Positions 1 to 55,859 of a stretch of 55,859 bases of DNA are shown here, piece by piece. The stretch comes from Pararcticibacter amylolyticus (GTDB taxonomy: Bacteria; Bacteroidota; Bacteroidia; Sphingobacteriales; Sphingobacteriaceae). The first letter of the stretch is position 1. Each line of letters opens with the position of its first letter. Both the position numbers and the translations under genes were made by a program. The stretch spans positions 40,106 to 95,964 of the forward strand of contig NZ_QEAS01000003.1 of assembly GCF_003130405.1 (NCBI RefSeq), given 5' to 3'. Below the pieces are notes generated by a model that did no database searches, had not been told where the DNA came from, and was given only the letters and a program-made list of their open reading frames with translations.

Positions 1-630
1 GCTGCTCAAGATCCCGTCTGCTTTCATCTTTTCGGCTATTGCCTTTACGTAGTCTTCGATAAAGCTGTTCAGGCTGGATGGGCTCGGAGTTTTGGATTGG
101 GCAGACCAGATAAGTTTGTCAGTTTTCGCGTCGAATACATTGGTTTCGAGATAGTATACGCGCTCAAGGGTATAATAACCTGGATCATAGAAGCGGCCAT
201 AGTATCCGCGGTAGTATCCCCAAAAGTTCCCCGCCCACCCCCAGGGGGCATAAGACATACCGACGTAACGTTCCTGGGTTTGTTTGTCGATGACCGCATT
301 CGTAACGATCAGATCAGCATCATAATCTTTGATCTTTTTCAGCAACGCTTCCTTATCCCGGTTATTTTTGCTCTCAATGTCGGGAGGAAAGGCGTCAAGG
401 CTTTTCGTTACGGTTGCTCCTGCCCCGGAAAACAACGCAGCCAGTTCGTTTTCGACCTTCTGCTTTGCCTGTAAGTTATTTGTAAGAGCAGCGACAAATA
501 CTTTCTTATAAGCCAGTGAATCCGAAAGCCCTTCTTTTTTCCAGGAACCAACAATCTGGGTTGATGTTCCGCAGGAGGTTAATATGAGGCACCATGCAAG
601 GCCCGTCAGCAGTGATGAATATATTCTCAT
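1..630 (-). CDS. Partial lipoprotein, Bacteroidota family (C-terminus beyond window edge)
   Basis: The minus-strand frame is open from an ATG at 630 to the first base, giving 210 codons with no stop, so the gene continues outside the window. The N-terminus is a lipoprotein signal: MRIYSS, a hydrophobic run, then the lipobox LTSC with the acylated Cys near residue 20. The mature part begins GTSTQIVGSWKKEG, then an alpha/beta stretch, an aromatic Gly/Tyr/Trp-rich loop (about residues 120-150), then YYLETNVFDAKTDKLIWSAQ. This pattern resembles Bacteroidota lipoproteins of unknown function of the DUF4136 kind; the family name is from memory and not secure. It is probably anchored in the outer membrane facing the periplasm. 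Confidence is high that it is a gene and low for function. Confidence 0.75.
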   Translation of the reverse strand, partial: MRIYSSLLTGLAWCLILTSCGTSTQIVGSWKKEGLSDSLAYKKVFVAALTNNLQAKQKVENELAALFSGAGATVTKSLDAFPPDIESKNNRDKEALLKKIKDYDADLIVTNAVIDKQTQERYVGMSYAPWGWAGNFWGYYRGYYGRFYDPGYYTLERVYYLETNVFDAKTDKLIWSAQSKTPSPSSLNSFIEDYVKAIAEKMKADGILSS

Positions 631-799
631 TTGTACTATCATTTATTTGGTTAGATAACGAATTTTAACGGGCTGTTATTTCACGCCGAAAGTCATTTTA
701 CAATCACAGGAAAGGAGTTCTTTTGCCTGTACGTTTTTTGCACGCGGTATCCCTGTATTCACTATTTACATTCCTGATAGCAACACACTTAAAAGGAAA

Positions 800-842
800 A
801 ATGTTTAAAAAGAAAGAGGCTGAATCATGTTGATCCAGCCTC
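800..842 (-). terminator. Intrinsic terminator of the blaI-M56 operon
   Basis: A 12-base-pair inverted repeat with one mismatch (arms starting GAGGCTG, tight loop) lies at 816-842. On the minus strand it is followed by a T-rich tail (815 down to 800). It sits about 20 bases past the M56 gene stop, as expected for a Rho-independent terminator. Confidence 0.75.
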
Positions 843-861
843 CCAGTACTATTTGCATTGA

Positions 862-2529
862 TTACAGATCAGAGTTTTCCCCTGTTTCTCTCCTCTGCTC
901 TTCCGCTTTCTTAAGCTGTTCCTCAGCTTTCTTCTGCATTTTTATGGATTTATCCTGCAGTTCAGCTACTTTTTTCTTCCATTCCGGAGAATCAAACTGC
1001 TTGCTTATTTCTTCGGCATGCTGCTTCATCGACTCAACCTGCTGTTTCCACTGCGGACTGTCGTAATACTTTTTCATTGCCTCTGCATCGACTTTTATCT
1101 TAGCAACCTGCTGTTTCCATTCGGGGCTGCTAAAATATTTCTGCAGTTCCAGCGATTGCTTTTTTACATCTTCCATCTGCTGTTTCCACTGCGGGCCGTT
1201 AATGTATTTCTTTATTTCCTCGCTTTGTTTCTTTATGGCATCCACCTGTTGCTTCCATTCAGGGCTTTTAAAATAACGACTAACGCTTTCAGCAATGGAG
1301 TCGGGCGCAACAGGAGCCACCGGTTCGACAGGCAGCACAGGCGCCACCGGAGCAACAGGCGTCACCGGAGCAACAGGGGCGACTGGATTTACCGGCGCAA
1401 CAGGTAAGCTCGTATCAGCTAAGTGGGACAAATAACAATCGTTGCCTTTTTTTGAGGAAGACGTTACCGCGCTGATGCGGGGGCTTCCTGCAGGATTATC
1501 TGAAGCAGTATTTACACGTATCTCCTGCGTCTTTATTAAAGTTTTCTTAGTATCTTCTGATGGTTTAACCCATCCTACGAAGAGAACTGCTACCATTAGT
1601 CCCGTAAATACGACAGCTTTAGGCAGTCCTGTTGATTTTGAAGTTTCCATATCTGTTAATCTTTTGATCCGTTCGAGTAATGAATTTTTCTGCCCCCCTG
1701 ATGCCTGCATGAGCAGATTATATCCGGCCCTTTCTCTCTCAAGAAGGAAGAGTGCCCGTGCATACGAAACCGTTACCTGGTTTTGCTTCAACACCACATC
1801 GTCACAGCAATATTCTCTTTCCTTCTTTATTTCGGAAGCAAGCACCCATGCTACCGGATTAAAGAACATAAACATTTCCATGACCCGCTGCAACAGGTTC
1901 CAGAGATAGTCGTTTCGCTTGATGTGAGCAAGCTCATGAACCAGTATCGCTTCTATTTGTTCAGTACTGAGGCTGGTAAGCGCGGCTACAGGAAAAAACA
2001 CTACCGGTTTGAGCCAGCCAATGGTAAATGGCCCGCTCACTCTCTCGCCGAAAAACAATCTCACCTTGCGTGTTATTCCAAGGGTTTGCATAAGCGCTTC
2101 CAGCTTCATTTGCCAGAGTTCGTTATGATGAAGGTAACGGCGATTCTTATACCATTGTATTTTGAAGAAAGAGGTGACAAACAAAATGAGCTGAAGGATG
2201 ACTCCCAGAACATAAACCGCGCCTATCTCAAAAGCATAGCGGTGAACAGTACTCTTAAAGTCAAAGATCCTGGCCTGTGGTTCCTGAAGCGGCACTGCAT
2301 TGCCGGAAGCAGCTAAATGTGAACTATCTGAATACAGCAGGTACAGCCGTCCGGCAAACAGCAAAAAAGACATCGTCAAAGAGAAATACAGTACCCGGTA
2401 CCTGAATACCGAATCCATCCAGGGCAATAAAAAAATAATTAATCTGGCTAGTAAATAAATTATAAGAGCCTGCCCCAGCGACTCGTACATGGCTTCAGTG
2501 AGCCCATGAACTAATTTAATAGTCTCCAT
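862..2529 (-). CDS. M56 family (BlaR1-like) membrane metallopeptidase with C-terminal 23-residue repeats
   Basis: This 555-residue protein belongs to the BlaR1/MecR1 group: a membrane zinc protease that senses a signal and causes cleavage of a cognate BlaI repressor. Hydrophobic helices lie near residues 20-36, 47-62, 101-122 and 305-320. The zinc motif HELAH is at 198-202, followed by EREYCCDD (237-244), which contains the further acidic ligand of the family. No penicillin-binding sensor domain follows the last helix. Instead there is a Pro-Val-Ala linker (about 376-410), then five units with an exact 23-residue period starting at 422, 445, 468, 491 and 514, each opening S/G-P-E/Q-W-K, and a Lys/Glu-rich tail. 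The repeats look helical or coiled-coil. The gene lies 7 bases after blaI, so the two form one operon. What it senses is unknown. Confidence 0.9.
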
Positions 2530-2536
2530 CGTGATT

Positions 2537-2917
2537 CTATTTTTTATCCAGTTGATCCAAATATTTCTTTATCTGTTCAATTTCCTCTTTCGACGATTTT
2601 CTGTTACTCAGAGCCTGCATCACTAATTGTGTAGCTGAACCGTTGAAAACTGTGTCAATTACTTTGTTTAAAATAGTCCGCTTCGTGTGATCGGGATTCA
2701 TTAAAGCATGGTATACGTGAGTCCGCGAACTCGTATCCCTGTCTACCATCCCCTTCTCATGCATAATCTGCATCAGTTTAAGAGTTGTTGTATACCCAAC
2801 ATCCTCTCCTCTCTCCTCAGAAAGCATTTCGTTCACGTCTCTTACCGTACAGCTCCCCTTTTTCCAAAGAACCTGTAAAATTTCTAACTCGCTGTCTGTT
2901 GGTTTTAGATTCATCAT
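2537..2917 (-). CDS. BlaI/MecI/CopY-family transcriptional repressor
   Basis: This is a 126-residue winged-helix repressor with the family pattern LKPTDSELEILQVLWKKGSCTVRDVNEML and YTTTLKLMQIMHEKG (recognition helix), then a C-terminal dimerisation part. Such repressors are cut by their M56 partner, here the next gene downstream. The longest frame begins at a TTG at 2941, but that would place one operator inside the coding sequence. The ATG at 2917 (or 2914) gives the usual family length and puts both operators upstream, so I chose it. Autoregulation is likely. Targets elsewhere cannot be seen. Confidence 0.9.
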   Translation of the reverse strand: MMNLKPTDSELEILQVLWKKGSCTVRDVNEMLSEERGEDVGYTTTLKLMQIMHEKGMVDRDTSSRTHVYHALMNPDHTKRTILNKVIDTVFNGSATQLVMQALSNRKSSKEEIEQIKKYLDQLDKK

Positions 2918-2919
2918 TC

Positions 2920-2960
2920 TACGAATATTTTCGTAATACAATTATACGAACACTTTCGTA
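2920..2960 (-). promoter_or_regulatory. Two BlaI-type operators flanking a -7 box
   Basis: Two inverted repeats with identical arms, TACGAA-N4-TTCGTA, lie at 2920-2935 and 2945-2960, 25 bases centre to centre. Between them, on the minus strand, TATAATTG (2939-2946) matches the Bacteroidota -7 box TAnnTTTG at seven of eight positions. The first repeat ends 3 bases before the chosen blaI ATG. This fits repression by BlaI dimers bound to both sites. Confidence 0.8.
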
Positions 2961-3132
2961 ATTAAAAAACAATTTTAACTTTTTTTAACTATCTGTTCCA
3001 TAAACAACTGATTATCAATTCAAAAATTCAACAAAAAGAATATGAAGCATATAAAGGAGAGATAAAGAATGCAGAAGAAACAGCAGTCAAACAGCTGAAT
3101 GATAGATAAAGCTTTGTAAGAATTCAGGTAAA

Positions 3133-3354
3133 CTACAGGTGTTTGGCGATCTGTTGCCCGATAAAATTCACTTCAGCATCTTCCCTGAACAATGGCAGCT
3201 CTGTTTCTTCATCCAGTTTCAGCCATTGACTTTCATCGTCTTTCTGAATCTTCATATACTCCTTTCCATCTTTGAAAATTGTATAAATCCCTTCTTCTTC
3301 AGGAAATACAGAATAAGTAACGTCTTCCAGCTCTATATCGAATGGTTCTTGCAT
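3133..3354 (-). CDS. Small acidic hypothetical protein (73 aa)
   Basis: A 73-residue cytoplasmic-type protein, starting MQEPFDIELEDVTYSVFPEEEG and ending FIGQQIAKHL. It is rich in Glu/Asp and aromatic residues, with no signal peptide or membrane segment. The alternation of charged and hydrophobic residues suggests a small beta-rich fold. The start is ATG. It stands alone, with more than 200 bases of non-coding sequence on either side. I do not recognise a named family, although short proteins of this kind are frequent in Sphingobacteriales. Confidence 0.6.
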   Translation of the reverse strand: MQEPFDIELEDVTYSVFPEEEGIYTIFKDGKEYMKIQKDDESQWLKLDEETELPLFREDAEVNFIGQQIAKHL

Positions 3355-3594
3355 GACGCAAACTTATAGAAATTTATCCTATCGTTTGCAAATCTTTCAT
3401 TATTTAAGGGAGTCAGGAAGAATTGATTAGTTTTAAGATAAATATACCTGTATGAACAAGCGTTGAGGTGTTCTGCAAGACATCCTGATCTGGAAAATTG
3501 ATCAGATTCCGGCAGAGTATCAGGAGTATTTAGAATGAACCACCCCCTGCATCAGTAAGAAAACTTTTGCCGGGGCAACAGGTTATAAAGGCGT

Positions 3595-4314
3595 ATGCAG
3601 GGAATTAATTATGATGAATTCGCCCGGACAGAACTATTGCACTGGCAGGAAAAAATGCAAAAGGAGCCGGATTTGTTCGACAAGATTTCCAAAGGAGCTC
3701 AAACAAGGATTAATAAACTTATCCCGGAGAAAGCTCACCGGATGATCACATCCACTATCCAAAAGATGGTAGAGGCAGTCTTGTTTGGTGCAAAATATAC
3801 GACAGCGACGCCACTTGCTGATGTTCCTCTTCTTTTCAGGGATAACCAGATGCAGGAGCGCATCCTCTTCTACCGGCATTCGGCAGTAGCTGAAGGAGCT
3901 ATCACAGGCGCCGGGGGAATCCTGCTTGGACTGGCGGACTTTCCCCTTCTGCTGGGCATTAAAATCAAGCTCCTGTTTGATGCAGCTGCTATCTATGGAT
4001 TCGATGTCAAAGAGTACAAGGAGCGCCTGTATATCCTATATATTTTCCAGCTGACTTTTTCGAGCCGCAGCAAAAGAAAAGAAACATTCAGTATTCTCAG
4101 AAACTGGGATGAATATTCCCGCACCCTCCCCTCCTCTCCCGAAGAATTTGACTGGAGAAGCTTTCAGCAGGAATACCGCGATTATATCGACCTGGCTAAG
4201 ATGGCGCAGCTGCTACCATTCGTAGGTGCAGCAGTAGGTGCTGTTGCAAATTATAAGCTTATTAATCAGCTCGGAGAAAGCGCTAAGAATGCCTACCGGA
4301 TGAGGATCTTGTGA
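3595..4314 (+). CDS. EcsC-family protein
   Basis: This 239-residue protein matches the EcsC family, named from the Bacillus ecs locus, whose molecular function is not established. Recognisable parts are the N-terminal helical LLHWQEKMQKEP segment, KGAQTRINKLIPEKAHRMIT, and the Gly/Ala-rich hydrophobic stretch GAITGAGGILLGLADFPLLLGIKIKLL (residues about 100-127), followed by YGFDVKEYKERLYILYIF. The C-terminus carries a second hydrophobic stretch, LLPFVGAAVGAVANYKLI. It probably associates with the membrane. The start is ATG. It is followed closely by the DUF763 gene on the same strand, which seems to have its own promoter. Confidence 0.85.
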   Translation: MQGINYDEFARTELLHWQEKMQKEPDLFDKISKGAQTRINKLIPEKAHRMITSTIQKMVEAVLFGAKYTTATPLADVPLLFRDNQMQERILFYRHSAVAEGAITGAGGILLGLADFPLLLGIKIKLLFDAAAIYGFDVKEYKERLYILYIFQLTFSSRSKRKETFSILRNWDEYSRTLPSSPEEFDWRSFQQEYRDYIDLAKMAQLLPFVGAAVGAVANYKLINQLGESAKNAYRMRIL

Positions 4315-4331
4315 TACCAGTCCTTTTTTAC

Positions 4332-4345
4332 TAACTTTGTTAGCA
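4332..4345 (+). promoter_or_regulatory. -7 box just ahead of the DUF763 start (possible leaderless promoter)
   Basis: TAACTTTG at 4332-4339 is an exact match to the Bacteroidota -7 consensus TAnnTTTG, and CTTG at 4308-4311 stands 20 bases upstream as an imperfect -33 element. The ATG follows 6 bases after the -7 box, so transcription would begin at or next to the start codon. Confidence 0.5.
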
Positions 4346-5548
4346 ATGAAACGATCCGGCAGTGCTGATTTACCTCTTCATTATGGCTATGTTCCCCGGT
4401 GGCTCGCTGAACGGATGGCAAAATTGGGTCTGGCCATTACCGAGTCCATTATCTGTGAATATGGAAAGCACGAAATTTTGAGACGCCTCAGCGATCCCTT
4501 CTGGTTTCAAAGCCTCGGCGCCGTGATGGGAATGGACTGGCACTCTTCAGGCATCACCACCTCCGTTATGGGGGCGCTTAAGAGGGCTGTTAATCCCCAT
4601 TCCAGAGAACTGGGCATCTATATCTGCGGAGGTAAGGGAAAATACTCCAGGGAAGCACCCCGGGAACTGATGGCAGTGGGCGAACGGACCGGAATAAACG
4701 GCGACCACCTCGTAAGGTGCAGTAAACTAAGCGCAAAGGTGGATAATACAGCCGTTCAGGATGGATTCCAATTATATACGCACAACTTCATTGTCAGCGA
4801 CGAAGGCGACTGGACAGTCGTACAACAGGGAATGCAAACCCATGGTTCCTCAGCCAGGCGTTATCACTGGCATTCTTCTTCTCTGAGATCCTTCGTTGAC
4901 GAACCGCATACTGCCATCTGCGGGGCCAACCAGGGAAATATCCTTAACATGGTTGCCAGGGAGGCGGGCCAGTCAAGAAACGCGGTTATGACCATGACTG
5001 CGGAGAAGCCCAACCTGATGCTGGCAGAAGCACAGAAACTGGTAATGCCATCGCACCATGAAGTCCGAGCCAAAGATGTAGACCTGAAGAGACTCGGGAG
5101 CGTGTTATGGCTTGCACACGAAAAGAGGCCGGCTGATTTTGAAGAACTGCTCCTTCTCGAAGGAGTAGGGCCACGTACCCTGCAATCACTGGCGCTTGTC
5201 AGTGAGGTTATCTACGGAACACCTTCAAGGTTCAAAGATCCTGCCCGCTTCGCTTTTGCTCACGGAGGTAAGGATGGTCATCCCTTTCCTGTGCCCATAA
5301 AGGTTTATGACGAAACGATCAGCACTCTTCAAACAGCAGTACATAAAGCGAAGATGGGGAATTCCGATAAACAGGAAGCCATAAAGAAACTGAGCGAAAT
5401 TGCCCGGCAGGCTGAAGCTGGTTTTCAGCCAAATGCCAATTTCGACAAGCTAATCGAAGAAGAACGTGCCGCCTCGTGGCGTTATGGAGGCCGCACGGTA
5501 TTTGGTAAAGAAAAGCCTCCTGAAGGAGGCCAGCTGAAATTATTCTAA
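4346..5548 (+). CDS. DUF763 domain-containing protein
   Basis: This 400-residue protein is a clear DUF763 member: MKRSGSADLPLHYGYVPRWL at the start, ITESIICEYGKHEILRRLSDPFWFQSLGAVMGMDWHSSG, ICGGKGKYSREAP, and later RRYHWHSS and EGVGPRTLQSLAL, which resembles a helix-hairpin-helix (about residue 285). The function of DUF763 is not known to me; the conserved His/Trp cluster and the hairpin-helix-like segment hint at nucleic-acid handling, which is inference. The longest frame starts at a TTG three codons earlier; the ATG at 4346 is preferred because family members begin at MKRSG and because of the promoter position. Its 3' end contains a hairpin that probably terminates the convergent prmC transcript. 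Confidence 0.88.
   Translation: MKRSGSADLPLHYGYVPRWLAERMAKLGLAITESIICEYGKHEILRRLSDPFWFQSLGAVMGMDWHSSGITTSVMGALKRAVNPHSRELGIYICGGKGKYSREAPRELMAVGERTGINGDHLVRCSKLSAKVDNTAVQDGFQLYTHNFIVSDEGDWTVVQQGMQTHGSSARRYHWHSSSLRSFVDEPHTAICGANQGNILNMVAREAGQSRNAVMTMTAEKPNLMLAEAQKLVMPSHHEVRAKDVDLKRLGSVLWLAHEKRPADFEELLLLEGVGPRTLQSLALVSEVIYGTPSRFKDPARFAFAHGGKDGHPFPVPIKVYDETISTLQTAVHKAKMGNSDKQEAIKKLSEIARQAEAGFQPNANFDKLIEEERAASWRYGGRTVFGKEKPPEGGQLKLF
5504..5530 (-). terminator. Probable prmC terminator inside the 3' end of the DUF763 gene
   Basis: GCCTCC-TGAA-GGAGGC (5515-5530) forms a perfect 6-base-pair stem with a tetraloop. On the minus strand it is followed by TTTTCTTT. It lies 40 bases past the prmC stop, within the last codons of the convergent DUF763 gene. 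Confidence 0.55.
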
Positions 5549-5569
5549 ACCCGACGTAGGGTCTTTAAT

Positions 5570-6436
5570 TTACCTCCAGGCTTTCACCATCCTGTCTTTT
5601 CCCCGCAGATCTTTCCTCAGCTCAGTTCTGAATCCCTTCTCCTCCAGCAGGGAACAGGTAGCAGGACCAAAATTCTCGTTGATCTCCAGGAATAGAGAGC
5701 CATCGCCGGCCAGGTGTTTTAACGAGAAATCCGCTATGTGGCGGTAGAATAACAGAGGATCATCATCGGGCACAAACAGGGCTGTGTGGGGCTCAAACTC
5801 AAGCACATTCTTTTGCATGCTGTTTCTTTCTGAGTCCGTAACATAAGGAGGATTGCTTGTTATGAGGTTAAATTGCGAGGAAAGGCTAAATCCATCATCC
5901 AGGATATCGCCCCGGATAAACCGGACCTCCACACCATTCATCACTGAATTCTTCAAAGCGGTTTCCAGTGCGCCATGAGAAATGTCAATTGCGGACACCT
6001 CTGCCTCCGGAACATTTTTCTTCAGCGCCACGGGAATACAACCACTGCCGGTACCGATATCCAGGATAGAAATATGTTCCGTATCCAGGTTCTGTTTTTT
6101 TCGTTCATTCACCGAAGTAAGCACCCAGTGGACCAGTTCCTCTGTTTCAGGCCTGGGAATAAGTACTGACGAATTTACCTTAAAGCGCAAGCCGAAGAAA
6201 TCGGCTTCCTCCAGTACGTACTGCAACGGACGACCCAGACGCAGTTCATCGAGTATCCGGATCAGCGATGTTTCCTGCGCTAATGTTAATGTCTCACTTT
6301 TATGAAGCATATAGTAGCTTCTGGTAATGTTACATACATGCTCGGCAGCTATTGCGGCAATATTCCTGGATTCATCCTTTTCGTAAAAGGCTGGCAGCTG
6401 GCTCACGTAAATCGTTTCGATATCCCCTAGTGTCAT
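5570..6436 (-). CDS. prmC: Peptide chain release factor N5-glutamine methyltransferase
   Basis: This 288-residue enzyme methylates the glutamine of the GGQ motif in release factors RF1 and RF2, using S-adenosylmethionine. Visible features are the N-terminal helical domain with LGRPLQYVLEEADFFGLRF, then IPRPETEELV (93-102), the SAM-binding loop DIGTGSG (126-132), and the catalytic NPPY at 195-198. Length and order fit PrmC. The start is an ATG at 6436. It is divergent from ribD with 121 bases between the starts and convergent with the DUF763 gene. There is no prfA next to it, unlike the arrangement in many proteobacteria. Confidence 0.95.
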   Translation of the reverse strand: MTLGDIETIYVSQLPAFYEKDESRNIAAIAAEHVCNITRSYYMLHKSETLTLAQETSLIRILDELRLGRPLQYVLEEADFFGLRFKVNSSVLIPRPETEELVHWVLTSVNERKKQNLDTEHISILDIGTGSGCIPVALKKNVPEAEVSAIDISHGALETALKNSVMNGVEVRFIRGDILDDGFSLSSQFNLITSNPPYVTDSERNSMQKNVLEFEPHTALFVPDDDPLLFYRHIADFSLKHLAGDGSLFLEINENFGPATCSLLEEKGFRTELRKDLRGKDRMVKAWR

Positions 6437-6495
6437 ATTCCTGCAAAGTAAAACAATGTATCCGGCTTGTCTATTTTTTCCTCTGTAAATTCAGG

Positions 6496-6503
6496 TACAT
6501 TTG
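6496..6503 (+). promoter_or_regulatory. Possible -7 promoter box for ribD
   Basis: TACATTTG matches TAnnTTTG exactly. No good -33 TTTG is seen at the usual distance, only a T-rich run. It lies 55 bases before the ribD TTG start. Confidence 0.4.
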
Positions 6504-6557
6504 GACAGCAAAGACAAGTAATTCTCTCTTAAAGAAAATAAAACAAAGGAAATTGTT

Positions 6558-7658
6558 TTGATACAGGCAGAAGAAAAATACATGAAGAGGGCCATCGAAC
6601 TTGCACAACTGGGTGCAGGGTCGGTAAGTCCTAACCCGATGGTAGGGGCGGTTATTGTTCACCGGGGCAAAATCATCGGAGAAGGATATCACCAGAAATA
6701 CGGGGAGCCGCATGCCGAGGTAAATGCCATTAACTCGGTGCTATTCAAATATCCCCTGGCAGAAGAGATACTGAGAGAGTCTGAGATATATGTCACCCTC
6801 GAACCCTGTGCGCACCACGGGAAAACTCCTCCCTGTGCCGATCTGATTATACGTTATGGCATTCCGCACGTTATAACCGGCAGTCCTGATCCCTTCAGCC
6901 TTGTAAACGGAAAAGGAATAGAGAAACTCAGGGAGGCGGGGATATACGTAACGGAGAATATACTCCGCAGAGAATGTGATATGATGAACAGGCGTTTCCT
7001 TACCCGTATCTGGGAACACAGGCCGTACATAATACTGAAATGGGCACGGACAGCCGACCATTTCTTTGCGCCGGCCGGCGGGGCTCAAAAATGGATAACA
7101 TCGCCGACATCCCGCATGCTCGTTCATCGCTGGCGGTCTGAAGAAGACGCTGTGCTGGTAGGCAAAAATACTGCACTGACAGATAACCCTGGATTGAATG
7201 TCAGGGACTGGACAGGCCGGAATCCGAAAAGGATCGTTATTGACCGTCACCTTGAGTTGCCGGCAGATCTCTACCTGTTCGACCAAAGCCAGGAAACAAT
7301 GGTTTTCAACTCACAAAAAACAGAAACCCACGGAACTGTGAAATATCTCTGGCTGGAAGATTTTGATCACTACCTGCCTCAGATGCTTACCTATCAGCTT
7401 TATTTAATGGATATACAGTCGGTCATTATTGAGGGAGGGGCTAAAGTCCTCGATCTTTTTATTAAAGCCGGCCTTTGGGATGAAGCAAGGATCTTCACTT
7501 CGCAGCAACACTGGGGCGAGGGGATAAAATCACCTGAGATCCGCGGACTTTCTGCTGATAGAACAGACAGCGGCCCAGATACTCTGGAAATACTGATAAA
7601 CCCTAAAAGTAAACTGATGACTGAACTCTTCTCCGCAGCAGAGACAACAAGCATTTAA
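6558..7658 (+). CDS. ribD: Bifunctional riboflavin deaminase/reductase RibD
   Basis: This 366-residue enzyme catalyses two steps of riboflavin synthesis: deamination of the pyrimidine from GTP breakdown and NADPH reduction of the ribosyl side chain. The N-terminal deaminase has VSPNPMVGAVIV, the zinc/catalytic HAE at 52-54, and PCAHHGKTPPC with Cys84 and Cys93. The C-terminal reductase begins near RPYIILKWARTADHFF and includes ITSPTSRMLVHRWRSEEDAVLVG and VIIEGGAKVLDLFI. The given start is TTG; a downstream ATG at 6582 would remove part of the first helix, so TTG (or the ATT two codons before) is more likely. No other rib genes are nearby. Confidence 0.93.
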   Translation: MIQAEEKYMKRAIELAQLGAGSVSPNPMVGAVIVHRGKIIGEGYHQKYGEPHAEVNAINSVLFKYPLAEEILRESEIYVTLEPCAHHGKTPPCADLIIRYGIPHVITGSPDPFSLVNGKGIEKLREAGIYVTENILRRECDMMNRRFLTRIWEHRPYIILKWARTADHFFAPAGGAQKWITSPTSRMLVHRWRSEEDAVLVGKNTALTDNPGLNVRDWTGRNPKRIVIDRHLELPADLYLFDQSQETMVFNSQKTETHGTVKYLWLEDFDHYLPQMLTYQLYLMDIQSVIIEGGAKVLDLFIKAGLWDEARIFTSQQHWGEGIKSPEIRGLSADRTDSGPDTLEILINPKSKLMTELFSAAETTSI

Positions 7659-7685
7659 TCACAGATCAAATACTATCATAATCAT

Positions 7686-8021
7686 ATGCCAGTACAGCGT
7701 TACCATGAAGCACAGGTTCAAACACCCGCCCCGGGAGTTGAACGACGGATTGTCCACACCGATAAACTCCTGACCGCAGTTCTTGATTTCAGCAACGGCC
7801 CTCAGGAAGAACCGGACCCGATGCATTCGCATCCCCATGAACAGACCTGCTATATCGCAGAGGGTGAGTTAATTTTCTTTATGGAAGATGAAGAACCGCA
7901 GCACTTAAGTGCCGGGGATATGTTTTTCGTACCTTCAGGAAAGAAACATTCCATTCAGCTTTTAAGTGCTGCCGCGCGGCTTATCGACAGCTTTTCTCCT
8001 GTCAGGGAAGATTTTTTGTAA
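7686..8021 (+). CDS. Cupin domain protein
   Basis: A 111-residue single-domain cupin. Motif 1 appears as MHSHPHEQTCYIAEGEL (about residues 49-65) with three His and a Glu suited to metal binding, and motif 2 as LSAGDMFFVPSGKKHSIQ. It probably forms a small beta-barrel binding a divalent metal; substrate unknown. The ATG start is 25 bases past the ribD stop, so it may be cotranscribed with ribD. No signal peptide. The next gene follows within about 40 bases. Confidence 0.85.
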   Translation: MPVQRYHEAQVQTPAPGVERRIVHTDKLLTAVLDFSNGPQEEPDPMHSHPHEQTCYIAEGELIFFMEDEEPQHLSAGDMFFVPSGKKHSIQLLSAAARLIDSFSPVREDFL

Positions 8022-8063
8022 ACTATTCCGGCGGTCCGTTTGTCTATTGAGAAAAAAAAAGAT

Positions 8064-8354
8064 ATGCCTTCATTCAGAACTCATTTCCCTGTAAAGAACA
8101 TCCGCACGGATGTTGTGGTGACCCCGGTAGAAGAGAATACATTTGCCATAGAACTGGAAAGTACTGATCCGTTTGATGAAGAGAAGGACCCGAAAAACGA
8201 GACTGTTTCGAGTATGCGCCCCCCGAATCTGATCGTTCAAAAGACCAAAACACAGGGCTGGGTGATTCTGCAGGAAGGAACCTTCGACTTAACCAACGAC
8301 GAAGTACAAGCGCTCGGCATGGCTATTGAAAATGATTATCACCGGGCTATATAA
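8064..8354 (+). CDS. Small conserved hypothetical protein (96 aa)
   Basis: A short soluble protein: MPSFRTHFPVKNIRTDVVVT, an acidic middle (DPFDEEKDPKNE), then PPNLIVQKTKTQGWVILQEG and a C-terminal helix. No signal or membrane segment. The longest frame begins at a TTG at 8040; the ATG at 8064, preceded by a purine-rich run, is the safer start. It is third in a possible ribD-cupin-hypothetical unit and convergent with the Nudix gene. I do not recognise a family. Confidence 0.6.
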   Translation: MPSFRTHFPVKNIRTDVVVTPVEENTFAIELESTDPFDEEKDPKNETVSSMRPPNLIVQKTKTQGWVILQEGTFDLTNDEVQALGMAIENDYHRAI

Positions 8355-8365
8355 TACCGGCGGGA

Positions 8366-8803
8366 CTACCGGATAAAGAAGGTGCCCTCCTTATTCAGGG
8401 CATCTTTTATCCAGTTCGGATCCATCTTCAGCATTTCGTCCGGAAGCTTCGTAACTTCAAAAAATTTCAGCTCACAGGTTTCGTTACAGGTGAACAGTAA
8501 GTCAGGCTCATTTAAAAGTGACACCTCAAAGTAAAGCGTGACATATTGCACAATACCGTCCTCTCTTTCATATTGTTGTGATTTTGGCGACGAGTACACG
8601 CCAATGCATCTGAGCACCTCAGACCGGCAGCCTGTCTCTTCGAATACTTCTCTCAGCATAGCCTCTTCAACTGTTTCCCCGAACTCTACATGCCCGCCGA
8701 TAAGGCCCCAGCGATTGCTGTCTTTTCTTCTCTGCAATAACACGTTACCATCATCGCTCTGAATCAGAGCAGCAACCGCGGGGAGGATCTTTCTCATTTC
8801 CAT
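8366..8803 (-). CDS. Nudix hydrolase, last gene of the thiamin salvage operon
   Basis: A 145-residue Nudix pyrophosphohydrolase. The Nudix box is complete: Gly37 with Glu43, then Arg51-Glu52 and Glu55-Glu56-x-Gly58 (GGHVEFGETVEEAMLREVFE, then ETG), which binds divalent metal and cleaves X-linked diphosphates. It begins 11 bases after the tenA stop on the same strand, so it is most likely cotranscribed under the TPP riboswitch. A role on a thiamin-related diphosphate is inferred from position only; the alternative is a general house-cleaning nucleotide hydrolase. The ATG at 8803 is used; a second ATG two codons on is possible. Confidence 0.88.
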   Translation of the reverse strand: MEMRKILPAVAALIQSDDGNVLLQRRKDSNRWGLIGGHVEFGETVEEAMLREVFEETGCRSEVLRCIGVYSSPKSQQYEREDGIVQYVTLYFEVSLLNEPDLLFTCNETCELKFFEVTKLPDEMLKMDPNWIKDALNKEGTFFIR

Positions 8804-8814
8804 TAAAATAAAGG

Positions 8815-9477
8815 TTATCTATCCATCATATTATCCCAGGTTTCGAGTCTCCAGGCGCTGTCCCAGAACAACCATTCCAGGCGCGAAGCTGTTAAGAAAG
8901 CCCTGGTCATTTCTTCACGACGGGAGGCGGTACACTCCTCGGCCACCTGGTCGCAGATGTGAATTGCTTTCTCCACCAGTATACCAAACTCCTCGCCTGC
9001 GTAGGTATTGATCCACGTGTGATAAGGATTATCTTCGTTATCACTTAAAGAATAAATATAGTCGCCCACTTTCTTATAAATCCAGAAACAAGGCAGCAGA
9101 GCCGCCATTGCTGTCTCCACGGGAGCAAGTGAAGCGTTACTTAATAAAAATGATGTATAATACTGACAAGCAGGAGATATTGCAACTGAAGAAACCATCC
9201 CGTATTGTTCAAAGTATCCTGAATGTAGTGCATTTTCCACCACGATAGCCCCCTCGCTAAACCGAATGTAGTCCAGCATGTAGGGGGCTGGGACTCTTGA
9301 TGCAATCAGGGATAATGCACGTCCAAAGTGCTCCAGGTAATTAGAATCCTGCCCGATGTAAAACTTAAACTTCTCCGGCGGAAGCGTTCCGTCAATAAGT
9401 CCCCTGATAAAGGGCATTGAAATAATCCTGATATAAACGGGTTCCGACTCCTTCCATGTAATTTCACTCCATTTCAT
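8815..9477 (-). CDS. tenA: Aminopyrimidine aminohydrolase / thiaminase II (TenA)
   Basis: This 220-residue TenA-family protein hydrolyses aminomethyl-pyrimidine breakdown products of thiamin to HMP for reuse. Conserved residues are visible: Asp44 in GQDSNYLEHF, Tyr residues in QYYTSF (105-110), and the catalytic Cys130 in LLPCFWIY, with Glu in AGEEFG (161-166). The presence of the Cys places it in the Cys-containing class (TenA_C). The start ATG overlaps the thiD stop (ATGA), indicating translational coupling. Fourth gene of the operon. Confidence 0.93.
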   Translation of the reverse strand: MKWSEITWKESEPVYIRIISMPFIRGLIDGTLPPEKFKFYIGQDSNYLEHFGRALSLIASRVPAPYMLDYIRFSEGAIVVENALHSGYFEQYGMVSSVAISPACQYYTSFLLSNASLAPVETAMAALLPCFWIYKKVGDYIYSLSDNEDNPYHTWINTYAGEEFGILVEKAIHICDQVAEECTASRREEMTRAFLTASRLEWLFWDSAWRLETWDNMMDR

Positions 9478-10298
9478 ATTTTTATCTGGCTTTGAGGGTC
9501 AAAAAAATGGTTAAGAGGTCCGTTTCCTTCCCCTGTTTTCACGTCACTGCCTTCCGCTATCGCCTGATGTACATATTTACCGGCTTCCAGTACAGCTTCA
9601 GCCAGAGGAAGACCACGCGCCACAAACGATGCTATTGCGGAAGAGAGTGTACACCCGGTTCCATGCGTGTTATTCGTATCTATGTAAGCAGAACTGATTG
9701 TAGTGGCAGTACCCATTCTGTCAAGATATATATCCTGCAACGTATCCCGCTTCAGATGCCCGCCTTTCACCAAAACGGCGTTACATCCGGTTTGCAGGAT
9801 AAGGTGAGCAGCTTCTTCCATGGTTTCCGGCGACCTTACCTCCATGCCGGAAAGGATTTCAGCTTCATCAAGATTTGGGGTCACCAGTGTGGCAAGCGGA
9901 AACAGTTCTTTTTTCAGCACTTCAACGGTTTCTTTTTGAATAAGCCGGTCGCCGCTGGTTGCAACCATAACCGGATCAAGGATGACGGGCACGTCGCGGT
10001 AATCTTTTAATGTATTTGCTATAGCCGAAGCAAGTTCAGCACTATGTACCATCCCTATCTTTATTGCGGAAGGCTTCAGGTCGTCCATCACAGCCCTGAT
10101 CTGCCCTGCAACAATATTAACCGGGATGCTATGTATATCCTTTACACCCACGGTATTCTGCACCGTAATGGCCGTAATGGCAGAAGTTCCAAAGCAGCCC
10201 AGGGATGCGAAGGTTTTAAGATCAGCCTGGATTCCTGCGCCGCCGCCGCTATCGGAGCCGGCAATAGTGAGAACGGTCACATATTGATATTTCTTCAT
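9474..10298 (-). CDS. thiD: Hydroxymethylpyrimidine/phosphomethylpyrimidine kinase
   Basis: A ribokinase-fold enzyme (274 residues from this start) that phosphorylates HMP and HMP-P to HMP-PP. Signature parts are [75 protein letters not shown] and the ATP/anion-hole region [16 protein letters not shown]. The longest frame uses a TTG four codons earlier that overlaps the thiE stop; the ATG at 10298 gives the typical N-terminus [14 protein letters not shown]. It supplies HMP-PP to ThiE. No thiC is present, so HMP must come from salvage or from genes elsewhere. Confidence 0.93.
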
Positions 10299-10306
10299 AA
10301 AACAGG

Positions 10307-10957
10307 TCAATGAGATGATTGTAAACCTTTTTCAATTTCATTCCTCAACTGTGCTGCGGCATACTCAGGACTGTCAGCAGAACAAATGGCAGATACTACC
10401 GCAAGGCAATCTGCCCCGGCATTGATCACCTGTGCTGCATTTAACTGGCTGATGCCGCCGATTGCTACCAGAGGCTTATCTGTCATCCCCCGCATTCTCT
10501 GCACCCCTTCTAACTGCCATTCAGTAACGGTATCGGTCTTAGTAGCTGTCAGGAAAACCGGGCTTAAGGCCAGGTAATCTGCAAGCCGCGCATCTTCTGT
10601 ATCTAACTGCTGCTCATACTCGATTGAAAGGCCCAGCAGGGAGCATTCAGGCCATTCCTGCTTCACCGCGGCAGGCGGGACATCTGAATTTCCCACATGT
10701 ATTCCTGCCGCCCCGCATTGTTCGGCCACCCACAGGTTGTCATTAATAATCAAGGGGACATTATATTTATCCAGGATTGCCTTCAACCGTTTTGCCCGTA
10801 ACAAAAAAGCGTCACCTGCAAGCCTTTTCTCTCTTAGCTGCACGAGATCCACACCTCCCTTTACCGCTTCTTCAACAACCCATAACAGATCCCTGCCTGC
10901 CATTGAGCCTTCATCTGTTACCAAATACAGACGATATGGAAACTGTTTATTCGCCAT
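10307..10957 (-). CDS. thiE: Thiamine-phosphate synthase
   Basis: A TIM-barrel enzyme (216 residues from the ATG at 10957) that joins HMP-PP with thiazole phosphate to give thiamin phosphate. Recognisable parts are YLVTDEG, GGVDLVQLREK, LIINDNLWVAEQCGAAGIHVGNSDVP (substrate/Mg loop), LGLSIEYEQQ, DYLALSPVFLTATKTDT and PLVAIGGISQLNAAQVINAGADCLAVVSAI. The longest frame has a GTG three codons earlier. The gene overlaps thiM by 11 bases, consistent with coupled translation. The segment TATKTDT replaces the more usual TPTKTD. Confidence 0.93.
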   Translation of the reverse strand: MANKQFPYRLYLVTDEGSMAGRDLLWVVEEAVKGGVDLVQLREKRLAGDAFLLRAKRLKAILDKYNVPLIINDNLWVAEQCGAAGIHVGNSDVPPAAVKQEWPECSLLGLSIEYEQQLDTEDARLADYLALSPVFLTATKTDTVTEWQLEGVQRMRGMTDKPLVAIGGISQLNAAQVINAGADCLAVVSAICSADSPEYAAAQLRNEIEKGLQSSH

Positions 10958-11756
10958 CACGTTCACTTACTTTCACAATCCGCATAAAATCCTCTTCTTT
11001 GAGCCCGTAAAGCTCATCCAGCAGGTATAACTGCAAAGTTCCCGGTCCCTGCGCTTTAGAAGCGGCAAATTCTCCGGCCACTCCAAGTAAAGCCATTGCC
11101 GAAACACAGGCAAGAAAAAGACCGGATGGGTTTACAGCAGCAAATGCACCTGTAAGAGCGGAAGCCGTACAGCCCAGCCCGGTAACACGGGACATCATCG
11201 GATGGCCGTTGTCGAGCGCTGCCGTGCGTGATCCGGAAATAATAAAGTCTGTTGCACCCGACACACATACCACAGCCCCGGAAGTCTTATTTAACTGCCT
11301 GGATACATTCACAGCATCGCTGCTTCCGTGAACACTATCCACTCCTTTTGTCGTTCCGGTCTGTGCTCCTGCTATAGAAATAATTTCAGAGGCATTGCCC
11401 CTGATTATTGAAGGTTTATGAGCCATCAGCTGTTTTATGACCTGGTTCCTGTATGGGGTGGCCCCGGCTCCAACCGGATCCAGTACCCAGGGTTTGTTCA
11501 GGCGCACAGCCTGTGACGACGCCGTCTCCATGCTCTCCACCCAGTACTCGTCCAATGTACCTATATTCACTACCAGCGCACCTGCGATTGCTACCATATC
11601 ATCCATTTCAGGATAAGCGTGCGCCATCACGGGAGACGCGCCACAAGCCAGCAGTGCGTTTGCCGTGTTATTCATTACCACATAGTTCGTGATATTGTGC
11701 ACAAGGGGTGCATTCTCTCTTACCTTTAAAATTTGTTGCCAGATTAACTCCTTCAT
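10947..11756 (-). CDS. thiM: Hydroxyethylthiazole kinase
   Basis: A 269-residue salvage enzyme that phosphorylates the thiazole alcohol. It starts MKELIWQQILKVRENAPLVHNITNYVVMNNTANALLACG, with MAHAYPEMDDMV, LDPVGAGATPYR, IIRGNASEIISIAG, GAVVCVSGATDFI and GLGCTASALTGAFAAV (catalytic Cys in the GxGC motif). The longest frame starts at a TTG at 11810, but that would place its first 18 codons in the riboswitch leader; the ATG at 11756 fits the family. It is the first gene after the TPP riboswitch, as in many salvage operons. Confidence 0.94.
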   Translation of the reverse strand: MKELIWQQILKVRENAPLVHNITNYVVMNNTANALLACGASPVMAHAYPEMDDMVAIAGALVVNIGTLDEYWVESMETASSQAVRLNKPWVLDPVGAGATPYRNQVIKQLMAHKPSIIRGNASEIISIAGAQTGTTKGVDSVHGSSDAVNVSRQLNKTSGAVVCVSGATDFIISGSRTAALDNGHPMMSRVTGLGCTASALTGAFAAVNPSGLFLACVSAMALLGVAGEFAASKAQGPGTLQLYLLDELYGLKEEDFMRIVKVSERDGE

Positions 11757-11816
11757 TGCCTTAATACTAGATGATCGTGGCTGTGGAGTACGCTTCAACA
11801 GAGCAAGCAAGGAATA

Positions 11817-11891
11817 CTTTTCCCTTCGCCGGAATTACCCGGATCAGGTTCAAAGGGTATTATCTCAGCTCATTTAAGAGCACCCCTAAAG
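11817..11891 (-). promoter_or_regulatory. TPP (THI-box) riboswitch
   Basis: On the minus strand the sequence reads AGGGGTGC, then GCTGAGATAATACCC, GAACCTGATCCGGGTAAT and CCGGCGAAGGGA, which are the invariant elements of the thiamin pyrophosphate aptamer. CTTT and AAAG at the ends can close stem P1. It stands 60 bases ahead of the thiM ATG; ligand binding should lower expression of thiM-thiE-thiD-tenA-nudix. I see no strong T-run hairpin before thiM, so control may act on translation initiation. Confidence 0.95.
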
Positions 11892-11897
11892 CCGCGC

Positions 11898-11928
11898 CTA
11901 AGTTAGGAATTAAAAAATAAGGATCAAA
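11898..11928 (-). promoter_or_regulatory. Promoter of the thiamin operon
   Basis: On the minus strand TTTG (11925-11928) is followed after 19 bases by TAACTTAG (11898-11905), close to the Bacteroidota consensus TTTG-N19-TAnnTTTG with one mismatch. Transcription would start within a few bases of the riboswitch 5' end. Confidence 0.6.
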
Positions 11929-11951
11929 TGAATTTTAAGAGAGCTGCCTGT

Positions 11952-12374
11952 TTATGGATTCATTAAAAAGCTCTCCAGCGCAAGCCTGTAGCTTTCCAGA
12001 CCGAATCCGGCAATGACTCCCCGGCAGTTTCCGGCCATTCTTGAAACATGCCTGAACTCTTCGCGGGCATGAACATTGGAGATATGCACTTCCACAACAG
12101 GGGTAATGATCGCAGCAATTGCATCAGCTATCGCTATCGAAGTGTGCGTGTAGCCTCCTGCGTTAAAAATAATACCATCGTAACTAAACCCCACCTCATG
12201 TAGTTTATCAATCAGCGCTCCTTCCGAATTGCTCTGGAAGTAATCGATATGGAGATCTTCATAATCTGACCGGAGCTTTTCCAGGAAAGGCTCAAAACCG
12301 CTTTCACCGTAGATGGATTTCTCTCTGACCCCCAAAAGATTCAGATTTGGCCCGTTGATTATTTGTATCTTCAT
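11952..12374 (-). CDS. aroQ: Type II 3-dehydroquinate dehydratase
   Basis: A 140-residue shikimate pathway enzyme that converts 3-dehydroquinate to 3-dehydroshikimate. It shows the family N-terminus IQIINGPNLNLLGVRE, the catalytic Tyr22 in KSIYG, FNAGGYTHTSIAIADAI, and VEVHISNVHAREEFR with the catalytic His. It forms dodecamers in known members. The start is an ATG at 12374. It is divergent from xerD with 112 bases between them. The other aro genes are not in this window. Confidence 0.95.
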   Translation of the reverse strand: MKIQIINGPNLNLLGVREKSIYGESGFEPFLEKLRSDYEDLHIDYFQSNSEGALIDKLHEVGFSYDGIIFNAGGYTHTSIAIADAIAAIITPVVEVHISNVHAREEFRHVSRMAGNCRGVIAGFGLESYRLALESFLMNP

Positions 12375-12486
12375 CTTTCGAAATTAAAAGAAAAAAAAAC
12401 ACTTTCCTAATTTGTATTTTTATCGCGGTCAGACGATCTGCAATGGAACCTGATAAAGGGATAAAATAAAAAACACCCGACACGGT

Positions 12487-13383
12487 ATGCACTGGGAAGA
12501 AGCAATCAGAGGTTTCTCAACTTTTCTTAAACTTGAGCGTTCGCTGGCTGGCAACAGTGTAGAAGCCTATATCGGGGATATTGGCAAATTGCGGCAGTTT
12601 TCGGAATCGGGGAACCAAAAAGCTCCGGGACAGCTTACGACCAGCGATCTTAAGGATTTCCTGAAATGGGTGAACGAACTCGGGATGCTAGCACCGACAC
12701 AGGCACGGGTACTCTCAGGGATTAAAGCCTTTTTCAGGTTTCTCCAGTTGGAGCACGTACGGGATGACGATCCGGCCCACTTAATAGAGAGCCCAAGGAT
12801 CCAGCGTAAATTGCCGGATATCCTCAGTATCCAGGATATTCAAAATCTCATCACAGCAATTGATCTTTCCACGGCCGAGGGTATGCGCAACAAAGCGATA
12901 CTGGAAGTTCTGTATGGCTGCGGACTTCGCGTATCAGAACTTACCAGCCTGAAGCTTTCTAATCTGTTCCTCGACATTGAGTTTATTAAGGTTACAGGAA
13001 AAGGCAGCAAGGAACGACTGATACCTATAGGTACAGAGGCCATTAAATTTCTCAGGATATATCTGAATGAAACACGGGTTCACATCAATATAAAGCCAGG
13101 AAAAGAAGATTTCGTTTTTTTGAACAGACGGGGTTCGCCCCTCAGCAGGGTGATGGTTTTCCTGATCATTAAAGGCCTGGCCGAAAAGACAGGACTGAAA
13201 AAGCACATCAGCCCGCATACCTTCCGCCATTCCTTTGCTACCCATCTTATAGAAGGGGGAGCTGACCTTCGGGCCGTACAGGAGATGCTGGGCCACGAAA
13301 GTATCACCACCACAGAGATCTACACGCATCTCGACAGAAGCTATCTCCGGGATGTCATCACACAATATCATCCCCGCAGTTAG
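12487..13383 (+). CDS. xerD: Site-specific tyrosine recombinase XerD
   Basis: A 298-residue tyrosine recombinase of the XerC/XerD type, which resolves chromosome dimers at dif. The N-terminal SAM-like core-binding domain covers about 1-90. All catalytic residues are present: Arg148 in GCGLRVSEL, Lys172 in TGKGSKER, His244 and Arg247 in HTFRHSF, His270 in LGHESI and nucleophile Tyr279 in IYTHL. The housekeeping length and the absence of mobile-element features nearby favour Xer function rather than an integrase. The choice of XerD over XerC is provisional. Confidence 0.9.
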   Translation: MHWEEAIRGFSTFLKLERSLAGNSVEAYIGDIGKLRQFSESGNQKAPGQLTTSDLKDFLKWVNELGMLAPTQARVLSGIKAFFRFLQLEHVRDDDPAHLIESPRIQRKLPDILSIQDIQNLITAIDLSTAEGMRNKAILEVLYGCGLRVSELTSLKLSNLFLDIEFIKVTGKGSKERLIPIGTEAIKFLRIYLNETRVHINIKPGKEDFVFLNRRGSPLSRVMVFLIIKGLAEKTGLKKHISPHTFRHSFATHLIEGGADLRAVQEMLGHESITTTEIYTHLDRSYLRDVITQYHPRS

Positions 13384-13506
13384 CACGTTCTGTATCACCT
13401 CAGGGAAGATATAAAAACAGGCGAAGACTGTGAAACTTAAAGTCTGCTGTGCTATATTCGCCGTTAATACGTTTAAGAAATTTACAGAAAACTAAAAATT
13501 GCCCGA

Positions 13507-14025
13507 ATGACTCTCAAGCGTCAGCATAAAATACTCATGTTCCTCCTCCTTTCGGTGGTTTTCATCGCACTCGACAGGTATACAAAAGGCCTGGCAAAAG
13601 AACATTTAATGTTTAATCCTCCTCACTCCTATTTTAATGACACTGTCAGGCTGCTTTATATCGAAAACACGGGGGCCTTCTTTGGAATGGGCGCAGGGAT
13701 CCCGCAGCCATTTAATTTCATCCTGCTGAGTTTACTTCCCCTGATCATGCTTACCGTATTGTTTATCTACGTGGCAGCAAGAACAAAAGAGATCAAAAAG
13801 GGAGAGTTAATTGCATTTGCTCTTATTTTTTCCGGCGGACTGGGAAATATCATTGACAGGATAATGTTCGAAAGCCGGGTAACTGATTTTCTTAATGTGG
13901 GGATCGGAAGCCTCAGAACGGGTATCTTTAATGTGGCTGATATGTGTGTCACCACCGGTGTGATCATGATGCTGTTTCTGAGCCGCGACAGGAAGAAAGC
14001 AGAGGACATAGAAAAGGAAATTTAA
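13507..14025 (+). CDS. lspA: Lipoprotein signal peptidase
   Basis: A 172-residue four-helix membrane aspartyl peptidase that removes signal peptides from prolipoproteins. Visible motifs: ALDRYTKGLAKEHL near the first helix, ENTGAFFGMG, catalytic Asp117 in GGLGNIIDRIM and catalytic Asp145 in TGIFNVADMCVT. Hydrophobic helices lie at about 9-22, 68-90, 101-112 and 142-158. The start ATG is 123 bases after xerD. The 3' end overlaps the convergent histidine-kinase gene by 4 bases. Its substrates in this window would include the LruC proteins and TamL. Confidence 0.95.
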   Translation: MTLKRQHKILMFLLLSVVFIALDRYTKGLAKEHLMFNPPHSYFNDTVRLLYIENTGAFFGMGAGIPQPFNFILLSLLPLIMLTVLFIYVAARTKEIKKGELIAFALIFSGGLGNIIDRIMFESRVTDFLNVGIGSLRTGIFNVADMCVTTGVIMMLFLSRDRKKAEDIEKEI

Positions 14026-15887
14026 ATGGATGCAGTAGCGGGAAAGGAAAAGAAGAAGGTGGTACCCTCTCCGTGACGGCTGGTAAACCAGATATTTCCG
14101 CCATTTACTTCTACGAATTCTTTACACAAAATCAAGCCCAGCCCCGTGCCTTTTTCATTTGCGGTGCCAATTGTCGATTGGGTACTGTCGATCTTCAGCA
14201 GGTCCTTTGCCTGGTGATTCTCAATGCCGACACCGGAATCAGACACTGAAAACACGACAGCCTGCTCCTGGTCTTCAGCCTTCACAGAAATCAGGCTCCC
14301 CGGAAAACTGAACTTCACTGCATTGCTGACCAGGTTCCGGAGCACGGTATTAATCATCTGCCGGTCGACAAACACTGCCCTGGCCGTGTTGCATATCACC
14401 TTTATTTCAATTCCTTTAGCCCTCGCACTGGTATCAGAGATCCTGCTGGCTTCATCCAGAAGTTCCGCAGGTGAAAGATGATGCTGTACAGGGGAAAGGT
14501 TTCCGGTTTGTATCCGCGCCCAATGGAGCAGATTCTCAAGAAGAGCATAGGTCTGTCTCGACGATTCATGCAGCCTTTCAGCTACCTGCTGAACTCTTTC
14601 AGCAGGTAATTTCGAAACATTTGAGGCCAGAAGCTGGCTATACCCAAGCAAAGAAGTAAAAGGGTTCTTCAGGTCATGTGCTATAATAGAAAAGAACTTA
14701 TCTTTCGTTGCGTTCAGTTCGCGCAGCTCTTTTTCGGCTAGCTTAAGTGTCGTGATATCAAAACATATCATCAGATAAGTTTCCTCACCCTTCAGAGATG
14801 TAAATTCGGGGACTACCTGCAAAGAGAAAAAATGCTCCGTCCCGTCCAGATAAGAATTAAAATCAACAATTTGATTCTTCTGTGTTTCGCGGGCCTTTTG
14901 CAAGACGGAACTCAGCACTTTCTCTACGTCTTCTTTCAGCCCGATCTCAGAATATTCCAGGCCCGTAATCTCTTTCTGTACTCCCGGCAGGAATCTTCTT
15001 ACCGCATTGTTCGAATACACACAACGAAGATCAGTATCAAATCTCATGATCATTTCGGGGAGATTCTCAGCCAGCGTGCGGTACTCTTCCTCTTTATCCT
15101 TTAAACCTTTGAAAATAATAGCCGAAGGATTGGTAAACCCGGTTTCTATGTTGGCTTTATAGATCAGGTAAAAGGAGATCAGTTTTGCATAGTGTCCGAT
15201 CTGATTGGAGATACTATAATTGGAGATATAAAGAGTAAAACAGAACTCACCGGCAATGGTAAAAATGAGCGAGATCAGAAGGAACCTGAAAACTGATTCC
15301 GTAAAAAACCTCCTGCGTTTTAAGAGTAACCATAAAGCTCCTGTTAAGATCAGGATAATGAAATACTCCGTATAGATTTTGAACGTGGTTTGTCCCTGCC
15401 CTTCAATATAACAGACCGGAAAGATCTTCCAGCTGAGGATACTCAGTGAGATCAATACCGAAATAATGAAATAAACGACAAAGACGGTTTCGGCATTTAT
15501 CTTCTTTTTGTTATCAAGCGAATAGAAGCCAATGAAGAGCGTCACAGCCTCCAGAAACCTGGTTGCCACCCAAAACTGGTTAGCGTAAAACTCATTTGTC
15601 CGGATAACCTGCATTCCCGTATAGGTGAGCGTGTGCAACAGATCAAGACAGCCTATAAAGAAATAAGAAATACCAACAAGAAACAGATAATTATTGTCGA
15701 GGATGCGACGCGAGTTCCATGTAATGATGAAAACGGCAAAAGCCACAATAATAGACAGGAGCTCAACAATAGTATGGAATAAGAGGTAACTCTCACGAAG
15801 GCTCAGGAAAAATATCAGTGACAGTGCACCGGTTGCAAACAAAGCACGATACCAGCCGGAAGTAAAATTTCTTAACCCAAATTTCAA
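14022..15887 (-). CDS. MASE3-PAS sensor histidine kinase
   Basis: A 621-residue membrane kinase. The N-terminus (about 1-250) has seven or eight hydrophobic helices with the MASE3 pattern YLFLVGISYFFIGCLDLLHT and NQFWVATRFLEAVTLFIGF. A PAS domain follows (about 268-385), then HisKA with the phospho-acceptor His404 in SIIAHDLKNPF, and an HATPase domain with the N-box LRNLVSNAVKFSF, DSGVGI and GTGLGL. No receiver domain is fused, and no response regulator is adjacent, so it is an orphan kinase here. The start is TTG at 15887, directly after an in-frame stop (TAA GCA TTG). The signal is unknown; MASE3 is a presumed membrane sensor. Confidence 0.92.
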   Translation of the reverse strand: MKFGLRNFTSGWYRALFATGALSLIFFLSLRESYLLFHTIVELLSIIVAFAVFIITWNSRRILDNNYLFLVGISYFFIGCLDLLHTLTYTGMQVIRTNEFYANQFWVATRFLEAVTLFIGFYSLDNKKKINAETVFVVYFIISVLISLSILSWKIFPVCYIEGQGQTTFKIYTEYFIILILTGALWLLLKRRRFFTESVFRFLLISLIFTIAGEFCFTLYISNYSISNQIGHYAKLISFYLIYKANIETGFTNPSAIIFKGLKDKEEEYRTLAENLPEMIMRFDTDLRCVYSNNAVRRFLPGVQKEITGLEYSEIGLKEDVEKVLSSVLQKARETQKNQIVDFNSYLDGTEHFFSLQVVPEFTSLKGEETYLMICFDITTLKLAEKELRELNATKDKFFSIIAHDLKNPFTSLLGYSQLLASNVSKLPAERVQQVAERLHESSRQTYALLENLLHWARIQTGNLSPVQHHLSPAELLDEASRISDTSARAKGIEIKVICNTARAVFVDRQMINTVLRNLVSNAVKFSFPGSLISVKAEDQEQAVVFSVSDSGVGIENHQAKDLLKIDSTQSTIGTANEKGTGLGLILCKEFVEVNGGNIWFTSRHGEGTTFFFSFPATASI

Positions 15888-15972
15888 TGCTTATACACTA
15901 GATGACAAACTTATGTAAAATCACAACATATCCTGAGAAAAACTTAAAAACTTCTTAGCCCTCCGGCAATGC

Positions 15973-18405
15973 TTAATCATGATTCTTGTTCCATTTGAAT
16001 TTGAGCTTGCCATCTTCTTCATCCGTTGCCAGTATATGCAGCACAATCCCCTTCATCCTTCTTTCTTCAATTTGTTTTTTATCTGTAATCTTCTCGTCCT
16101 TTCCCGGATTACGGAGAGGGACATCGAGTGCTATATTGGTCCCTCTGTTCAGTGCATAAGTTCCGGCAACATTCATATTTAAAACGCTTGAGCTGATCTT
16201 CATCGGGTTGATCCGTATCTTATCTCCCAGAAGATCAAATTTACCGTTCAGATTTGAGAATGTAATACTATCCAGGTTTCTGAACGGGAAAGCAAATTTC
16301 GCCACGCCCTGCAGGGGCGGAAACTTAATGAGTTCTCCCCTCTTAAGATCAAAGATGACAGAGCCCCGGAAAGAACGGGGCACAATTTTACCTTTATCAG
16401 AAATCGCACCTGATACATTCGTTTTTGAAAACAGGTAGCCCTTCAGGTTTTCATGAGTAAGAGTTTGCATGCCAAAGTTATCGAATGCATAAAAGAACTG
16501 ACGGATATTTACATTCGAAACGCGGGCATTTATTGCAAACCTGTTCAACGAAGCACTTTGATTAACAGTCCCGCTTAACCGCAGAAAGCCTCCGGCATGT
16601 CGTACCTGGATATCCTCTATATGGATCCCCCCTTCCGACATGGTCAGATTAGCCCTGGCATCCGAGGCGGTGAACTTATTAAAGATGAGTTTGTCAACGC
16701 GGAGGTTCATCCCGATCCGGCTTCGGTCGAGGACATTATTCAGTTGTTCGATAAAATCATTCCGCCCTCTTTTTTTCTTTATATGGACAACGCGCTGCCT
16801 GGCGGCAAGCAGTCCCAGAAATTCACCGAGATTGACGCGGGGGCTGGTTATATTACAGTTAAACAGCATCTTTTCCGGCGCCGTATAATAAAGGTTCATG
16901 AAATTACGCACAGTTCCGTTAATACGTAAAATGCTGCTGCCGCTCTGCACCCTGATATCTTTCAGCTGGAGATCGTTGGATGTAAAGTGTAAAAGAACAT
17001 CACTGTTTTTAAAATTCAGTTTCCTGGGGATATAATCTGCATCCGCACCACGAATGGCTATGGTACCTGTAAAAATAGGCTTACTCAATTCAAAGTCGGC
17101 AATGCTTGCCTTGTAACGGACGTTAATATCCGCCGACCCCGAATTAAACTTCAGCAGTTCCTCTCCGAACACCGCATTGAGCTTCTGCAAGTTAAACCGG
17201 CTTTTAAAAGTCCCTCCGGCCTGGGGCTTTACCAGGTTATTAATGTAAAGAGTATCCATCTCCACCGGGATTCCCTCGTACGTTCCCGTCATCTGAAAAA
17301 GCCTGATGATGGAATTTTCATCTGTATTTCCCTTCCCGTTTATGTAATGATTTGAGTAAATCCCGCTGAAACTGCAATTATCCATGATCCCTCCGGGCGA
17401 GCTGAGCACATTATTCTTCACCTTGCATGATACATCTATTGATGGCTGGGATCCCGGCCCCATATTTCCGGCGATCACTGCATTTACAGCAAAGGGGGCT
17501 GTAAGATCGAACATATTTAGCTTTTTGGAAATATTAGGAGCCAGAAGCGACGCAGCCCGTTTCCATATCAGTTTGTCTGAATCAAGGGTGATAACGAACT
17601 CCACCGGCTTTTTGGAAGTACTGAAATGGCCACCTAATACATAAGTATCTCCGCCTATTTCCACATTCTTTTTCTCTGCTTCTATCACACCGGTTTTGGC
17701 GCTATAGGTAAGTAAGAATCCGCCTTTGAGGCGCTTATCTTTAAGGAAGCTTCCTTTCTGAGTGTTAAAGGCAAGGTCTCTTACAAGAATGTCAGCATCA
17801 GCTTTGGCTTTCCATCCGGAACCACGATGGTTTACATTCGCCGTAAGGCGGGGGACTACAAATCTGAACATCTTCTTTCCCGCCCTATTGTCAAGCGTAA
17901 AATTAACGTTAACAAAAGCAAACCGGTTAATTTCAGCCGAAAGACTTCCTCCCTTCTCTTTTGTTTTTTGCTGTTCACCAGTTTTGAAAACGGATGTATT
18001 ACTGTATCCAGTGTTGTTGGTAAAAAGATAAATATCAGCGCCTTTTACCGTCATTCTGTTGATCCTCACGGTGCCAGTGAGCAAAGCCAGCACGTTCAGG
18101 GAGACATCCATTTCTTTCGCATTCAGAAGTGTATGCCTGTGCAAGTGCCAGAGGCTATCCCTTACCGTTACATTCTTCAAATTAACCGAGACTCCGGGAA
18201 AGCCCTGGAGAAGTGACGGTTCTATACTTCCGATTTTTACTGTACCATTTACATTATCGTTTAACGATTTATTAACCGCTACGATAAGACTCTCCTTATT
18301 CTGATTTACATAAACAGCAACTCCTACATAAAGCAAAAAGATCAGGGCTAGTAAGATGGCAAATATTTTAAGTGTGATTTTCGGCCACCGGTGCATTCTC
18401 AACAT
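15973..18405 (-). CDS. AsmA-family membrane protein
   Basis: An 810-residue protein with one N-terminal transmembrane helix (about residues 10-31, KIFAILLALIFLLYVGVAVYV) and a long beta-rich periplasmic body. AsmA-like signs are the early VNGTVKIGSIEPSLLQGFPGVSVNLKNVTV and the C-terminal stretch FRGSVIFDLKRGELIKFPPL followed by LNGKFDLLGDKIRINPMKI. Proteins of this AsmA/TamB/YhdP type form hydrophobic grooves thought to move phospholipids across the periplasm. No operon partner: the neighbours are a kinase and an LruC gene, both on the same strand but well separated. Confidence 0.87.
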   Translation of the reverse strand: MLRMHRWPKITLKIFAILLALIFLLYVGVAVYVNQNKESLIVAVNKSLNDNVNGTVKIGSIEPSLLQGFPGVSVNLKNVTVRDSLWHLHRHTLLNAKEMDVSLNVLALLTGTVRINRMTVKGADIYLFTNNTGYSNTSVFKTGEQQKTKEKGGSLSAEINRFAFVNVNFTLDNRAGKKMFRFVVPRLTANVNHRGSGWKAKADADILVRDLAFNTQKGSFLKDKRLKGGFLLTYSAKTGVIEAEKKNVEIGGDTYVLGGHFSTSKKPVEFVITLDSDKLIWKRAASLLAPNISKKLNMFDLTAPFAVNAVIAGNMGPGSQPSIDVSCKVKNNVLSSPGGIMDNCSFSGIYSNHYINGKGNTDENSIIRLFQMTGTYEGIPVEMDTLYINNLVKPQAGGTFKSRFNLQKLNAVFGEELLKFNSGSADINVRYKASIADFELSKPIFTGTIAIRGADADYIPRKLNFKNSDVLLHFTSNDLQLKDIRVQSGSSILRINGTVRNFMNLYYTAPEKMLFNCNITSPRVNLGEFLGLLAARQRVVHIKKKRGRNDFIEQLNNVLDRSRIGMNLRVDKLIFNKFTASDARANLTMSEGGIHIEDIQVRHAGGFLRLSGTVNQSASLNRFAINARVSNVNIRQFFYAFDNFGMQTLTHENLKGYLFSKTNVSGAISDKGKIVPRSFRGSVIFDLKRGELIKFPPLQGVAKFAFPFRNLDSITFSNLNGKFDLLGDKIRINPMKISSSVLNMNVAGTYALNRGTNIALDVPLRNPGKDEKITDKKQIEERRMKGIVLHILATDEEDGKLKFKWNKNHD

Positions 18406-18450
18406 TTATTAGCAAAAGAGCACTTGCGCTTCTTTTGTTTGATCAGTTGA

Positions 18451-18489
18451 GAAAAAAGCAACAGAAAAGGGCTCCTTTTCGGGAGCCCT
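18451..18489 (-). terminator. Intrinsic terminator of the first LruC gene
   Basis: AGGGCTCC (18468-18475) pairs perfectly with GGAGCCCT (18482-18489). On the minus strand a pyrimidine-rich tail containing TTTTTT follows. It lies 35 bases past the LruC gene stop. Confidence 0.75.
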
Positions 18490-18523
18490 GCTTCTGAGAT
18501 ACGTAGATATAAAAAGTATGTCG

Positions 18524-20566
18524 TTATTTCGTATACAGATTCTTTGTTGTTCTGTAGCCTGAATGATCAGAATACCAGTCTGCATATTGCTTTCCGCCAG
18601 AAGCCGCCCATTCATCAAAGTGCGTGTACCCTTCCTGTATAGCTTTTTTCTCTACCGGATATATAAACGGGCCAAAGAAATCAAGAGCGAAAGGTCTGTT
18701 CGTTGCTGTTATATAATATCTGCCCTTTGACGGGTCTGAATCGTCAGCAATAGTTTTTAACAGTTTAAGATCAGCCAGGTCTGTTGGGACATGATTAACC
18801 AGGTGAATTTCCCTTCCTCTTGTTAAATCACTGATCATAAAAGGGTTAAAAGGAGCAGCCGCAGTAAACTCATCAGGCAGTACCGAAGTGAAGGCGACTT
18901 CCAGTTTAAACACATCACTACTGAGCTTCGGCTTGTCTGAATAAGTATTCACATACGAAGACGAAGCTCCGAAAGCAGCCCTGTAAGTATCAAAAGGAAT
19001 CAATACAGCTTTAGACTGACCTGCCTCTGTCCCGTTCGAAGCCATTTGAATATAGTTCCCGGCATGTTTGTAACCGGTGACAGAACTAACCTGTCCGGGT
19101 GCCAGAGGTAATTGTACCCCGAAGCCATTCTGGAAGGAAGCACCGGCAGCCAGCGGCTTAAACTCACCGTCCATATTGACGACCTTATTATTCGAGTTTA
19201 TCGCAAACTTATACCGGTAAGAGACCACCAGGTCGTTCAGATCATAATCCCCTTCCGCAGGCCACTGATCTTCAAAAGCTGTAGTTCCCCATACCAGCTT
19301 ACTTGGGTAATACCTGTCGTATGCCCGTGTCGGATCGTTGGGATATTCATCCGTAAAATCAGGAACGCCGTCTTTGTCGGTATCTTTTACGTTTTCTTCC
19401 AGATATGGGATATCTACAGGAGAGATCGCTTCTACAGGATTAGACTGAGCATAAAAAACCAGATCATTAAAATCGTTATCACTCGAATTACCCTCTCTGA
19501 ACTGATCTTCAAAGCCGATGATGAACGTATGTTTCTCTGCATTATGCAACAAAACATTATGACGTTTTTTACCATTATTCTCCTCGGGGTTCAGCTCTTC
19601 GTTAGTGTAAAAGCGGCGGGCGTTTAAGTTAACAGACTTGTCACTATTGTAAGCATCCTGCAGCAATACAAAACCGATCGTTGTTCCGGCTTCAAACCTT
19701 CCGATCTTCACTTTATCGCCCGACACCATTCCTCCTTTACTGTTTCGGTAAGAGGCATTCAGTAAAATAACATTAATCTTGCTTATTTCAGCAGGCGTTT
19801 TGGGGTCCTGGCCTGTCGGATACGTATAATATCCCAGAACGTTCCTGTAATCCGCTCCTTCGTGCAAAAAAGAAATCCATACGTCAGCGAGCTGTGTGAT
19901 CTTGAGATTTGCAGGTGCCTGGCTGTTCAGGTATTTCGCCGGAACAGAATTCTTCTTCTCCGGCAGCACAGCAGTTACCTGATCCAGGAGTCCCGACACA
20001 TCGTCAGGGGTTACCAGGGCCAGGGGCCTTCCATCTTTATCAAAATCTGCCGTATTATAAATTACGTTGGGTCCAACACTTGAAGTAACAGCCGAAACTT
20101 TGAAAGAAGCAGATGCTTTAGCTTCATAACTGCCGTCGATATTTCCGCTGGAACCATTTTCGCCTCCGATAACCGCACTGATAGCATTCGCACTGATGTA
20201 GGCTTTCGCATTCCGGAGTAAACCAATATATGCCGGATCGATTATAAGTGTATCTGTGACCGAAGGTACTGTAAGAGTGGTACGGACATAGCCGTTGTTG
20301 TCACTCAAAACCTTAGTCAGCTCAGCTCCTTCACTTACATTTCCCGGATTATAGATAGAGACCAGCACGCCGCTTATAGGCTTTTCGTTCCTTGAAAGAA
20401 GCCTGACCGTAACATCAACACTTTTCGTTGTACTGTAATCAAACCCATCAGGAGCAGCTTTTTCACCTGCGTCAACAGGATCTGTTCCAGATGACATTTC
20501 TTTCCTGCATGAACTAACTGTTAGTCCGGCAAGCGTCATCGCTAATAGTAGTAATTTTATTTTCAT
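18524..20566 (-). CDS. LruC domain-containing lipoprotein 1 (with DUF4114-like region)
   Basis: A 680-residue lipoprotein with lipobox VSSC (Cys20). Order of parts: an N-terminal beta domain beginning DGFDYSTTKSVDVTV with VLVSIYNPGNVSEGAE (about 40-125), a middle segment ending in a DUF4114-like piece with GFEDQFREG and DNDFNDLVFYA (about 260-375), a thrombospondin-3-like calcium loop DTDKDGVPDFTDEYPNDP (395-412), and the LruC domain from about 430 (FEDQWPAEGDYDLNDLVVSY) to the C-terminus. LruC was first described in a Leptospira outer-membrane lipoprotein. It is probably surface-exposed or periplasmic; ligand unknown. It differs from the other two LruC proteins in lacking the glycine/asparagine-rich repeats. 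Confidence 0.85.
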   Translation of the reverse strand: MKIKLLLLAMTLAGLTVSSCRKEMSSGTDPVDAGEKAAPDGFDYSTTKSVDVTVRLLSRNEKPISGVLVSIYNPGNVSEGAELTKVLSDNNGYVRTTLTVPSVTDTLIIDPAYIGLLRNAKAYISANAISAVIGGENGSSGNIDGSYEAKASASFKVSAVTSSVGPNVIYNTADFDKDGRPLALVTPDDVSGLLDQVTAVLPEKKNSVPAKYLNSQAPANLKITQLADVWISFLHEGADYRNVLGYYTYPTGQDPKTPAEISKINVILLNASYRNSKGGMVSGDKVKIGRFEAGTTIGFVLLQDAYNSDKSVNLNARRFYTNEELNPEENNGKKRHNVLLHNAEKHTFIIGFEDQFREGNSSDNDFNDLVFYAQSNPVEAISPVDIPYLEENVKDTDKDGVPDFTDEYPNDPTRAYDRYYPSKLVWGTTAFEDQWPAEGDYDLNDLVVSYRYKFAINSNNKVVNMDGEFKPLAAGASFQNGFGVQLPLAPGQVSSVTGYKHAGNYIQMASNGTEAGQSKAVLIPFDTYRAAFGASSSYVNTYSDKPKLSSDVFKLEVAFTSVLPDEFTAAAPFNPFMISDLTRGREIHLVNHVPTDLADLKLLKTIADDSDPSKGRYYITATNRPFALDFFGPFIYPVEKKAIQEGYTHFDEWAASGGKQYADWYSDHSGYRTTKNLYTK

Positions 20567-20897
20567 ATATGTATTTTAAAGCATAATGGCAGTTTGCCAG
20601 GTCACACCCTCCCCACGGCCTCTTTAAAAGAAAGAATGATACCAGAAAGAAAAACATAAAATAACTAACTAAAAAACAACTACTTACACATAAACAAAAT
20701 CAAAACAATGTCCCTTCGGCTCCACGGTTTGGGGAATTTTGCACTCAGTCCCGTCGTACTTGTCCGTATACTTAAAGACATATAAAGAACCCAGTATAAA
20801 AAATCTGGCAGACCCGGCGGGAATGAAATATCAGGATGGAGAAAACTATATTTGAACATATAGTCTTTTATTAAAGCTACCGCCAGAAAGATCTTGT
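20567..20897. other. 331-base intergenic region between divergent LruC1 and oxidoreductase genes
   Basis: No coding sequence is supported here. The left part is A/T-rich leader for the minus-strand LruC gene, with no convincing -7/-33 pair on that strand; a short inverted repeat TGGCA-GTT-TGCCA lies at 20587-20599. The right end holds the promoter and inverted repeat described separately for the plus-strand oxidoreductase. Confidence 0.5.
20845..20864 (+). promoter_or_regulatory. -7 box inside a perfect inverted repeat ahead of the oxidoreductase gene
   Basis: TATATTTG (20847-20854) matches TAnnTTTG exactly. It sits within ACTATAT-N6-ATATAGT, a perfect 7-base inverted repeat (20845-20864), so a repressor bound there would block the promoter. 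The start codon follows 33 bases later. No regulator gene is adjacent. Confidence 0.55.
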
Positions 20898-21863
20898 ATG
20901 AGAGTTGTGACCATTACATCGCCAGGAGGGCCTGAAGTACTGCGGATTGCAGAAAGGCCTGTCCCCGCACCCAGGGAAAATGAAGTCCTGATAAGAATAA
21001 AAGCCGCAGGAATAAACAGGCCGGATCTCTTTCAGCGGAAAGGGAACTACCCTGCGCCCAAAGGGGTGCCGCAGGACATCCCCGGTCTTGAAGTGGCCGG
21101 TATTATCGAGGAATGCGGACTGGGAACAGAACGCTGGCGGCCGGGCGACAGCGTCTGCGCCCTGCTCGGCGGTGCGGGATATGCCGAATATGCCGTAGTT
21201 CATGAAGGGCACTGTCTCCCTCTTCCCGGAAACAGTTTTACAGAAGCCGCCGCCTTACCCGAAACCATCTTTACTGTATGGCATAATGTATTTCAATCCG
21301 GCCGCCTTAAGCAGGATGAGAACTTCCTGATACACGGCGGGGCCGGCGGAATCGGCAGTACCGCCATCCAGCTTGCCCGGTGCTTCGGAGCACAGGTCTT
21401 CGCCACTGCAGGTTCCGACGAAAAATGCCGCTTATGTGAAGATCTTGGCGCCTCGCGTGCTATTAATTATAAAAAGGAAGATTTTGAAGAAATACTGAGA
21501 GAGGAAGGAATAGATGTCATTCTTGATGCGATAGGAGGCGACTACATCACAAAAAACATCAGAATACTTCATCCCGGCGGGAGGCTTGTATTTATAAATG
21601 CAGTAAAGGGCGGGCGGGGAGAATTTGACGTCTTCGACATCATGAACAGACGCCTCGTGATCACCGGCAGTACCTTGCGGCCGCGCGACGCAGCGTTTAA
21701 AAAGTCGCTGGCAGAAGAAGTGGAAAAACATGTATGGCCTCTGATCCGCAGCGGCCAGTTCCGTCCGGAAGTAACCGCCACTTTTCCGCTCGAAGCAGCG
21801 TCAGAGGCGCACCGCCTGATGGAAGACAACAGCCATGTCGGCAAAATAGTTCTGCTTGTGTAA
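20898..21863 (+). CDS. NAD(P)H:quinone oxidoreductase, zinc-free MDR family
   Basis: A 321-residue medium-chain dehydrogenase/reductase of the quinone oxidoreductase (QOR/PIG3-like) group. It shows EVLIRIKAAGINRPDLFQRKG, IPGLEVAGII, the NADPH-binding loop FLIHGGAGGIGSTAIQLA (about 141-158), FATAGSDEKC, and VILDAIGGDYITKNIRIL. The structural-zinc cysteines of alcohol dehydrogenases are absent. It would reduce quinones or enones with NADPH in the cytoplasm. It stands alone on the plus strand, probably under its own promoter with an overlapping operator-like repeat. Confidence 0.9.
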   Translation: MRVVTITSPGGPEVLRIAERPVPAPRENEVLIRIKAAGINRPDLFQRKGNYPAPKGVPQDIPGLEVAGIIEECGLGTERWRPGDSVCALLGGAGYAEYAVVHEGHCLPLPGNSFTEAAALPETIFTVWHNVFQSGRLKQDENFLIHGGAGGIGSTAIQLARCFGAQVFATAGSDEKCRLCEDLGASRAINYKKEDFEEILREEGIDVILDAIGGDYITKNIRILHPGGRLVFINAVKGGRGEFDVFDIMNRRLVITGSTLRPRDAAFKKSLAEEVEKHVWPLIRSGQFRPEVTATFPLEAASEAHRLMEDNSHVGKIVLLV

Positions 21864-21969
21864 TTTTGTGATCAGTACCCGGCAGCAAATTGCTCCGCTC
21901 TTCCCGGATAACAGCTTACCCGGTTAAGTTAATTAACTGAAATACAATATTCTCTTAATACAGCACCCG

Positions 21970-21996
21970 TATCTTTGTTGTGGCATTGATTGTGCT
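21970..21996 (+). promoter_or_regulatory. Candidate promoter(s) for the DinB-family gene
   Basis: TATCTTTG (21970-21977) is an exact Bacteroidota -7 box, without a clear -33 element. Four bases further, TGGCAT-N5-GTGCT (21981-21996) has the GG and GC dinucleotides at sigma-54 spacing (12 bases from second G to C). Either could drive the gene at 22090; the sigma-54 reading is the less certain. Confidence 0.4.
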
Positions 21997-22089
21997 TGAA
22001 TATGCAAACAAAAAGGATCATGATAATGTTGTACTATTAGTAAATCACTAGCCAGATAACCATACCAAATAATCTTAAAGAAAATACTT

Positions 22090-22632
22090 ATGAATTTAAA
22101 TGAATATACATTGGAGCGTTTTGCCAATCAGCATAAGACGATCAAGAACTATATAGATGATCTTCCCCCGGAGGCGATTTACAACCGGTTGAATCCCGAC
22201 AAGTTTTCGATCCATGAAACGATTGCTTACCTGACAAGATACCAGCACATTTTTATAGACAGGCTTAACAGGATTACGAATGAGGTTAACCCTTATTTTG
22301 AGATCTATAAGCCCGAAACCGATCCTGACTTTGCCTTTACCTGCGCAAAGACGACTGGTTCCCTTCTCCATGAAATGTACAGGCTCAGAGGAAATCTTTG
22401 CCTGATGCTGGAGGAGATGCCTTCAGAACATTATGCGCGGGTAGCTACCCACGCCGTACTGGGACGGATGGCTGTTAATCAATGGACTGAATTTTTCCTG
22501 CTTCATGAGTCAAGTCAGCAGTTCAAGATCTTCAAACTGGCCGGAAGCTTTTGGTCTATGCAGGTTGAAAAACACCCTGATATCATCTATTTGCCGCGCC
22601 TGACTAATTATATCGACGAACTCGCTGTTTAG
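22090..22632 (+). CDS. DinB/YfiT-like four-helix protein
   Basis: A 180-residue protein with the DinB-type four-helix bundle pattern: MNLNEYTLERFANQHKTIKNYIDDL, SIHETIAYLTRYQHIFIDRL, HEMYRLRGNLCLMLEEMP, and WTEFFLLHESSQQFKIFKL near the C-terminus. His residues in helices 2 and 4 (IHETI, LLHES) fit the metal-binding triad of the family. Such proteins include thiol-dependent transferases and uncharacterised stress proteins; the exact role cannot be assigned. Start ATG at 22090. Its neighbours do not suggest a pathway. Confidence 0.7.
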   Translation: MNLNEYTLERFANQHKTIKNYIDDLPPEAIYNRLNPDKFSIHETIAYLTRYQHIFIDRLNRITNEVNPYFEIYKPETDPDFAFTCAKTTGSLLHEMYRLRGNLCLMLEEMPSEHYARVATHAVLGRMAVNQWTEFFLLHESSQQFKIFKLAGSFWSMQVEKHPDIIYLPRLTNYIDELAV

Positions 22633-22724
22633 TAACAATTTTTCTTTTCCACGGAACCCCTGGCCTGCCTCTTTCGTATACAGATCTTTCTAACTGTATA
22701 TAAATGTGGCAGATCAGGGTTTCC

Positions 22725-25700
22725 ATGAAAAAGTTCCTTTTAACTTTTTCAGTATTTTTCGTTTTCATCCTGAAAGGCTATAGTCAGGATATCGGGATTC
22801 AGCTTGCAGAGAATGGCATCTATGGACGGGGTTCATCTATTGCAGTAAAACTGACACTGGATGAAACAGCTGACTATTTTAAAACAAACAACGAATTTAC
22901 ACTATACCTTTCCGACGCCACCGGAAATTTTGCTAATGAAACGGAGATCGGGAGGTATGCCGGATTCTATAGTACTTTTCTGAACGGAAGAATTCCGACA
23001 ACTGCCTTAGCCGGCAACTATAAACTGCGTGTAAAAGCCAGCAATCCCGCTGTCATAAGTTTGCCAACTGCGTCATTTGAAATAAAAACCGATATAGGAG
23101 TTCTTGCTGAAATAAATGCACCAGCTCTGCAGACGATAGAGAATGCCGGAACAAAAGCATTCGGTTCCTGTACGCCCGGAAAAAATGATCAGCGATTCAA
23201 TTTCACCAACGGCTCTTCGTATGGCGCAGAGGTCAGCGCTGTTTTTGTTAACGAAAGCAATGGAACTTCCACTACTTTAGACTTTAACACTTCTCCCCAG
23301 ACATTTACTGCCAAGATCACTCATTACACGGTTTTTGTGAGGGCAACGTTAAACGGCATTACCGGCACAAAGGCATTCTTTCTGATCAATAATATGATCA
23401 ATACGCCCTTTAACCCACCAGGGAGCAGTACTGTTTGTCTGCCTCTCGGAGCATTGGAATATAACGTTGAAACGACCTCGACAAATGGGATTCAAATGAA
23501 TTTCCCGGGTAACACGTATCAGGTAACCTGGGGAGACGGCATCGTGGAAAGTTACAACCTGAGACGGATAAAAGCATCAAATGGCAAGATCAGCCATGTA
23601 TATACAAAATCCTCCTGCGGGAGCCAGATTAATATAGGAAGCATCCGTTACTATAATGTTTTCGGGATCGTGGTTCAATCCATGAGCCCGTATTGCGGGA
23701 ACATCGGCGTGCCGGTATCAAGCCAGGCGAAGGTAATCGTACAACCAGAAAATCGTTTTTTCCTCCCAACTGTTGCCTGTATAAACACATCTCTTGCCAT
23801 TCCTAACAGTTCTATTGCAGGGGAAGACCCGAGTTCCACTTCACCATCATGTCAGAACAATAATGTCGTATACTACTGGTATGTAAACAATACACCCATT
23901 ACACCTCAGGGTGTTCCGTTATCCTGGCAGCTGAACATCACGTTCAAAGACGCCGGTTACTATAAGATCAGACTTGAATCGCAAAGCACGTCTGAATGCC
24001 AGGCTGATCCGGTGGAAAAAACAATTTATGTGCAGAAAGCACCTGTTCCTGACTTTAAATTAAACGGTTCGATATTTTGCAGCGGGGCAACGGTTAAGCC
24101 CGAAAATAAATCGGTGATTGACACCAGTATCCTGGCTGTAAGTTCATATAAATGGGCAGTTTCAGGCCCTGCCCCTGCTGTGTTTCTTTCCAACACTAAA
24201 GACACCAGTCCCAATCCTGAAATCGGCATTACCAAAGCCGGTATCTATACCATTAAGCTAAGTATCATTTCGGCCTGCAAAACGGTAACAACCGGCGAGC
24301 AGACATTTATTTTTAACGAGAGCCCCGGTGTCAACGCTAACTGGGCGACAAATCTATGCGGAAAAGGGCATCTCCTGACATTCAGTAATACAAGCGGTAA
24401 TCCTGTGCAAACTACCTTTACGGGGACTTACTATGAACAGGCCGCAAACTATAAATGGGAAGTTTCCGGGGGAGCCTATTCATTCGGGAACGGGACCACA
24501 TCGGCTTCCAAAGAGCCTTCGATTCTTTTTAAGGATTATGGAGTATATACCGTATCTGTTACTTACAGCAATAATTGCGGAACCATTACCACAACCAGGA
24601 AGATTACATTCAACGAATCACCAACCGTCAGTGCCGGAAATGATCTGACGATATGTCCGGATGAGCAGGTTCATCTTAATGGGTCTATAACCGGACCGCC
24701 GGTTTTATCTTTTGAATGGAAAGGCGGCACCGGTACTTTTATGCCCGGCAGGAATGTTCTCAACCCTCAGTATATTCCTTCTTCTGATGAAATTGCAGCC
24801 GGAAAGGTTGATCTGGTCCTGTCGGCAATCACCATGAACCCGGCACCGTGTAATATTGTGGAAGATGTGATCTCCATTTCCATTAATCCCCTCAACAAAA
24901 TAACCACTGCAAAGGAAATAACCATTTGTACCGGATCTGCGGTCAATTACAATCCTGTTTCTTCAGTAACAGGCAGTACCTTCAAATGGACAGCATCCGG
25001 AACGGCAAATGCAAGCGGGTATCACAGTTCCGGCACCGGCCCGGTTAACGATGTTATTATCAATACAGATGCCAGCAATGACGCCATAGTCACTTATACG
25101 ATCATACCGGAAAGTAACGGATGCCAGGGCGAATCTTTTACGCTGAAAGTAAAGGTCTCCCCCCTGCCGGTCATTTCTTTCAGCACAGGAGGCAACTCGG
25201 TTTGTACAGGGCTCCCTGCGGGAATTACCCTTTCTTCAAACCTCGCGAATACATTATACCGGTGGACAAGCAGCGTAACGGGCAATCTTAGCGGCAATTC
25301 AACGCAAAATACTCCGGTCAGCATTAACACCATCAGCGACATCCTGCAAAATTCAGGGAATACCTCCGGCACAGTCACCTATACAGTTGTTCCTGTAACA
25401 TCTTCAGGATGTGAAGGCACTCCTGCTACCATTACGATCACGGTATCAGCGCCCCCTGTTATAGCAAACGCGGGCACAGACCAGAAGCTTTGTAACGTAA
25501 CAATGGTTAAACTGGATGCAAATCATCCGGGAGAGGGCAACGGTAAATGGACACTCCAGTCGGGCCAGAAGGGAGTAAGTTTTGACAACGATACCCATTT
25601 TGATGCCGTAGTCTCCGGGCTGGTTGCCGGCGAAACTTACAGGTTCCTCTGGACCATTACAGGCCCCTTCAATTGCCAGGGCAGCAGTGATGAAGTGCTG

Positions 25701-28142
25701 ATCCGGGTGCTTCCACCCATCACTTTAAACGATATATCAACGCCTTTGACTACAGTATGCGAAGGTTCGGATTTTATGATCTATGGCACCTTGCCTACAG
25801 GCGGAGACGGAAATTACAGTTTCCGCTGGGAAACAAGTGAAGACGGCTCTTCCTGGTCTGCTCTTAACACGCTTCCAACTCAGAACATTAAGGTAACGGC
25901 AAGTGACACGACCTGGTTCAGAAGGATCGTGACATCCGGTGATTGCAGCAGTTACAGCAACGAGATCAAAGTAAATGTACAGGAGGGGATCAGGAACAAT
26001 ACCCTATCAGGAGACCAGTATATCTGTTCCAATATAATTCCTTCTATAATCAGCGGAAGTGCTCCCGGAGGGGCTGACGGCATATTTAGTTACCAGTGGG
26101 AAAAACGGACCAGCGGCAATAGTAAATGGACAACCATCCTCACAGCTGTAGATATAAATTACCAGCCAGAGGCGCTTACCGAAACTACTATGTTCCGCAG
26201 AATTGTTACTACCGCACTGTGCAACGGGCTTCAGCAGAACGTAAGCAATGTGATCACTATAAAAGTCTCTCCCGGCCCGCGCGCACATTTCAACTGGAAA
26301 AGCGATGCATCCTGCGCTCCTTTCTCGCTGAGCAGCGATGTGCTGAAAGCAGAAGACTCAGAGCCAGGCGACGTATATACCTGGTATGTAAATGATAAAA
26401 AAGCCGGAACCGGACAAACTTTTCCCGGTCTGACCCTTCCAAACCCGGGCGATTCGGCAATAGTAAAGCTGGAAGTAGCAAGCGCCCTTGGCTGCGGATC
26501 TTCGTTCTATTCTCACACCTTCCGTACCAGTAACGCACTTGAGGCCAGTTTTACAGCAGATAAAATCAAAGGATGCGGCCCTCTCAATGTCAAATTCACC
26601 AATACTACGTCGAATACACAGGATGTAAATTTCACGTGGGACTTTGGCAACGGAAAATCATCAGGGCTTCAGGATCCTTCAGCAGTAGTATTTGAAGGCA
26701 GGAAAGACGGAAGAGACACTATCTACACCGTCACCCTCACCGCTACATCCAAATGCTCCACATCGTCAAGAACGATCCAGGTTAAGGTAATCGGGCAGGC
26801 AATCGCTTCATTTGTTCCTACCAGGACCACAGGCTGTTCACCTTTAACCGTTACCTTCAGGAATACAACAAAGGGAGAGTCAAACACCTATATCTGGGAC
26901 TTTGGGGACGGATCGGATGTAGTGAGAACAGACAGCAAAGAATCTGTCACCCATACCTATAAATCCAGCAAACCCAGGATGTATACAACCACCCTGACGG
27001 TGGTAAATGAATGCGGCAGCAATGAGCAGCCCTTTGTCATCAGCATATCTCCAAATACAATAGCACCCGAGCTCTTGGTGAACGGAAATGAATTCGAGGG
27101 TTGCGCCCCTCACAAAGTAAGGTTCATAAACGGTTCAGCAGGAGCCAGTATCTATACTTACGATTTTGGCGACAACACTCCTCTCTACACAACTAACAGT
27201 TCTGACCCGGTAGTCCACTCCTTTGCAAAAGGCGGTGTCTTCACTGTTAAAATGACGGCTTCAAACGGATGTTCTGACACCACTGTTTCTAAAACAATCA
27301 CGGTATATCCCCAGGCAGTGACAGATTTCGCAGCAGATCAGACAACAGGATGTACCTCTCTTGCTGTCAACTTCCTCAACCGGTCCACCGGCGCTGCATT
27401 CTTTAAATGGGAGTTCGGAGATGGATCGGTGTCCGATGAGGCCAGTCCTTCACACACTTATGAAGGGCGATCCAGGCCCTATACCGTAAAACTGATCTCT
27501 GTCACCTCATTTGGGTGCACAGACACCCTTATACTCAAAGATTACATTACAGTATATCCTCCGCCCGTGGCTGCCATGGAGGTACTTCCCGGCGAAACAA
27601 TCAGCCATCCTCAGTACGGTTTCCAGTTCAAAGATGCCAGTACAGGAAATATCAGTTCACGGCTCTGGGATTTCGGGGACAAGAGTGACGGATCTTCCGC
27701 ACGCGATCCGGAACATACCTATCCGGACACCGGTGCTTACGAAGTGAAATTAATGGTCACCTCGGCCGAAGGATGTGTATCTACTATCACAAAAACGGTT
27801 AGAATAACCGGAGTACCCGGCCAGCTTTTTATCCCCAATGCATTTATGCCAAACAGCGTAACAGAAGAGCTCAGGACATTTAAAGTGAAAGGTTCGGGAA
27901 TAAAGAAGTGGCAGATGAGGATCTTCAACAAATGGGGTGAGCAGATCTGGCAGACGCGTTTGCTCACAGAAAAAGGCATTCCTGCTGAACACTGGGATGG
28001 AACCAGCAATGGAAGTCCTGTCCCTCAGGGGGTATATTTCTGGGAGATATCTGCAGAATTTAAAAATGGAACCCAATGGGCCGGAATGACGTATAACCAT
28101 TCAGAGCCTAAAAGAACGGGCGCTATCCATTTGATAAGATAA
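22725..28142 (+). CDS. Giant secreted PKD-repeat protein with T9SS type B sorting domain
   Basis: An 1805-residue protein starting MKKFLLTFSVFFVFILKGYSQ, a Sec signal peptide. The longest frame adds seven codons (MWQIRVS); the ATG at 22725 gives a normal signal. The body is Thr/Ser/Asn/Gly-rich and built of many Ig/PKD-like domains; the last third shows at least five clear PKD motifs (WDFGNGKS, WDFGDGSD, YDFGDNTP, WEFGDGSV, WDFGDKSD). The C-terminus, from FIPNAFMPNS through KVKGSGIKKWQMRIFNKWGE to PQGVYFWEISAEF, is a gliding-motility-associated (CHU_C, type B) domain, which targets export by T9SS and retention at the surface. The stop overlaps the PorP/SprF start (TAATG), so they are translationally coupled. 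Likely a SprB-like adhesin or matrix protein. Confidence 0.92.
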   Translation: MKKFLLTFSVFFVFILKGYSQDIGIQLAENGIYGRGSSIAVKLTLDETADYFKTNNEFTLYLSDATGNFANETEIGRYAGFYSTFLNGRIPTTALAGNYKLRVKASNPAVISLPTASFEIKTDIGVLAEINAPALQTIENAGTKAFGSCTPGKNDQRFNFTNGSSYGAEVSAVFVNESNGTSTTLDFNTSPQTFTAKITHYTVFVRATLNGITGTKAFFLINNMINTPFNPPGSSTVCLPLGALEYNVETTSTNGIQMNFPGNTYQVTWGDGIVESYNLRRIKASNGKISHVYTKSSCGSQINIGSIRYYNVFGIVVQSMSPYCGNIGVPVSSQAKVIVQPENRFFLPTVACINTSLAIPNSSIAGEDPSSTSPSCQNNNVVYYWYVNNTPITPQGVPLSWQLNITFKDAGYYKIRLESQSTSECQADPVEKTIYVQKAPVPDFKLNGSIFCSGATVKPENKSVIDTSILAVSSYKWAVSGPAPAVFLSNTKDTSPNPEIGITKAGIYTIKLSIISACKTVTTGEQTFIFNESPGVNANWATNLCGKGHLLTFSNTSGNPVQTTFTGTYYEQAANYKWEVSGGAYSFGNGTTSASKEPSILFKDYGVYTVSVTYSNNCGTITTTRKITFNESPTVSAGNDLTICPDEQVHLNGSITGPPVLSFEWKGGTGTFMPGRNVLNPQYIPSSDEIAAGKVDLVLSAITMNPAPCNIVEDVISISINPLNKITTAKEITICTGSAVNYNPVSSVTGSTFKWTASGTANASGYHSSGTGPVNDVIINTDASNDAIVTYTIIPESNGCQGESFTLKVKVSPLPVISFSTGGNSVCTGLPAGITLSSNLANTLYRWTSSVTGNLSGNSTQNTPVSINTISDILQNSGNTSGTVTYTVVPVTSSGCEGTPATITITVSAPPVIANAGTDQKLCNVTMVKLDANHPGEGNGKWTLQSGQKGVSFDNDTHFDAVVSGLVAGETYRFLWTITGPFNCQGSSDEVLIRVLPPITLNDISTPLTTVCEGSDFMIYGTLPTGGDGNYSFRWETSEDGSSWSALNTLPTQNIKVTASDTTWFRRIVTSGDCSSYSNEIKVNVQEGIRNNTLSGDQYICSNIIPSIISGSAPGGADGIFSYQWEKRTSGNSKWTTILTAVDINYQPEALTETTMFRRIVTTALCNGLQQNVSNVITIKVSPGPRAHFNWKSDASCAPFSLSSDVLKAEDSEPGDVYTWYVNDKKAGTGQTFPGLTLPNPGDSAIVKLEVASALGCGSSFYSHTFRTSNALEASFTADKIKGCGPLNVKFTNTTSNTQDVNFTWDFGNGKSSGLQDPSAVVFEGRKDGRDTIYTVTLTATSKCSTSSRTIQVKVIGQAIASFVPTRTTGCSPLTVTFRNTTKGESNTYIWDFGDGSDVVRTDSKESVTHTYKSSKPRMYTTTLTVVNECGSNEQPFVISISPNTIAPELLVNGNEFEGCAPHKVRFINGSAGASIYTYDFGDNTPLYTTNSSDPVVHSFAKGGVFTVKMTASNGCSDTTVSKTITVYPQAVTDFAADQTTGCTSLAVNFLNRSTGAAFFKWEFGDGSVSDEASPSHTYEGRSRPYTVKLISVTSFGCTDTLILKDYITVYPPPVAAMEVLPGETISHPQYGFQFKDASTGNISSRLWDFGDKSDGSSARDPEHTYPDTGAYEVKLMVTSAEGCVSTITKTVRITGVPGQLFIPNAFMPNSVTEELRTFKVKGSGIKKWQMRIFNKWGEQIWQTRLLTEKGIPAEHWDGTSNGSPVPQGVYFWEISAEFKNGTQWAGMTYNHSEPKRTGAIHLIR

Positions 28143-29167
28143 TGAAACGCTTTTTTCCATCCATACTAGATAAAATTATAATAGCGATGCTTTTTATGAT
28201 CTCCGGCGGTGTTAAAGCCCAGGATCATATCTATTCACAATTTTTCAATGCCCCAGCTTATCTCAATCCCGCTTTAAGCGGAGAGTTCCGGGGCTCATTC
28301 AGGGCTAATATGATCTATCGCAATCAATGGAGTTCCATTGCCGGAGATCTGAACTACATGACAACTTCTGTTGATTACAAGCTGCCGAGCTTCGGAGGCG
28401 CTGTTGGCCTTATGTTTAACAGTTCATCAGAAGGAACGGCATATCTTAAGAAAAATAATATTGCAGGAATTTACTCATACAGTGTCGGTACGGATGGCTT
28501 CACCGCTTCATTCGGATTGCAGGCGGGCATCACAAACAGGAAGCTGGATTTCAGCAGGCTGGTATTTTCAGATCAGCTTGATGCACGCCTGGGTTTTGAG
28601 GGAGGAGCTTCCGCTGCGGAGTCCCCTTTTAATGATAACAAATATTATTTCGATGCCGGTACGGGTGTGAACCTTGTATTCGGAACAGCCATGCTCGGAG
28701 GCTCGCTGATGCACATCAACAAACCAGATGAATCATTTACCGGCAGCAGGGTATATACGCCTATGCGCCTGGCTGTCCATGCCAGCTACCGCCATGCCCT
28801 CGACCGCGCAGACCCGTATGATGATGACGGCACCTACCTGATTCCATCTGTGGTCTACTACAGACAGGCTGAAGCTGCTTCCCTGAGTGCAGGCGTACAA
28901 TTCAAATACAGGGGCGTAAACGCCGGTGCGTGGTACAGGTCAAACGGAAAAGGCCAGAGCGACTCGTTCGTAGTATCTCTGATATTCGACATCTTTACCA
29001 GCGGCTATAAAAATCAAAAGGTACGTTTAGGAGTCAGCCATGATGCTACTGCCAATAAGCTGAACTATTCCAATACCAGTGGTACGTCGGAACTCAGCGT
29101 AGGATTTGAAACCGGAGAGGCACATGACAGAGGATACCAGGGCCTGAAATGCTACGATTTCTATTAA
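28142..29167 (+). CDS. PorP/SprF family type IX secretion membrane protein
   Basis: A 341-residue outer-membrane beta-barrel protein with a signal peptide ending GGVKAQ and the PorP/SprF N-terminus DHIYSQFFNAPAYLNPALSGEFRGSFRANMIYRNQW. Later strands show FGLQAGITNRKLDFSRLVFSDQ, MLGGSLMHINKP and VRLGVSHDATANKLNYSNTSGTSELSVGF. In T9SS the SprF type acts with type B substrates such as SprB, and the coupling to the giant PKD gene immediately upstream fits that role. It may anchor or help export that protein. The housekeeping T9SS gene cluster (porK-N) is not in the window. Confidence 0.9.
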   Translation: MKRFFPSILDKIIIAMLFMISGGVKAQDHIYSQFFNAPAYLNPALSGEFRGSFRANMIYRNQWSSIAGDLNYMTTSVDYKLPSFGGAVGLMFNSSSEGTAYLKKNNIAGIYSYSVGTDGFTASFGLQAGITNRKLDFSRLVFSDQLDARLGFEGGASAAESPFNDNKYYFDAGTGVNLVFGTAMLGGSLMHINKPDESFTGSRVYTPMRLAVHASYRHALDRADPYDDDGTYLIPSVVYYRQAEAASLSAGVQFKYRGVNAGAWYRSNGKGQSDSFVVSLIFDIFTSGYKNQKVRLGVSHDATANKLNYSNTSGTSELSVGFETGEAHDRGYQGLKCYDFY

Positions 29168-29182
29168 CAGGATTACTTTAAT

Positions 29183-29223
29183 ATTCTCCGGTCTTATATA
29201 TGCCGGAGAATCTGATTCTTTTT
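29183..29223 (+). terminator. Probable terminator after the PorP/SprF gene
   Basis: ATTCTCCGG (29183-29191) pairs perfectly with CCGGAGAAT (29203-29211) around an 11-base loop, and a T-rich tail ending TTCTTTTT follows. Confidence 0.6.
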
Positions 29224-29335
29224 GAACCTCCTGAATTTCTCCCCCGGCGGCAAACCTTTTTACCATTCATATTGAAAAAAATTAAAACAAGCAGAAAAGC
29301 AGGAGGTTATATTTAACAAACAATACCTTACTCCT

Positions 29336-29728
29336 ATGAAACGAATATTCTTTACATTAACCGCTGCCACTTTTTTCCTTGCTTTTTCAGGAGGGAATGC
29401 TATCGCACAGACTGCTGCAAAAGCAAACAGCAGCACAAAAGTAAATACCAGTACAAAAAGCACAGCCAAACCCCGGATCAGCAGAACCAACGACACTTCC
29501 ATGTTTGCAAGGTACAGGCAACGGTCTTTACTGAGAATCACAGACACAACAGGGATTGGCCTGGGCTTGCGGTCTGATTCCCTGAGAAGGCTGAACTTCA
29601 AGCCGGGGAGGCCTGCTCTGCCTGTACAGAATAACCCCAACCCGTATTCTAATTCGCCGGTTGTACATCCGGACAGACCAGCTTTGAAAACACCGGCGAT
29701 AGCACCAAAAACGAAAACAAAAGATTAA
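29336..29728 (+). CDS. Small secreted Ser/Thr/Lys-rich protein (130 aa)
   Basis: A short protein with a clear Sec signal peptide: MKRIFFTLTAATFFLAFSGG then NAIAQ, cleavage near residue 25. The mature part is basic and rich in Ser, Thr, Ala and Lys (SSTKVNTSTKSTAKPRISRT), followed by RQRSLLRITDTTGIGLGLRSDSL and a Pro/Asn-rich tail. No cysteine pattern or known domain seen. It lies 168 bases after the PorP/SprF gene, with a terminator-like hairpin in between, so it is likely a separate unit. Function unknown; a periplasmic or secreted accessory is possible. Confidence 0.65.
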   Translation: MKRIFFTLTAATFFLAFSGGNAIAQTAAKANSSTKVNTSTKSTAKPRISRTNDTSMFARYRQRSLLRITDTTGIGLGLRSDSLRRLNFKPGRPALPVQNNPNPYSNSPVVHPDRPALKTPAIAPKTKTKD

Positions 29729-29871
29729 TAAATAGAAAAGGACGAGATTATCACGATAGTCTGTGCTTGCATTTTAAGCCCGGATTATCTGAATTATCCT
29801 GGTATTTCACCGATCCTGGGAAGGAGTTGTCTTACCAAAGAGATGAGTTAAACTATCTAAGCGTTATATAT

Positions 29872-29931
29872 AAAAAAACAAGCTTAAACAGAATGAGCCC
29901 GATGGATATCGGGCTCATTCTGTTAAGCTTG
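29872..29931 (-). terminator. Strong intrinsic terminator of the second LruC gene
   Basis: A 24-base-pair hairpin with one bulged A (arms 29879-29903 and 29908-29931, loop GGAT) is followed on the minus strand by seven T residues. It starts 19 bases past the stop of the LruC gene. The palindrome is unusually long for a terminator. Confidence 0.9.
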
Positions 29932-29949
29932 TCTGGTATCAGATATAAA

Positions 29950-32055
29950 CTAATCTGCTACCGGGTAACAATATTGTAAAACAGGCATTTCATACCATTT
30001 GAGCGAAGTGTTACCGCCGTTCTGAGCCCAGTCTGTGATTGATGGATATGCACGCACGATATTAGTCTTCTCCTTCGGATATTTAAAATTCGAAACAGGG
30101 ATATTCAATGCCCATGGAAGATTGCCGCGTGTTACATATGTCATAGTGGTGGAATTATCACCGCTGCCTAACACATTATTTGCAAGGCTCGTTCCGCTGA
30201 ATCCTGGCAGGTGAACTTCATTACGTTTACCTCCTGTGCTCTTCTGGAATATAAAAGGATTCAGGGTAAATGCTTCGCTTGACAGCTCAACCGGAGTGTT
30301 AAACGTCACAGTAAACGTATAGGTCACTGTAGGCGATTTTGATCCGTCTGCAATTGTATTCCAGTTTTGCTGAACTGCCCTTGCGTTGTCGAACAGCACT
30401 ACAACAGCTTTAGTCTGTCCCTGCTCTTTTTTAATACTTTCCTTATTAGTAGCAGAAAGTGTGATATTGCTTGAAGCCGTTGGGAATTCTATACCAAATC
30501 CGTTTTCATAATCTCCTCCGGAAGCAAGCAGGGTATAAGTTCCTTCAAGTTTAGTAGCCTTATTGCCGTCTTTATATAACCTGTAAGAATAAGCTACAAC
30601 GATATCATTCAAGTCGAAGTCACCTTTTGATGGCCAGTTATCTTCAAATATCAATGTATAGTTTCCTGAGTTAGTAACAGGCGCTTCGCCGTTTCCGGGA
30701 TTACATCCTGTTGCCGGCATGTAATAGTCGCTTTTGTTGGTCTTTACAGCACCATCATTGAACTTATTCGAGGCTATAGTATTTTGTGCATCATTCTTAT
30801 GGTATACAACAAGATTTCCGGAAAATGAACCATTTAAATTATTGTAAGAATCAAACTTCAACAAAGATGTGTTGCCGGTTGCTAAAGCCTTACCGTTCAA
30901 ATAGTCAATCTTAATGGTTTGGAATATTGCGCCGTTCCTTAAGACTATGTCCCTGTTACATTTTGTCACTCCGCTTCCATTGATATGGGTTGCAGGGTTG
31001 CTAGCATCCAAAACATATCCAACATTTGTAAAACCAGAGTTTTCAAATTTACCGTCTATGCCAAATTCATTCTTCACATACAGGGCGCACTCATTGTACA
31101 AGCCTCCGTTTCCGTTTACCATCAGGTCATTAGCGAAGATCTTATCATGGTTAACGCCGGTTACCGTTGCGTTGATAATGAATTTACCATTGACGCGGAA
31201 AGGCCCGTAGTTTTCAAACCCAAGATCAGAGGAATTTAATGTAAAATCCCCGTTGGCTACGATCGAACCGTAATTTAAAAACTGAGATGCAGTAATGGAC
31301 TTATTAGATGCATTAACAGTTAAAGAGCCATAGTTGATTATAGAAGCACCATTGTTTATCTGGGCATTGCCTTCCATTGAAAGAGAAGCCCCTCTTGTGA
31401 GGATTAGCTTCGACTTATCTTTGAGATTGCCGCTGAAGCGTACATTCTGAGCACATACTTTTATTGTTACAGATCCTGAGTTATCATTAAAACTCAGTTC
31501 AACACCATTCGTTGTAACGCAAAAAGTTTTTCCGTTATCGGATGACTCTAAATTATTGCTTCTGTTCGTTTTGATCTGGTTGGCATCATCACAATCACAA
31601 ACAGGCTCAACTGCACTAACCCTGGCTGAAGAGATTGAAGTACTGCCCTTTTGCTCCCCAAACGCAACAGAAACGTTCGCTCCGGATATCTTAACTTTTT
31701 CAGTAACAGAAGATCCGTCAGGTGACGTTTTAACAACGTAGACTTCCTCCAGCGCAGAAGTTAAATTTATCTTCTCTATAAAAGGAGCCACAAGTGTAGC
31801 ATTTCCGCTTGAAATAAGGCTACCACCATTTGATGGATTTGCATCATAAATAGCAACTGAGTGTACAGCATTTCCAAAACGGGAGTCGGTTACACTTATG
31901 TTAAATTTAACTGCCTTTGTAGTAGCCCAGTTAAATCCCTCAGGGACTGTTATATCCTCAAGTGACGTTTCAGCAGAAGGCCCTGATCCCTCCTTCTTAC
32001 AGGAACTTGTTGCAATAATACCGGCTATACCGGCTAATAGTAGTAATCTTTTCAT
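29950..32055 (-). CDS. LruC domain-containing lipoprotein 2 with beta-helix-like repeats
   Basis: A 701-residue lipoprotein starting [20 protein letters not shown], lipobox TSSC with Cys19. The longest frame adds 11 codons; the ATG at 32055 has an AGGAG site in front and gives a proper signal. Parts in order: an N-terminal domain EGFNWATTKAVKFNISV to SVTEKVKISGANVSV (about 35-125), then Asn/Gly/Ser-rich repeats (NGASIINYGSLTVNAS, FLNYGSIVANGDF) that look like a parallel beta-helix (about 190-400), and the LruC domain from FEDNWPSKGDFDLNDIVVAY (about residue 475) to the end. Its N- and C-terminal domains are close to LruC3 just upstream, so the two look like a tandem duplication. Predicted surface lipoprotein; ligand unknown. 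Confidence 0.85.
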   Translation of the reverse strand: MKRLLLLAGIAGIIATSSCKKEGSGPSAETSLEDITVPEGFNWATTKAVKFNISVTDSRFGNAVHSVAIYDANPSNGGSLISSGNATLVAPFIEKINLTSALEEVYVVKTSPDGSSVTEKVKISGANVSVAFGEQKGSTSISSARVSAVEPVCDCDDANQIKTNRSNNLESSDNGKTFCVTTNGVELSFNDNSGSVTIKVCAQNVRFSGNLKDKSKLILTRGASLSMEGNAQINNGASIINYGSLTVNASNKSITASQFLNYGSIVANGDFTLNSSDLGFENYGPFRVNGKFIINATVTGVNHDKIFANDLMVNGNGGLYNECALYVKNEFGIDGKFENSGFTNVGYVLDASNPATHINGSGVTKCNRDIVLRNGAIFQTIKIDYLNGKALATGNTSLLKFDSYNNLNGSFSGNLVVYHKNDAQNTIASNKFNDGAVKTNKSDYYMPATGCNPGNGEAPVTNSGNYTLIFEDNWPSKGDFDLNDIVVAYSYRLYKDGNKATKLEGTYTLLASGGDYENGFGIEFPTASSNITLSATNKESIKKEQGQTKAVVVLFDNARAVQQNWNTIADGSKSPTVTYTFTVTFNTPVELSSEAFTLNPFIFQKSTGGKRNEVHLPGFSGTSLANNVLGSGDNSTTMTYVTRGNLPWALNIPVSNFKYPKEKTNIVRAYPSITDWAQNGGNTSLKWYEMPVLQYCYPVAD

Positions 32056-32076
32056 TCTAAATCTCCTTCTCCATTT

Positions 32077-32143
32077 AACACCAAACAAGTGCCAAAAAGG
32101 AAATTCCCCCTGTCAACGCGGGAAACCGGGAAATTGGGAAACG
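32077..32143 (-). promoter_or_regulatory. Leader of LruC2 with 8-base tandem repeats and a motif shared with LruC3
   Basis: Three tandem 8-base units GGGAAANN lie at 32120-32143. Next to them, on the minus strand, CTTTTTGGCACTTG (ending near 32087) and TGTTAAATG occur; the same two blocks recur upstream of LruC3 near 34563-34586. The TTGGCAC half resembles a sigma-54 -24 element, but no GC stands at the -12 position, so the class of signal is unclear. Confidence 0.35.
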
Positions 32144-32144
32144 G

Positions 32145-32200
32145 CCCAAAAAAAAACGGGGAATTCTTTACACAACTGGCTGTGGAAAGATTCCCCGTTT
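32145..32200 (-). terminator. Intrinsic terminator of the third LruC gene
   Basis: AAACGGGGAAT (32154-32164) pairs with ATTCCCCGTTT (32190-32200); inner bases extend the stem imperfectly. On the minus strand nine T residues follow. It lies 20 bases past the LruC3 stop and separates it from LruC2. Confidence 0.85.
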
Positions 32201-32220
32201 AAACATCTAATTTTAAAACC

Positions 32221-34353
32221 CTATTTATAAATGAAGCTGTTTTGACGATATCCGGAAGCAGTATTACTATACCAGTCAGTATAGTTAGCTCCTCCCGATG
32301 CAGCCCATCTTGCAAAGTAAAGATAGGTCTTCGAGATATCTTTAGATTCCGCAGGATAGCTGAATGAAGATTGGGGAACATCTATTGCCCATGGCAGACC
32401 TGTTGCCGTTACATAGTATTTTCCTGAGCCTGTCCTGTCATCCTGGGTTCCGAAAAGCGAAGTATTGGCAAGGGCAGTAGAAGATTTGCCCGCCAGGTGT
32501 GTTTCCACACCTCTGCTTAATGAATGATTCCAGATAAACGGATTATAGGCCCCAAGTCCGAATGAATTGATCTGGGGCTTGCTTGTTACGTTAAAACTTA
32601 TATTGTAAGTCTTAACAGGAGCGGAAGGCTCTCCGGGGATCGTGTTCCAGGCACTCTGCTCATTCCTCGAATCAGAGAACACCAGAATGACTGCTTTGTC
32701 CTGCCCTGTTTCCAGCGTTCCTCCCGTTACATCTGCAACTTCCGACCGCTTAACCGGAAACTCTATCCCAAATCCATTATGGTTCGTTCCTCCGCTTGCA
32801 ATTAAATTATATGTTGCATTGACCTGGACAACCTTATTGTTAGCATCTGTGACGATCATGTAACGGTATCCTATCACCACGTCATTCAGATCATAATCTC
32901 CTTTTGAAGGCCATGTATCTTCGAACGCCAGAGTAGACTGGGCGTCAGGTGAATTAGAGGGATAATAGTTATTAAACGCTTTAGTTGGATCATCAGGGTA
33001 CTGATCTATAGCATCAGCCACCTTATCGCCATCCCGGTCTGCTATGGGAGCTGTTCCATTCCCTTCCGTGTTACAGGAGGAAACCGGAATATACAGGTCG
33101 CACCCGGTTTTAGCACCTCCGGAGAAAGTACCGTAATTGGTCTCTATACCATTTTGATCGCAATAAACCACGTTGCCTGAAACAGCCCCGCTGTTAATCG
33201 TCGATACGCCGGATACCTTTACCAGAGAAGCAGTTCCGTATCCTCTTATCCCGGTATTCATGGTCAGGTTTGCAGAACTGAACATAGCCGTATTGTATAA
33301 GCCCAGTTCCCCGCTATTTAAATAAGATATCCTGTCAACTCTTACGTATCCATAGTTCCTCATGGTTCCATTGTTATGGTATTCGTTTTTTGCGTAGAGG
33401 AAACAGTTATTAATGAATGTACCGGAATTTAACCTGAAACTATCATTGGTAGTGATTTTTCCGCCATTTAAAGCGGTATTATTGGAACTGCTCTGAAAAC
33501 TCGAACTGACAGTGATGGTGCCGTTATTCGTAAAAGTACCGGAAGAGTTGAGATCCAGGTTACCGTTAACTGCAAAATTTCCATTATTGGTTAAAATACC
33601 ATTTAGTGAAAACCCGCCGTCGAAAGTAACAGTACCATTGTTCTCAAAATAAGTAGATGCACTGTTCAGATTTATGGAACCTGCTGATACCGTAACTCCG
33701 GAAGAGATAATAAGCTTCGAATTATTATTGAGATTCGCATAATTTATCCTTACGTTATTACCGGTGATCCTTACAGTTGAGCTTGCATTAAAATTAAACC
33801 CTACCGTTATATTACTTGCCGATACACATATCACCTCGTTATCAGTACCCAGATTATAGTCCCCCGAAACTGTGATAGATCTTGTACATGGTGTCTCAGT
33901 TGCCGAAGTTGCAGCACTGCTTTTAGCCTGCATAACGGCTTTCCCGGAAGCTTCTGAGCTGATAGATAAAGAAACAAGAGCTCCGTTTACCGCCACCTTT
34001 TCAGTCACGGATGTCCCGTCGGGAGCTGTCTTCACTATATATACAGCATTCAGCGATGTGCGGAGCGCCAGCTTAACATTGAAGGAATTAATAAGAGAAG
34101 CCGCCCCTCTGGCAATTAGTGAACCTCCCGCCAGCGGATCTGCATCGTAAATTGAAATCACATGAATTGCTTCTTCAAAGCGCGCATCCGAAACACCTAT
34201 CGTAAAAGATACTTCCCGCGAATTCTCCCAATTGAAACCCTCGGGGATGCTTATGCTTTCCAAATCTTCAGAAACTGTATCTCCTGTATCCTTCGTACAG
34301 GAGGATACCATAAAAAATAGTAATGAGGCTGTAATAAGTAAATACCTGGTCAT
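32221..34353 (-). CDS. LruC domain-containing lipoprotein 3 with beta-helix-like repeats
   Basis: A 710-residue lipoprotein: MTRYLLITASLLFFMVSSCT, Cys19 in lipobox VSSC. N-terminal domain EGFNWENSREVSFTIGVSDARF to SVTEKVAVNGALVSL, then repeats such as NNGTVTFDGGFSLNG, NNGNFAVNGNLDLNS, NNGTITVSSSFQSSS (about 190-400) suited to a parallel beta-helix, a calcium-loop segment DRDGDKVADAIDQYPDDP (about 440-458), and the LruC domain from FEDTWPSKGDYDLNDVVIGY to the C-terminus ASGGANYTDWYS. It is separated from LruC2 by a terminator, so each is its own transcript. Probably anchored in the outer membrane. Confidence 0.85.
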   Translation of the reverse strand: MTRYLLITASLLFFMVSSCTKDTGDTVSEDLESISIPEGFNWENSREVSFTIGVSDARFEEAIHVISIYDADPLAGGSLIARGAASLINSFNVKLALRTSLNAVYIVKTAPDGTSVTEKVAVNGALVSLSISSEASGKAVMQAKSSAATSATETPCTRSITVSGDYNLGTDNEVICVSASNITVGFNFNASSTVRITGNNVRINYANLNNNSKLIISSGVTVSAGSINLNSASTYFENNGTVTFDGGFSLNGILTNNGNFAVNGNLDLNSSGTFTNNGTITVSSSFQSSSNNTALNGGKITTNDSFRLNSGTFINNCFLYAKNEYHNNGTMRNYGYVRVDRISYLNSGELGLYNTAMFSSANLTMNTGIRGYGTASLVKVSGVSTINSGAVSGNVVYCDQNGIETNYGTFSGGAKTGCDLYIPVSSCNTEGNGTAPIADRDGDKVADAIDQYPDDPTKAFNNYYPSNSPDAQSTLAFEDTWPSKGDYDLNDVVIGYRYMIVTDANNKVVQVNATYNLIASGGTNHNGFGIEFPVKRSEVADVTGGTLETGQDKAVILVFSDSRNEQSAWNTIPGEPSAPVKTYNISFNVTSKPQINSFGLGAYNPFIWNHSLSRGVETHLAGKSSTALANTSLFGTQDDRTGSGKYYVTATGLPWAIDVPQSSFSYPAESKDISKTYLYFARWAASGGANYTDWYSNTASGYRQNSFIYK

Positions 34354-34706
34354 GCGCGTTAATCTAAAATTGTGTTGAGGGCTAATCTAAAACCTTTGCT
34401 CTTTATTTCTCACTTTTACGGCAAATAAAATACAAGGTTTCCTTTAATTTTATTTGCCTGCTTTCGTTTCCCCGTTAACTGGCCGGATCGACAATTTGTT
34501 TTGTCTATTAAAAAATTACATTCCTGTAGACTTTAACAGACAAAATTGACCACCAAACAAATCATTTAACACAAGTGCCAAAAAGTTTCGGATTATGCAA
34601 AAGCCTCTTTTTTAAGCGATTCCTGAATTTTTGATTTTTTGGTGCGCATCTTGAACATTCCCGGTACACACTTAACAATAACAGTTAAATAAAAAGTGAA
34701 AAAAAA
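34354..34706. other. 353-base divergent intergenic region between LruC3 and the barrel protein
   Basis: No coding sequence is supported. Near the LruC3 start, TAATCTAAAA occurs twice (34360-34369 and 34383-34392, 23 bases apart). The LruC2/LruC3 shared motif lies at about 34563-34586. The plus-strand side is A/T-rich and ends in an A-rich run before the ATG at 34707; I see no consensus -7 box there. Confidence 0.45.
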
Positions 34707-35360
34707 ATGAAAAAAATAGTTTTACTTGCAGCAGGCTTTCTGATGGGAGGCGCTGCTTTTGCTCAGACAACAACGACTCCGGGTACAACAAAATGGGGAT
34801 TAAAGGTGGGGGTAAACTTACCTAAATACCACGTAAAGAATGATAACGGCGATGACCCGGAATCTGAGAGTACCGTAAATTTTCATGTAACAGGTTATGC
34901 TGATGTTCCACTTAGCAATTACTTCTATGTTCAACCGGGCTTAAGCCTCCAGGGAAAAGGAGGAAAGGTTAGTAGCGAAGCTCTGAATACTAAAGTTGAA
35001 TATAATACCATGGAACTTGGCGTACCTATCAATTTTGTTTGTAAAATGCCACTCGGGCCAATGGCAAATCTTTATTTAGGTGCAGGCCCTTATGTGTCAT
35101 TCGCATTGAGCGGTGAACGGAAATTTACAGCAGGTAACAGTGAAACCAAGGAAGATTTAGAATTTGGTAGTGATTCTGGTGACGATCTGAAACGCACAGA
35201 CGCAGGTTTGAACATCCTTGCTGGTGTTGAACTTGGAGGCGGATTCAATATTGGCGCCAACTACGGCCTCGGACTTACTGACCTGAGACCAAAAGGTGAC
35301 GGCGATAACGGAAAGTTAACCAACCGTGTATGGTCTTTCTCAGTAGGTTATTCTTTCTAA
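34707..35360 (+). CDS. Outer-membrane beta-barrel protein (porin/PorT-like family)
   Basis: A 217-residue protein with signal peptide MKKIVLLAAGFLMGGAAFAQ and a body of alternating strands: WGLKVGVNLPKYHV, VNFHVTGYADVPLSNYFYVQPGLSLQGKGG, VEYNTMELGVPINFVCKM, NLYLGAGPYVSFALSG, INILAG-like NILAGVELGGGFNIGANYGLGL and the terminal VWSFSVGYSF, which ends in Phe as barrel proteins do. This matches the outer-membrane beta-barrel family (OMP_b-brl_2) frequent in Bacteroidota. Substrate unknown. It has a strong terminator directly after it, so it is monocistronic. Confidence 0.85.
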   Translation: MKKIVLLAAGFLMGGAAFAQTTTTPGTTKWGLKVGVNLPKYHVKNDNGDDPESESTVNFHVTGYADVPLSNYFYVQPGLSLQGKGGKVSSEALNTKVEYNTMELGVPINFVCKMPLGPMANLYLGAGPYVSFALSGERKFTAGNSETKEDLEFGSDSGDDLKRTDAGLNILAGVELGGGFNIGANYGLGLTDLRPKGDGDNGKLTNRVWSFSVGYSF

Positions 35361-35397
35361 CATCATCACATTTCTTTCTAAATTAACGCTCTTAATT

Positions 35398-35434
35398 AAA
35401 AGTTCCGTTCCCATTCGGGGGCGGAACTTTTTTA
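35398..35434 (+). terminator. Intrinsic terminator after the beta-barrel gene
   Basis: AAAGTTCCG pairs with CGGAACTTT around a C/G-rich loop, followed by TTTTTT. It ends only 17 bases before the start of the patatin gene. Confidence 0.85.
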
Positions 35435-35450
35435 TTGGTACTTTTACAGC

Positions 35451-37772
35451 GTGAAAACTTTCTGTCTCCTGCAGATCTTTTTTTCGCTGCTCCTCTTATC
35501 GATCCCTGGCAAAGCCCAGAAAGTTGGGTTGGTGTTCAGCGGCGGAGGCGCTAAAGGGCTTGCCCATATAGGGGTTTTAAAGGCGCTCGAGGAAAACAAT
35601 ATTCCCGTCGACTACATTACCGGAACTTCAATGGGAGGAGTAGTGGGAAGCATGTATGCGGCTGGATTTACACCTGCTGAGATAGAATACATAGCTAAAA
35701 GCACTGGCTTCCAAAACTGGGTGAACGGAAGATTTGAGAGTGACTATAAACATTACTTTAAAAAAAAGCCTGAAAACCCCTCCGTGCTTTCCCTAAAGCT
35801 CAGGATACAAAAAGGCCTGCATCCAAAACTCAGATCAGGTTTGATCAGCGACATTCCCCTGAACTTTGCGCTGATAGAACTTTTATCACAAGCTTCAGCC
35901 AATGCAAAGAATAATTTCGACAGCCTTTTCGTTCCCTTTCGTTGTGTCGTTTCAGATGTTCTGTCGGAGAAGATGATCGCTGCGGATACCGGAAGTCTCG
36001 TGGAAGCAGTAAGAGGAACGATGACCGTTCCCCTTGTGTACAGGCCGGTAAAAGTCAACGGTAAATATGTATTTGACGGCGGTCTGTATAACAATTTCCC
36101 CATTGATGTAATGAAAAAGGACTTCAAGCCCGACTTCATACTTGGGATCAATGTTTCATCCAAAACATTTAATGAATACCCCAAAGATATCGATGAACAG
36201 CTGATAGACAGGTTTCTTCTATACATGTTTCTTTCCAAAACAGATTCTACCTCCATAGGCAGGGACGGTATTTACATCCAGCCCGATATTGCCGGGTATA
36301 CAAGTTCCAATTTTTCTCCCGTTGAAGCCCTTATCCGGAAAGGCTATGATGCTACCATGGCTGAAATGCCTGCCATTAAAGCTGCCATTTCTCGCCGGAC
36401 GAATGAAAGGGAACTCGCGCAAAGACGCGATGAATTTATCCATAAGAAAGAACGCCTTCAGTTCCGCAACCTCAGGGTAACGGGCATAAATTCCAAACAA
36501 AAGCGATATGTTACCCAGCTCTTCCGGCAAAGGGAAAAGGAATTGAACCTCCATGACATCAAAGATGGATACTACCGGGTGGTGGCCGACGAAAGCTTTG
36601 AAACGGTTTATCCCCGAATACTTCGTAACTCACAAAATGAAACGTACGACTTTGAAATGCAAGTGAGACCGGAGAGCAATTTCAAAATTGATATTGGCGG
36701 ATTTATCTCCACCCGCCCCATCAGTAATACCTATCTCGGATTACAGTACAATTACCTCAGGCGTAAATCATATACTCTTGGAACGAACTTTTATCTCGGC
36801 CGATTTTATGAGTCAGCCCAGGCGACGTCCCGGATTGACTTTCCGGCCTCTCTCCCTTTCTTTGTGGAAGCTGAATTCACCTATAACCACTGGAACTACT
36901 TAAACTCCAGCAAAATCTTTATATCAAGTCTCAACTCCCTCTATATAGAACAATCAGACAGGAGGATTATCTTTAAGAGCGGAATCCCTTTGTCGCATAA
37001 CGGCAAATTTGAAATCTATTCCGGATACATCAACACGGAAGATAATTACAGTCCGGATAACAGCTATAGAAGCGGGGACACGTTTGACGAAACCACTTTC
37101 GATGCTTTCACCAGCGGCTTCAGTCTTGAAAAAAACACGCTTAACAGAAGACAATACGCCACCAAAGGACTTTCATTCACACTTAACGGCGCTTTCTACT
37201 CGGGAGTGGAAAACTATGTTCCGGGCAATATATTAAGGGACGAGCCCGGATTTGAAAACATAGCAGAGGAAAAACATCATCACAACTGGTTCCGCTTTAA
37301 GGTGAACCACGAGCAATATGTTCTCTCAAATAAGACCTATTCACTCGGCTACCTGTACGAAGGTGTGCTGAGTAATAAATCCTTTTTCAGCAACTACAAA
37401 TCAACCATCCTGAGCGCACCGGCATTCTATCCTCTTCAGGATTCGAAATCACTCTACCTGGAAAGCTTCAGGGCACATTCTTATGCGGCAATGGGATTGA
37501 AAAACGTCTTCAGTCTCCGCAGGAATGTCGATCTCAGGATCGAGGGATACATCTTCCAGCCGGTGGAGCCTTTTGGGAAAAAAAATCTTCAGTCGACCGC
37601 CTACAAAGGTATATTTGCGGATCGTTCGTACGCGGCAACTGCCGGATTGGTTTTCCATTCACCGGCAGGTCCCATTGGTTTAAGTTTCAATCATTACGAC
37701 GATGCACAAAAGCGGTATGGTATTATGTTCCATATTGGCTATGTACTGTATAATAAAAGAAGTTTAGAATAA
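35451..37772 (+). CDS. Patatin-like phospholipase fused to an outer-membrane barrel
   Basis: A 773-residue protein with GTG start and signal peptide (MKTFCLLQIFFSLLLLSIPG, KAQ). The patatin domain spans about 24-330: oxyanion loop GGGAKG (31-36), nucleophile Ser60 in GTSMG, and catalytic Asp209 in VFDGGLYNNFP. After a linker, LQFRNLRVTGINSKQKRYVTQLF looks like a POTRA domain (about 345-420), and the C-terminal 350 residues form an Omp85-type barrel (IDIGGFISTRPISNTYLGLQ to YGIMFHIGYVLY). This is the PlpD-like type Vd architecture, widespread in Bacteroidota. It probably cleaves phospholipids at the outer membrane. The stop overlaps the next start (TAATG), a tight coupling. Confidence 0.93.
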   Translation: MKTFCLLQIFFSLLLLSIPGKAQKVGLVFSGGGAKGLAHIGVLKALEENNIPVDYITGTSMGGVVGSMYAAGFTPAEIEYIAKSTGFQNWVNGRFESDYKHYFKKKPENPSVLSLKLRIQKGLHPKLRSGLISDIPLNFALIELLSQASANAKNNFDSLFVPFRCVVSDVLSEKMIAADTGSLVEAVRGTMTVPLVYRPVKVNGKYVFDGGLYNNFPIDVMKKDFKPDFILGINVSSKTFNEYPKDIDEQLIDRFLLYMFLSKTDSTSIGRDGIYIQPDIAGYTSSNFSPVEALIRKGYDATMAEMPAIKAAISRRTNERELAQRRDEFIHKKERLQFRNLRVTGINSKQKRYVTQLFRQREKELNLHDIKDGYYRVVADESFETVYPRILRNSQNETYDFEMQVRPESNFKIDIGGFISTRPISNTYLGLQYNYLRRKSYTLGTNFYLGRFYESAQATSRIDFPASLPFFVEAEFTYNHWNYLNSSKIFISSLNSLYIEQSDRRIIFKSGIPLSHNGKFEIYSGYINTEDNYSPDNSYRSGDTFDETTFDAFTSGFSLEKNTLNRRQYATKGLSFTLNGAFYSGVENYVPGNILRDEPGFENIAEEKHHHNWFRFKVNHEQYVLSNKTYSLGYLYEGVLSNKSFFSNYKSTILSAPAFYPLQDSKSLYLESFRAHSYAAMGLKNVFSLRRNVDLRIEGYIFQPVEPFGKKNLQSTAYKGIFADRSYAATAGLVFHSPAGPIGLSFNHYDDAQKRYGIMFHIGYVLYNKRSLE

Positions 37773-38317
37773 TGAAAACGCTCATAAGAATTTTACTGTT
37801 AGCTACTGTAATATCATCCCATTCGGCATTAGCCGGAACGAAAACCGATTCTCTTAATAATTTCATCGTAAAGGAAAACCTTCTTAAAAACGATAAGTTG
37901 GCAGTAATAGCAGCCGACGAAAACGAAAGACCACTGGAAAGCGTAAGCGGAACCTACCTGTTCAGCATAAATGGATTCAAACAGGAACTCCGGTTTAACG
38001 ACGGAGTGGCTGTAGCCCCTCAGCAAATAGACAAATCGACATTTGTATATCTGAAACATAAAAACGACGCAGGTACACATGCCAAGCTCTATTATGTTAT
38101 TAAAAAAGAAAGCGGACTAAATCCTTTCAAAATAAACTGGATGATACTGGTACTGGTACCTCTGGCTCTTATTGTTCTCGCAAGCATGTTCCGCAAATTC
38201 ATTGTGTTTGCTGTCATCATTCTGATTGCGATGGCCCTGTTTAATTCTAATAAAGGATTGGGGTTGCCAACTGTGTTTGAGACGATTATCGACGGAATAA
38301 AGTCAGCTGTTTTTTAA
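37772..38317 (+). CDS. Small membrane protein coupled to the patatin-barrel gene (181 aa)
   Basis: A 181-residue protein with signal peptide (MKTLIRILLLATVISSHSALAG), a 90-residue extracytoplasmic part of beta type (GTYLFSINGFKQELRFNDGV, AKLYYVIKKES), and two close hydrophobic segments, WMILVLVPLALIVLASMF and FIVFAVIILIAMALFN, then a short tail. It would sit in the inner membrane with the first part in the periplasm. Start overlaps the patatin-barrel stop by one base, so the two products are made together. I do not recognise the family. Confidence 0.75.
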   Translation: MKTLIRILLLATVISSHSALAGTKTDSLNNFIVKENLLKNDKLAVIAADENERPLESVSGTYLFSINGFKQELRFNDGVAVAPQQIDKSTFVYLKHKNDAGTHAKLYYVIKKESGLNPFKINWMILVLVPLALIVLASMFRKFIVFAVIILIAMALFNSNKGLGLPTVFETIIDGIKSAVF

Positions 38318-38393
38318 TGCTCTTACAATGTTAGGGTAATAGTTGCAACATAAAGTCCCTCCTGCATCAGAGCCGCATGCTGTTGAGGCTTTT

Positions 38394-40781
38394 CTAGAAC
38401 GGCAGACCGATTCCGAAATTATACTGCAAAAACCGGTAGCGGTCGGGGGCATTTGTTCTTAAATACTCAGCTTTAAAGTCGCTCCGCTCACTTCTGCTGA
38501 ACAAGTGTTTTACAACCCATTGATCTGAACCTGTAAATTGAGGATCTTTGATTTTAGCTCCTACATCAAGACGAAAAACGAAATACTGAACATCAATCCT
38601 TAACCCCGCTCCTGCACCAAGCGCAAGCTGATCAAGGAATTTATCAAACCTGAACTCCCCTCCCCTGAAATCCTTTGTCCGGTGCAGCCTCCATACGTTC
38701 CCAAAGTCTGTAAACGTTGCTCCTTTCAGCTTGGCTCCCAGGAAATTGTTCATGATCTTAAAACGGTATTCAATATTACCTTCCAGCTTTATTTCGCCAT
38801 ACTGATCAAGGTAAGTCAGGTTCTTTCTCGCCTCTTCTGATTGTATATCCCGCCGGTTGTAATTACCCGGCCCTAGCGTTCTCGCCTGCCATGCCCGAAC
38901 ACCGGAAAAGCCGCCTGCATAAAAATTCCTCTCATAAGGAAGACCTACTGAATCAGTACTTCCGTACGTATTCCCATAGGCATAAACTACACCTGGATTT
39001 ATCCTGGCAACAAGCTGCCTCTCGCCTCCCATGTGCTTGTAGAAGCGGAAGTCTATTTCCGTCTTTGCATATTGCAGATATTTCAATCCTGCCAGCGTCC
39101 TGAAACCCGCGGTATCCTTCTTAAGTTTCAGAACATTAGCCAATATTCCCAATGTATTACCTCCAAGGTCGGCGAGCCCGCGGAAATAGAAGAAGTTATC
39201 ATACGAATTTAACTTGTTGGCATTATAAGTAAAACTATAAATGCTTCCAAGGTTAAAGTAGCGGCGGTCGTTAGTCCTGATATAAGCCTCATACCCCAAC
39301 TGCCTTATCGAATCACGAAACTCAGGATCTAAGCGCCCGTCGCGATACTCAATATTAACCGGCGTTAAACTATGAAGCTTATTCCTGTCCTGCATCCAGT
39401 CGTATGTTATCGAGTTAATAAACAACCGGTTACGAAAGGCCCCAGGCTGATCAAAAACCTGCATACTGCTTGAAAAAGTAGTATGGGGGATCGCTGTACT
39501 GATTTTTGAAGGGATTCCAAAAGGCACAAGAAGCCTTGGGATAATCAGATTAGCCCCGATCTGGAACTCCCTGTTAAAAACGTTGCCCCAGATTTTCCTT
39601 CCCCCCTGGGTGTCAAAAAGTATCCCGTAGCGAAATTTGATGTCCAGCTGCTCCGCCCCTCCAAACAGGTTGCGGTTCGTATAAGTATTTCCAAGGTTGA
39701 AGCCGTTACGTCCTGAATTGAACGTATACTCCCCTTCCACCCGGTTACTCATTCGCTTTAAAGGCGTTGTCTCGATACGGACATTCAGGCTGGAACTGTC
39801 GGGATCTTTTTCATACTCGATCTTCAAAGATCTGAATACATTTAACTCATACAGGCGGTCGTATGTCAGGTTTTCCTTTTTCACACTATAGGGAGCCCCA
39901 TAGTCCATAAACATGTAGCGGGAAAGAGGCTTAAAGCGAAACCGGTGAGAATAATCCCTGAAAAAAAACTTATCGCCGACCCATCCGCTGTCCGGCACAA
40001 CACCTCTCACCCTGCCGCTGCTGTTGCGGATTTCCATCACCGTTTTTTTGTTAAAGTAATATTTAGGATGAGCCGCCTTGCCGGGAGGATTATATATATT
40101 CATCTTCACATCTACCCTTCCGGATGACAGGTTGCTGTCTACGTTTACATGTATATACTGCTTTACGAAGTCATAATATCCGTTATCCTTCAGGATATCG
40201 TATGTGCCGTTAATTTCATACATCACAGAGTCGGCATCATAACGATTTCCGCTTCTGATCCTGGTAAAACCAGCACGGTTCTTCTCGTAAAGAGCGCGCA
40301 CGGATGTATCAGGAATATCATAAGTAAAGTTCCTGATATTAAAGGCCGGTCCCTGTTCGGCCGTGAAGCTGATATAAGCTTTTTTATTCTTTACTTCTAT
40401 TTCGCTTTTCACCCTGGCGTTGAAATACCCCTTATATACCAGGAACTTCTGGATCTCACGTGTGGAGATATCAACCAGAGAACTATCAAGTAAATGCGGT
40501 GCTTCTCCAACGTTCCTCACCCTCCCCGTACGGTATTTCCCGTCCTTCGTGTTAAACATATTGTAAAGAGCAAGGTTAAACCGCGAATTAGGCTGGATAT
40601 CCTTTTGAATATAAAGGGAAGCAGCCTCTTTAAGCTCTTTATCTACCCCCTCCAGTTTTACGTTTTTTACAAGCGCCTGATCTTCGTTAAGGTAACGGGT
40701 AGCGGAACATCCTCCTAATATAACTGTTAAAAACAGTATACTTGCAGCAAAGAAAATACGAAAGGTACTATATGCTTTCAA
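38394..40781 (-). CDS. tamL: TamL-type Omp85 lipoprotein (BamA/TamA family)
   Basis: A 795-residue outer-membrane protein with lipobox GGC (Cys25, ILGGCSATRYL) and the Bacteroidota TamL start CSATRYLNEDQALVKNVKLEG. POTRA-like repeats cover about 30-330 (for example IQKFLVYKGYFNARV, YDILKDNGYYDF). The C-terminal barrel has the Omp85 loop-6 signature GGFSGVRAWQARTLGPG near residue 625 and ends GIGLPF. TamL is the lipidated TamA counterpart and works with TamB/AsmA-like proteins; an AsmA-like gene is 20 kb away, not adjacent. The start codon is TTG at 40781, since an in-frame stop lies four codons upstream and no ATG is near. This start overlaps the trmH-like start on the other strand by 10 bases. 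Confidence 0.9.
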   Translation of the reverse strand: MKAYSTFRIFFAASILFLTVILGGCSATRYLNEDQALVKNVKLEGVDKELKEAASLYIQKDIQPNSRFNLALYNMFNTKDGKYRTGRVRNVGEAPHLLDSSLVDISTREIQKFLVYKGYFNARVKSEIEVKNKKAYISFTAEQGPAFNIRNFTYDIPDTSVRALYEKNRAGFTRIRSGNRYDADSVMYEINGTYDILKDNGYYDFVKQYIHVNVDSNLSSGRVDVKMNIYNPPGKAAHPKYYFNKKTVMEIRNSSGRVRGVVPDSGWVGDKFFFRDYSHRFRFKPLSRYMFMDYGAPYSVKKENLTYDRLYELNVFRSLKIEYEKDPDSSSLNVRIETTPLKRMSNRVEGEYTFNSGRNGFNLGNTYTNRNLFGGAEQLDIKFRYGILFDTQGGRKIWGNVFNREFQIGANLIIPRLLVPFGIPSKISTAIPHTTFSSSMQVFDQPGAFRNRLFINSITYDWMQDRNKLHSLTPVNIEYRDGRLDPEFRDSIRQLGYEAYIRTNDRRYFNLGSIYSFTYNANKLNSYDNFFYFRGLADLGGNTLGILANVLKLKKDTAGFRTLAGLKYLQYAKTEIDFRFYKHMGGERQLVARINPGVVYAYGNTYGSTDSVGLPYERNFYAGGFSGVRAWQARTLGPGNYNRRDIQSEEARKNLTYLDQYGEIKLEGNIEYRFKIMNNFLGAKLKGATFTDFGNVWRLHRTKDFRGGEFRFDKFLDQLALGAGAGLRIDVQYFVFRLDVGAKIKDPQFTGSDQWVVKHLFSRSERSDFKAEYLRTNAPDRYRFLQYNFGIGLPF

Positions 40782-41515
40782 AATCCCAAGTCAGTTTTGT
40801 AAATGCATTACATCAAAAAAAACACAGAAAAGAACATCTTCTTTTCATTGCAGAAGGGTATAAATCAATAACTGAATTTCTTCAGTCAGATTATTCAGTC
40901 GACACAATTTTTTATACCCCTTCAGCCGCGCCAAAGTTGGGTAAATTCTCCCAAAAAGTAAAGCTGGTTGAAATCAGCGCAAATGAATTAAAAAAAATCA
41001 GTACTCTTACCACCCCGCAAGACTGTCTGGCTCTCATCCATACACCCCAAAAAACTATCTTAAGCACCGAAAGTTTTAAGAACAAGTTCACTATTGTGCT
41101 CGACGGCGTTCAGGACCCAGGCAACCTGGGCACCATTATACGAACTGCTGACTGGTTTGGGTTTTCTGAAATTGTGTGTTCCGAGGATACGGTAGAGGCA
41201 TATAATCCCAAGGTGGTACAGGCCACAATGGGATCTCTGGCCCGTTTAAAGGTACATTACGGGGATCTGACAAGCCTTTTAAAGCAGACAAAGCTTCCCG
41301 TATTCGGAGCGCTGCTGAACGGAACGCCTGTTTATGAAACTGATTTTGGCAGAGAAGGATTTTTAATACTGGGTAATGAAGGAAATGGAATTTCTGAAAG
41401 CGTGATCACAACGATCACCAATAAAGTTACCATCCCCCGCTTCGGAAATGCGGAATCATTGAATGTTGCCATTTCTGCCGGAATTTTCTGTTCTGAGCTA
41501 AGAAGATCGAAGTAA
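40772..41515 (+). CDS. SPOUT-class (TrmH/SpoU) RNA 2'-O-methyltransferase
   Basis: A 247-residue RNA ribose methyltransferase. The N-terminal substrate-binding part begins MLSKSQVSFVNALHQKKHRKEHLLFIAEGYKSI. The SPOUT knot motifs follow: VLDGVQDPGNLGTIIRTADWFG (motif 1), ILGNEGNGIS (motif 2) and IPRFGNAESLNVAISAGIFCSEL (motif 3). The target, rRNA or tRNA, cannot be told. The longest frame starts at a TTG 10 codons earlier; the ATG at 40772 matches family N-termini. Even so, its start codon lies inside the first codons of the divergent tamL gene, so the two genes overlap head to head. Confidence 0.92.
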   Translation: MLSKSQVSFVNALHQKKHRKEHLLFIAEGYKSITEFLQSDYSVDTIFYTPSAAPKLGKFSQKVKLVEISANELKKISTLTTPQDCLALIHTPQKTILSTESFKNKFTIVLDGVQDPGNLGTIIRTADWFGFSEIVCSEDTVEAYNPKVVQATMGSLARLKVHYGDLTSLLKQTKLPVFGALLNGTPVYETDFGREGFLILGNEGNGISESVITTITNKVTIPRFGNAESLNVAISAGIFCSELRRSK

Positions 41516-41550
41516 ATTCAAAAACTGATTTTTAATTTCAAAATAATTAT

Positions 41551-41558
41551 TATTTTTG
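41551..41558 (+). promoter_or_regulatory. -7 box of the tRNA-Cys / small protein transcript
   Basis: TATTTTTG is an exact TAnnTTTG match, 15 bases before the tRNA 5' end. No TTTG is found at -33, only A/T-rich sequence. Confidence 0.5.
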
Positions 41559-41573
41559 CACTCCCTCAAACAG

Positions 41574-41644
41574 GGTCGGATGGCCGAGTGGCTAGGCAGA
41601 GGTCTGCAAAACCTCCTACAGCGGTTCGAATCCGCTTCCGACCT
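41574..41644 (+). tRNA. tRNA-Cys (GCA)
   Basis: A complete 71-base cloverleaf: acceptor GGTCGGA/TCCGACC, D-arm GCCGAGTGGCTAGGC, anticodon stem GAGGT/ACCTC with loop CTGCAAA (anticodon GCA), T-arm AGCGG-TTCGAAT-CCGCT, and discriminator U as usual for tRNA-Cys. CCA is not encoded. Confidence 0.97.
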
Positions 41645-41672
41645 CACAGGAGAAAACATTAAAAAGAAAACC

Positions 41673-41852
41673 ATGGGAGTTACACGTTTAAAAAGAAAAG
41701 ACAGAAGAAACAAAACGGTTTCACGCCTGGAAGTTCAATTCCTGAAGCTTGGCCGCAACATCGAACAGGGCAGCCGCTCAAAGGAATCTGCTAACAGCCA
41801 GCTGGCAAAGAACAACGAAGTTCTTGCTAAGATCGAAGCTGAAGCAAAATAA
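41673..41852 (+). CDS. Small basic conserved protein behind tRNA-Cys (59 aa)
   Basis: A 59-residue protein starting MGVTRLKRKDRRNKTVSRLEVQ. The N-terminus is strongly basic and the C-terminus (NSQLAKNNEVLAKIEAEAK) is a charged helix. No signal or membrane segment. It begins 28 bases after the tRNA-Cys and is followed by a strong terminator, so tRNA and mRNA most likely share one transcript. The longest frame extends back through the tRNA and is not credible. The arginine/lysine cluster suggests contact with RNA or ribosomes (inference). I believe similar short proteins occur across Sphingobacteriales, but I cannot name a family. Confidence 0.75.
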   Translation: MGVTRLKRKDRRNKTVSRLEVQFLKLGRNIEQGSRSKESANSQLAKNNEVLAKIEAEAK

Positions 41853-41890
41853 GGAAGATCCTGTCTTTTACAGGCAGAAAAGATATTGTG

Positions 41891-41923
41891 AGAGGATACT
41901 TTTAAAAAGTATCCTCTTTTTTT
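41891..41923 (+). terminator. Intrinsic terminator of the tRNA-Cys unit
   Basis: AGAGGATACTTTT pairs with AAAAGTATCCTCT with a very short loop, followed by TTTTTT. It is 38 bases after the 59-residue gene. Confidence 0.9.
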
Positions 41924-41997
41924 GTGGCATCTGCAGCCTATGCTATCTATGTGCTTTGATTTATATGCGCACTATCATCTCCAGTCCACTTGGCTAT

Positions 41998-42091
41998 CCC
42001 TCCACTTTATTACCATATAAAAAAATCAACCCTCACTCTATTACAAATTTCCAATAATTTTACCCTCACTTTATTACAATATGGAAAAATT
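41998..42091 (+). repeat. Three phased imperfect repeats ahead of the AAA/DUF4143 gene
   Basis: CCCTC(C)ACTTTATTAC-type units begin at 41998, 42030 and 42063, 32 and 33 bases apart (about three helical turns). The cores are CCCTCCACTTTATTACC, CCCTCACTCTATTACAA and CCCTCACTTTATTACAA, each followed by an A-rich stretch. The last ends about 30 bases before the ATG. Confidence 0.7.
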
Positions 42092-42109
42092 TAATTTAAC
42101 TTTAGCTGT

Positions 42110-43465
42110 ATGTTTAATAGATCAATTCTCTCCGAATTAGCATTATGGTCAACTAAATCACGCAGAAAGCCTTTGGTTATCAGGGGAGCAAGGCAAGTCG
42201 GCAAAACAACTGCAGTCAACCAATTTGCCCAACAATTCGAACAATATATTTACCTGAACCTGGAAGTGCAAAGTGATCGGCAGCCATTTGATCAGTTTAA
42301 AACTATTGAAACACTGGTACAGACATTATTCTTTCTAAAGAATTTATCGCTTACAAAAAAGGATAATACACTTCTGTTTATCGATGAAATACAGGAAGTG
42401 CCTGAAGCTCTCAATATCTTGCGATATTTCTATGAAACAGAACCGGGAATAGCTGTTATTGCCGCTGGAAGCTTGCTTGAAACGTTATTCGATAAAAACA
42501 TCAGTTTTCCGGTGGGGCGCGTTGAATACAAAATATTGAGACCTGTATCTTTTCCAGAATTTCTTGCAGCAATAGGAGAAAAAGAGGCACTACAATATTT
42601 GGAACAAATCCCTATCCCGGCGTTTACACACGAAAAAATGTTAACACTCTTTCATACTTACGCACTTATAGGCGGTATGCCAGAGGTGATAGCAGACTAT
42701 AGTCAAAATAAAGATTTAAACGCATTATCGACTATTTACGATTCACTTATAACGGCATACATTGATGACGTCGAAAAATATACTTCCAGTGCATCACAGG
42801 TTCAGCATATCCGCCATGCTATCCGTGCTTCGTTCTCCCAGGCAGGGAAAAGAATCAAATTTGAAGGCTTTGGGAACTCCCCATATCGCTCCCGTGATAT
42901 GGGTGAAGCTTTACGAACATTAGAAAAAGCCTTACTAATTCAATTGACATACCCCTGCACACAAGCACAATTGCCTCTCTTGCCTGACTATAAAAGATCG
43001 CCGCGATTACAGGTCTTAGACACTGGTATGCTTAATTATTTTGTAGGCATACAAAAGGAAATATTGGGGACTCCCGACTTAAACAACGTTTATCAGGGAA
43101 CGTTGATTGAGCATTTAGTTGGTCAGGAATTACTCGCCACTCAATTTAATGCTTTAAGTGCATTGAATTTTTGGGTGAGAGAAAAAAAAGAATCCACCGC
43201 GGAAGTAGATTATATATGGGTATTCGAGGGTAAGCTTATCCCTATTGAAGTAAAATCAGGAACTGAGGGAAAACTAAAATCACTGCATCTTTATATGGAT
43301 ATGGCCACCCATGCAATGGCCGTACGTTTTTATGCAGGCGAAATCAGTATAACTAAAGCGTATACCCTTGCCGGGAAAATCTATTATCTGCTCAACTTAC
43401 CTTATTACCTGGTGTCTTGTATAGAGCTCTATCTGCAATGGTTCCAAAAGCAAATACAAAAATAG
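42110..43465 (+). CDS. AAA ATPase with DUF4143 and nuclease-like C-terminal motif
   Basis: A 451-residue ATP-binding protein. Walker A is GARQVGKTT (26-34), Walker B LLFIDEIQE with Asp92-Glu93, and the sensor region AVIAAGSLLETLF follows (AAA_14). The C-terminal half is DUF4143, with VGQELLATQF and a PD-(D/E)xK-like set: Glu365/Asp367 in AEVDYIW, then Glu380 and Lys382 in IPIEVKSG. Members of this family are sporadic and multi-copy in bacteria, and their function is not known. By eye it is more A/T-rich than its neighbours and flanked by housekeeping genes, suggesting gain by transfer. The start ATG gives MFNRSILSEL. Confidence 0.92.
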   Translation: MFNRSILSELALWSTKSRRKPLVIRGARQVGKTTAVNQFAQQFEQYIYLNLEVQSDRQPFDQFKTIETLVQTLFFLKNLSLTKKDNTLLFIDEIQEVPEALNILRYFYETEPGIAVIAAGSLLETLFDKNISFPVGRVEYKILRPVSFPEFLAAIGEKEALQYLEQIPIPAFTHEKMLTLFHTYALIGGMPEVIADYSQNKDLNALSTIYDSLITAYIDDVEKYTSSASQVQHIRHAIRASFSQAGKRIKFEGFGNSPYRSRDMGEALRTLEKALLIQLTYPCTQAQLPLLPDYKRSPRLQVLDTGMLNYFVGIQKEILGTPDLNNVYQGTLIEHLVGQELLATQFNALSALNFWVREKKESTAEVDYIWVFEGKLIPIEVKSGTEGKLKSLHLYMDMATHAMAVRFYAGEISITKAYTLAGKIYYLLNLPYYLVSCIELYLQWFQKQIQK

Positions 43466-43529
43466 CCGGGAAACATCCTCCTCTTTCCGACGGTTTCTCA
43501 GACCGGAATTGCAACTATTTACGCGAAGT

Positions 43530-44561
43530 TTACTTATTTCTTCTTAGCAGTGCTTTATTTATCCGTTTAATGAGCGTAGGTCCCTGATATATGAAACCCG
43601 TATAGATCTGCACAAGAGATGCACCAGCCTCAAGCTTTTCAATCGCGTCTGAAGGAGAATGTATTCCTCCCACTCCTATTATGGGGAACGCTTTGCCCGA
43701 TTTCTCAGAGAGATATTTAATCACCTCGGTGGATCTCTTAGTCAGCGGCTTGCCGCTCAGCCCTCCCGTTTCGGAAGTCACGCTTGACGGGGAAGTTAGT
43801 CCCTGTCTCGATAATGTGGTATTGGTCGCGATAATCCCGGCAATTCCGGTCTCTTTCACGATATCCACAATGTCGTCAAGCTGGCTGTCAGTAAGATCAG
43901 GCGCAATTTTCAACAGGATAGGACGGGATATACCGTTCTTGCTATTCCGCTGCTGCAATGTGTTGAGGATATTTTTCAGAGGTTCCTTTTCCTGTAATTC
44001 CCGGAGCCCGGGTGTATTGGGAGAACTTACATTTACGACAAAATAATCAACAACGTCAAACAGGACATCGAAACACTTTACATAATCCTCTACTGCTTTT
44101 TCATTCGGAGTGACTTTGTTCTTCCCGATATTTCCGCCGATAATCAGTCCGTCGCGCTTTAAATGACGAAGGTGACCGGCTGCCACTTCGGCTCCCTGGT
44201 TATTGAATCCCATTCTGTTGATCAGGCCTTCATCAGCAGGCAGCCTGAACATCCGGGGCTTATCGTTGCCGGGCTGTGGCAATGGAGTAACAGTACCAAT
44301 TTCAATGAAGCCGAACCCAAGATTCGCAATTTCCTTTACATGGGAGGCATTTTTATCAAAACCAGCACCCAGGCCCACTGGATTCTTAAACTTCAATCCA
44401 AATACTTCCCTTTCCAGACGCGGGTCATTCACATGCAACATCTTCCTCTGCAATGCAGAGACACCGGGAATACGGTTCACCGTTTTTAGCATTGCGGTAA
44501 CAAAATGATGGATTCCTTCAGGCTCAAAGCGAAAAAACAGGGGTCTTATGAGATGGTACAT
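43530..44561 (-). CDS. pyrD: Quinone-dependent dihydroorotate dehydrogenase (class 2)
   Basis: A 343-residue flavoprotein of pyrimidine synthesis that oxidises dihydroorotate with quinone. The N-terminal membrane-binding helices ([20 protein letters not shown]) mark class 2. FMN and substrate motifs: [59 protein letters not shown] (catalytic Ser), [47 protein letters not shown]. Start ATG at 44561. It is divergent from mnmD with 85 bases between starts. Confidence 0.96.
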
Positions 44562-44646
44562 GGCGCGAAATTAAAGAGTTTTATGATTTCTTCTCAGCTT
44601 TTTTATTTATTCTGCCAATATTTGCGACTTAGTCCCGCCTAAAGGA

Positions 44647-45336
44647 ATGAATACTAAAATGAATGATCTTTCTATCGTTGCTACAGCAGACGGCTCAAAA
44701 ACCATCTTTAATCCGGACGTAGGAGAACACTATCACTCCAAACATGGTGCATTGCAGGAAAGCAAACATGTCTTCCTGGAATCAGGATTAAACTTCTTCC
44801 TTCAGCAACATCCTGTCCGCCAGGTGAGTGTTCTGGAAGTAGGCTTTGGCACCGGCTTAAATTTCCTGCTGAGCGCAGATCATTGTTCCCGCATGTACAT
44901 CAGGCTTCAATATACAGGAATAGAGGCTTTCCCTTTATATGAGAATACGATCTTTCAAACAGGATACGAACAATATGTACAGGCAGAACTATGGAACAGT
45001 TTCCAAAACTGCTACCGGCAGTCTTTTGCTGCCCCGGCGGATCTGAATGAATTCTGTAATTTTCGCATTGACCAATGTAAACTTTTGGAATTTCATTCAG
45101 ACCAATCCTATGATGTGCTTTATTTCGATGCGTTCGCAGCGGTACACCAGCCTGAGATGTGGAGTGCGGAATCGCTCGAAAAGTGTACCCGTTATCTGAA
45201 GCCCGGTGGTGTGTTTGTGACGTATGCTATAACGGGAAACCTGAAAAGAACAATGAAGTCCCTGAACTTCGAAATAGAGAAAGCTCCCGGTGCTCCGGGG
45301 AAAAGAGAAATGCTGAGGGCCGTAAAGAAACTTTAG
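44647..45336 (+). CDS. mnmD: tRNA (5-methylaminomethyl-2-thiouridine)-methyltransferase MnmD
   Basis: A 229-residue protein matching MnmD, the stand-alone methyltransferase half of MnmC, which methylates nm5s2U at the wobble position. Visible motifs are the N-terminal TADGSKTIFNPDVGEHYHSKHGA, the SAM site VLEVGFGTGLNFLL (about 59-72), and YDVLYFDAFAAVHQPEMWS followed by GGVFVTYAITGNLKR. No MnmC oxidase half is present. AATATTTG (44617-44624) may be its -7 box. A second ATG at 44659 is possible. Confidence 0.93.
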   Translation: MNTKMNDLSIVATADGSKTIFNPDVGEHYHSKHGALQESKHVFLESGLNFFLQQHPVRQVSVLEVGFGTGLNFLLSADHCSRMYIRLQYTGIEAFPLYENTIFQTGYEQYVQAELWNSFQNCYRQSFAAPADLNEFCNFRIDQCKLLEFHSDQSYDVLYFDAFAAVHQPEMWSAESLEKCTRYLKPGGVFVTYAITGNLKRTMKSLNFEIEKAPGAPGKREMLRAVKKL

Positions 45337-45356
45337 AGCCGGTGACAGAGCAGCAG

Positions 45357-45385
45357 CCCGGAAGACGTCCGGGAGATCCCCGGAC
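45357..45385. repeat. Three alternating palindromic arms between convergent genes
   Basis: CCCGGA (45357-45362), TCCGGG (45368-45373) and CCCGGA (45379-45384) are spaced 5 bases apart, so the middle arm can pair with either neighbour (7 pairs with the right-hand one). The 65-base gap between mnmD and the flavoprotein stops contains nothing else. Confidence 0.6.
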
Positions 45386-45401
45386 CAAGAGGACTGTACG
45401 T

Positions 45402-46589
45402 TTAAATGTTACAGGCGATCACGAATCCCGATGCCCATGCCCATTGAAAGTTGTAGCCCCCCAGCCAGCCTGTTACGTCAACGCATTCGCCGCCGAAGAA
45501 AAGCCCCGGAACTTTCCTGGCTTCGAGTGTCTTGGATGAAAGTTCTTCTGTAGCGACACCTCCCCTCATTACTTCTGCACGGTCGTATCCCTTGTCACCC
45601 GCCGGTTTAATCCTGAAATGATGGATCTGCGTTTCTATTTGGGCAAGATCCGACTTGTTCAGAGATGCAAGGTTCTTGTCAACAGGCAGATACTTCCCGA
45701 GTGCTTCTGCAAATTTACGAGGGAAAACTGACGACAATAACGTCAAAAACATTTTCTTCCCGTTTTGATTCCGCTCAGTTTCTATCAGGCTGGAAATCTT
45801 TCTATCAGGTAGCAGATCGATATCTATCCATTCCCCCGGCTTCCAGTAAGAAGATATTTGCAGGATAGCAGGTCCGCTAAGTCCCCAGTGCGTAAAAAGG
45901 ATATTTTCCTCAAAGCTGATCTGTTCATTGCTGACCCGGCAGAAGATACTGTTTCCCGACAAATGCGCGAACCATTCGGCATCTTTACCCGTAACCGTCA
46001 GCGGCACCAGCGCAGGTGCGGTCTTTGCAATCCGGAGACCAAACTGCTGTGCTGTTTTTAAAGCGAAATCTGAAGCTCCCAGCTTCCGGACAGGTAATCC
46101 CCCCGTAGTAAGCACAAGCCTGGGTGCCCGGACGCTCACGATCCTGCCCTCACTTTGATAAGAGACAACGAAACTGTCATCCTCTTTTTTTACTTCCATT
46201 ACATCCGCATTGCAACGAATTTCCTGTCCGAAATCTGTACATAAACTGATAAAAACGTTAACAATATCTTTCGCCTTGTCCGTCGCGGGGAATAATTGGC
46301 CCAGTGTTTTTTCCTTGCCGTAGATACCATAGGTTTCAAAAAAAGTAATGGTGTCGTTTACGGTCCATTGAGAAAAAGCCGATTTGCAGAAATGCTCATT
46401 CCCTGAAATAAAATTCGCTGGGGAGGTGTTCAGGTTTGTGTAATTACACCTGCCGCCGCCCGATATAAGGATTTTGGCTCCCGGCTGAGCATTCTTTTCC
46501 AGAAGTAACACCCTTTTCCCGAGAAACCCGGCCTGGACTGCACACATCAGCCCACAGGCCCCGGCTCCTATTATCAGCGCGTCGTACAT
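45402..46589 (-). CDS. HI0933/BaiN-like FAD-dependent oxidoreductase
   Basis: A 395-residue flavoprotein with the dinucleotide-binding start ALIIGAGACGLMCAVQAGFLGKRVLLLEKN and the family signature GAKILISGGGRCNYTN. Further signs are LVLTTGGLPVRKLGASDFALKTAQQFG, ILFTHWGLSGPAILQIS, and the C-terminal GGVATEELSSKTLEARKVPGLFFGGECVDVTGWLGGYNFQWAWASG. The family (aminoacetone oxidase/BaiN-like) has few characterised members; the natural substrate is uncertain. Start ATG at 46589, 16 bases after a -7 box. Confidence 0.92.
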   Translation of the reverse strand: MYDALIIGAGACGLMCAVQAGFLGKRVLLLEKNAQPGAKILISGGGRCNYTNLNTSPANFISGNEHFCKSAFSQWTVNDTITFFETYGIYGKEKTLGQLFPATDKAKDIVNVFISLCTDFGQEIRCNADVMEVKKEDDSFVVSYQSEGRIVSVRAPRLVLTTGGLPVRKLGASDFALKTAQQFGLRIAKTAPALVPLTVTGKDAEWFAHLSGNSIFCRVSNEQISFEENILFTHWGLSGPAILQISSYWKPGEWIDIDLLPDRKISSLIETERNQNGKKMFLTLLSSVFPRKFAEALGKYLPVDKNLASLNKSDLAQIETQIHHFRIKPAGDKGYDRAEVMRGGVATEELSSKTLEARKVPGLFFGGECVDVTGWLGGYNFQWAWASGFVIACNI

Positions 46590-46605
46590 GAATCTTTAAA
46601 AAACG

Positions 46606-46613
46606 CAAAGGTA
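46606..46613 (-). promoter_or_regulatory. -7 box of the BaiN-like gene
   Basis: On the minus strand TACCTTTG matches TAnnTTTG exactly, 16 bases before the ATG. No -33 TTTG is apparent. Confidence 0.4.
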
Positions 46614-46690
46614 ATTAATAATCCTAAACATTAGTTTCTCCGGACGAACCGTTAGCGGGCATTTCTTTGTCGTACAATCGCATTTAAAAT

Positions 46691-46720
46691 TTTGTTATTA
46701 ATGATGGATTTGTATATTTG
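46691..46720 (+). promoter_or_regulatory. Promoter of the histidine operon
   Basis: TTTG (46691-46694), an 18-base spacer, and TATATTTG (46713-46720) give a full match to the Bacteroidota housekeeping promoter. Predicted transcription start is near 46727, giving a leader of about 155 bases before hisG. Confidence 0.75.
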
Positions 46721-46751
46721 CGCTCCCGGTTTTAATCAGGAGTTACAATAA

Positions 46752-46799
46752 ATGCAAATATTTTTCACATATCACCGTCATTTCCATCATCGCCCCTGA
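46752..46799 (+). CDS. hisL: His operon leader peptide (15 aa, His-rich)
   Basis: An ATG with an AGGAG site 9 bases upstream opens a 15-codon frame, MQIFFTYHRHFHHRP, ending in TGA. Four of the last eight residues are His (codons at 46773, 46779, 46785, 46788), which marks a leader peptide for attenuation control by charged tRNA-His. It lies between the his promoter and hisG, and the tandem His codons fall inside the 5' arm of a hairpin, where a stalled ribosome would change RNA folding. It is too short for usual gene finders. Confidence 0.85.
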   Translation: MQIFFTYHRHFHHRP

Positions 46800-46845
46800 G
46801 GCGATATGATGAACTTGTACGGTTTCTACGTGAAACTGATTTTAT
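46785..46845 (+). promoter_or_regulatory. Attenuator hairpins of the his operon
   Basis: Hairpin A: CATCATCGCC (46785-46794) with GGCGATATGATG (46800-46811), ten pairs with a 2-base bulge, its 5' arm made of the last two His codons. Hairpin B: CGGTTTC (46820-46826) with GAAACTG (46832-46838), followed by ATTTTATT, a weak terminator-like tail. I could not settle the antiterminator pairing by eye. Confidence 0.55.
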
Positions 46846-46881
46846 TGAACTTATTTCTTGTACTGATTAAATAATAACGAA

Positions 46882-47733
46882 TTGAAAACACTCAAAATCG
46901 CTATCCAGAAATCGGGTAGACTAAATGAAAAATCTGTTGAGCTTCTTAAAAACTGTGGCTTAAGCTTCGAGAATTATAAGAGTTCCCTTATATCCCCCGT
47001 TTCAAACTTCCCATTAGAAATCCTTTTTTTAAGAGACGATGATATTCCGGAATATGTGCAGGACGGTATTGCCGACCTGGGCATTGTTGGAGAAAACGTC
47101 ATTAATGAAACAGAAGTCGACGTCGCCTATCTTCAAATGCTGGGATTCGGAAAATGCTCGCTTAAGCTGGCTATCCCTAACCAGTGTTCTATTAAAACAC
47201 TTTCTGATCTCAATGGAAAGTCTATCGCTACGTCTTACCCTGTTATATTGAGAAAATTTCTTGAGAAAAATTTCGTACAGGCAGATATCCGTACTATCTC
47301 CGGATCCGTAGAGATATCCCCCGGACTCGGCCTGAGCGATGCTATCTGCGATCTTGTATCAACAGGAGGTACGCTGAAAAGTAACGGTCTTACTCCTTTT
47401 GCAGATGTATTACATTCTGAGGCGGTAATGATCGGACGTAAAGGAATCGAGAATGACCCATTAATTATTGAGCTCATCCAGAGGGTTCAATCCGTATTGC
47501 GTGCGAAAGAAACAAAATACGTAGTTCTTAATATTGAAGAAAAGAACCTTGATGCCATCAAAGCTCTTCTGCCGGGCATCAAAAGTCCTACTGTAGTGCC
47601 ACTTGCAGAAAAAGGCTGGGCGGCAGTTCATACCGTTATACCGGAGAAAGATTTCTGGAGCAAAATCAACGAATTAAAAGCTGCGGGAGCTCAGGGAATT
47701 GTGGTAATGCCCATAGAAAAAATAATTCTTTAG
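46882..47733 (+). CDS. hisG: ATP phosphoribosyltransferase, long form
   Basis: A 283-residue enzyme for the first, feedback-controlled step of histidine synthesis (ATP + PRPP). It has IAIQKSGRLNEKSVELLKNCGL, LRDDDIPEYVQDGIADLGIVGENV, IATSYPVILRKFLEK and the PRPP loop DAICDLVSTGGTLKSNGL. The C-terminal regulatory domain (about 210-283; PTVVPLAEKGWAAVHTVIPEKDF) shows it is the long form that needs no HisZ. The start is TTG at 46882, with no ATG close by. First structural gene of the his operon, 82 bases after the leader peptide stop. Confidence 0.95.
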   Translation: MKTLKIAIQKSGRLNEKSVELLKNCGLSFENYKSSLISPVSNFPLEILFLRDDDIPEYVQDGIADLGIVGENVINETEVDVAYLQMLGFGKCSLKLAIPNQCSIKTLSDLNGKSIATSYPVILRKFLEKNFVQADIRTISGSVEISPGLGLSDAICDLVSTGGTLKSNGLTPFADVLHSEAVMIGRKGIENDPLIIELIQRVQSVLRAKETKYVVLNIEEKNLDAIKALLPGIKSPTVVPLAEKGWAAVHTVIPEKDFWSKINELKAAGAQGIVVMPIEKIIL

Positions 47734-47798
47734 ATCCTGGATACCAGCTTACATCTTACCACGAGACCACGGTTTTGGGGTAATAATATGAGAGAACA

Positions 47799-49124
47799 AT
47801 GAAAGTCATAAGCTTTAATCCTGATGATAAGGAAACTGGTTTTACAGCGATGCCGGATATCGAAACCCTTATTGCGAGAAATATTGATCCTGATAAAACA
47901 ATAACAGAGCGTGTTGAGGCCATAATATCCGATGTAAAAACGAATGGAGACAAAGCTTTATTTGATTTCGCTGAACGTTTTGATGGCGTAAAACTTGAGA
48001 AACTGTTTATCGGCGCCGGGGAAATAAGAGAACTGGCATCTGCTATAGGAGAAGAACAGAAATCGGCTATAGATACCGCCTATCACAATATCCGGCTGTT
48101 TCACGAAAGCCAGTATAAAAAGGAAGACAAGATAGAAACCATGCCTGGCGTAACTTGCTGGCGCGATTCGCGACCGATTGAGAAAGTCGGCCTTTATATT
48201 CCCGGCGGATCCGCGGTTTTGCCGAGCACCTTCCTGATGCTGGGCATACCGGCCAGAATTGCCGGTTGCAGGGAGATTATTGTTTGCTCCCCGCCTCAGA
48301 AGGATGGCGGGATAAATTGCTTCCTTGCCTATGTAGCAACCTTGCTGGATATAGACCGCATTTATTTATGCGGTGGTGCCCAGGCCGTAGCAGCTATGGC
48401 GTTCGGGACAGAAAGCATTGCTAAAGCAGATAAGATATTTGGCCCCGGGAACCAGTATGTAACCCGGGCAAAAACAATTATCCAATCTACCTCTCAAACC
48501 GCAATTGATATGCCGGCAGGGCCATCGGAGGTTCTCGTCATTGCCGACGAAAGTTCAGTACCGGCCTTTGTTGCTGCCGACCTTCTTGCACAGGCCGAGC
48601 ATGGCCCCGATTCGCAGGCAGTCCTTGTTTCAAACGCAGAAGAGGTTATTAACGAGATCATAGAAAAATTAAAGCAGCAGCTCGAATTACTTCCCAGAAA
48701 AGATATTGCCGCTAAGGCTTTAGCCAATTCTTATGCAGTACTGACAGATGATCTTCGCGAAGCAATGGATTTCAGTAACAGATATGCTCCTGAACATCTC
48801 ATCCTGGCAACAGATCAATGGCGGGACCTGATTTCATCGATCAGTAATGCAGGTTCTGTATTCCTGGGGAATCTTACTCCGGAAAGTGCTGGTGACTATG
48901 CATCGGGAACAAATCATACTCTACCGACCAGCGCGTATGCACGCTCTTATTCGGGCGTATCGCTCGATTCGTTCCTTAAAAAGATCACCTTCCAGCATAT
49001 CACAGCGGAAGGTGTCAGAAATATCGCTCCCACGGTGGAAGTGCTCGCTGAACTCGAAGGCTTACAGGCTCACAAAAACGCCATGGCGGTGAGAAGAACC
49101 ATGAGCTATGAGGACAATTACTAA
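47799..49124 (+). CDS. hisD: Histidinol dehydrogenase
   Basis: A 441-residue zinc enzyme that makes the final two NAD-linked oxidations from histidinol to histidine. Motifs: VGLYIPGGSAVLPSTFLML, GGAQAVAAMAFGTESI, KIFGPGNQYVTRAK, IDMPAGPSEVLVIAD, LAQAEHGPDSQAVLVS (Zn ligands), YAPEHLIL and YASGTNHTLPT. Length is slightly above the usual 430. Second in the operon, 65 bases after hisG, the largest internal gap. Confidence 0.96.
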   Translation: MKVISFNPDDKETGFTAMPDIETLIARNIDPDKTITERVEAIISDVKTNGDKALFDFAERFDGVKLEKLFIGAGEIRELASAIGEEQKSAIDTAYHNIRLFHESQYKKEDKIETMPGVTCWRDSRPIEKVGLYIPGGSAVLPSTFLMLGIPARIAGCREIIVCSPPQKDGGINCFLAYVATLLDIDRIYLCGGAQAVAAMAFGTESIAKADKIFGPGNQYVTRAKTIIQSTSQTAIDMPAGPSEVLVIADESSVPAFVAADLLAQAEHGPDSQAVLVSNAEEVINEIIEKLKQQLELLPRKDIAAKALANSYAVLTDDLREAMDFSNRYAPEHLILATDQWRDLISSISNAGSVFLGNLTPESAGDYASGTNHTLPTSAYARSYSGVSLDSFLKKITFQHITAEGVRNIAPTVEVLAELEGLQAHKNAMAVRRTMSYEDNY

Positions 49125-49138
49125 AACAGCTTAAAAAG

Positions 49139-50185
49139 ATGGACTTAAAAAAGATATTAAGAACGAACATACAAAACCTGGTACCCTACTCGTCCGCACG
49201 GGACGAGTTTCAGGGAGAGGCCTCCGTTTTCCTGGATGCTAACGAAAACAGCTTCGGTTCACCGCTTGCGACTGCATATAACCGCTATCCTGACCCGCTT
49301 CAGCTGGCAGTAAAAAAGAAGATAAGCGAAATAAAGGGCGTGCCTCCTCAGAATATTTTCCTGGGGAACGGAAGTGACGAGGCCATCGATATCCTTATCC
49401 GAGCTTTCTGCCGGCCGGGTATCGATAATATTATCCTGCTTCCTCCCACCTATGGGATGTATGAAGTATCAGCCAATATTAATGATGTCGCTGTAAAGAA
49501 AGTGCCGCTGACTGCAGGGTACCAGCTTAATCTTGAGGGCATAGCAGAAGCCATTGATGAGAATACCAAACTGATCTTTATCTGCTCCCCTAACAATCCT
49601 ACTGCTAATTCCATTTACAGAGAGGATATTGAGACCGTATTAGCCAACTTTCCCGGATTAGTGATAATCGACGAGGCATATATTAATTACTCGCGGCAGA
49701 AAACATTTATCCGCGAATTAACAGAGTATAACAACCTGGTTATTCTTCAGACACTTTCCAAAGCATGGGGACTTGCCGGGCTGCGAGTGGGAATGGCATT
49801 TGCAAGTGAAGAAATTATCGAAGTGTTCAATAAGGTGAAGCCTCCCTATAACATCAATGAGGCTTCTCAGCAATTAGCCTTAAATGCGCTTCAGAACGTT
49901 GACCAGGTAAACGAATGGATCAGGGAAACAGTGGCTGAAAGAGACCGGTTGGGTACGGCGCTTCTTGATTTACACTGCGTGCGGGAAATATTTCCGTCTG
50001 ATGCAAATTTCCTTTTGGTAAAAACCACCGATGCAAAAGGCATATATCAGTTTCTGGTAGAACGGGGCATCATTGTACGCGATCGCTCTAATGTCATCCT
50101 GTGCGAAGATAGTCTTCGTATCACAATAGGAACACCAAACGAAAACACTCTTTTACTCGGGGCTCTGAAGTCTTTCCCTCACTAA
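49139..50185 (+). CDS. hisC: Histidinol-phosphate aminotransferase
   Basis: A 348-residue PLP-dependent class I/II aminotransferase acting on imidazole-acetol phosphate. It shows [52 protein letters not shown], and the PLP lysine Lys208 in [19 protein letters not shown]. It starts 14 bases after hisD and is followed closely by hisB. Confidence 0.96.
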
Positions 50186-50192
50186 GAATTAT

Positions 50193-51362
50193 ATGGATAC
50201 TTTTGAAAATAATGCTGCGTCGCCCAAAAAGAAAATTCTGTTTCTTGACAGGGACGGCACAATGGTACTGGAACCTGAAGACTACCAGGTAGACTCCTTC
50301 AGTAAACTCGAGTTTTATCCAGGTGCATTTAAATACCTGAATAAAATAGCAGAAGAACTTGATTTTGATTTGGTTATGGTAACCAATCAGGATGGGCTCG
50401 GCACAGATTCCCATCCCGAAGAAAACTTCTGGCCGGTGCACAACTTCATTCTTAAGTCCTTTGAAAACGAAGGCGTTAGCTTCAAAGAAGTCATTATTGA
50501 CAAGACGTTTGCCCATGAGAATGCCCCTACCCGCAAACCGGGCACGGAGCTGCTCTTACATTATTTTGACGGGGATAAATACGACCTCGCCAATTCTTAC
50601 GTTATAGGAGACCGGGTTACAGATGTAGTATTAGCAAAGAACCTGGGATCCAGGGCAATATGGTTAAAGCTGGATGACTCGCTCGGAGCTGACGAAATAA
50701 AAGAAAAGGCCGGTGAATTGAAGGATTGTCTGGCACTTGAAACAACTTCATGGAAAGAAGTATATGAATTTCTAAAAGCCGGAAAAAGAGAGGTAGAACA
50801 CAGAAGGACTACTAAAGAGACAGATATCAGCATCAGGATCAACCTCGACGGCAAAGGCAATGCAAAGATTTCAACCGGCTTGCATTTCTTTGATCATATG
50901 CTCGATCAGATTGCCCGTCACGGGGGAATGGATCTTGAGATAGAAGCAAAAGGAGATTTACATATAGACGAACATCACACTATTGAAGACACTGGAATTA
51001 CACTTGGAGAAGCAATTGCCAAAGCTCTGGGTGATAAAAGAGGAATCGAGAGATATGGTTTCTGTCTTCCGATGGACGATTGCCTGGCCCAGGTTGCCAT
51101 AGATTTTGGAGGACGCAACTGGATTGTCTGGGATGCTGAGTTTAAGCGTGAAAAGGTCGGAGAAATGCCTACCGAGATGTTTTTCCATTTTTTCAAGTCA
51201 TTCAGTGACGCGGCAAAATGCAACCTGAATATTAAAGCAGAGGGGGCCAATGAGCATCATAAAATTGAGGCTATTTTTAAGGCTTTTGCAAAAGCGATCA
51301 AAATGGCAGCTAAAAGGGATGTTAATAATATGTGGCTGCCCAGTACAAAAGGATTGATCTGA
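50193..51362 (+). CDS. hisB: Bifunctional histidinol-phosphatase / imidazoleglycerol-phosphate dehydratase
   Basis: A 389-residue fusion. The N-terminal HAD phosphatase (1-170) has LFLDRDGT with Asp19 and Asp21, VTNQDGLG and GDRVTDV. Its loop HENAPTRKP (108-116) lacks the cysteines that bind zinc in the Escherichia coli enzyme. The C-terminal dehydratase (about 202-389) has [18 protein letters not shown], the metal motifs [10 protein letters not shown] (259-268), [11 protein letters not shown] and [14 protein letters not shown]. It catalyses steps six and eight of the pathway. Eight bases after hisC. Confidence 0.96.
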
Positions 51363-51386
51363 CACAACAATATACAGTAAAAAGCT

Positions 51387-52034
51387 ATGGCGGAAGAGAG
51401 CAATTTACAGTACCAGAATTCTGTTCAAACAGATGAAGGGAAGAAGACCGGGATCATTTCATACGGTGCCGGCAATATTTTTTCACTCACAGCAGCACTC
51501 GAACGTCAGAATATCCCATTCGGGATGATCTATTCACCTGAAGAGTTCGATCAGTACGACCGGTATATCATTCCCGGTGTCGGCCATGCCGGTGCTGCCA
51601 TGCAGAAACTGGAAGAAAGCCGGATGATAGAAAAAATAAAATCGACCTCAAAACCGGTCCTGGGGATATGCGTGGGAATGCAATTATTAACCGATTTTTC
51701 TGAGGAAGGAAATGCACATCTGCTGTCTATTGCCCCGCTGAGAACCAGGCATTTTGATGAAACGCTTCAGATTAAAGTGCCTCACACAGGCTGGAACAAA
51801 GTTTGCTCTCAGTTTGAAAATGAATTATTTAATGATATAAAGGATGGCACTTACTTTTATTTTGTTCATTCCTATTTTATCGAATTTAATCCTACTTTTA
51901 CACTCGCTTTTGCTGATTACGGGGTTAAATTTTCAGCGGCGTTGAAAAAAAACAATTTTTACGGAGTCCAGTTTCATCCTGAGAAATCCGGTGAAGCAGG
52001 AGAAAAAATACTCAAAAACTTTTCAGAATTATAG
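51387..52034 (+). CDS. hisH: Imidazole glycerol phosphate synthase, glutaminase subunit
   Basis: A 215-residue class I glutamine amidotransferase that feeds ammonia to HisF. Catalytic Cys95 is in LGICVGMQLL, and His197/Glu199 are in VQFHPEKSGEAG. The N-terminus GIISYGAGN is preceded by about 20 extra residues (MAEESNLQYQNSVQTDEGKK), absent from most HisH; no later ATG would keep the core intact. 24 bases after hisB and 6 before hisA. Confidence 0.94.
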   Translation: MAEESNLQYQNSVQTDEGKKTGIISYGAGNIFSLTAALERQNIPFGMIYSPEEFDQYDRYIIPGVGHAGAAMQKLEESRMIEKIKSTSKPVLGICVGMQLLTDFSEEGNAHLLSIAPLRTRHFDETLQIKVPHTGWNKVCSQFENELFNDIKDGTYFYFVHSYFIEFNPTFTLAFADYGVKFSAALKKNNFYGVQFHPEKSGEAGEKILKNFSEL

Positions 52035-52040
52035 AAACAT

Positions 52041-52790
52041 ATGTACATCATCCCTGCAATTGACATTCTGGACAAGAAAGTTGTCCGCTTGCGAGAAGGA
52101 AACTACGATCAGGCTACATTTTACGATGTAACATTGGAAGAGATGATCGAAAAGTACCAGTCGAATGGTACAGAATTCGTTCATGTTATTGATCTGAACG
52201 GAGCTAAAGGAGACTTCAGCAATCAGGAATATCTCTTCGATATCATCCACAAAACCGAAATGAAAGTTCAGTACGGTGGGGGTGTGCGCAGTATTGAGAA
52301 AGTTAAAGAACTGATCGACGCAGGAGTGCACCGGGTAATCGTGGGCACACAGGCTATCACCAACCCTGAATTTTTAACAGAGCTGAGCAAAGCAATCTGC
52401 GGAAAACAACAGTGCTCCGACCAGGTAGTAGTTGCGATAGACGTGCTTGATGAAGTGATCAAATACTCTGGCTGGATGGAAAGCTCTCCGATAAAGCTCA
52501 TGGATTATGTAGACCGTTGCTTAAATCTTGGCTTTTTCCGGTTCCTCTGCACAGACATCAATAAAGATGGAAAGCTGGGGGGAGCAGGCGTTGACCTGTA
52601 TAAGAAATTACTGGAACACTCTCCTTTTATCAAGCTTATCGCTTCAGGCGGCATCAGTTCTATGGAGGACATCAAGATATTGCATGATATTAAAGTGGAA
52701 TCATGTGTCGTGGGCAAAGCGATTTACGAAGGCATGATCTCGATAGAAGAAATCCAGGATTGGAATCTGAAATCCCTGATTTCATTTTAA
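52041..52790 (+). CDS. hisA: ProFAR isomerase
   Basis: A 249-residue TIM-barrel isomerase that opens the ribose of ProFAR to PRFAR. Visible: IIPAIDILDKKVVRLREGNYD with catalytic Asp8, VQYGGGVRSIEKVKELIDAGVHRVIVGTQA, VVVAIDV, DINKDGKLGGAGVDLYKKL and IASGGISSMEDI with the two phosphate-binding glycine loops. It is homologous to HisF, which follows. Starts 6 bases after hisH. Confidence 0.95.
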   Translation: MYIIPAIDILDKKVVRLREGNYDQATFYDVTLEEMIEKYQSNGTEFVHVIDLNGAKGDFSNQEYLFDIIHKTEMKVQYGGGVRSIEKVKELIDAGVHRVIVGTQAITNPEFLTELSKAICGKQQCSDQVVVAIDVLDEVIKYSGWMESSPIKLMDYVDRCLNLGFFRFLCTDINKDGKLGGAGVDLYKKLLEHSPFIKLIASGGISSMEDIKILHDIKVESCVVGKAIYEGMISIEEIQDWNLKSLISF

Positions 52791-52835
52791 ACCGCCGGAC
52801 ACCCATGTGTGTCCCGGCCCCCTACTTCGTTCACT

Positions 52836-53693
52836 ATGACGAATCACAGTTACAATTATAATCAGTCTGCTGCACCGCAAGCTTCTGAAAGAGAAAATGA
52901 CCTGCCGCAGGCAGATCATTTTCCTGCTATAAGCGGAGGCCTCGCCAAGCGCATCATCCCATGTCTGGATGTCAAAGACGGACGCACGGTGAAAGGTGTT
53001 AACTTTGTTGACCTTCGTGATGCCGGTGATCCGGTCGAACTGGCCTGGCAGTATTCGCAGCAAGGCGCAGACGAGCTGGTCTTTCTCGACATTACAGCGA
53101 CTCATGAGAGACGCAAAACCATGGTCGAACTTGTTAAGGCAGTTGCACGGCAGGTAAACATCCCGTTTACTATAGGCGGGGGAATAAACGAAATAGCAGA
53201 CGCCGACATTCTGCTTAACGCAGGGGCAGACAAGATATCCATCAATTCGGCGGCAGTCCGCAGCCCTGAACTGGTAAATGAGTTAGCAAATGCGTTTGGA
53301 AAACAGTTCGTGGTGGTCGCGGTAGATACCAAGAATATAAATGGCAAAAATCTCGTCCACCTGAATGGAGGACGGATTCCGACTGATATTGAAACGAAAA
53401 AATGGATTAAAGAGGTGGAAGAACGTGGTGCGGGAGAGATCCTGCTTACTTCCATGGATCATGACGGTACTAAAGGCGGATTCGACAATACGCTCCTGAA
53501 GAAGATCAATGACTCCATATCCATCCCCCTGATCGCTTCAGGAGGTGCCGGATCAGAACAGCACTTTATCGACGTTTTTAAGCTGACGAACGTGGATGCT
53601 GCCCTGGCAGCATCGGTGTTTCACTACGGCGAAATTCTGATTCCCGACCTCAAAGCGAAACTGAAGAAAGAAAACATTGAAGTAAGATTCTAG
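52836..53693 (+). CDS. hisF: Imidazole glycerol phosphate synthase, cyclase subunit, with N-terminal extension
   Basis: A TIM-barrel cyclase (285 residues from the ATG at 52836; a GTG at 52809 is also open). The core begins [22 protein letters not shown] with catalytic Asp in CLDVKDG, and continues [54 protein letters not shown] (second catalytic Asp), [14 protein letters not shown] and [16 protein letters not shown]. About 34 residues of polar sequence precede the core, whereas most HisF proteins start right at it. The extension overlaps a palindrome (52893-52923). Confidence 0.93.
52893..52923 (+). repeat. Palindrome within the hisF 5' extension
   Basis: GAAAATGACCTGC (52893-52905) and GCAGATCATTTTC (52911-52923) form an inverted repeat of 13 bases with one mismatch, separated by CGCAG. 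The CCTGC/GCAGG core resembles short interspersed palindromes of Bacteroidota genomes. Confidence 0.6.
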
Positions 53694-53695
53694 CT

Positions 53696-54208
53696 ATGTC
53701 TCTACAGTTGGAAACCGAAAGATTGATAATGAGGTGTATGCAACCAGAGGATGCAGAGTACATGTTTGATCTTAACAGTGACCCTGATGTGATCCGCTAT
53801 ACCGGTGATAAGCCCTTCAACAACATTGAAGAAGCCCTGAATCTGATCCTGAATTATGACCAGTATTCAAAATACCGGATGGGAAGGCTCAACATGTTCC
53901 TTAAATCAACAGGAGAATATATTGGTTGGTGCGGATTAAAATACCACCAGGATTCAGGAGAAACTGACATCGGATACCGGCTGAAAAAAAGTTGCTGGGG
54001 ATATGGGTACGCTACCGAGTCGGGCAAGGCTAGTCTTGCCTATGGGTTTTCTGATCTTGGCCTGCCCTCTATCGTAGGGCATGCTCTGAAAGAAAATACC
54101 GCATCGATCAGGGTGCTGGAAAAACTAGGATTGAAATATATGCAGGACACGGAGTTCGATGATGAACCCGGAGTCTTATATAAAATAACACAAACGGAAT
54201 GGAAATAG
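53696..54208 (+). CDS. GNAT-family N-acetyltransferase inside the his operon
   Basis: A 170-residue acetyltransferase of the RimJ/RimL type: LETERLIMRCMQPEDAEYMFDLNSDPDVIRYTGD, ETDIGYRLKKSCWGYGYATES (acetyl-CoA loop) and IVGHALKENTASIRVLEKLGLKY. It starts 2 bases after the hisF stop and its end overlaps hisIE by 10 bases, so it belongs to the operon. It has no known step in histidine synthesis. It could acetylate an amino group of a metabolite or protein; substrate unknown. Confidence 0.9.
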   Translation: MSLQLETERLIMRCMQPEDAEYMFDLNSDPDVIRYTGDKPFNNIEEALNLILNYDQYSKYRMGRLNMFLKSTGEYIGWCGLKYHQDSGETDIGYRLKKSCWGYGYATESGKASLAYGFSDLGLPSIVGHALKENTASIRVLEKLGLKYMQDTEFDDEPGVLYKITQTEWK

Positions 54209-54786
54209 ACTTTAATAAGGGTGATGGCCTCGTACCTGTTATCGTGCAGGACGAACAAACCCTGGAGGTTTTAATGCTCGGTTACATGAACGATGAAGCC
54301 TTCAAAAAAACATCAGAAGAAGGAAAAGTAACTTTCTTTTCCCGCTCTAAAAACAGGCTTTGGACCAAAGGAGAAGAAAGCGGAAACTATCTTTACGTCA
54401 AAAGCATCCATGATGACTGCGATCATGATACTCTGCTCATCAAGGCAAGCCCGGTTGGACCGACCTGTCATACAGGATCGAGAAGCTGCTTTTCTACCGG
54501 CTTCAATCAGAATTTCCTGTTCGAACTGGAACATATCATTGCCGACCGTTACGAGAATCCCCGCGAAGGTTCTTACGTCAATAGCCTTCAGAAAAAAGGC
54601 ATCAACAGGATTGCGCAGAAAGTAGGCGAAGAAGGCGTGGAGACGGTAGTAGCAGCGCTCAACCAAACTGAGGATGATCTCATAAACGAAGCTTCAGACC
54701 TCATGTTTCACCTGCTGGTACTCCTTAAAGAAAAGAATATCAGCCTGAAGACAATTGCTGAGAACCTTGAGAAAAGACACAAGTAA
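54199..54786 (+). CDS. hisI: Bifunctional phosphoribosyl-AMP cyclohydrolase / phosphoribosyl-ATP pyrophosphatase
   Basis: A 195-residue HisI-HisE fusion (hisIE) for steps two and three. The N-terminal cyclohydrolase has TLEVLMLGYMNDEAF, VTFFSRSKNRLWTKGEESGN and the zinc/Mg set DDCDHDTLLI followed by CHTGSRSCF. The C-terminal pyrophosphatase (about 108-195) has SYVNSLQKKGINRIAQKVGEEGVE, VVAALN and EASDLMFHLLVLL. Its ATG lies inside the GNAT gene, so translation is coupled. Last his gene of the operon; with it, all steps of the pathway are covered here. Confidence 0.95.
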   Translation: MEIDFNKGDGLVPVIVQDEQTLEVLMLGYMNDEAFKKTSEEGKVTFFSRSKNRLWTKGEESGNYLYVKSIHDDCDHDTLLIKASPVGPTCHTGSRSCFSTGFNQNFLFELEHIIADRYENPREGSYVNSLQKKGINRIAQKVGEEGVETVVAALNQTEDDLINEASDLMFHLLVLLKEKNISLKTIAENLEKRHK

Positions 54787-54871
54787 GCGGACTCCCCTTC
54801 CTCGTAGTTCGTAACCTCAGTCAATGACTGATTAGCAGGAGTTGACAGGGACCACCGATAACAGAGACACC

Positions 54872-55783
54872 ATGGAAATAAAACGTAAAGCGGCGCTTGC
54901 CGGACATCAGAACCCCATTTACACAATCGGGGCGCCGACTGATTCCGCTTTCTTTTATACTGCAGGAAATGATAAAGGGGTTGTTGAATGGGATTTTGAG
55001 AAACTCAGCCCTCTTAGAGTTCTCATACCTGTTAAGACATCGGTATATGGTCTTTACTTATCGCCCGACCGTTCTTTACTGGCTGCGGGTGAAAGAAGCG
55101 GCCAGGTAACGATCTTTGACTTCAACCAGCAAAAGATAGCAGCTAGGCTACAACCACATAGCCTTCCGGTGTTCTCACTTGGAGCAATCGTGAATAAACA
55201 GGAACTCGTTACGGCATCGGAAGATGGGACGGTTTCGGTAATCGACCTCAAAACATATTCAACAGTTTACCACTTCCGGGTGTCAGAGGAAACAGTACGA
55301 TGTATGACGGTTAGTCCCGATGAATCGCTCATCGCATTTGGTTGTAAAGACAACGGCATCAGGATTTATAATTCTTCTGATTACAGCCTGCTGAAAGTTC
55401 TGACTGCACACACGATGCCTGTAACAGCCCTCTGCTTCTCCCCTGACGGCCAATTTCTATTGTCAGGAGGCCGTGATGCAAAACTTAACATATGGCGACT
55501 GCCCTCTTATGAATTACAGGAGAGCATCACCGCCCACATGTTCGCAATCTACGATATCGTATTTCATCCCTCTCTCCCGCTCTTCGCTACTGCGAGTCAG
55601 GATAAGAGCATCAAAATCTGGAGCAGCAACACTTTTAAATTGCTTAAAATATTGAGCAGGGAAAAAGGAATCGAATCGCATACCCACTCCGTCAATAAGC
55701 TCAACTGGAATACTCCCGACGGTACCCTTCTTTCCGTAAGCGATGATAAGATGATCATTGCCTGGGAAATAGAGAGGAGTTAA
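54872..55783 (+). CDS. WD40-repeat protein (seven-bladed propeller)
   Basis: A 303-residue protein made almost wholly of seven WD40 units, for example AGNDKGVVEWDFEKL, SGQVTIFD, TASEDGTVSVID, CKDNGIRIYN, GGRDAKLNIWR, TASQDKSIKIWS and VSDDKMIIAWEI. It should form a single complete propeller and serve as a protein-binding scaffold in the cytoplasm; no signal peptide. The longest frame begins at a TTG 10 codons earlier; the ATG at 54872 is preferred. It lies 85 bases after hisIE on the same strand without a clear terminator between them, so it may be read through from the his operon. Confidence 0.88.
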   Translation: MEIKRKAALAGHQNPIYTIGAPTDSAFFYTAGNDKGVVEWDFEKLSPLRVLIPVKTSVYGLYLSPDRSLLAAGERSGQVTIFDFNQQKIAARLQPHSLPVFSLGAIVNKQELVTASEDGTVSVIDLKTYSTVYHFRVSEETVRCMTVSPDESLIAFGCKDNGIRIYNSSDYSLLKVLTAHTMPVTALCFSPDGQFLLSGGRDAKLNIWRLPSYELQESITAHMFAIYDIVFHPSLPLFATASQDKSIKIWSSNTFKLLKILSREKGIESHTHSVNKLNWNTPDGTLLSVSDDKMIIAWEIERS

Positions 55784-55811
55784 AAGTAGAAAGTTGAAAG
55801 TAGAAAGTTGA
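55784..55811 (+). repeat. Two tandem copies of a 14-base unit
   Basis: AAGTAGAAAGTTGA occurs twice in exact tandem directly after the WD40 gene stop. It may be the start of a longer intergenic repeat; the window ends 48 bases later without a further copy. Confidence 0.8.
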
Positions 55812-55859
55812 ACTTGTGATTGGAAACTGTTGGCTGACTGCGGATAGACGACTACTGAG

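Follow-up and report, generated by a model that had tools for sequence, protein, structure and literature searches.

How does a short histidine-rich reading frame upstream of hisG act on the his operon of Pararcticibacter amylolyticus, by stopping transcription or by controlling the start of translation? The window analyzed here, a stretch of 55,859 nucleotides (nts) of contig NZ_QEAS01000003.1, contains this operon, and the original prediction had placed a complete transcription attenuator in front of it. The features discussed below are collected in Table 1, with positions counted from the first base of the window. The closest HisG proteins were those of a Sphingobacteriales genome (91%) and Arcticibacter species (87%). 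The gene between hisF and hisIE encodes a GNAT acetyltransferase (PF13302; 53696-54208, + strand), and its frame overlaps that of hisIE by 10 bases. Elsewhere the window carries a TPP riboswitch (11804-11897, - strand, 77.7 bits) and a tRNA-Cys gene (41574-41645, + strand).

Table 1. Features of the his leader region and operon in the window
Feature	Position	Strand	Detail
Promoter, taken to be of the Bacteroidota type	46691-46720	+	TTTG at 46691-46694, TATATTTG at 46713-46720, 18 nt between
P0, 5′ arm, near the putative 5′ end of the transcript	46731-46739	+	UUUAAUCAG, predicted to pair with CUGAUUAAA at 46863-46871; mean pair probability 0.93
AGGAG, leader ribosome-binding region	46738-46742	+	Sequence
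Leader ribosome-binding region to first base of ATG, second part of the helix	46740-46752	+	Predicted to pair with 46841-46852: 46740-46744 with 46848-46852 (probability 0.97), 46746-46752 with 46841-46847 (0.98)
Leader peptide gene	46752-46799	+	Translation MQIFFTYHRHFHHRP, then stop; 15 codons, His at codons 8, 10, 12 and 13
S1, His-codon coding segment pairing with the X region	46763-46780	+	Pair probabilities: 46763-46768 with 46830-46835, 46774-46778 with 46819-46823, 46779-46780 with 46816-46817
Hairpin H (hairpin 1), last His codons and stop codon	46785-46811	+	-12.2 kcal/mol; matched by 0 of 200 shuffles
Hairpin X (hairpin 2), GUUUC-UACGU-GAAAC core	46820-46838	+	-6.3 kcal/mol
Partner of the leader ribosome-binding region	46841-46852	+	Pair probabilities
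P0′, 3′ arm	46863-46871	+	11 to 19 nt 5′ of the hisG start
hisG, UUG start	46882-47733	+	Pfam PF01634 and PF08029
his operon: hisG, hisD, hisC, hisB, hisH, hisA, hisF, GNAT acetyltransferase, hisIE	46882-54786	+	Open frames; names other than HisG and GNAT presumed from the look of the sequences

For comparison, 30 of the 41 genomes in a set of relatives had a HisG, as did 133 of 151 in a set of the family Sphingobacteriaceae and 62 of 129 in a set of the class, the genome of the window counted in. These three sets share genomes, and the later counts are of distinct sequences, which for the family means 163 distinct leaders. The loci L031-L110 were counted as Sphingobacteriaceae by HisG identity. 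The outgroups are his loci from other families of the class; 46 leaders from 58 loci were used, after exclusion of three loci lacking a hisG anchor (L253, L254 and L258) and nine in which the filter found no leader.

Inspection of the region upstream of hisG confirmed the promoter, the AGGAG and the frame of 15 codons, four of them for His, all at the positions given in the original prediction. We typed the promoter by what we take to be the Bacteroidota consensus, and transcription would accordingly start at about 46726. When the E. coli-type promoter was used for the scan, no match was obtained at 46691-46720, and the two matches elsewhere in 46590-46900 compare with 1.3 expected. In 154 of 160 family leaders, the motif TAnnTTTG is located 12-95 nt ahead of the ATG of the peptide, as opposed to 7 of 160 when each was shuffled once by mononucleotide. 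A His-codon leader system is defined by a conserved short frame in which His codons cluster, immediately 5′ of his genes, and the filter detected a His-rich leader upstream of hisG at 195 of 201 Sphingobacteriaceae loci, a count that contains some genomes twice. Among the six loci missed by the filter, L107 offers 20 nt of upstream DNA, L115 and L165 have a leader on inspection, and inspection of L013, L166 and L180 revealed no leader at all upstream of hisG. The leader of L165 is down to two His codons, but the arms of its 5′ helix, GGTAAAAGAC and GTCTTTTACC, remain fully complementary. Counted from a Met start that we chose, 161 of 163 family leaders and 30 of 46 outgroup leaders have their last His at codon 11 or beyond, a position that would leave space for a second ribosome. 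Because the leader peptide is real, and the His codons, the promoter and the hairpins described below are conserved, we infer, as was originally proposed, that the operon is controlled by charging of tRNA-His.

The two hairpins of the original prediction, one over the CAT CAT codons and one with a T-rich tail, were also found where they had been placed (H and X in Table 1), and the TGA stop codon of the leader sits in the loop of H. Conservation of both stems was supported by RNAalifold, which recovered H and X from each of two MAFFT alignments of 23 family leaders. Hairpin X is present in 138 of 163 distinct family leaders, with the loops UACGU (86), UACGC (44) and UACUU (8). In the window, X followed by ATTTTATT is the sole terminator-like site in 46590-46900, where 0.2 are expected by chance. 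Across the family, however, it is not as a terminator that X is conserved. A bulge-tolerant search, for which stretches were cut at 180 nt and the two longest thereby shortened, found a U-run hairpin of -8 kcal/mol or better in none of 151 distinct family leaders, whereas 41 of the 46 outgroup leaders had a U-run preceded by a hairpin that reached -12 kcal/mol or better. Shuffled outgroup leaders gave 0 of 46 at -10 and one at -8. In a gap-free search, the window was the only one of the 195 family loci with a leader to have a terminator, a weak one (-6.3), and 28 of the 46 outgroup leaders had one of -10 or better. Three outgroup loci from two families (L230, L241 and L242) have His leaders without a detected terminator, and by the filter the terminator is likewise missing from L216 and L233.

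The absence of his terminators does not reflect a general avoidance of this type of control in the family, because most of its Trp and Thr leaders have them. In counts made by hand and without shuffle control, a terminator of -9.2 or better was found upstream of trpE at 14 of 14 family loci, and a Thr/Ile-rich leader with a terminator of -16 or better was found upstream of thrA at 10 of 14. At 11 of the 14 trpE loci the terminator comes with a leader that has Trp codons in tandem, also by hand count. For ilvD, one of 17 family loci (L271, a relative of Desertivirga) had a leader and a terminator, again without shuffle control. The genome of the window itself has the Trp leader MLIVRHTQNWWWHTLSGAGYDYVYTD with a terminator at -9.2 and the Thr leader MNRIYTTIITIITTRTQYSGGRSYMG with one at -19.4 (L323 and L350, the loci upstream of trpE and thrA). 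These results bear on the possibility of a classical attenuator, in which hairpin X and its U-rich tail would terminate transcription once the ribosome reaches the leader stop. The single terminator-like site in the window and the strong terminators of the outgroups would agree with it, but the stem is weak beside the Trp and Thr terminators of this genome, the tail is imperfect, and no counterpart was found in the other family leaders, and we consider it very unlikely. The original interpretation is therefore partly supported: the leader and its hairpins are conserved, and the complete transcription attenuator is not supported.

Folding predicts a different structure for the whole leader. The 5′ end contains a 9-bp complement to the segment just before hisG (P0 and P0′), which had been overlooked in the original prediction. 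According to the pair probabilities, the leader forms a rod, closed by H, in which the partner of the 5′ end and the leader ribosome-binding site is the pre-hisG segment and that of the His-codon segment is the X region; the mean probability of its parts is 0.88 to 0.98 except for one step of 2 bp (0.50). The pairing of S1 with the X region and hairpin X are mutually exclusive because they share bases. An antiterminator would compete with a terminator in this way, but hairpin X does not serve as one in the family. The fold of 46725-46895 has a z of -3.52, with 0 of 200 shuffles as good, and the mean z of whole-leader folding against shuffles is -3.58, with z below -2 in 37 of 47 representative leaders taken from a hand-compiled list. 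A rod of this length, nearly continuous and this stable, could instead set the stability of the messenger, as a site of RNase III cleavage or a shield of the 5′ end that is altered by translation of the leader. This explanation does not by itself account for the His codons or for the start codon of hisG described below, and we regard it as quite improbable.

The long-range pairing was examined by an own-versus-swapped test, in which the pairing energy of the two segments of one genome is compared with that of exchanged partners. The test covered 148 of the 163 family leaders, the other 15 having a gap of more than 95 nt between leader and hisG, and own partners paired far better than swapped ones (z = -14.9, 0 of 2000 permutations). 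With 78 representatives selected by a 6-mer cut, which were also used for the models described below, the 5′ end paired with the pre-hisG segment at z = -11.8, the His-codon segment with the post-stop segment at z = -10.8 and the His-codon segment with the pre-hisG segment at z = -5.3, each with 0 of 3000 permutations as good. Controls with the same representatives gave -0.4 for the region upstream of the promoter and the pre-hisG segment, +0.7 for the 5′ end and the hisG coding sequence, -0.5 for the 5′ end and the post-stop segment and -1.4 for the upstream and post-stop segments, and the pairing of the 5′ end with the His-codon segment was weaker than chance (z = +2.1). To correct for shared ancestry, segments were swapped within 73 sister pairs. 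The own partner won in 36 of 57 cases for the 5′ end and the pre-hisG segment (Wilcoxon p = 0.0093, sign p = 0.063), in 35 of 52 for the His-codon and post-stop segments (p = 0.00045 and 0.018) and in 31 of 54 for the His-codon and pre-hisG segments (p = 0.0027 and 0.34), and the four controls gave Wilcoxon p values of 0.3 to 0.92. Among the outgroup leaders, only a weak signal was obtained for the 5′ helix (z = -2.1, 57 of 3000), and the pairing of the His-codon and post-stop segments is present (z = -5.9, 0 of 3000).

RNAalifold did not recover the long-range helix from either of the two alignments, in our view because its arms drift too fast for sequence alignment. The 148 family leaders have 97 distinct 5′ arms, and 105 of the 1258 helix pairs are G-U; the arms GACCAGAAA/UUUCUGGUC (L152) and GGCCAGUAA/UUACUGGUC (L157) illustrate the divergence. 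The arms could also be imagined as DNA sites of a transcription factor, since in some genera they are near-palindromic (TTATTAATAA). However, the number of distinct arms and the proportion of G-U pairs are as expected for RNA, and the arm of the window is no palindrome, which makes DNA sites extremely unlikely. The structure resembles a translational attenuator in pairing with the downstream start region despite change in sequence, and in 129 of 148 leaders no more than 25 nt separate the end of the 3′ arm of the best helix from the start of hisG.

The start codon next to this arm is a weak one. With a gap of up to 95 nt between leader and hisG, the start was UUG in 87, GUG in 60 and AUG in one of the 148 family leaders, counts that are not independent owing to kinship among the genomes, and no in-frame AUG was found before residue 1 of HisG or in codons 2-9 in any of them. 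The 15 family leaders with a longer gap all have an AUG start. An in-frame AUG was available at 18 of 18 trpE loci, four of them from outgroups, and at 15 of 15 ilvD loci, taken from 19 after two outgroup loci and two with cut flanks were omitted. In the outgroups, hisG starts with AUG in 44 of 46 cases, 21 of which are from the nearest in-frame start; in this assignment, 23 starts were at the aligned first residue, 22 were the nearest in-frame start within 7 codons (21 ATG and 1 TTG), and one was left without assignment. A non-AUG start beside the helix is what control of the translation start would favor, and together with the conservation of the long-range helix it points to translation control. 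Four points are shown by comparison of sequences, namely that the leader exists, that both helices are kept, that a terminator is missing and that hisG has a non-AUG start. Our reading is that this is a His-codon-sensing leader that acts at translation and not by an intrinsic terminator, and we see about equal weight for and against it.

Several results count against this reading: the long-range helix missing from the RNAalifold folds, the sign p of 0.063 for the 5′ helix in sister pairs, the weak 5′-end signal of the outgroups, the three family loci lacking a leader and, in the model described below, the small effect of a ribosome stalled on the His codons. The 15 family leaders with a gap of more than 95 nt, which cover at least three genera (g4, g5 and g16), count against it as well. 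Several of them keep strong 5′ pairing in a longer stretch analyzed by RNAduplex, although at this distance the pairing cannot directly hide the hisG start. In six loci (L020, L062, L172, L173, L179 and L182), TTGAA persists shortly past the 5′ helix region and the ATG of hisG is about 70 nt or more downstream. Four others (L021, L177, L188 and L190) have another his leader, of the MITKQHIALHHHTHLHHGHHHHCA type, with a spacer of 117-122 nt and an AUG start of hisG, and hairpin X was not found in these four. The persistence of 5′ pairing where hisG is distant would suit attenuation without an intrinsic terminator, in which the target of Rho, or of a paused RNA polymerase, is the untranslated RNA from the leader stop to hisG, and the rod or X gates the loading of Rho. 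A run of C after X is visible by eye in many family sequences, and Rho has been suggested for the terminator-less Cys leaders of mycobacteria, according to an extract of PMC1262725. On the other hand, the window lacks the C-run, and such attenuation would leave the near-universal non-AUG start of hisG and the adjoining 3′ arm unexplained; we judge it unlikely.

Returning to control at translation, we consider how the rod could respond to histidine. The idle leader would be closed into a single rod, with the start of the leader and the start region of hisG both hidden, and a ribosome on the leader start would break the rod and expose hisG, which would depend on this exposure because of its UUG start. 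When charged tRNA-His is scarce, ribosomes would stall on the His codons, and behind a stall at codons 12-13 a second ribosome could just fit at the leader start and wait there, judged by the size of ribosome footprints. The queued ribosome would hold the rod open and hisG would be on; with plentiful His, ribosomes would clear the leader and the rod would reclose. We infer repression by the rod, its opening under His starvation and the queueing of ribosomes, and it is guesswork that starvation leads to opening.

In an equilibrium model of the 78 representatives, the cost of opening the hisG start region was 5.88 kcal/mol with a free leader and 3.96 with the leader start occupied (p = 9 × 10-9), and a ribosome on the first His codon gave 5.62 compared with 5.92 for one on the stop codon (p = 0.054). 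The corresponding costs for the window were 8.64 (free), 3.58 (leader start occupied), 8.65 (first His codon) and 8.64 (stop codon). Opening of hisG by a lone ribosome stalled on the His codons was thus not borne out, as the modeled cost barely changed. When a second ribosome at the leader start was added to the stalled one, the cost was 4.03 (4.23 for the window), and compared with a ribosome on the stop codon this queue made opening easier in 49 and harder in 12 of the 78 (p = 5 × 10-9). In the model, then, opening of hisG depends on the leader start being occupied, and the role of stalling would be to keep ribosomes queued. A more far-reaching reading, that the whole family has swapped its his terminator for a mutual lock, a single helix over the start of hisG (UUG or GUG) and the leader ribosome-binding site, with shortage of His read as a queue of two ribosomes of which the second keeps the lock open, is offered tentatively.

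Translational coupling was considered separately. A frame at 46806-46874 (22 codons), which ends 7 nt before hisG, was rejected as a coupling frame. In a hand-compiled list of 60 representatives, frame 0 had a stop close to the start of hisG in 42 cases and frame 1 in 35, compared with 37.9 and 34.5 expected from shuffles. The coupling frames seen in long-spacer lineages differ between species and were dropped as evidence.

Among known systems, the enterobacterial his attenuator (RF00514, His_leader) also has a His-rich leader before hisG, paired His codons and mutually exclusive pairings. It differs from the family leaders, which have no intrinsic terminator by the search of 151 sequences, pair their 5′ end with the pre-hisG segment and start hisG with UUG or GUG; RF00514 had no match in the window at the gathering score or up to an E of 10. 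The outgroup his leaders share the His-rich leader and the pairing of the His-codon segment with the post-stop segment, and they differ in their strong terminators, AUG starts and weak 5′-end pairing. The ermC and cat translational attenuators are alike in having a leader peptide and in keeping the downstream start hidden by RNA structure for as long as the leader carries no ribosome. Those systems, however, sense a drug and not an amino acid, and they are not known to tie the ribosome-binding site of the leader and the downstream start together in one helix.

In the open-license literature, the titles and abstract openings of the matches listed did not name a his leader of Sphingobacteriaceae. 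Extracts of several papers give related cases. The Cys leaders of actinobacteria are, as given in part of PMC1262725, amino-acid-rich and without an obvious terminator; these and the LEU element differ from the present leader in amino acid, in phylum and in having a pseudoknot instead of a rod, and for the LEU element the same extract argues against codon-dependent control. Mycobacterial Cys attenuators are attributed to Canestrari 2020 in a passage of PMC9031893. An excerpt of PMC9413887 states that some attenuators have a structure that hides the ribosome-binding site in place of a terminator, and that the RF00514 motif was not found in Firmicutes. Leader peptides were formerly known only from Proteobacteria and Actinobacteria, with Firmicutes then added, as summarized in part of PMC2965389. 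For Bacteroidota, extracts mention clues for leader-peptide attenuation at amino-acid operons of Flavobacterium (PMC9723704), short frames reminiscent of leader peptides in 5′ UTRs of Bacteroides (PMC7366714) and reinitiation after leader frames, in Bacteroidetes too, where the hisG leaders named in the extract are gamma-proteobacterial (PMC4833913).

The comparison suggests an evolutionary switch in the amino-acid sensing of one operon, in which neighboring families stop transcription and Sphingobacteriaceae appear to control the start of translation. Within these cells, terminators are kept by most Trp and Thr leaders, which offers a natural comparison of the two modes, which bears on the control of gene starts in Bacteroidota. 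Searches for attenuators that rely on terminators would miss the his leaders of Sphingobacteriaceae.
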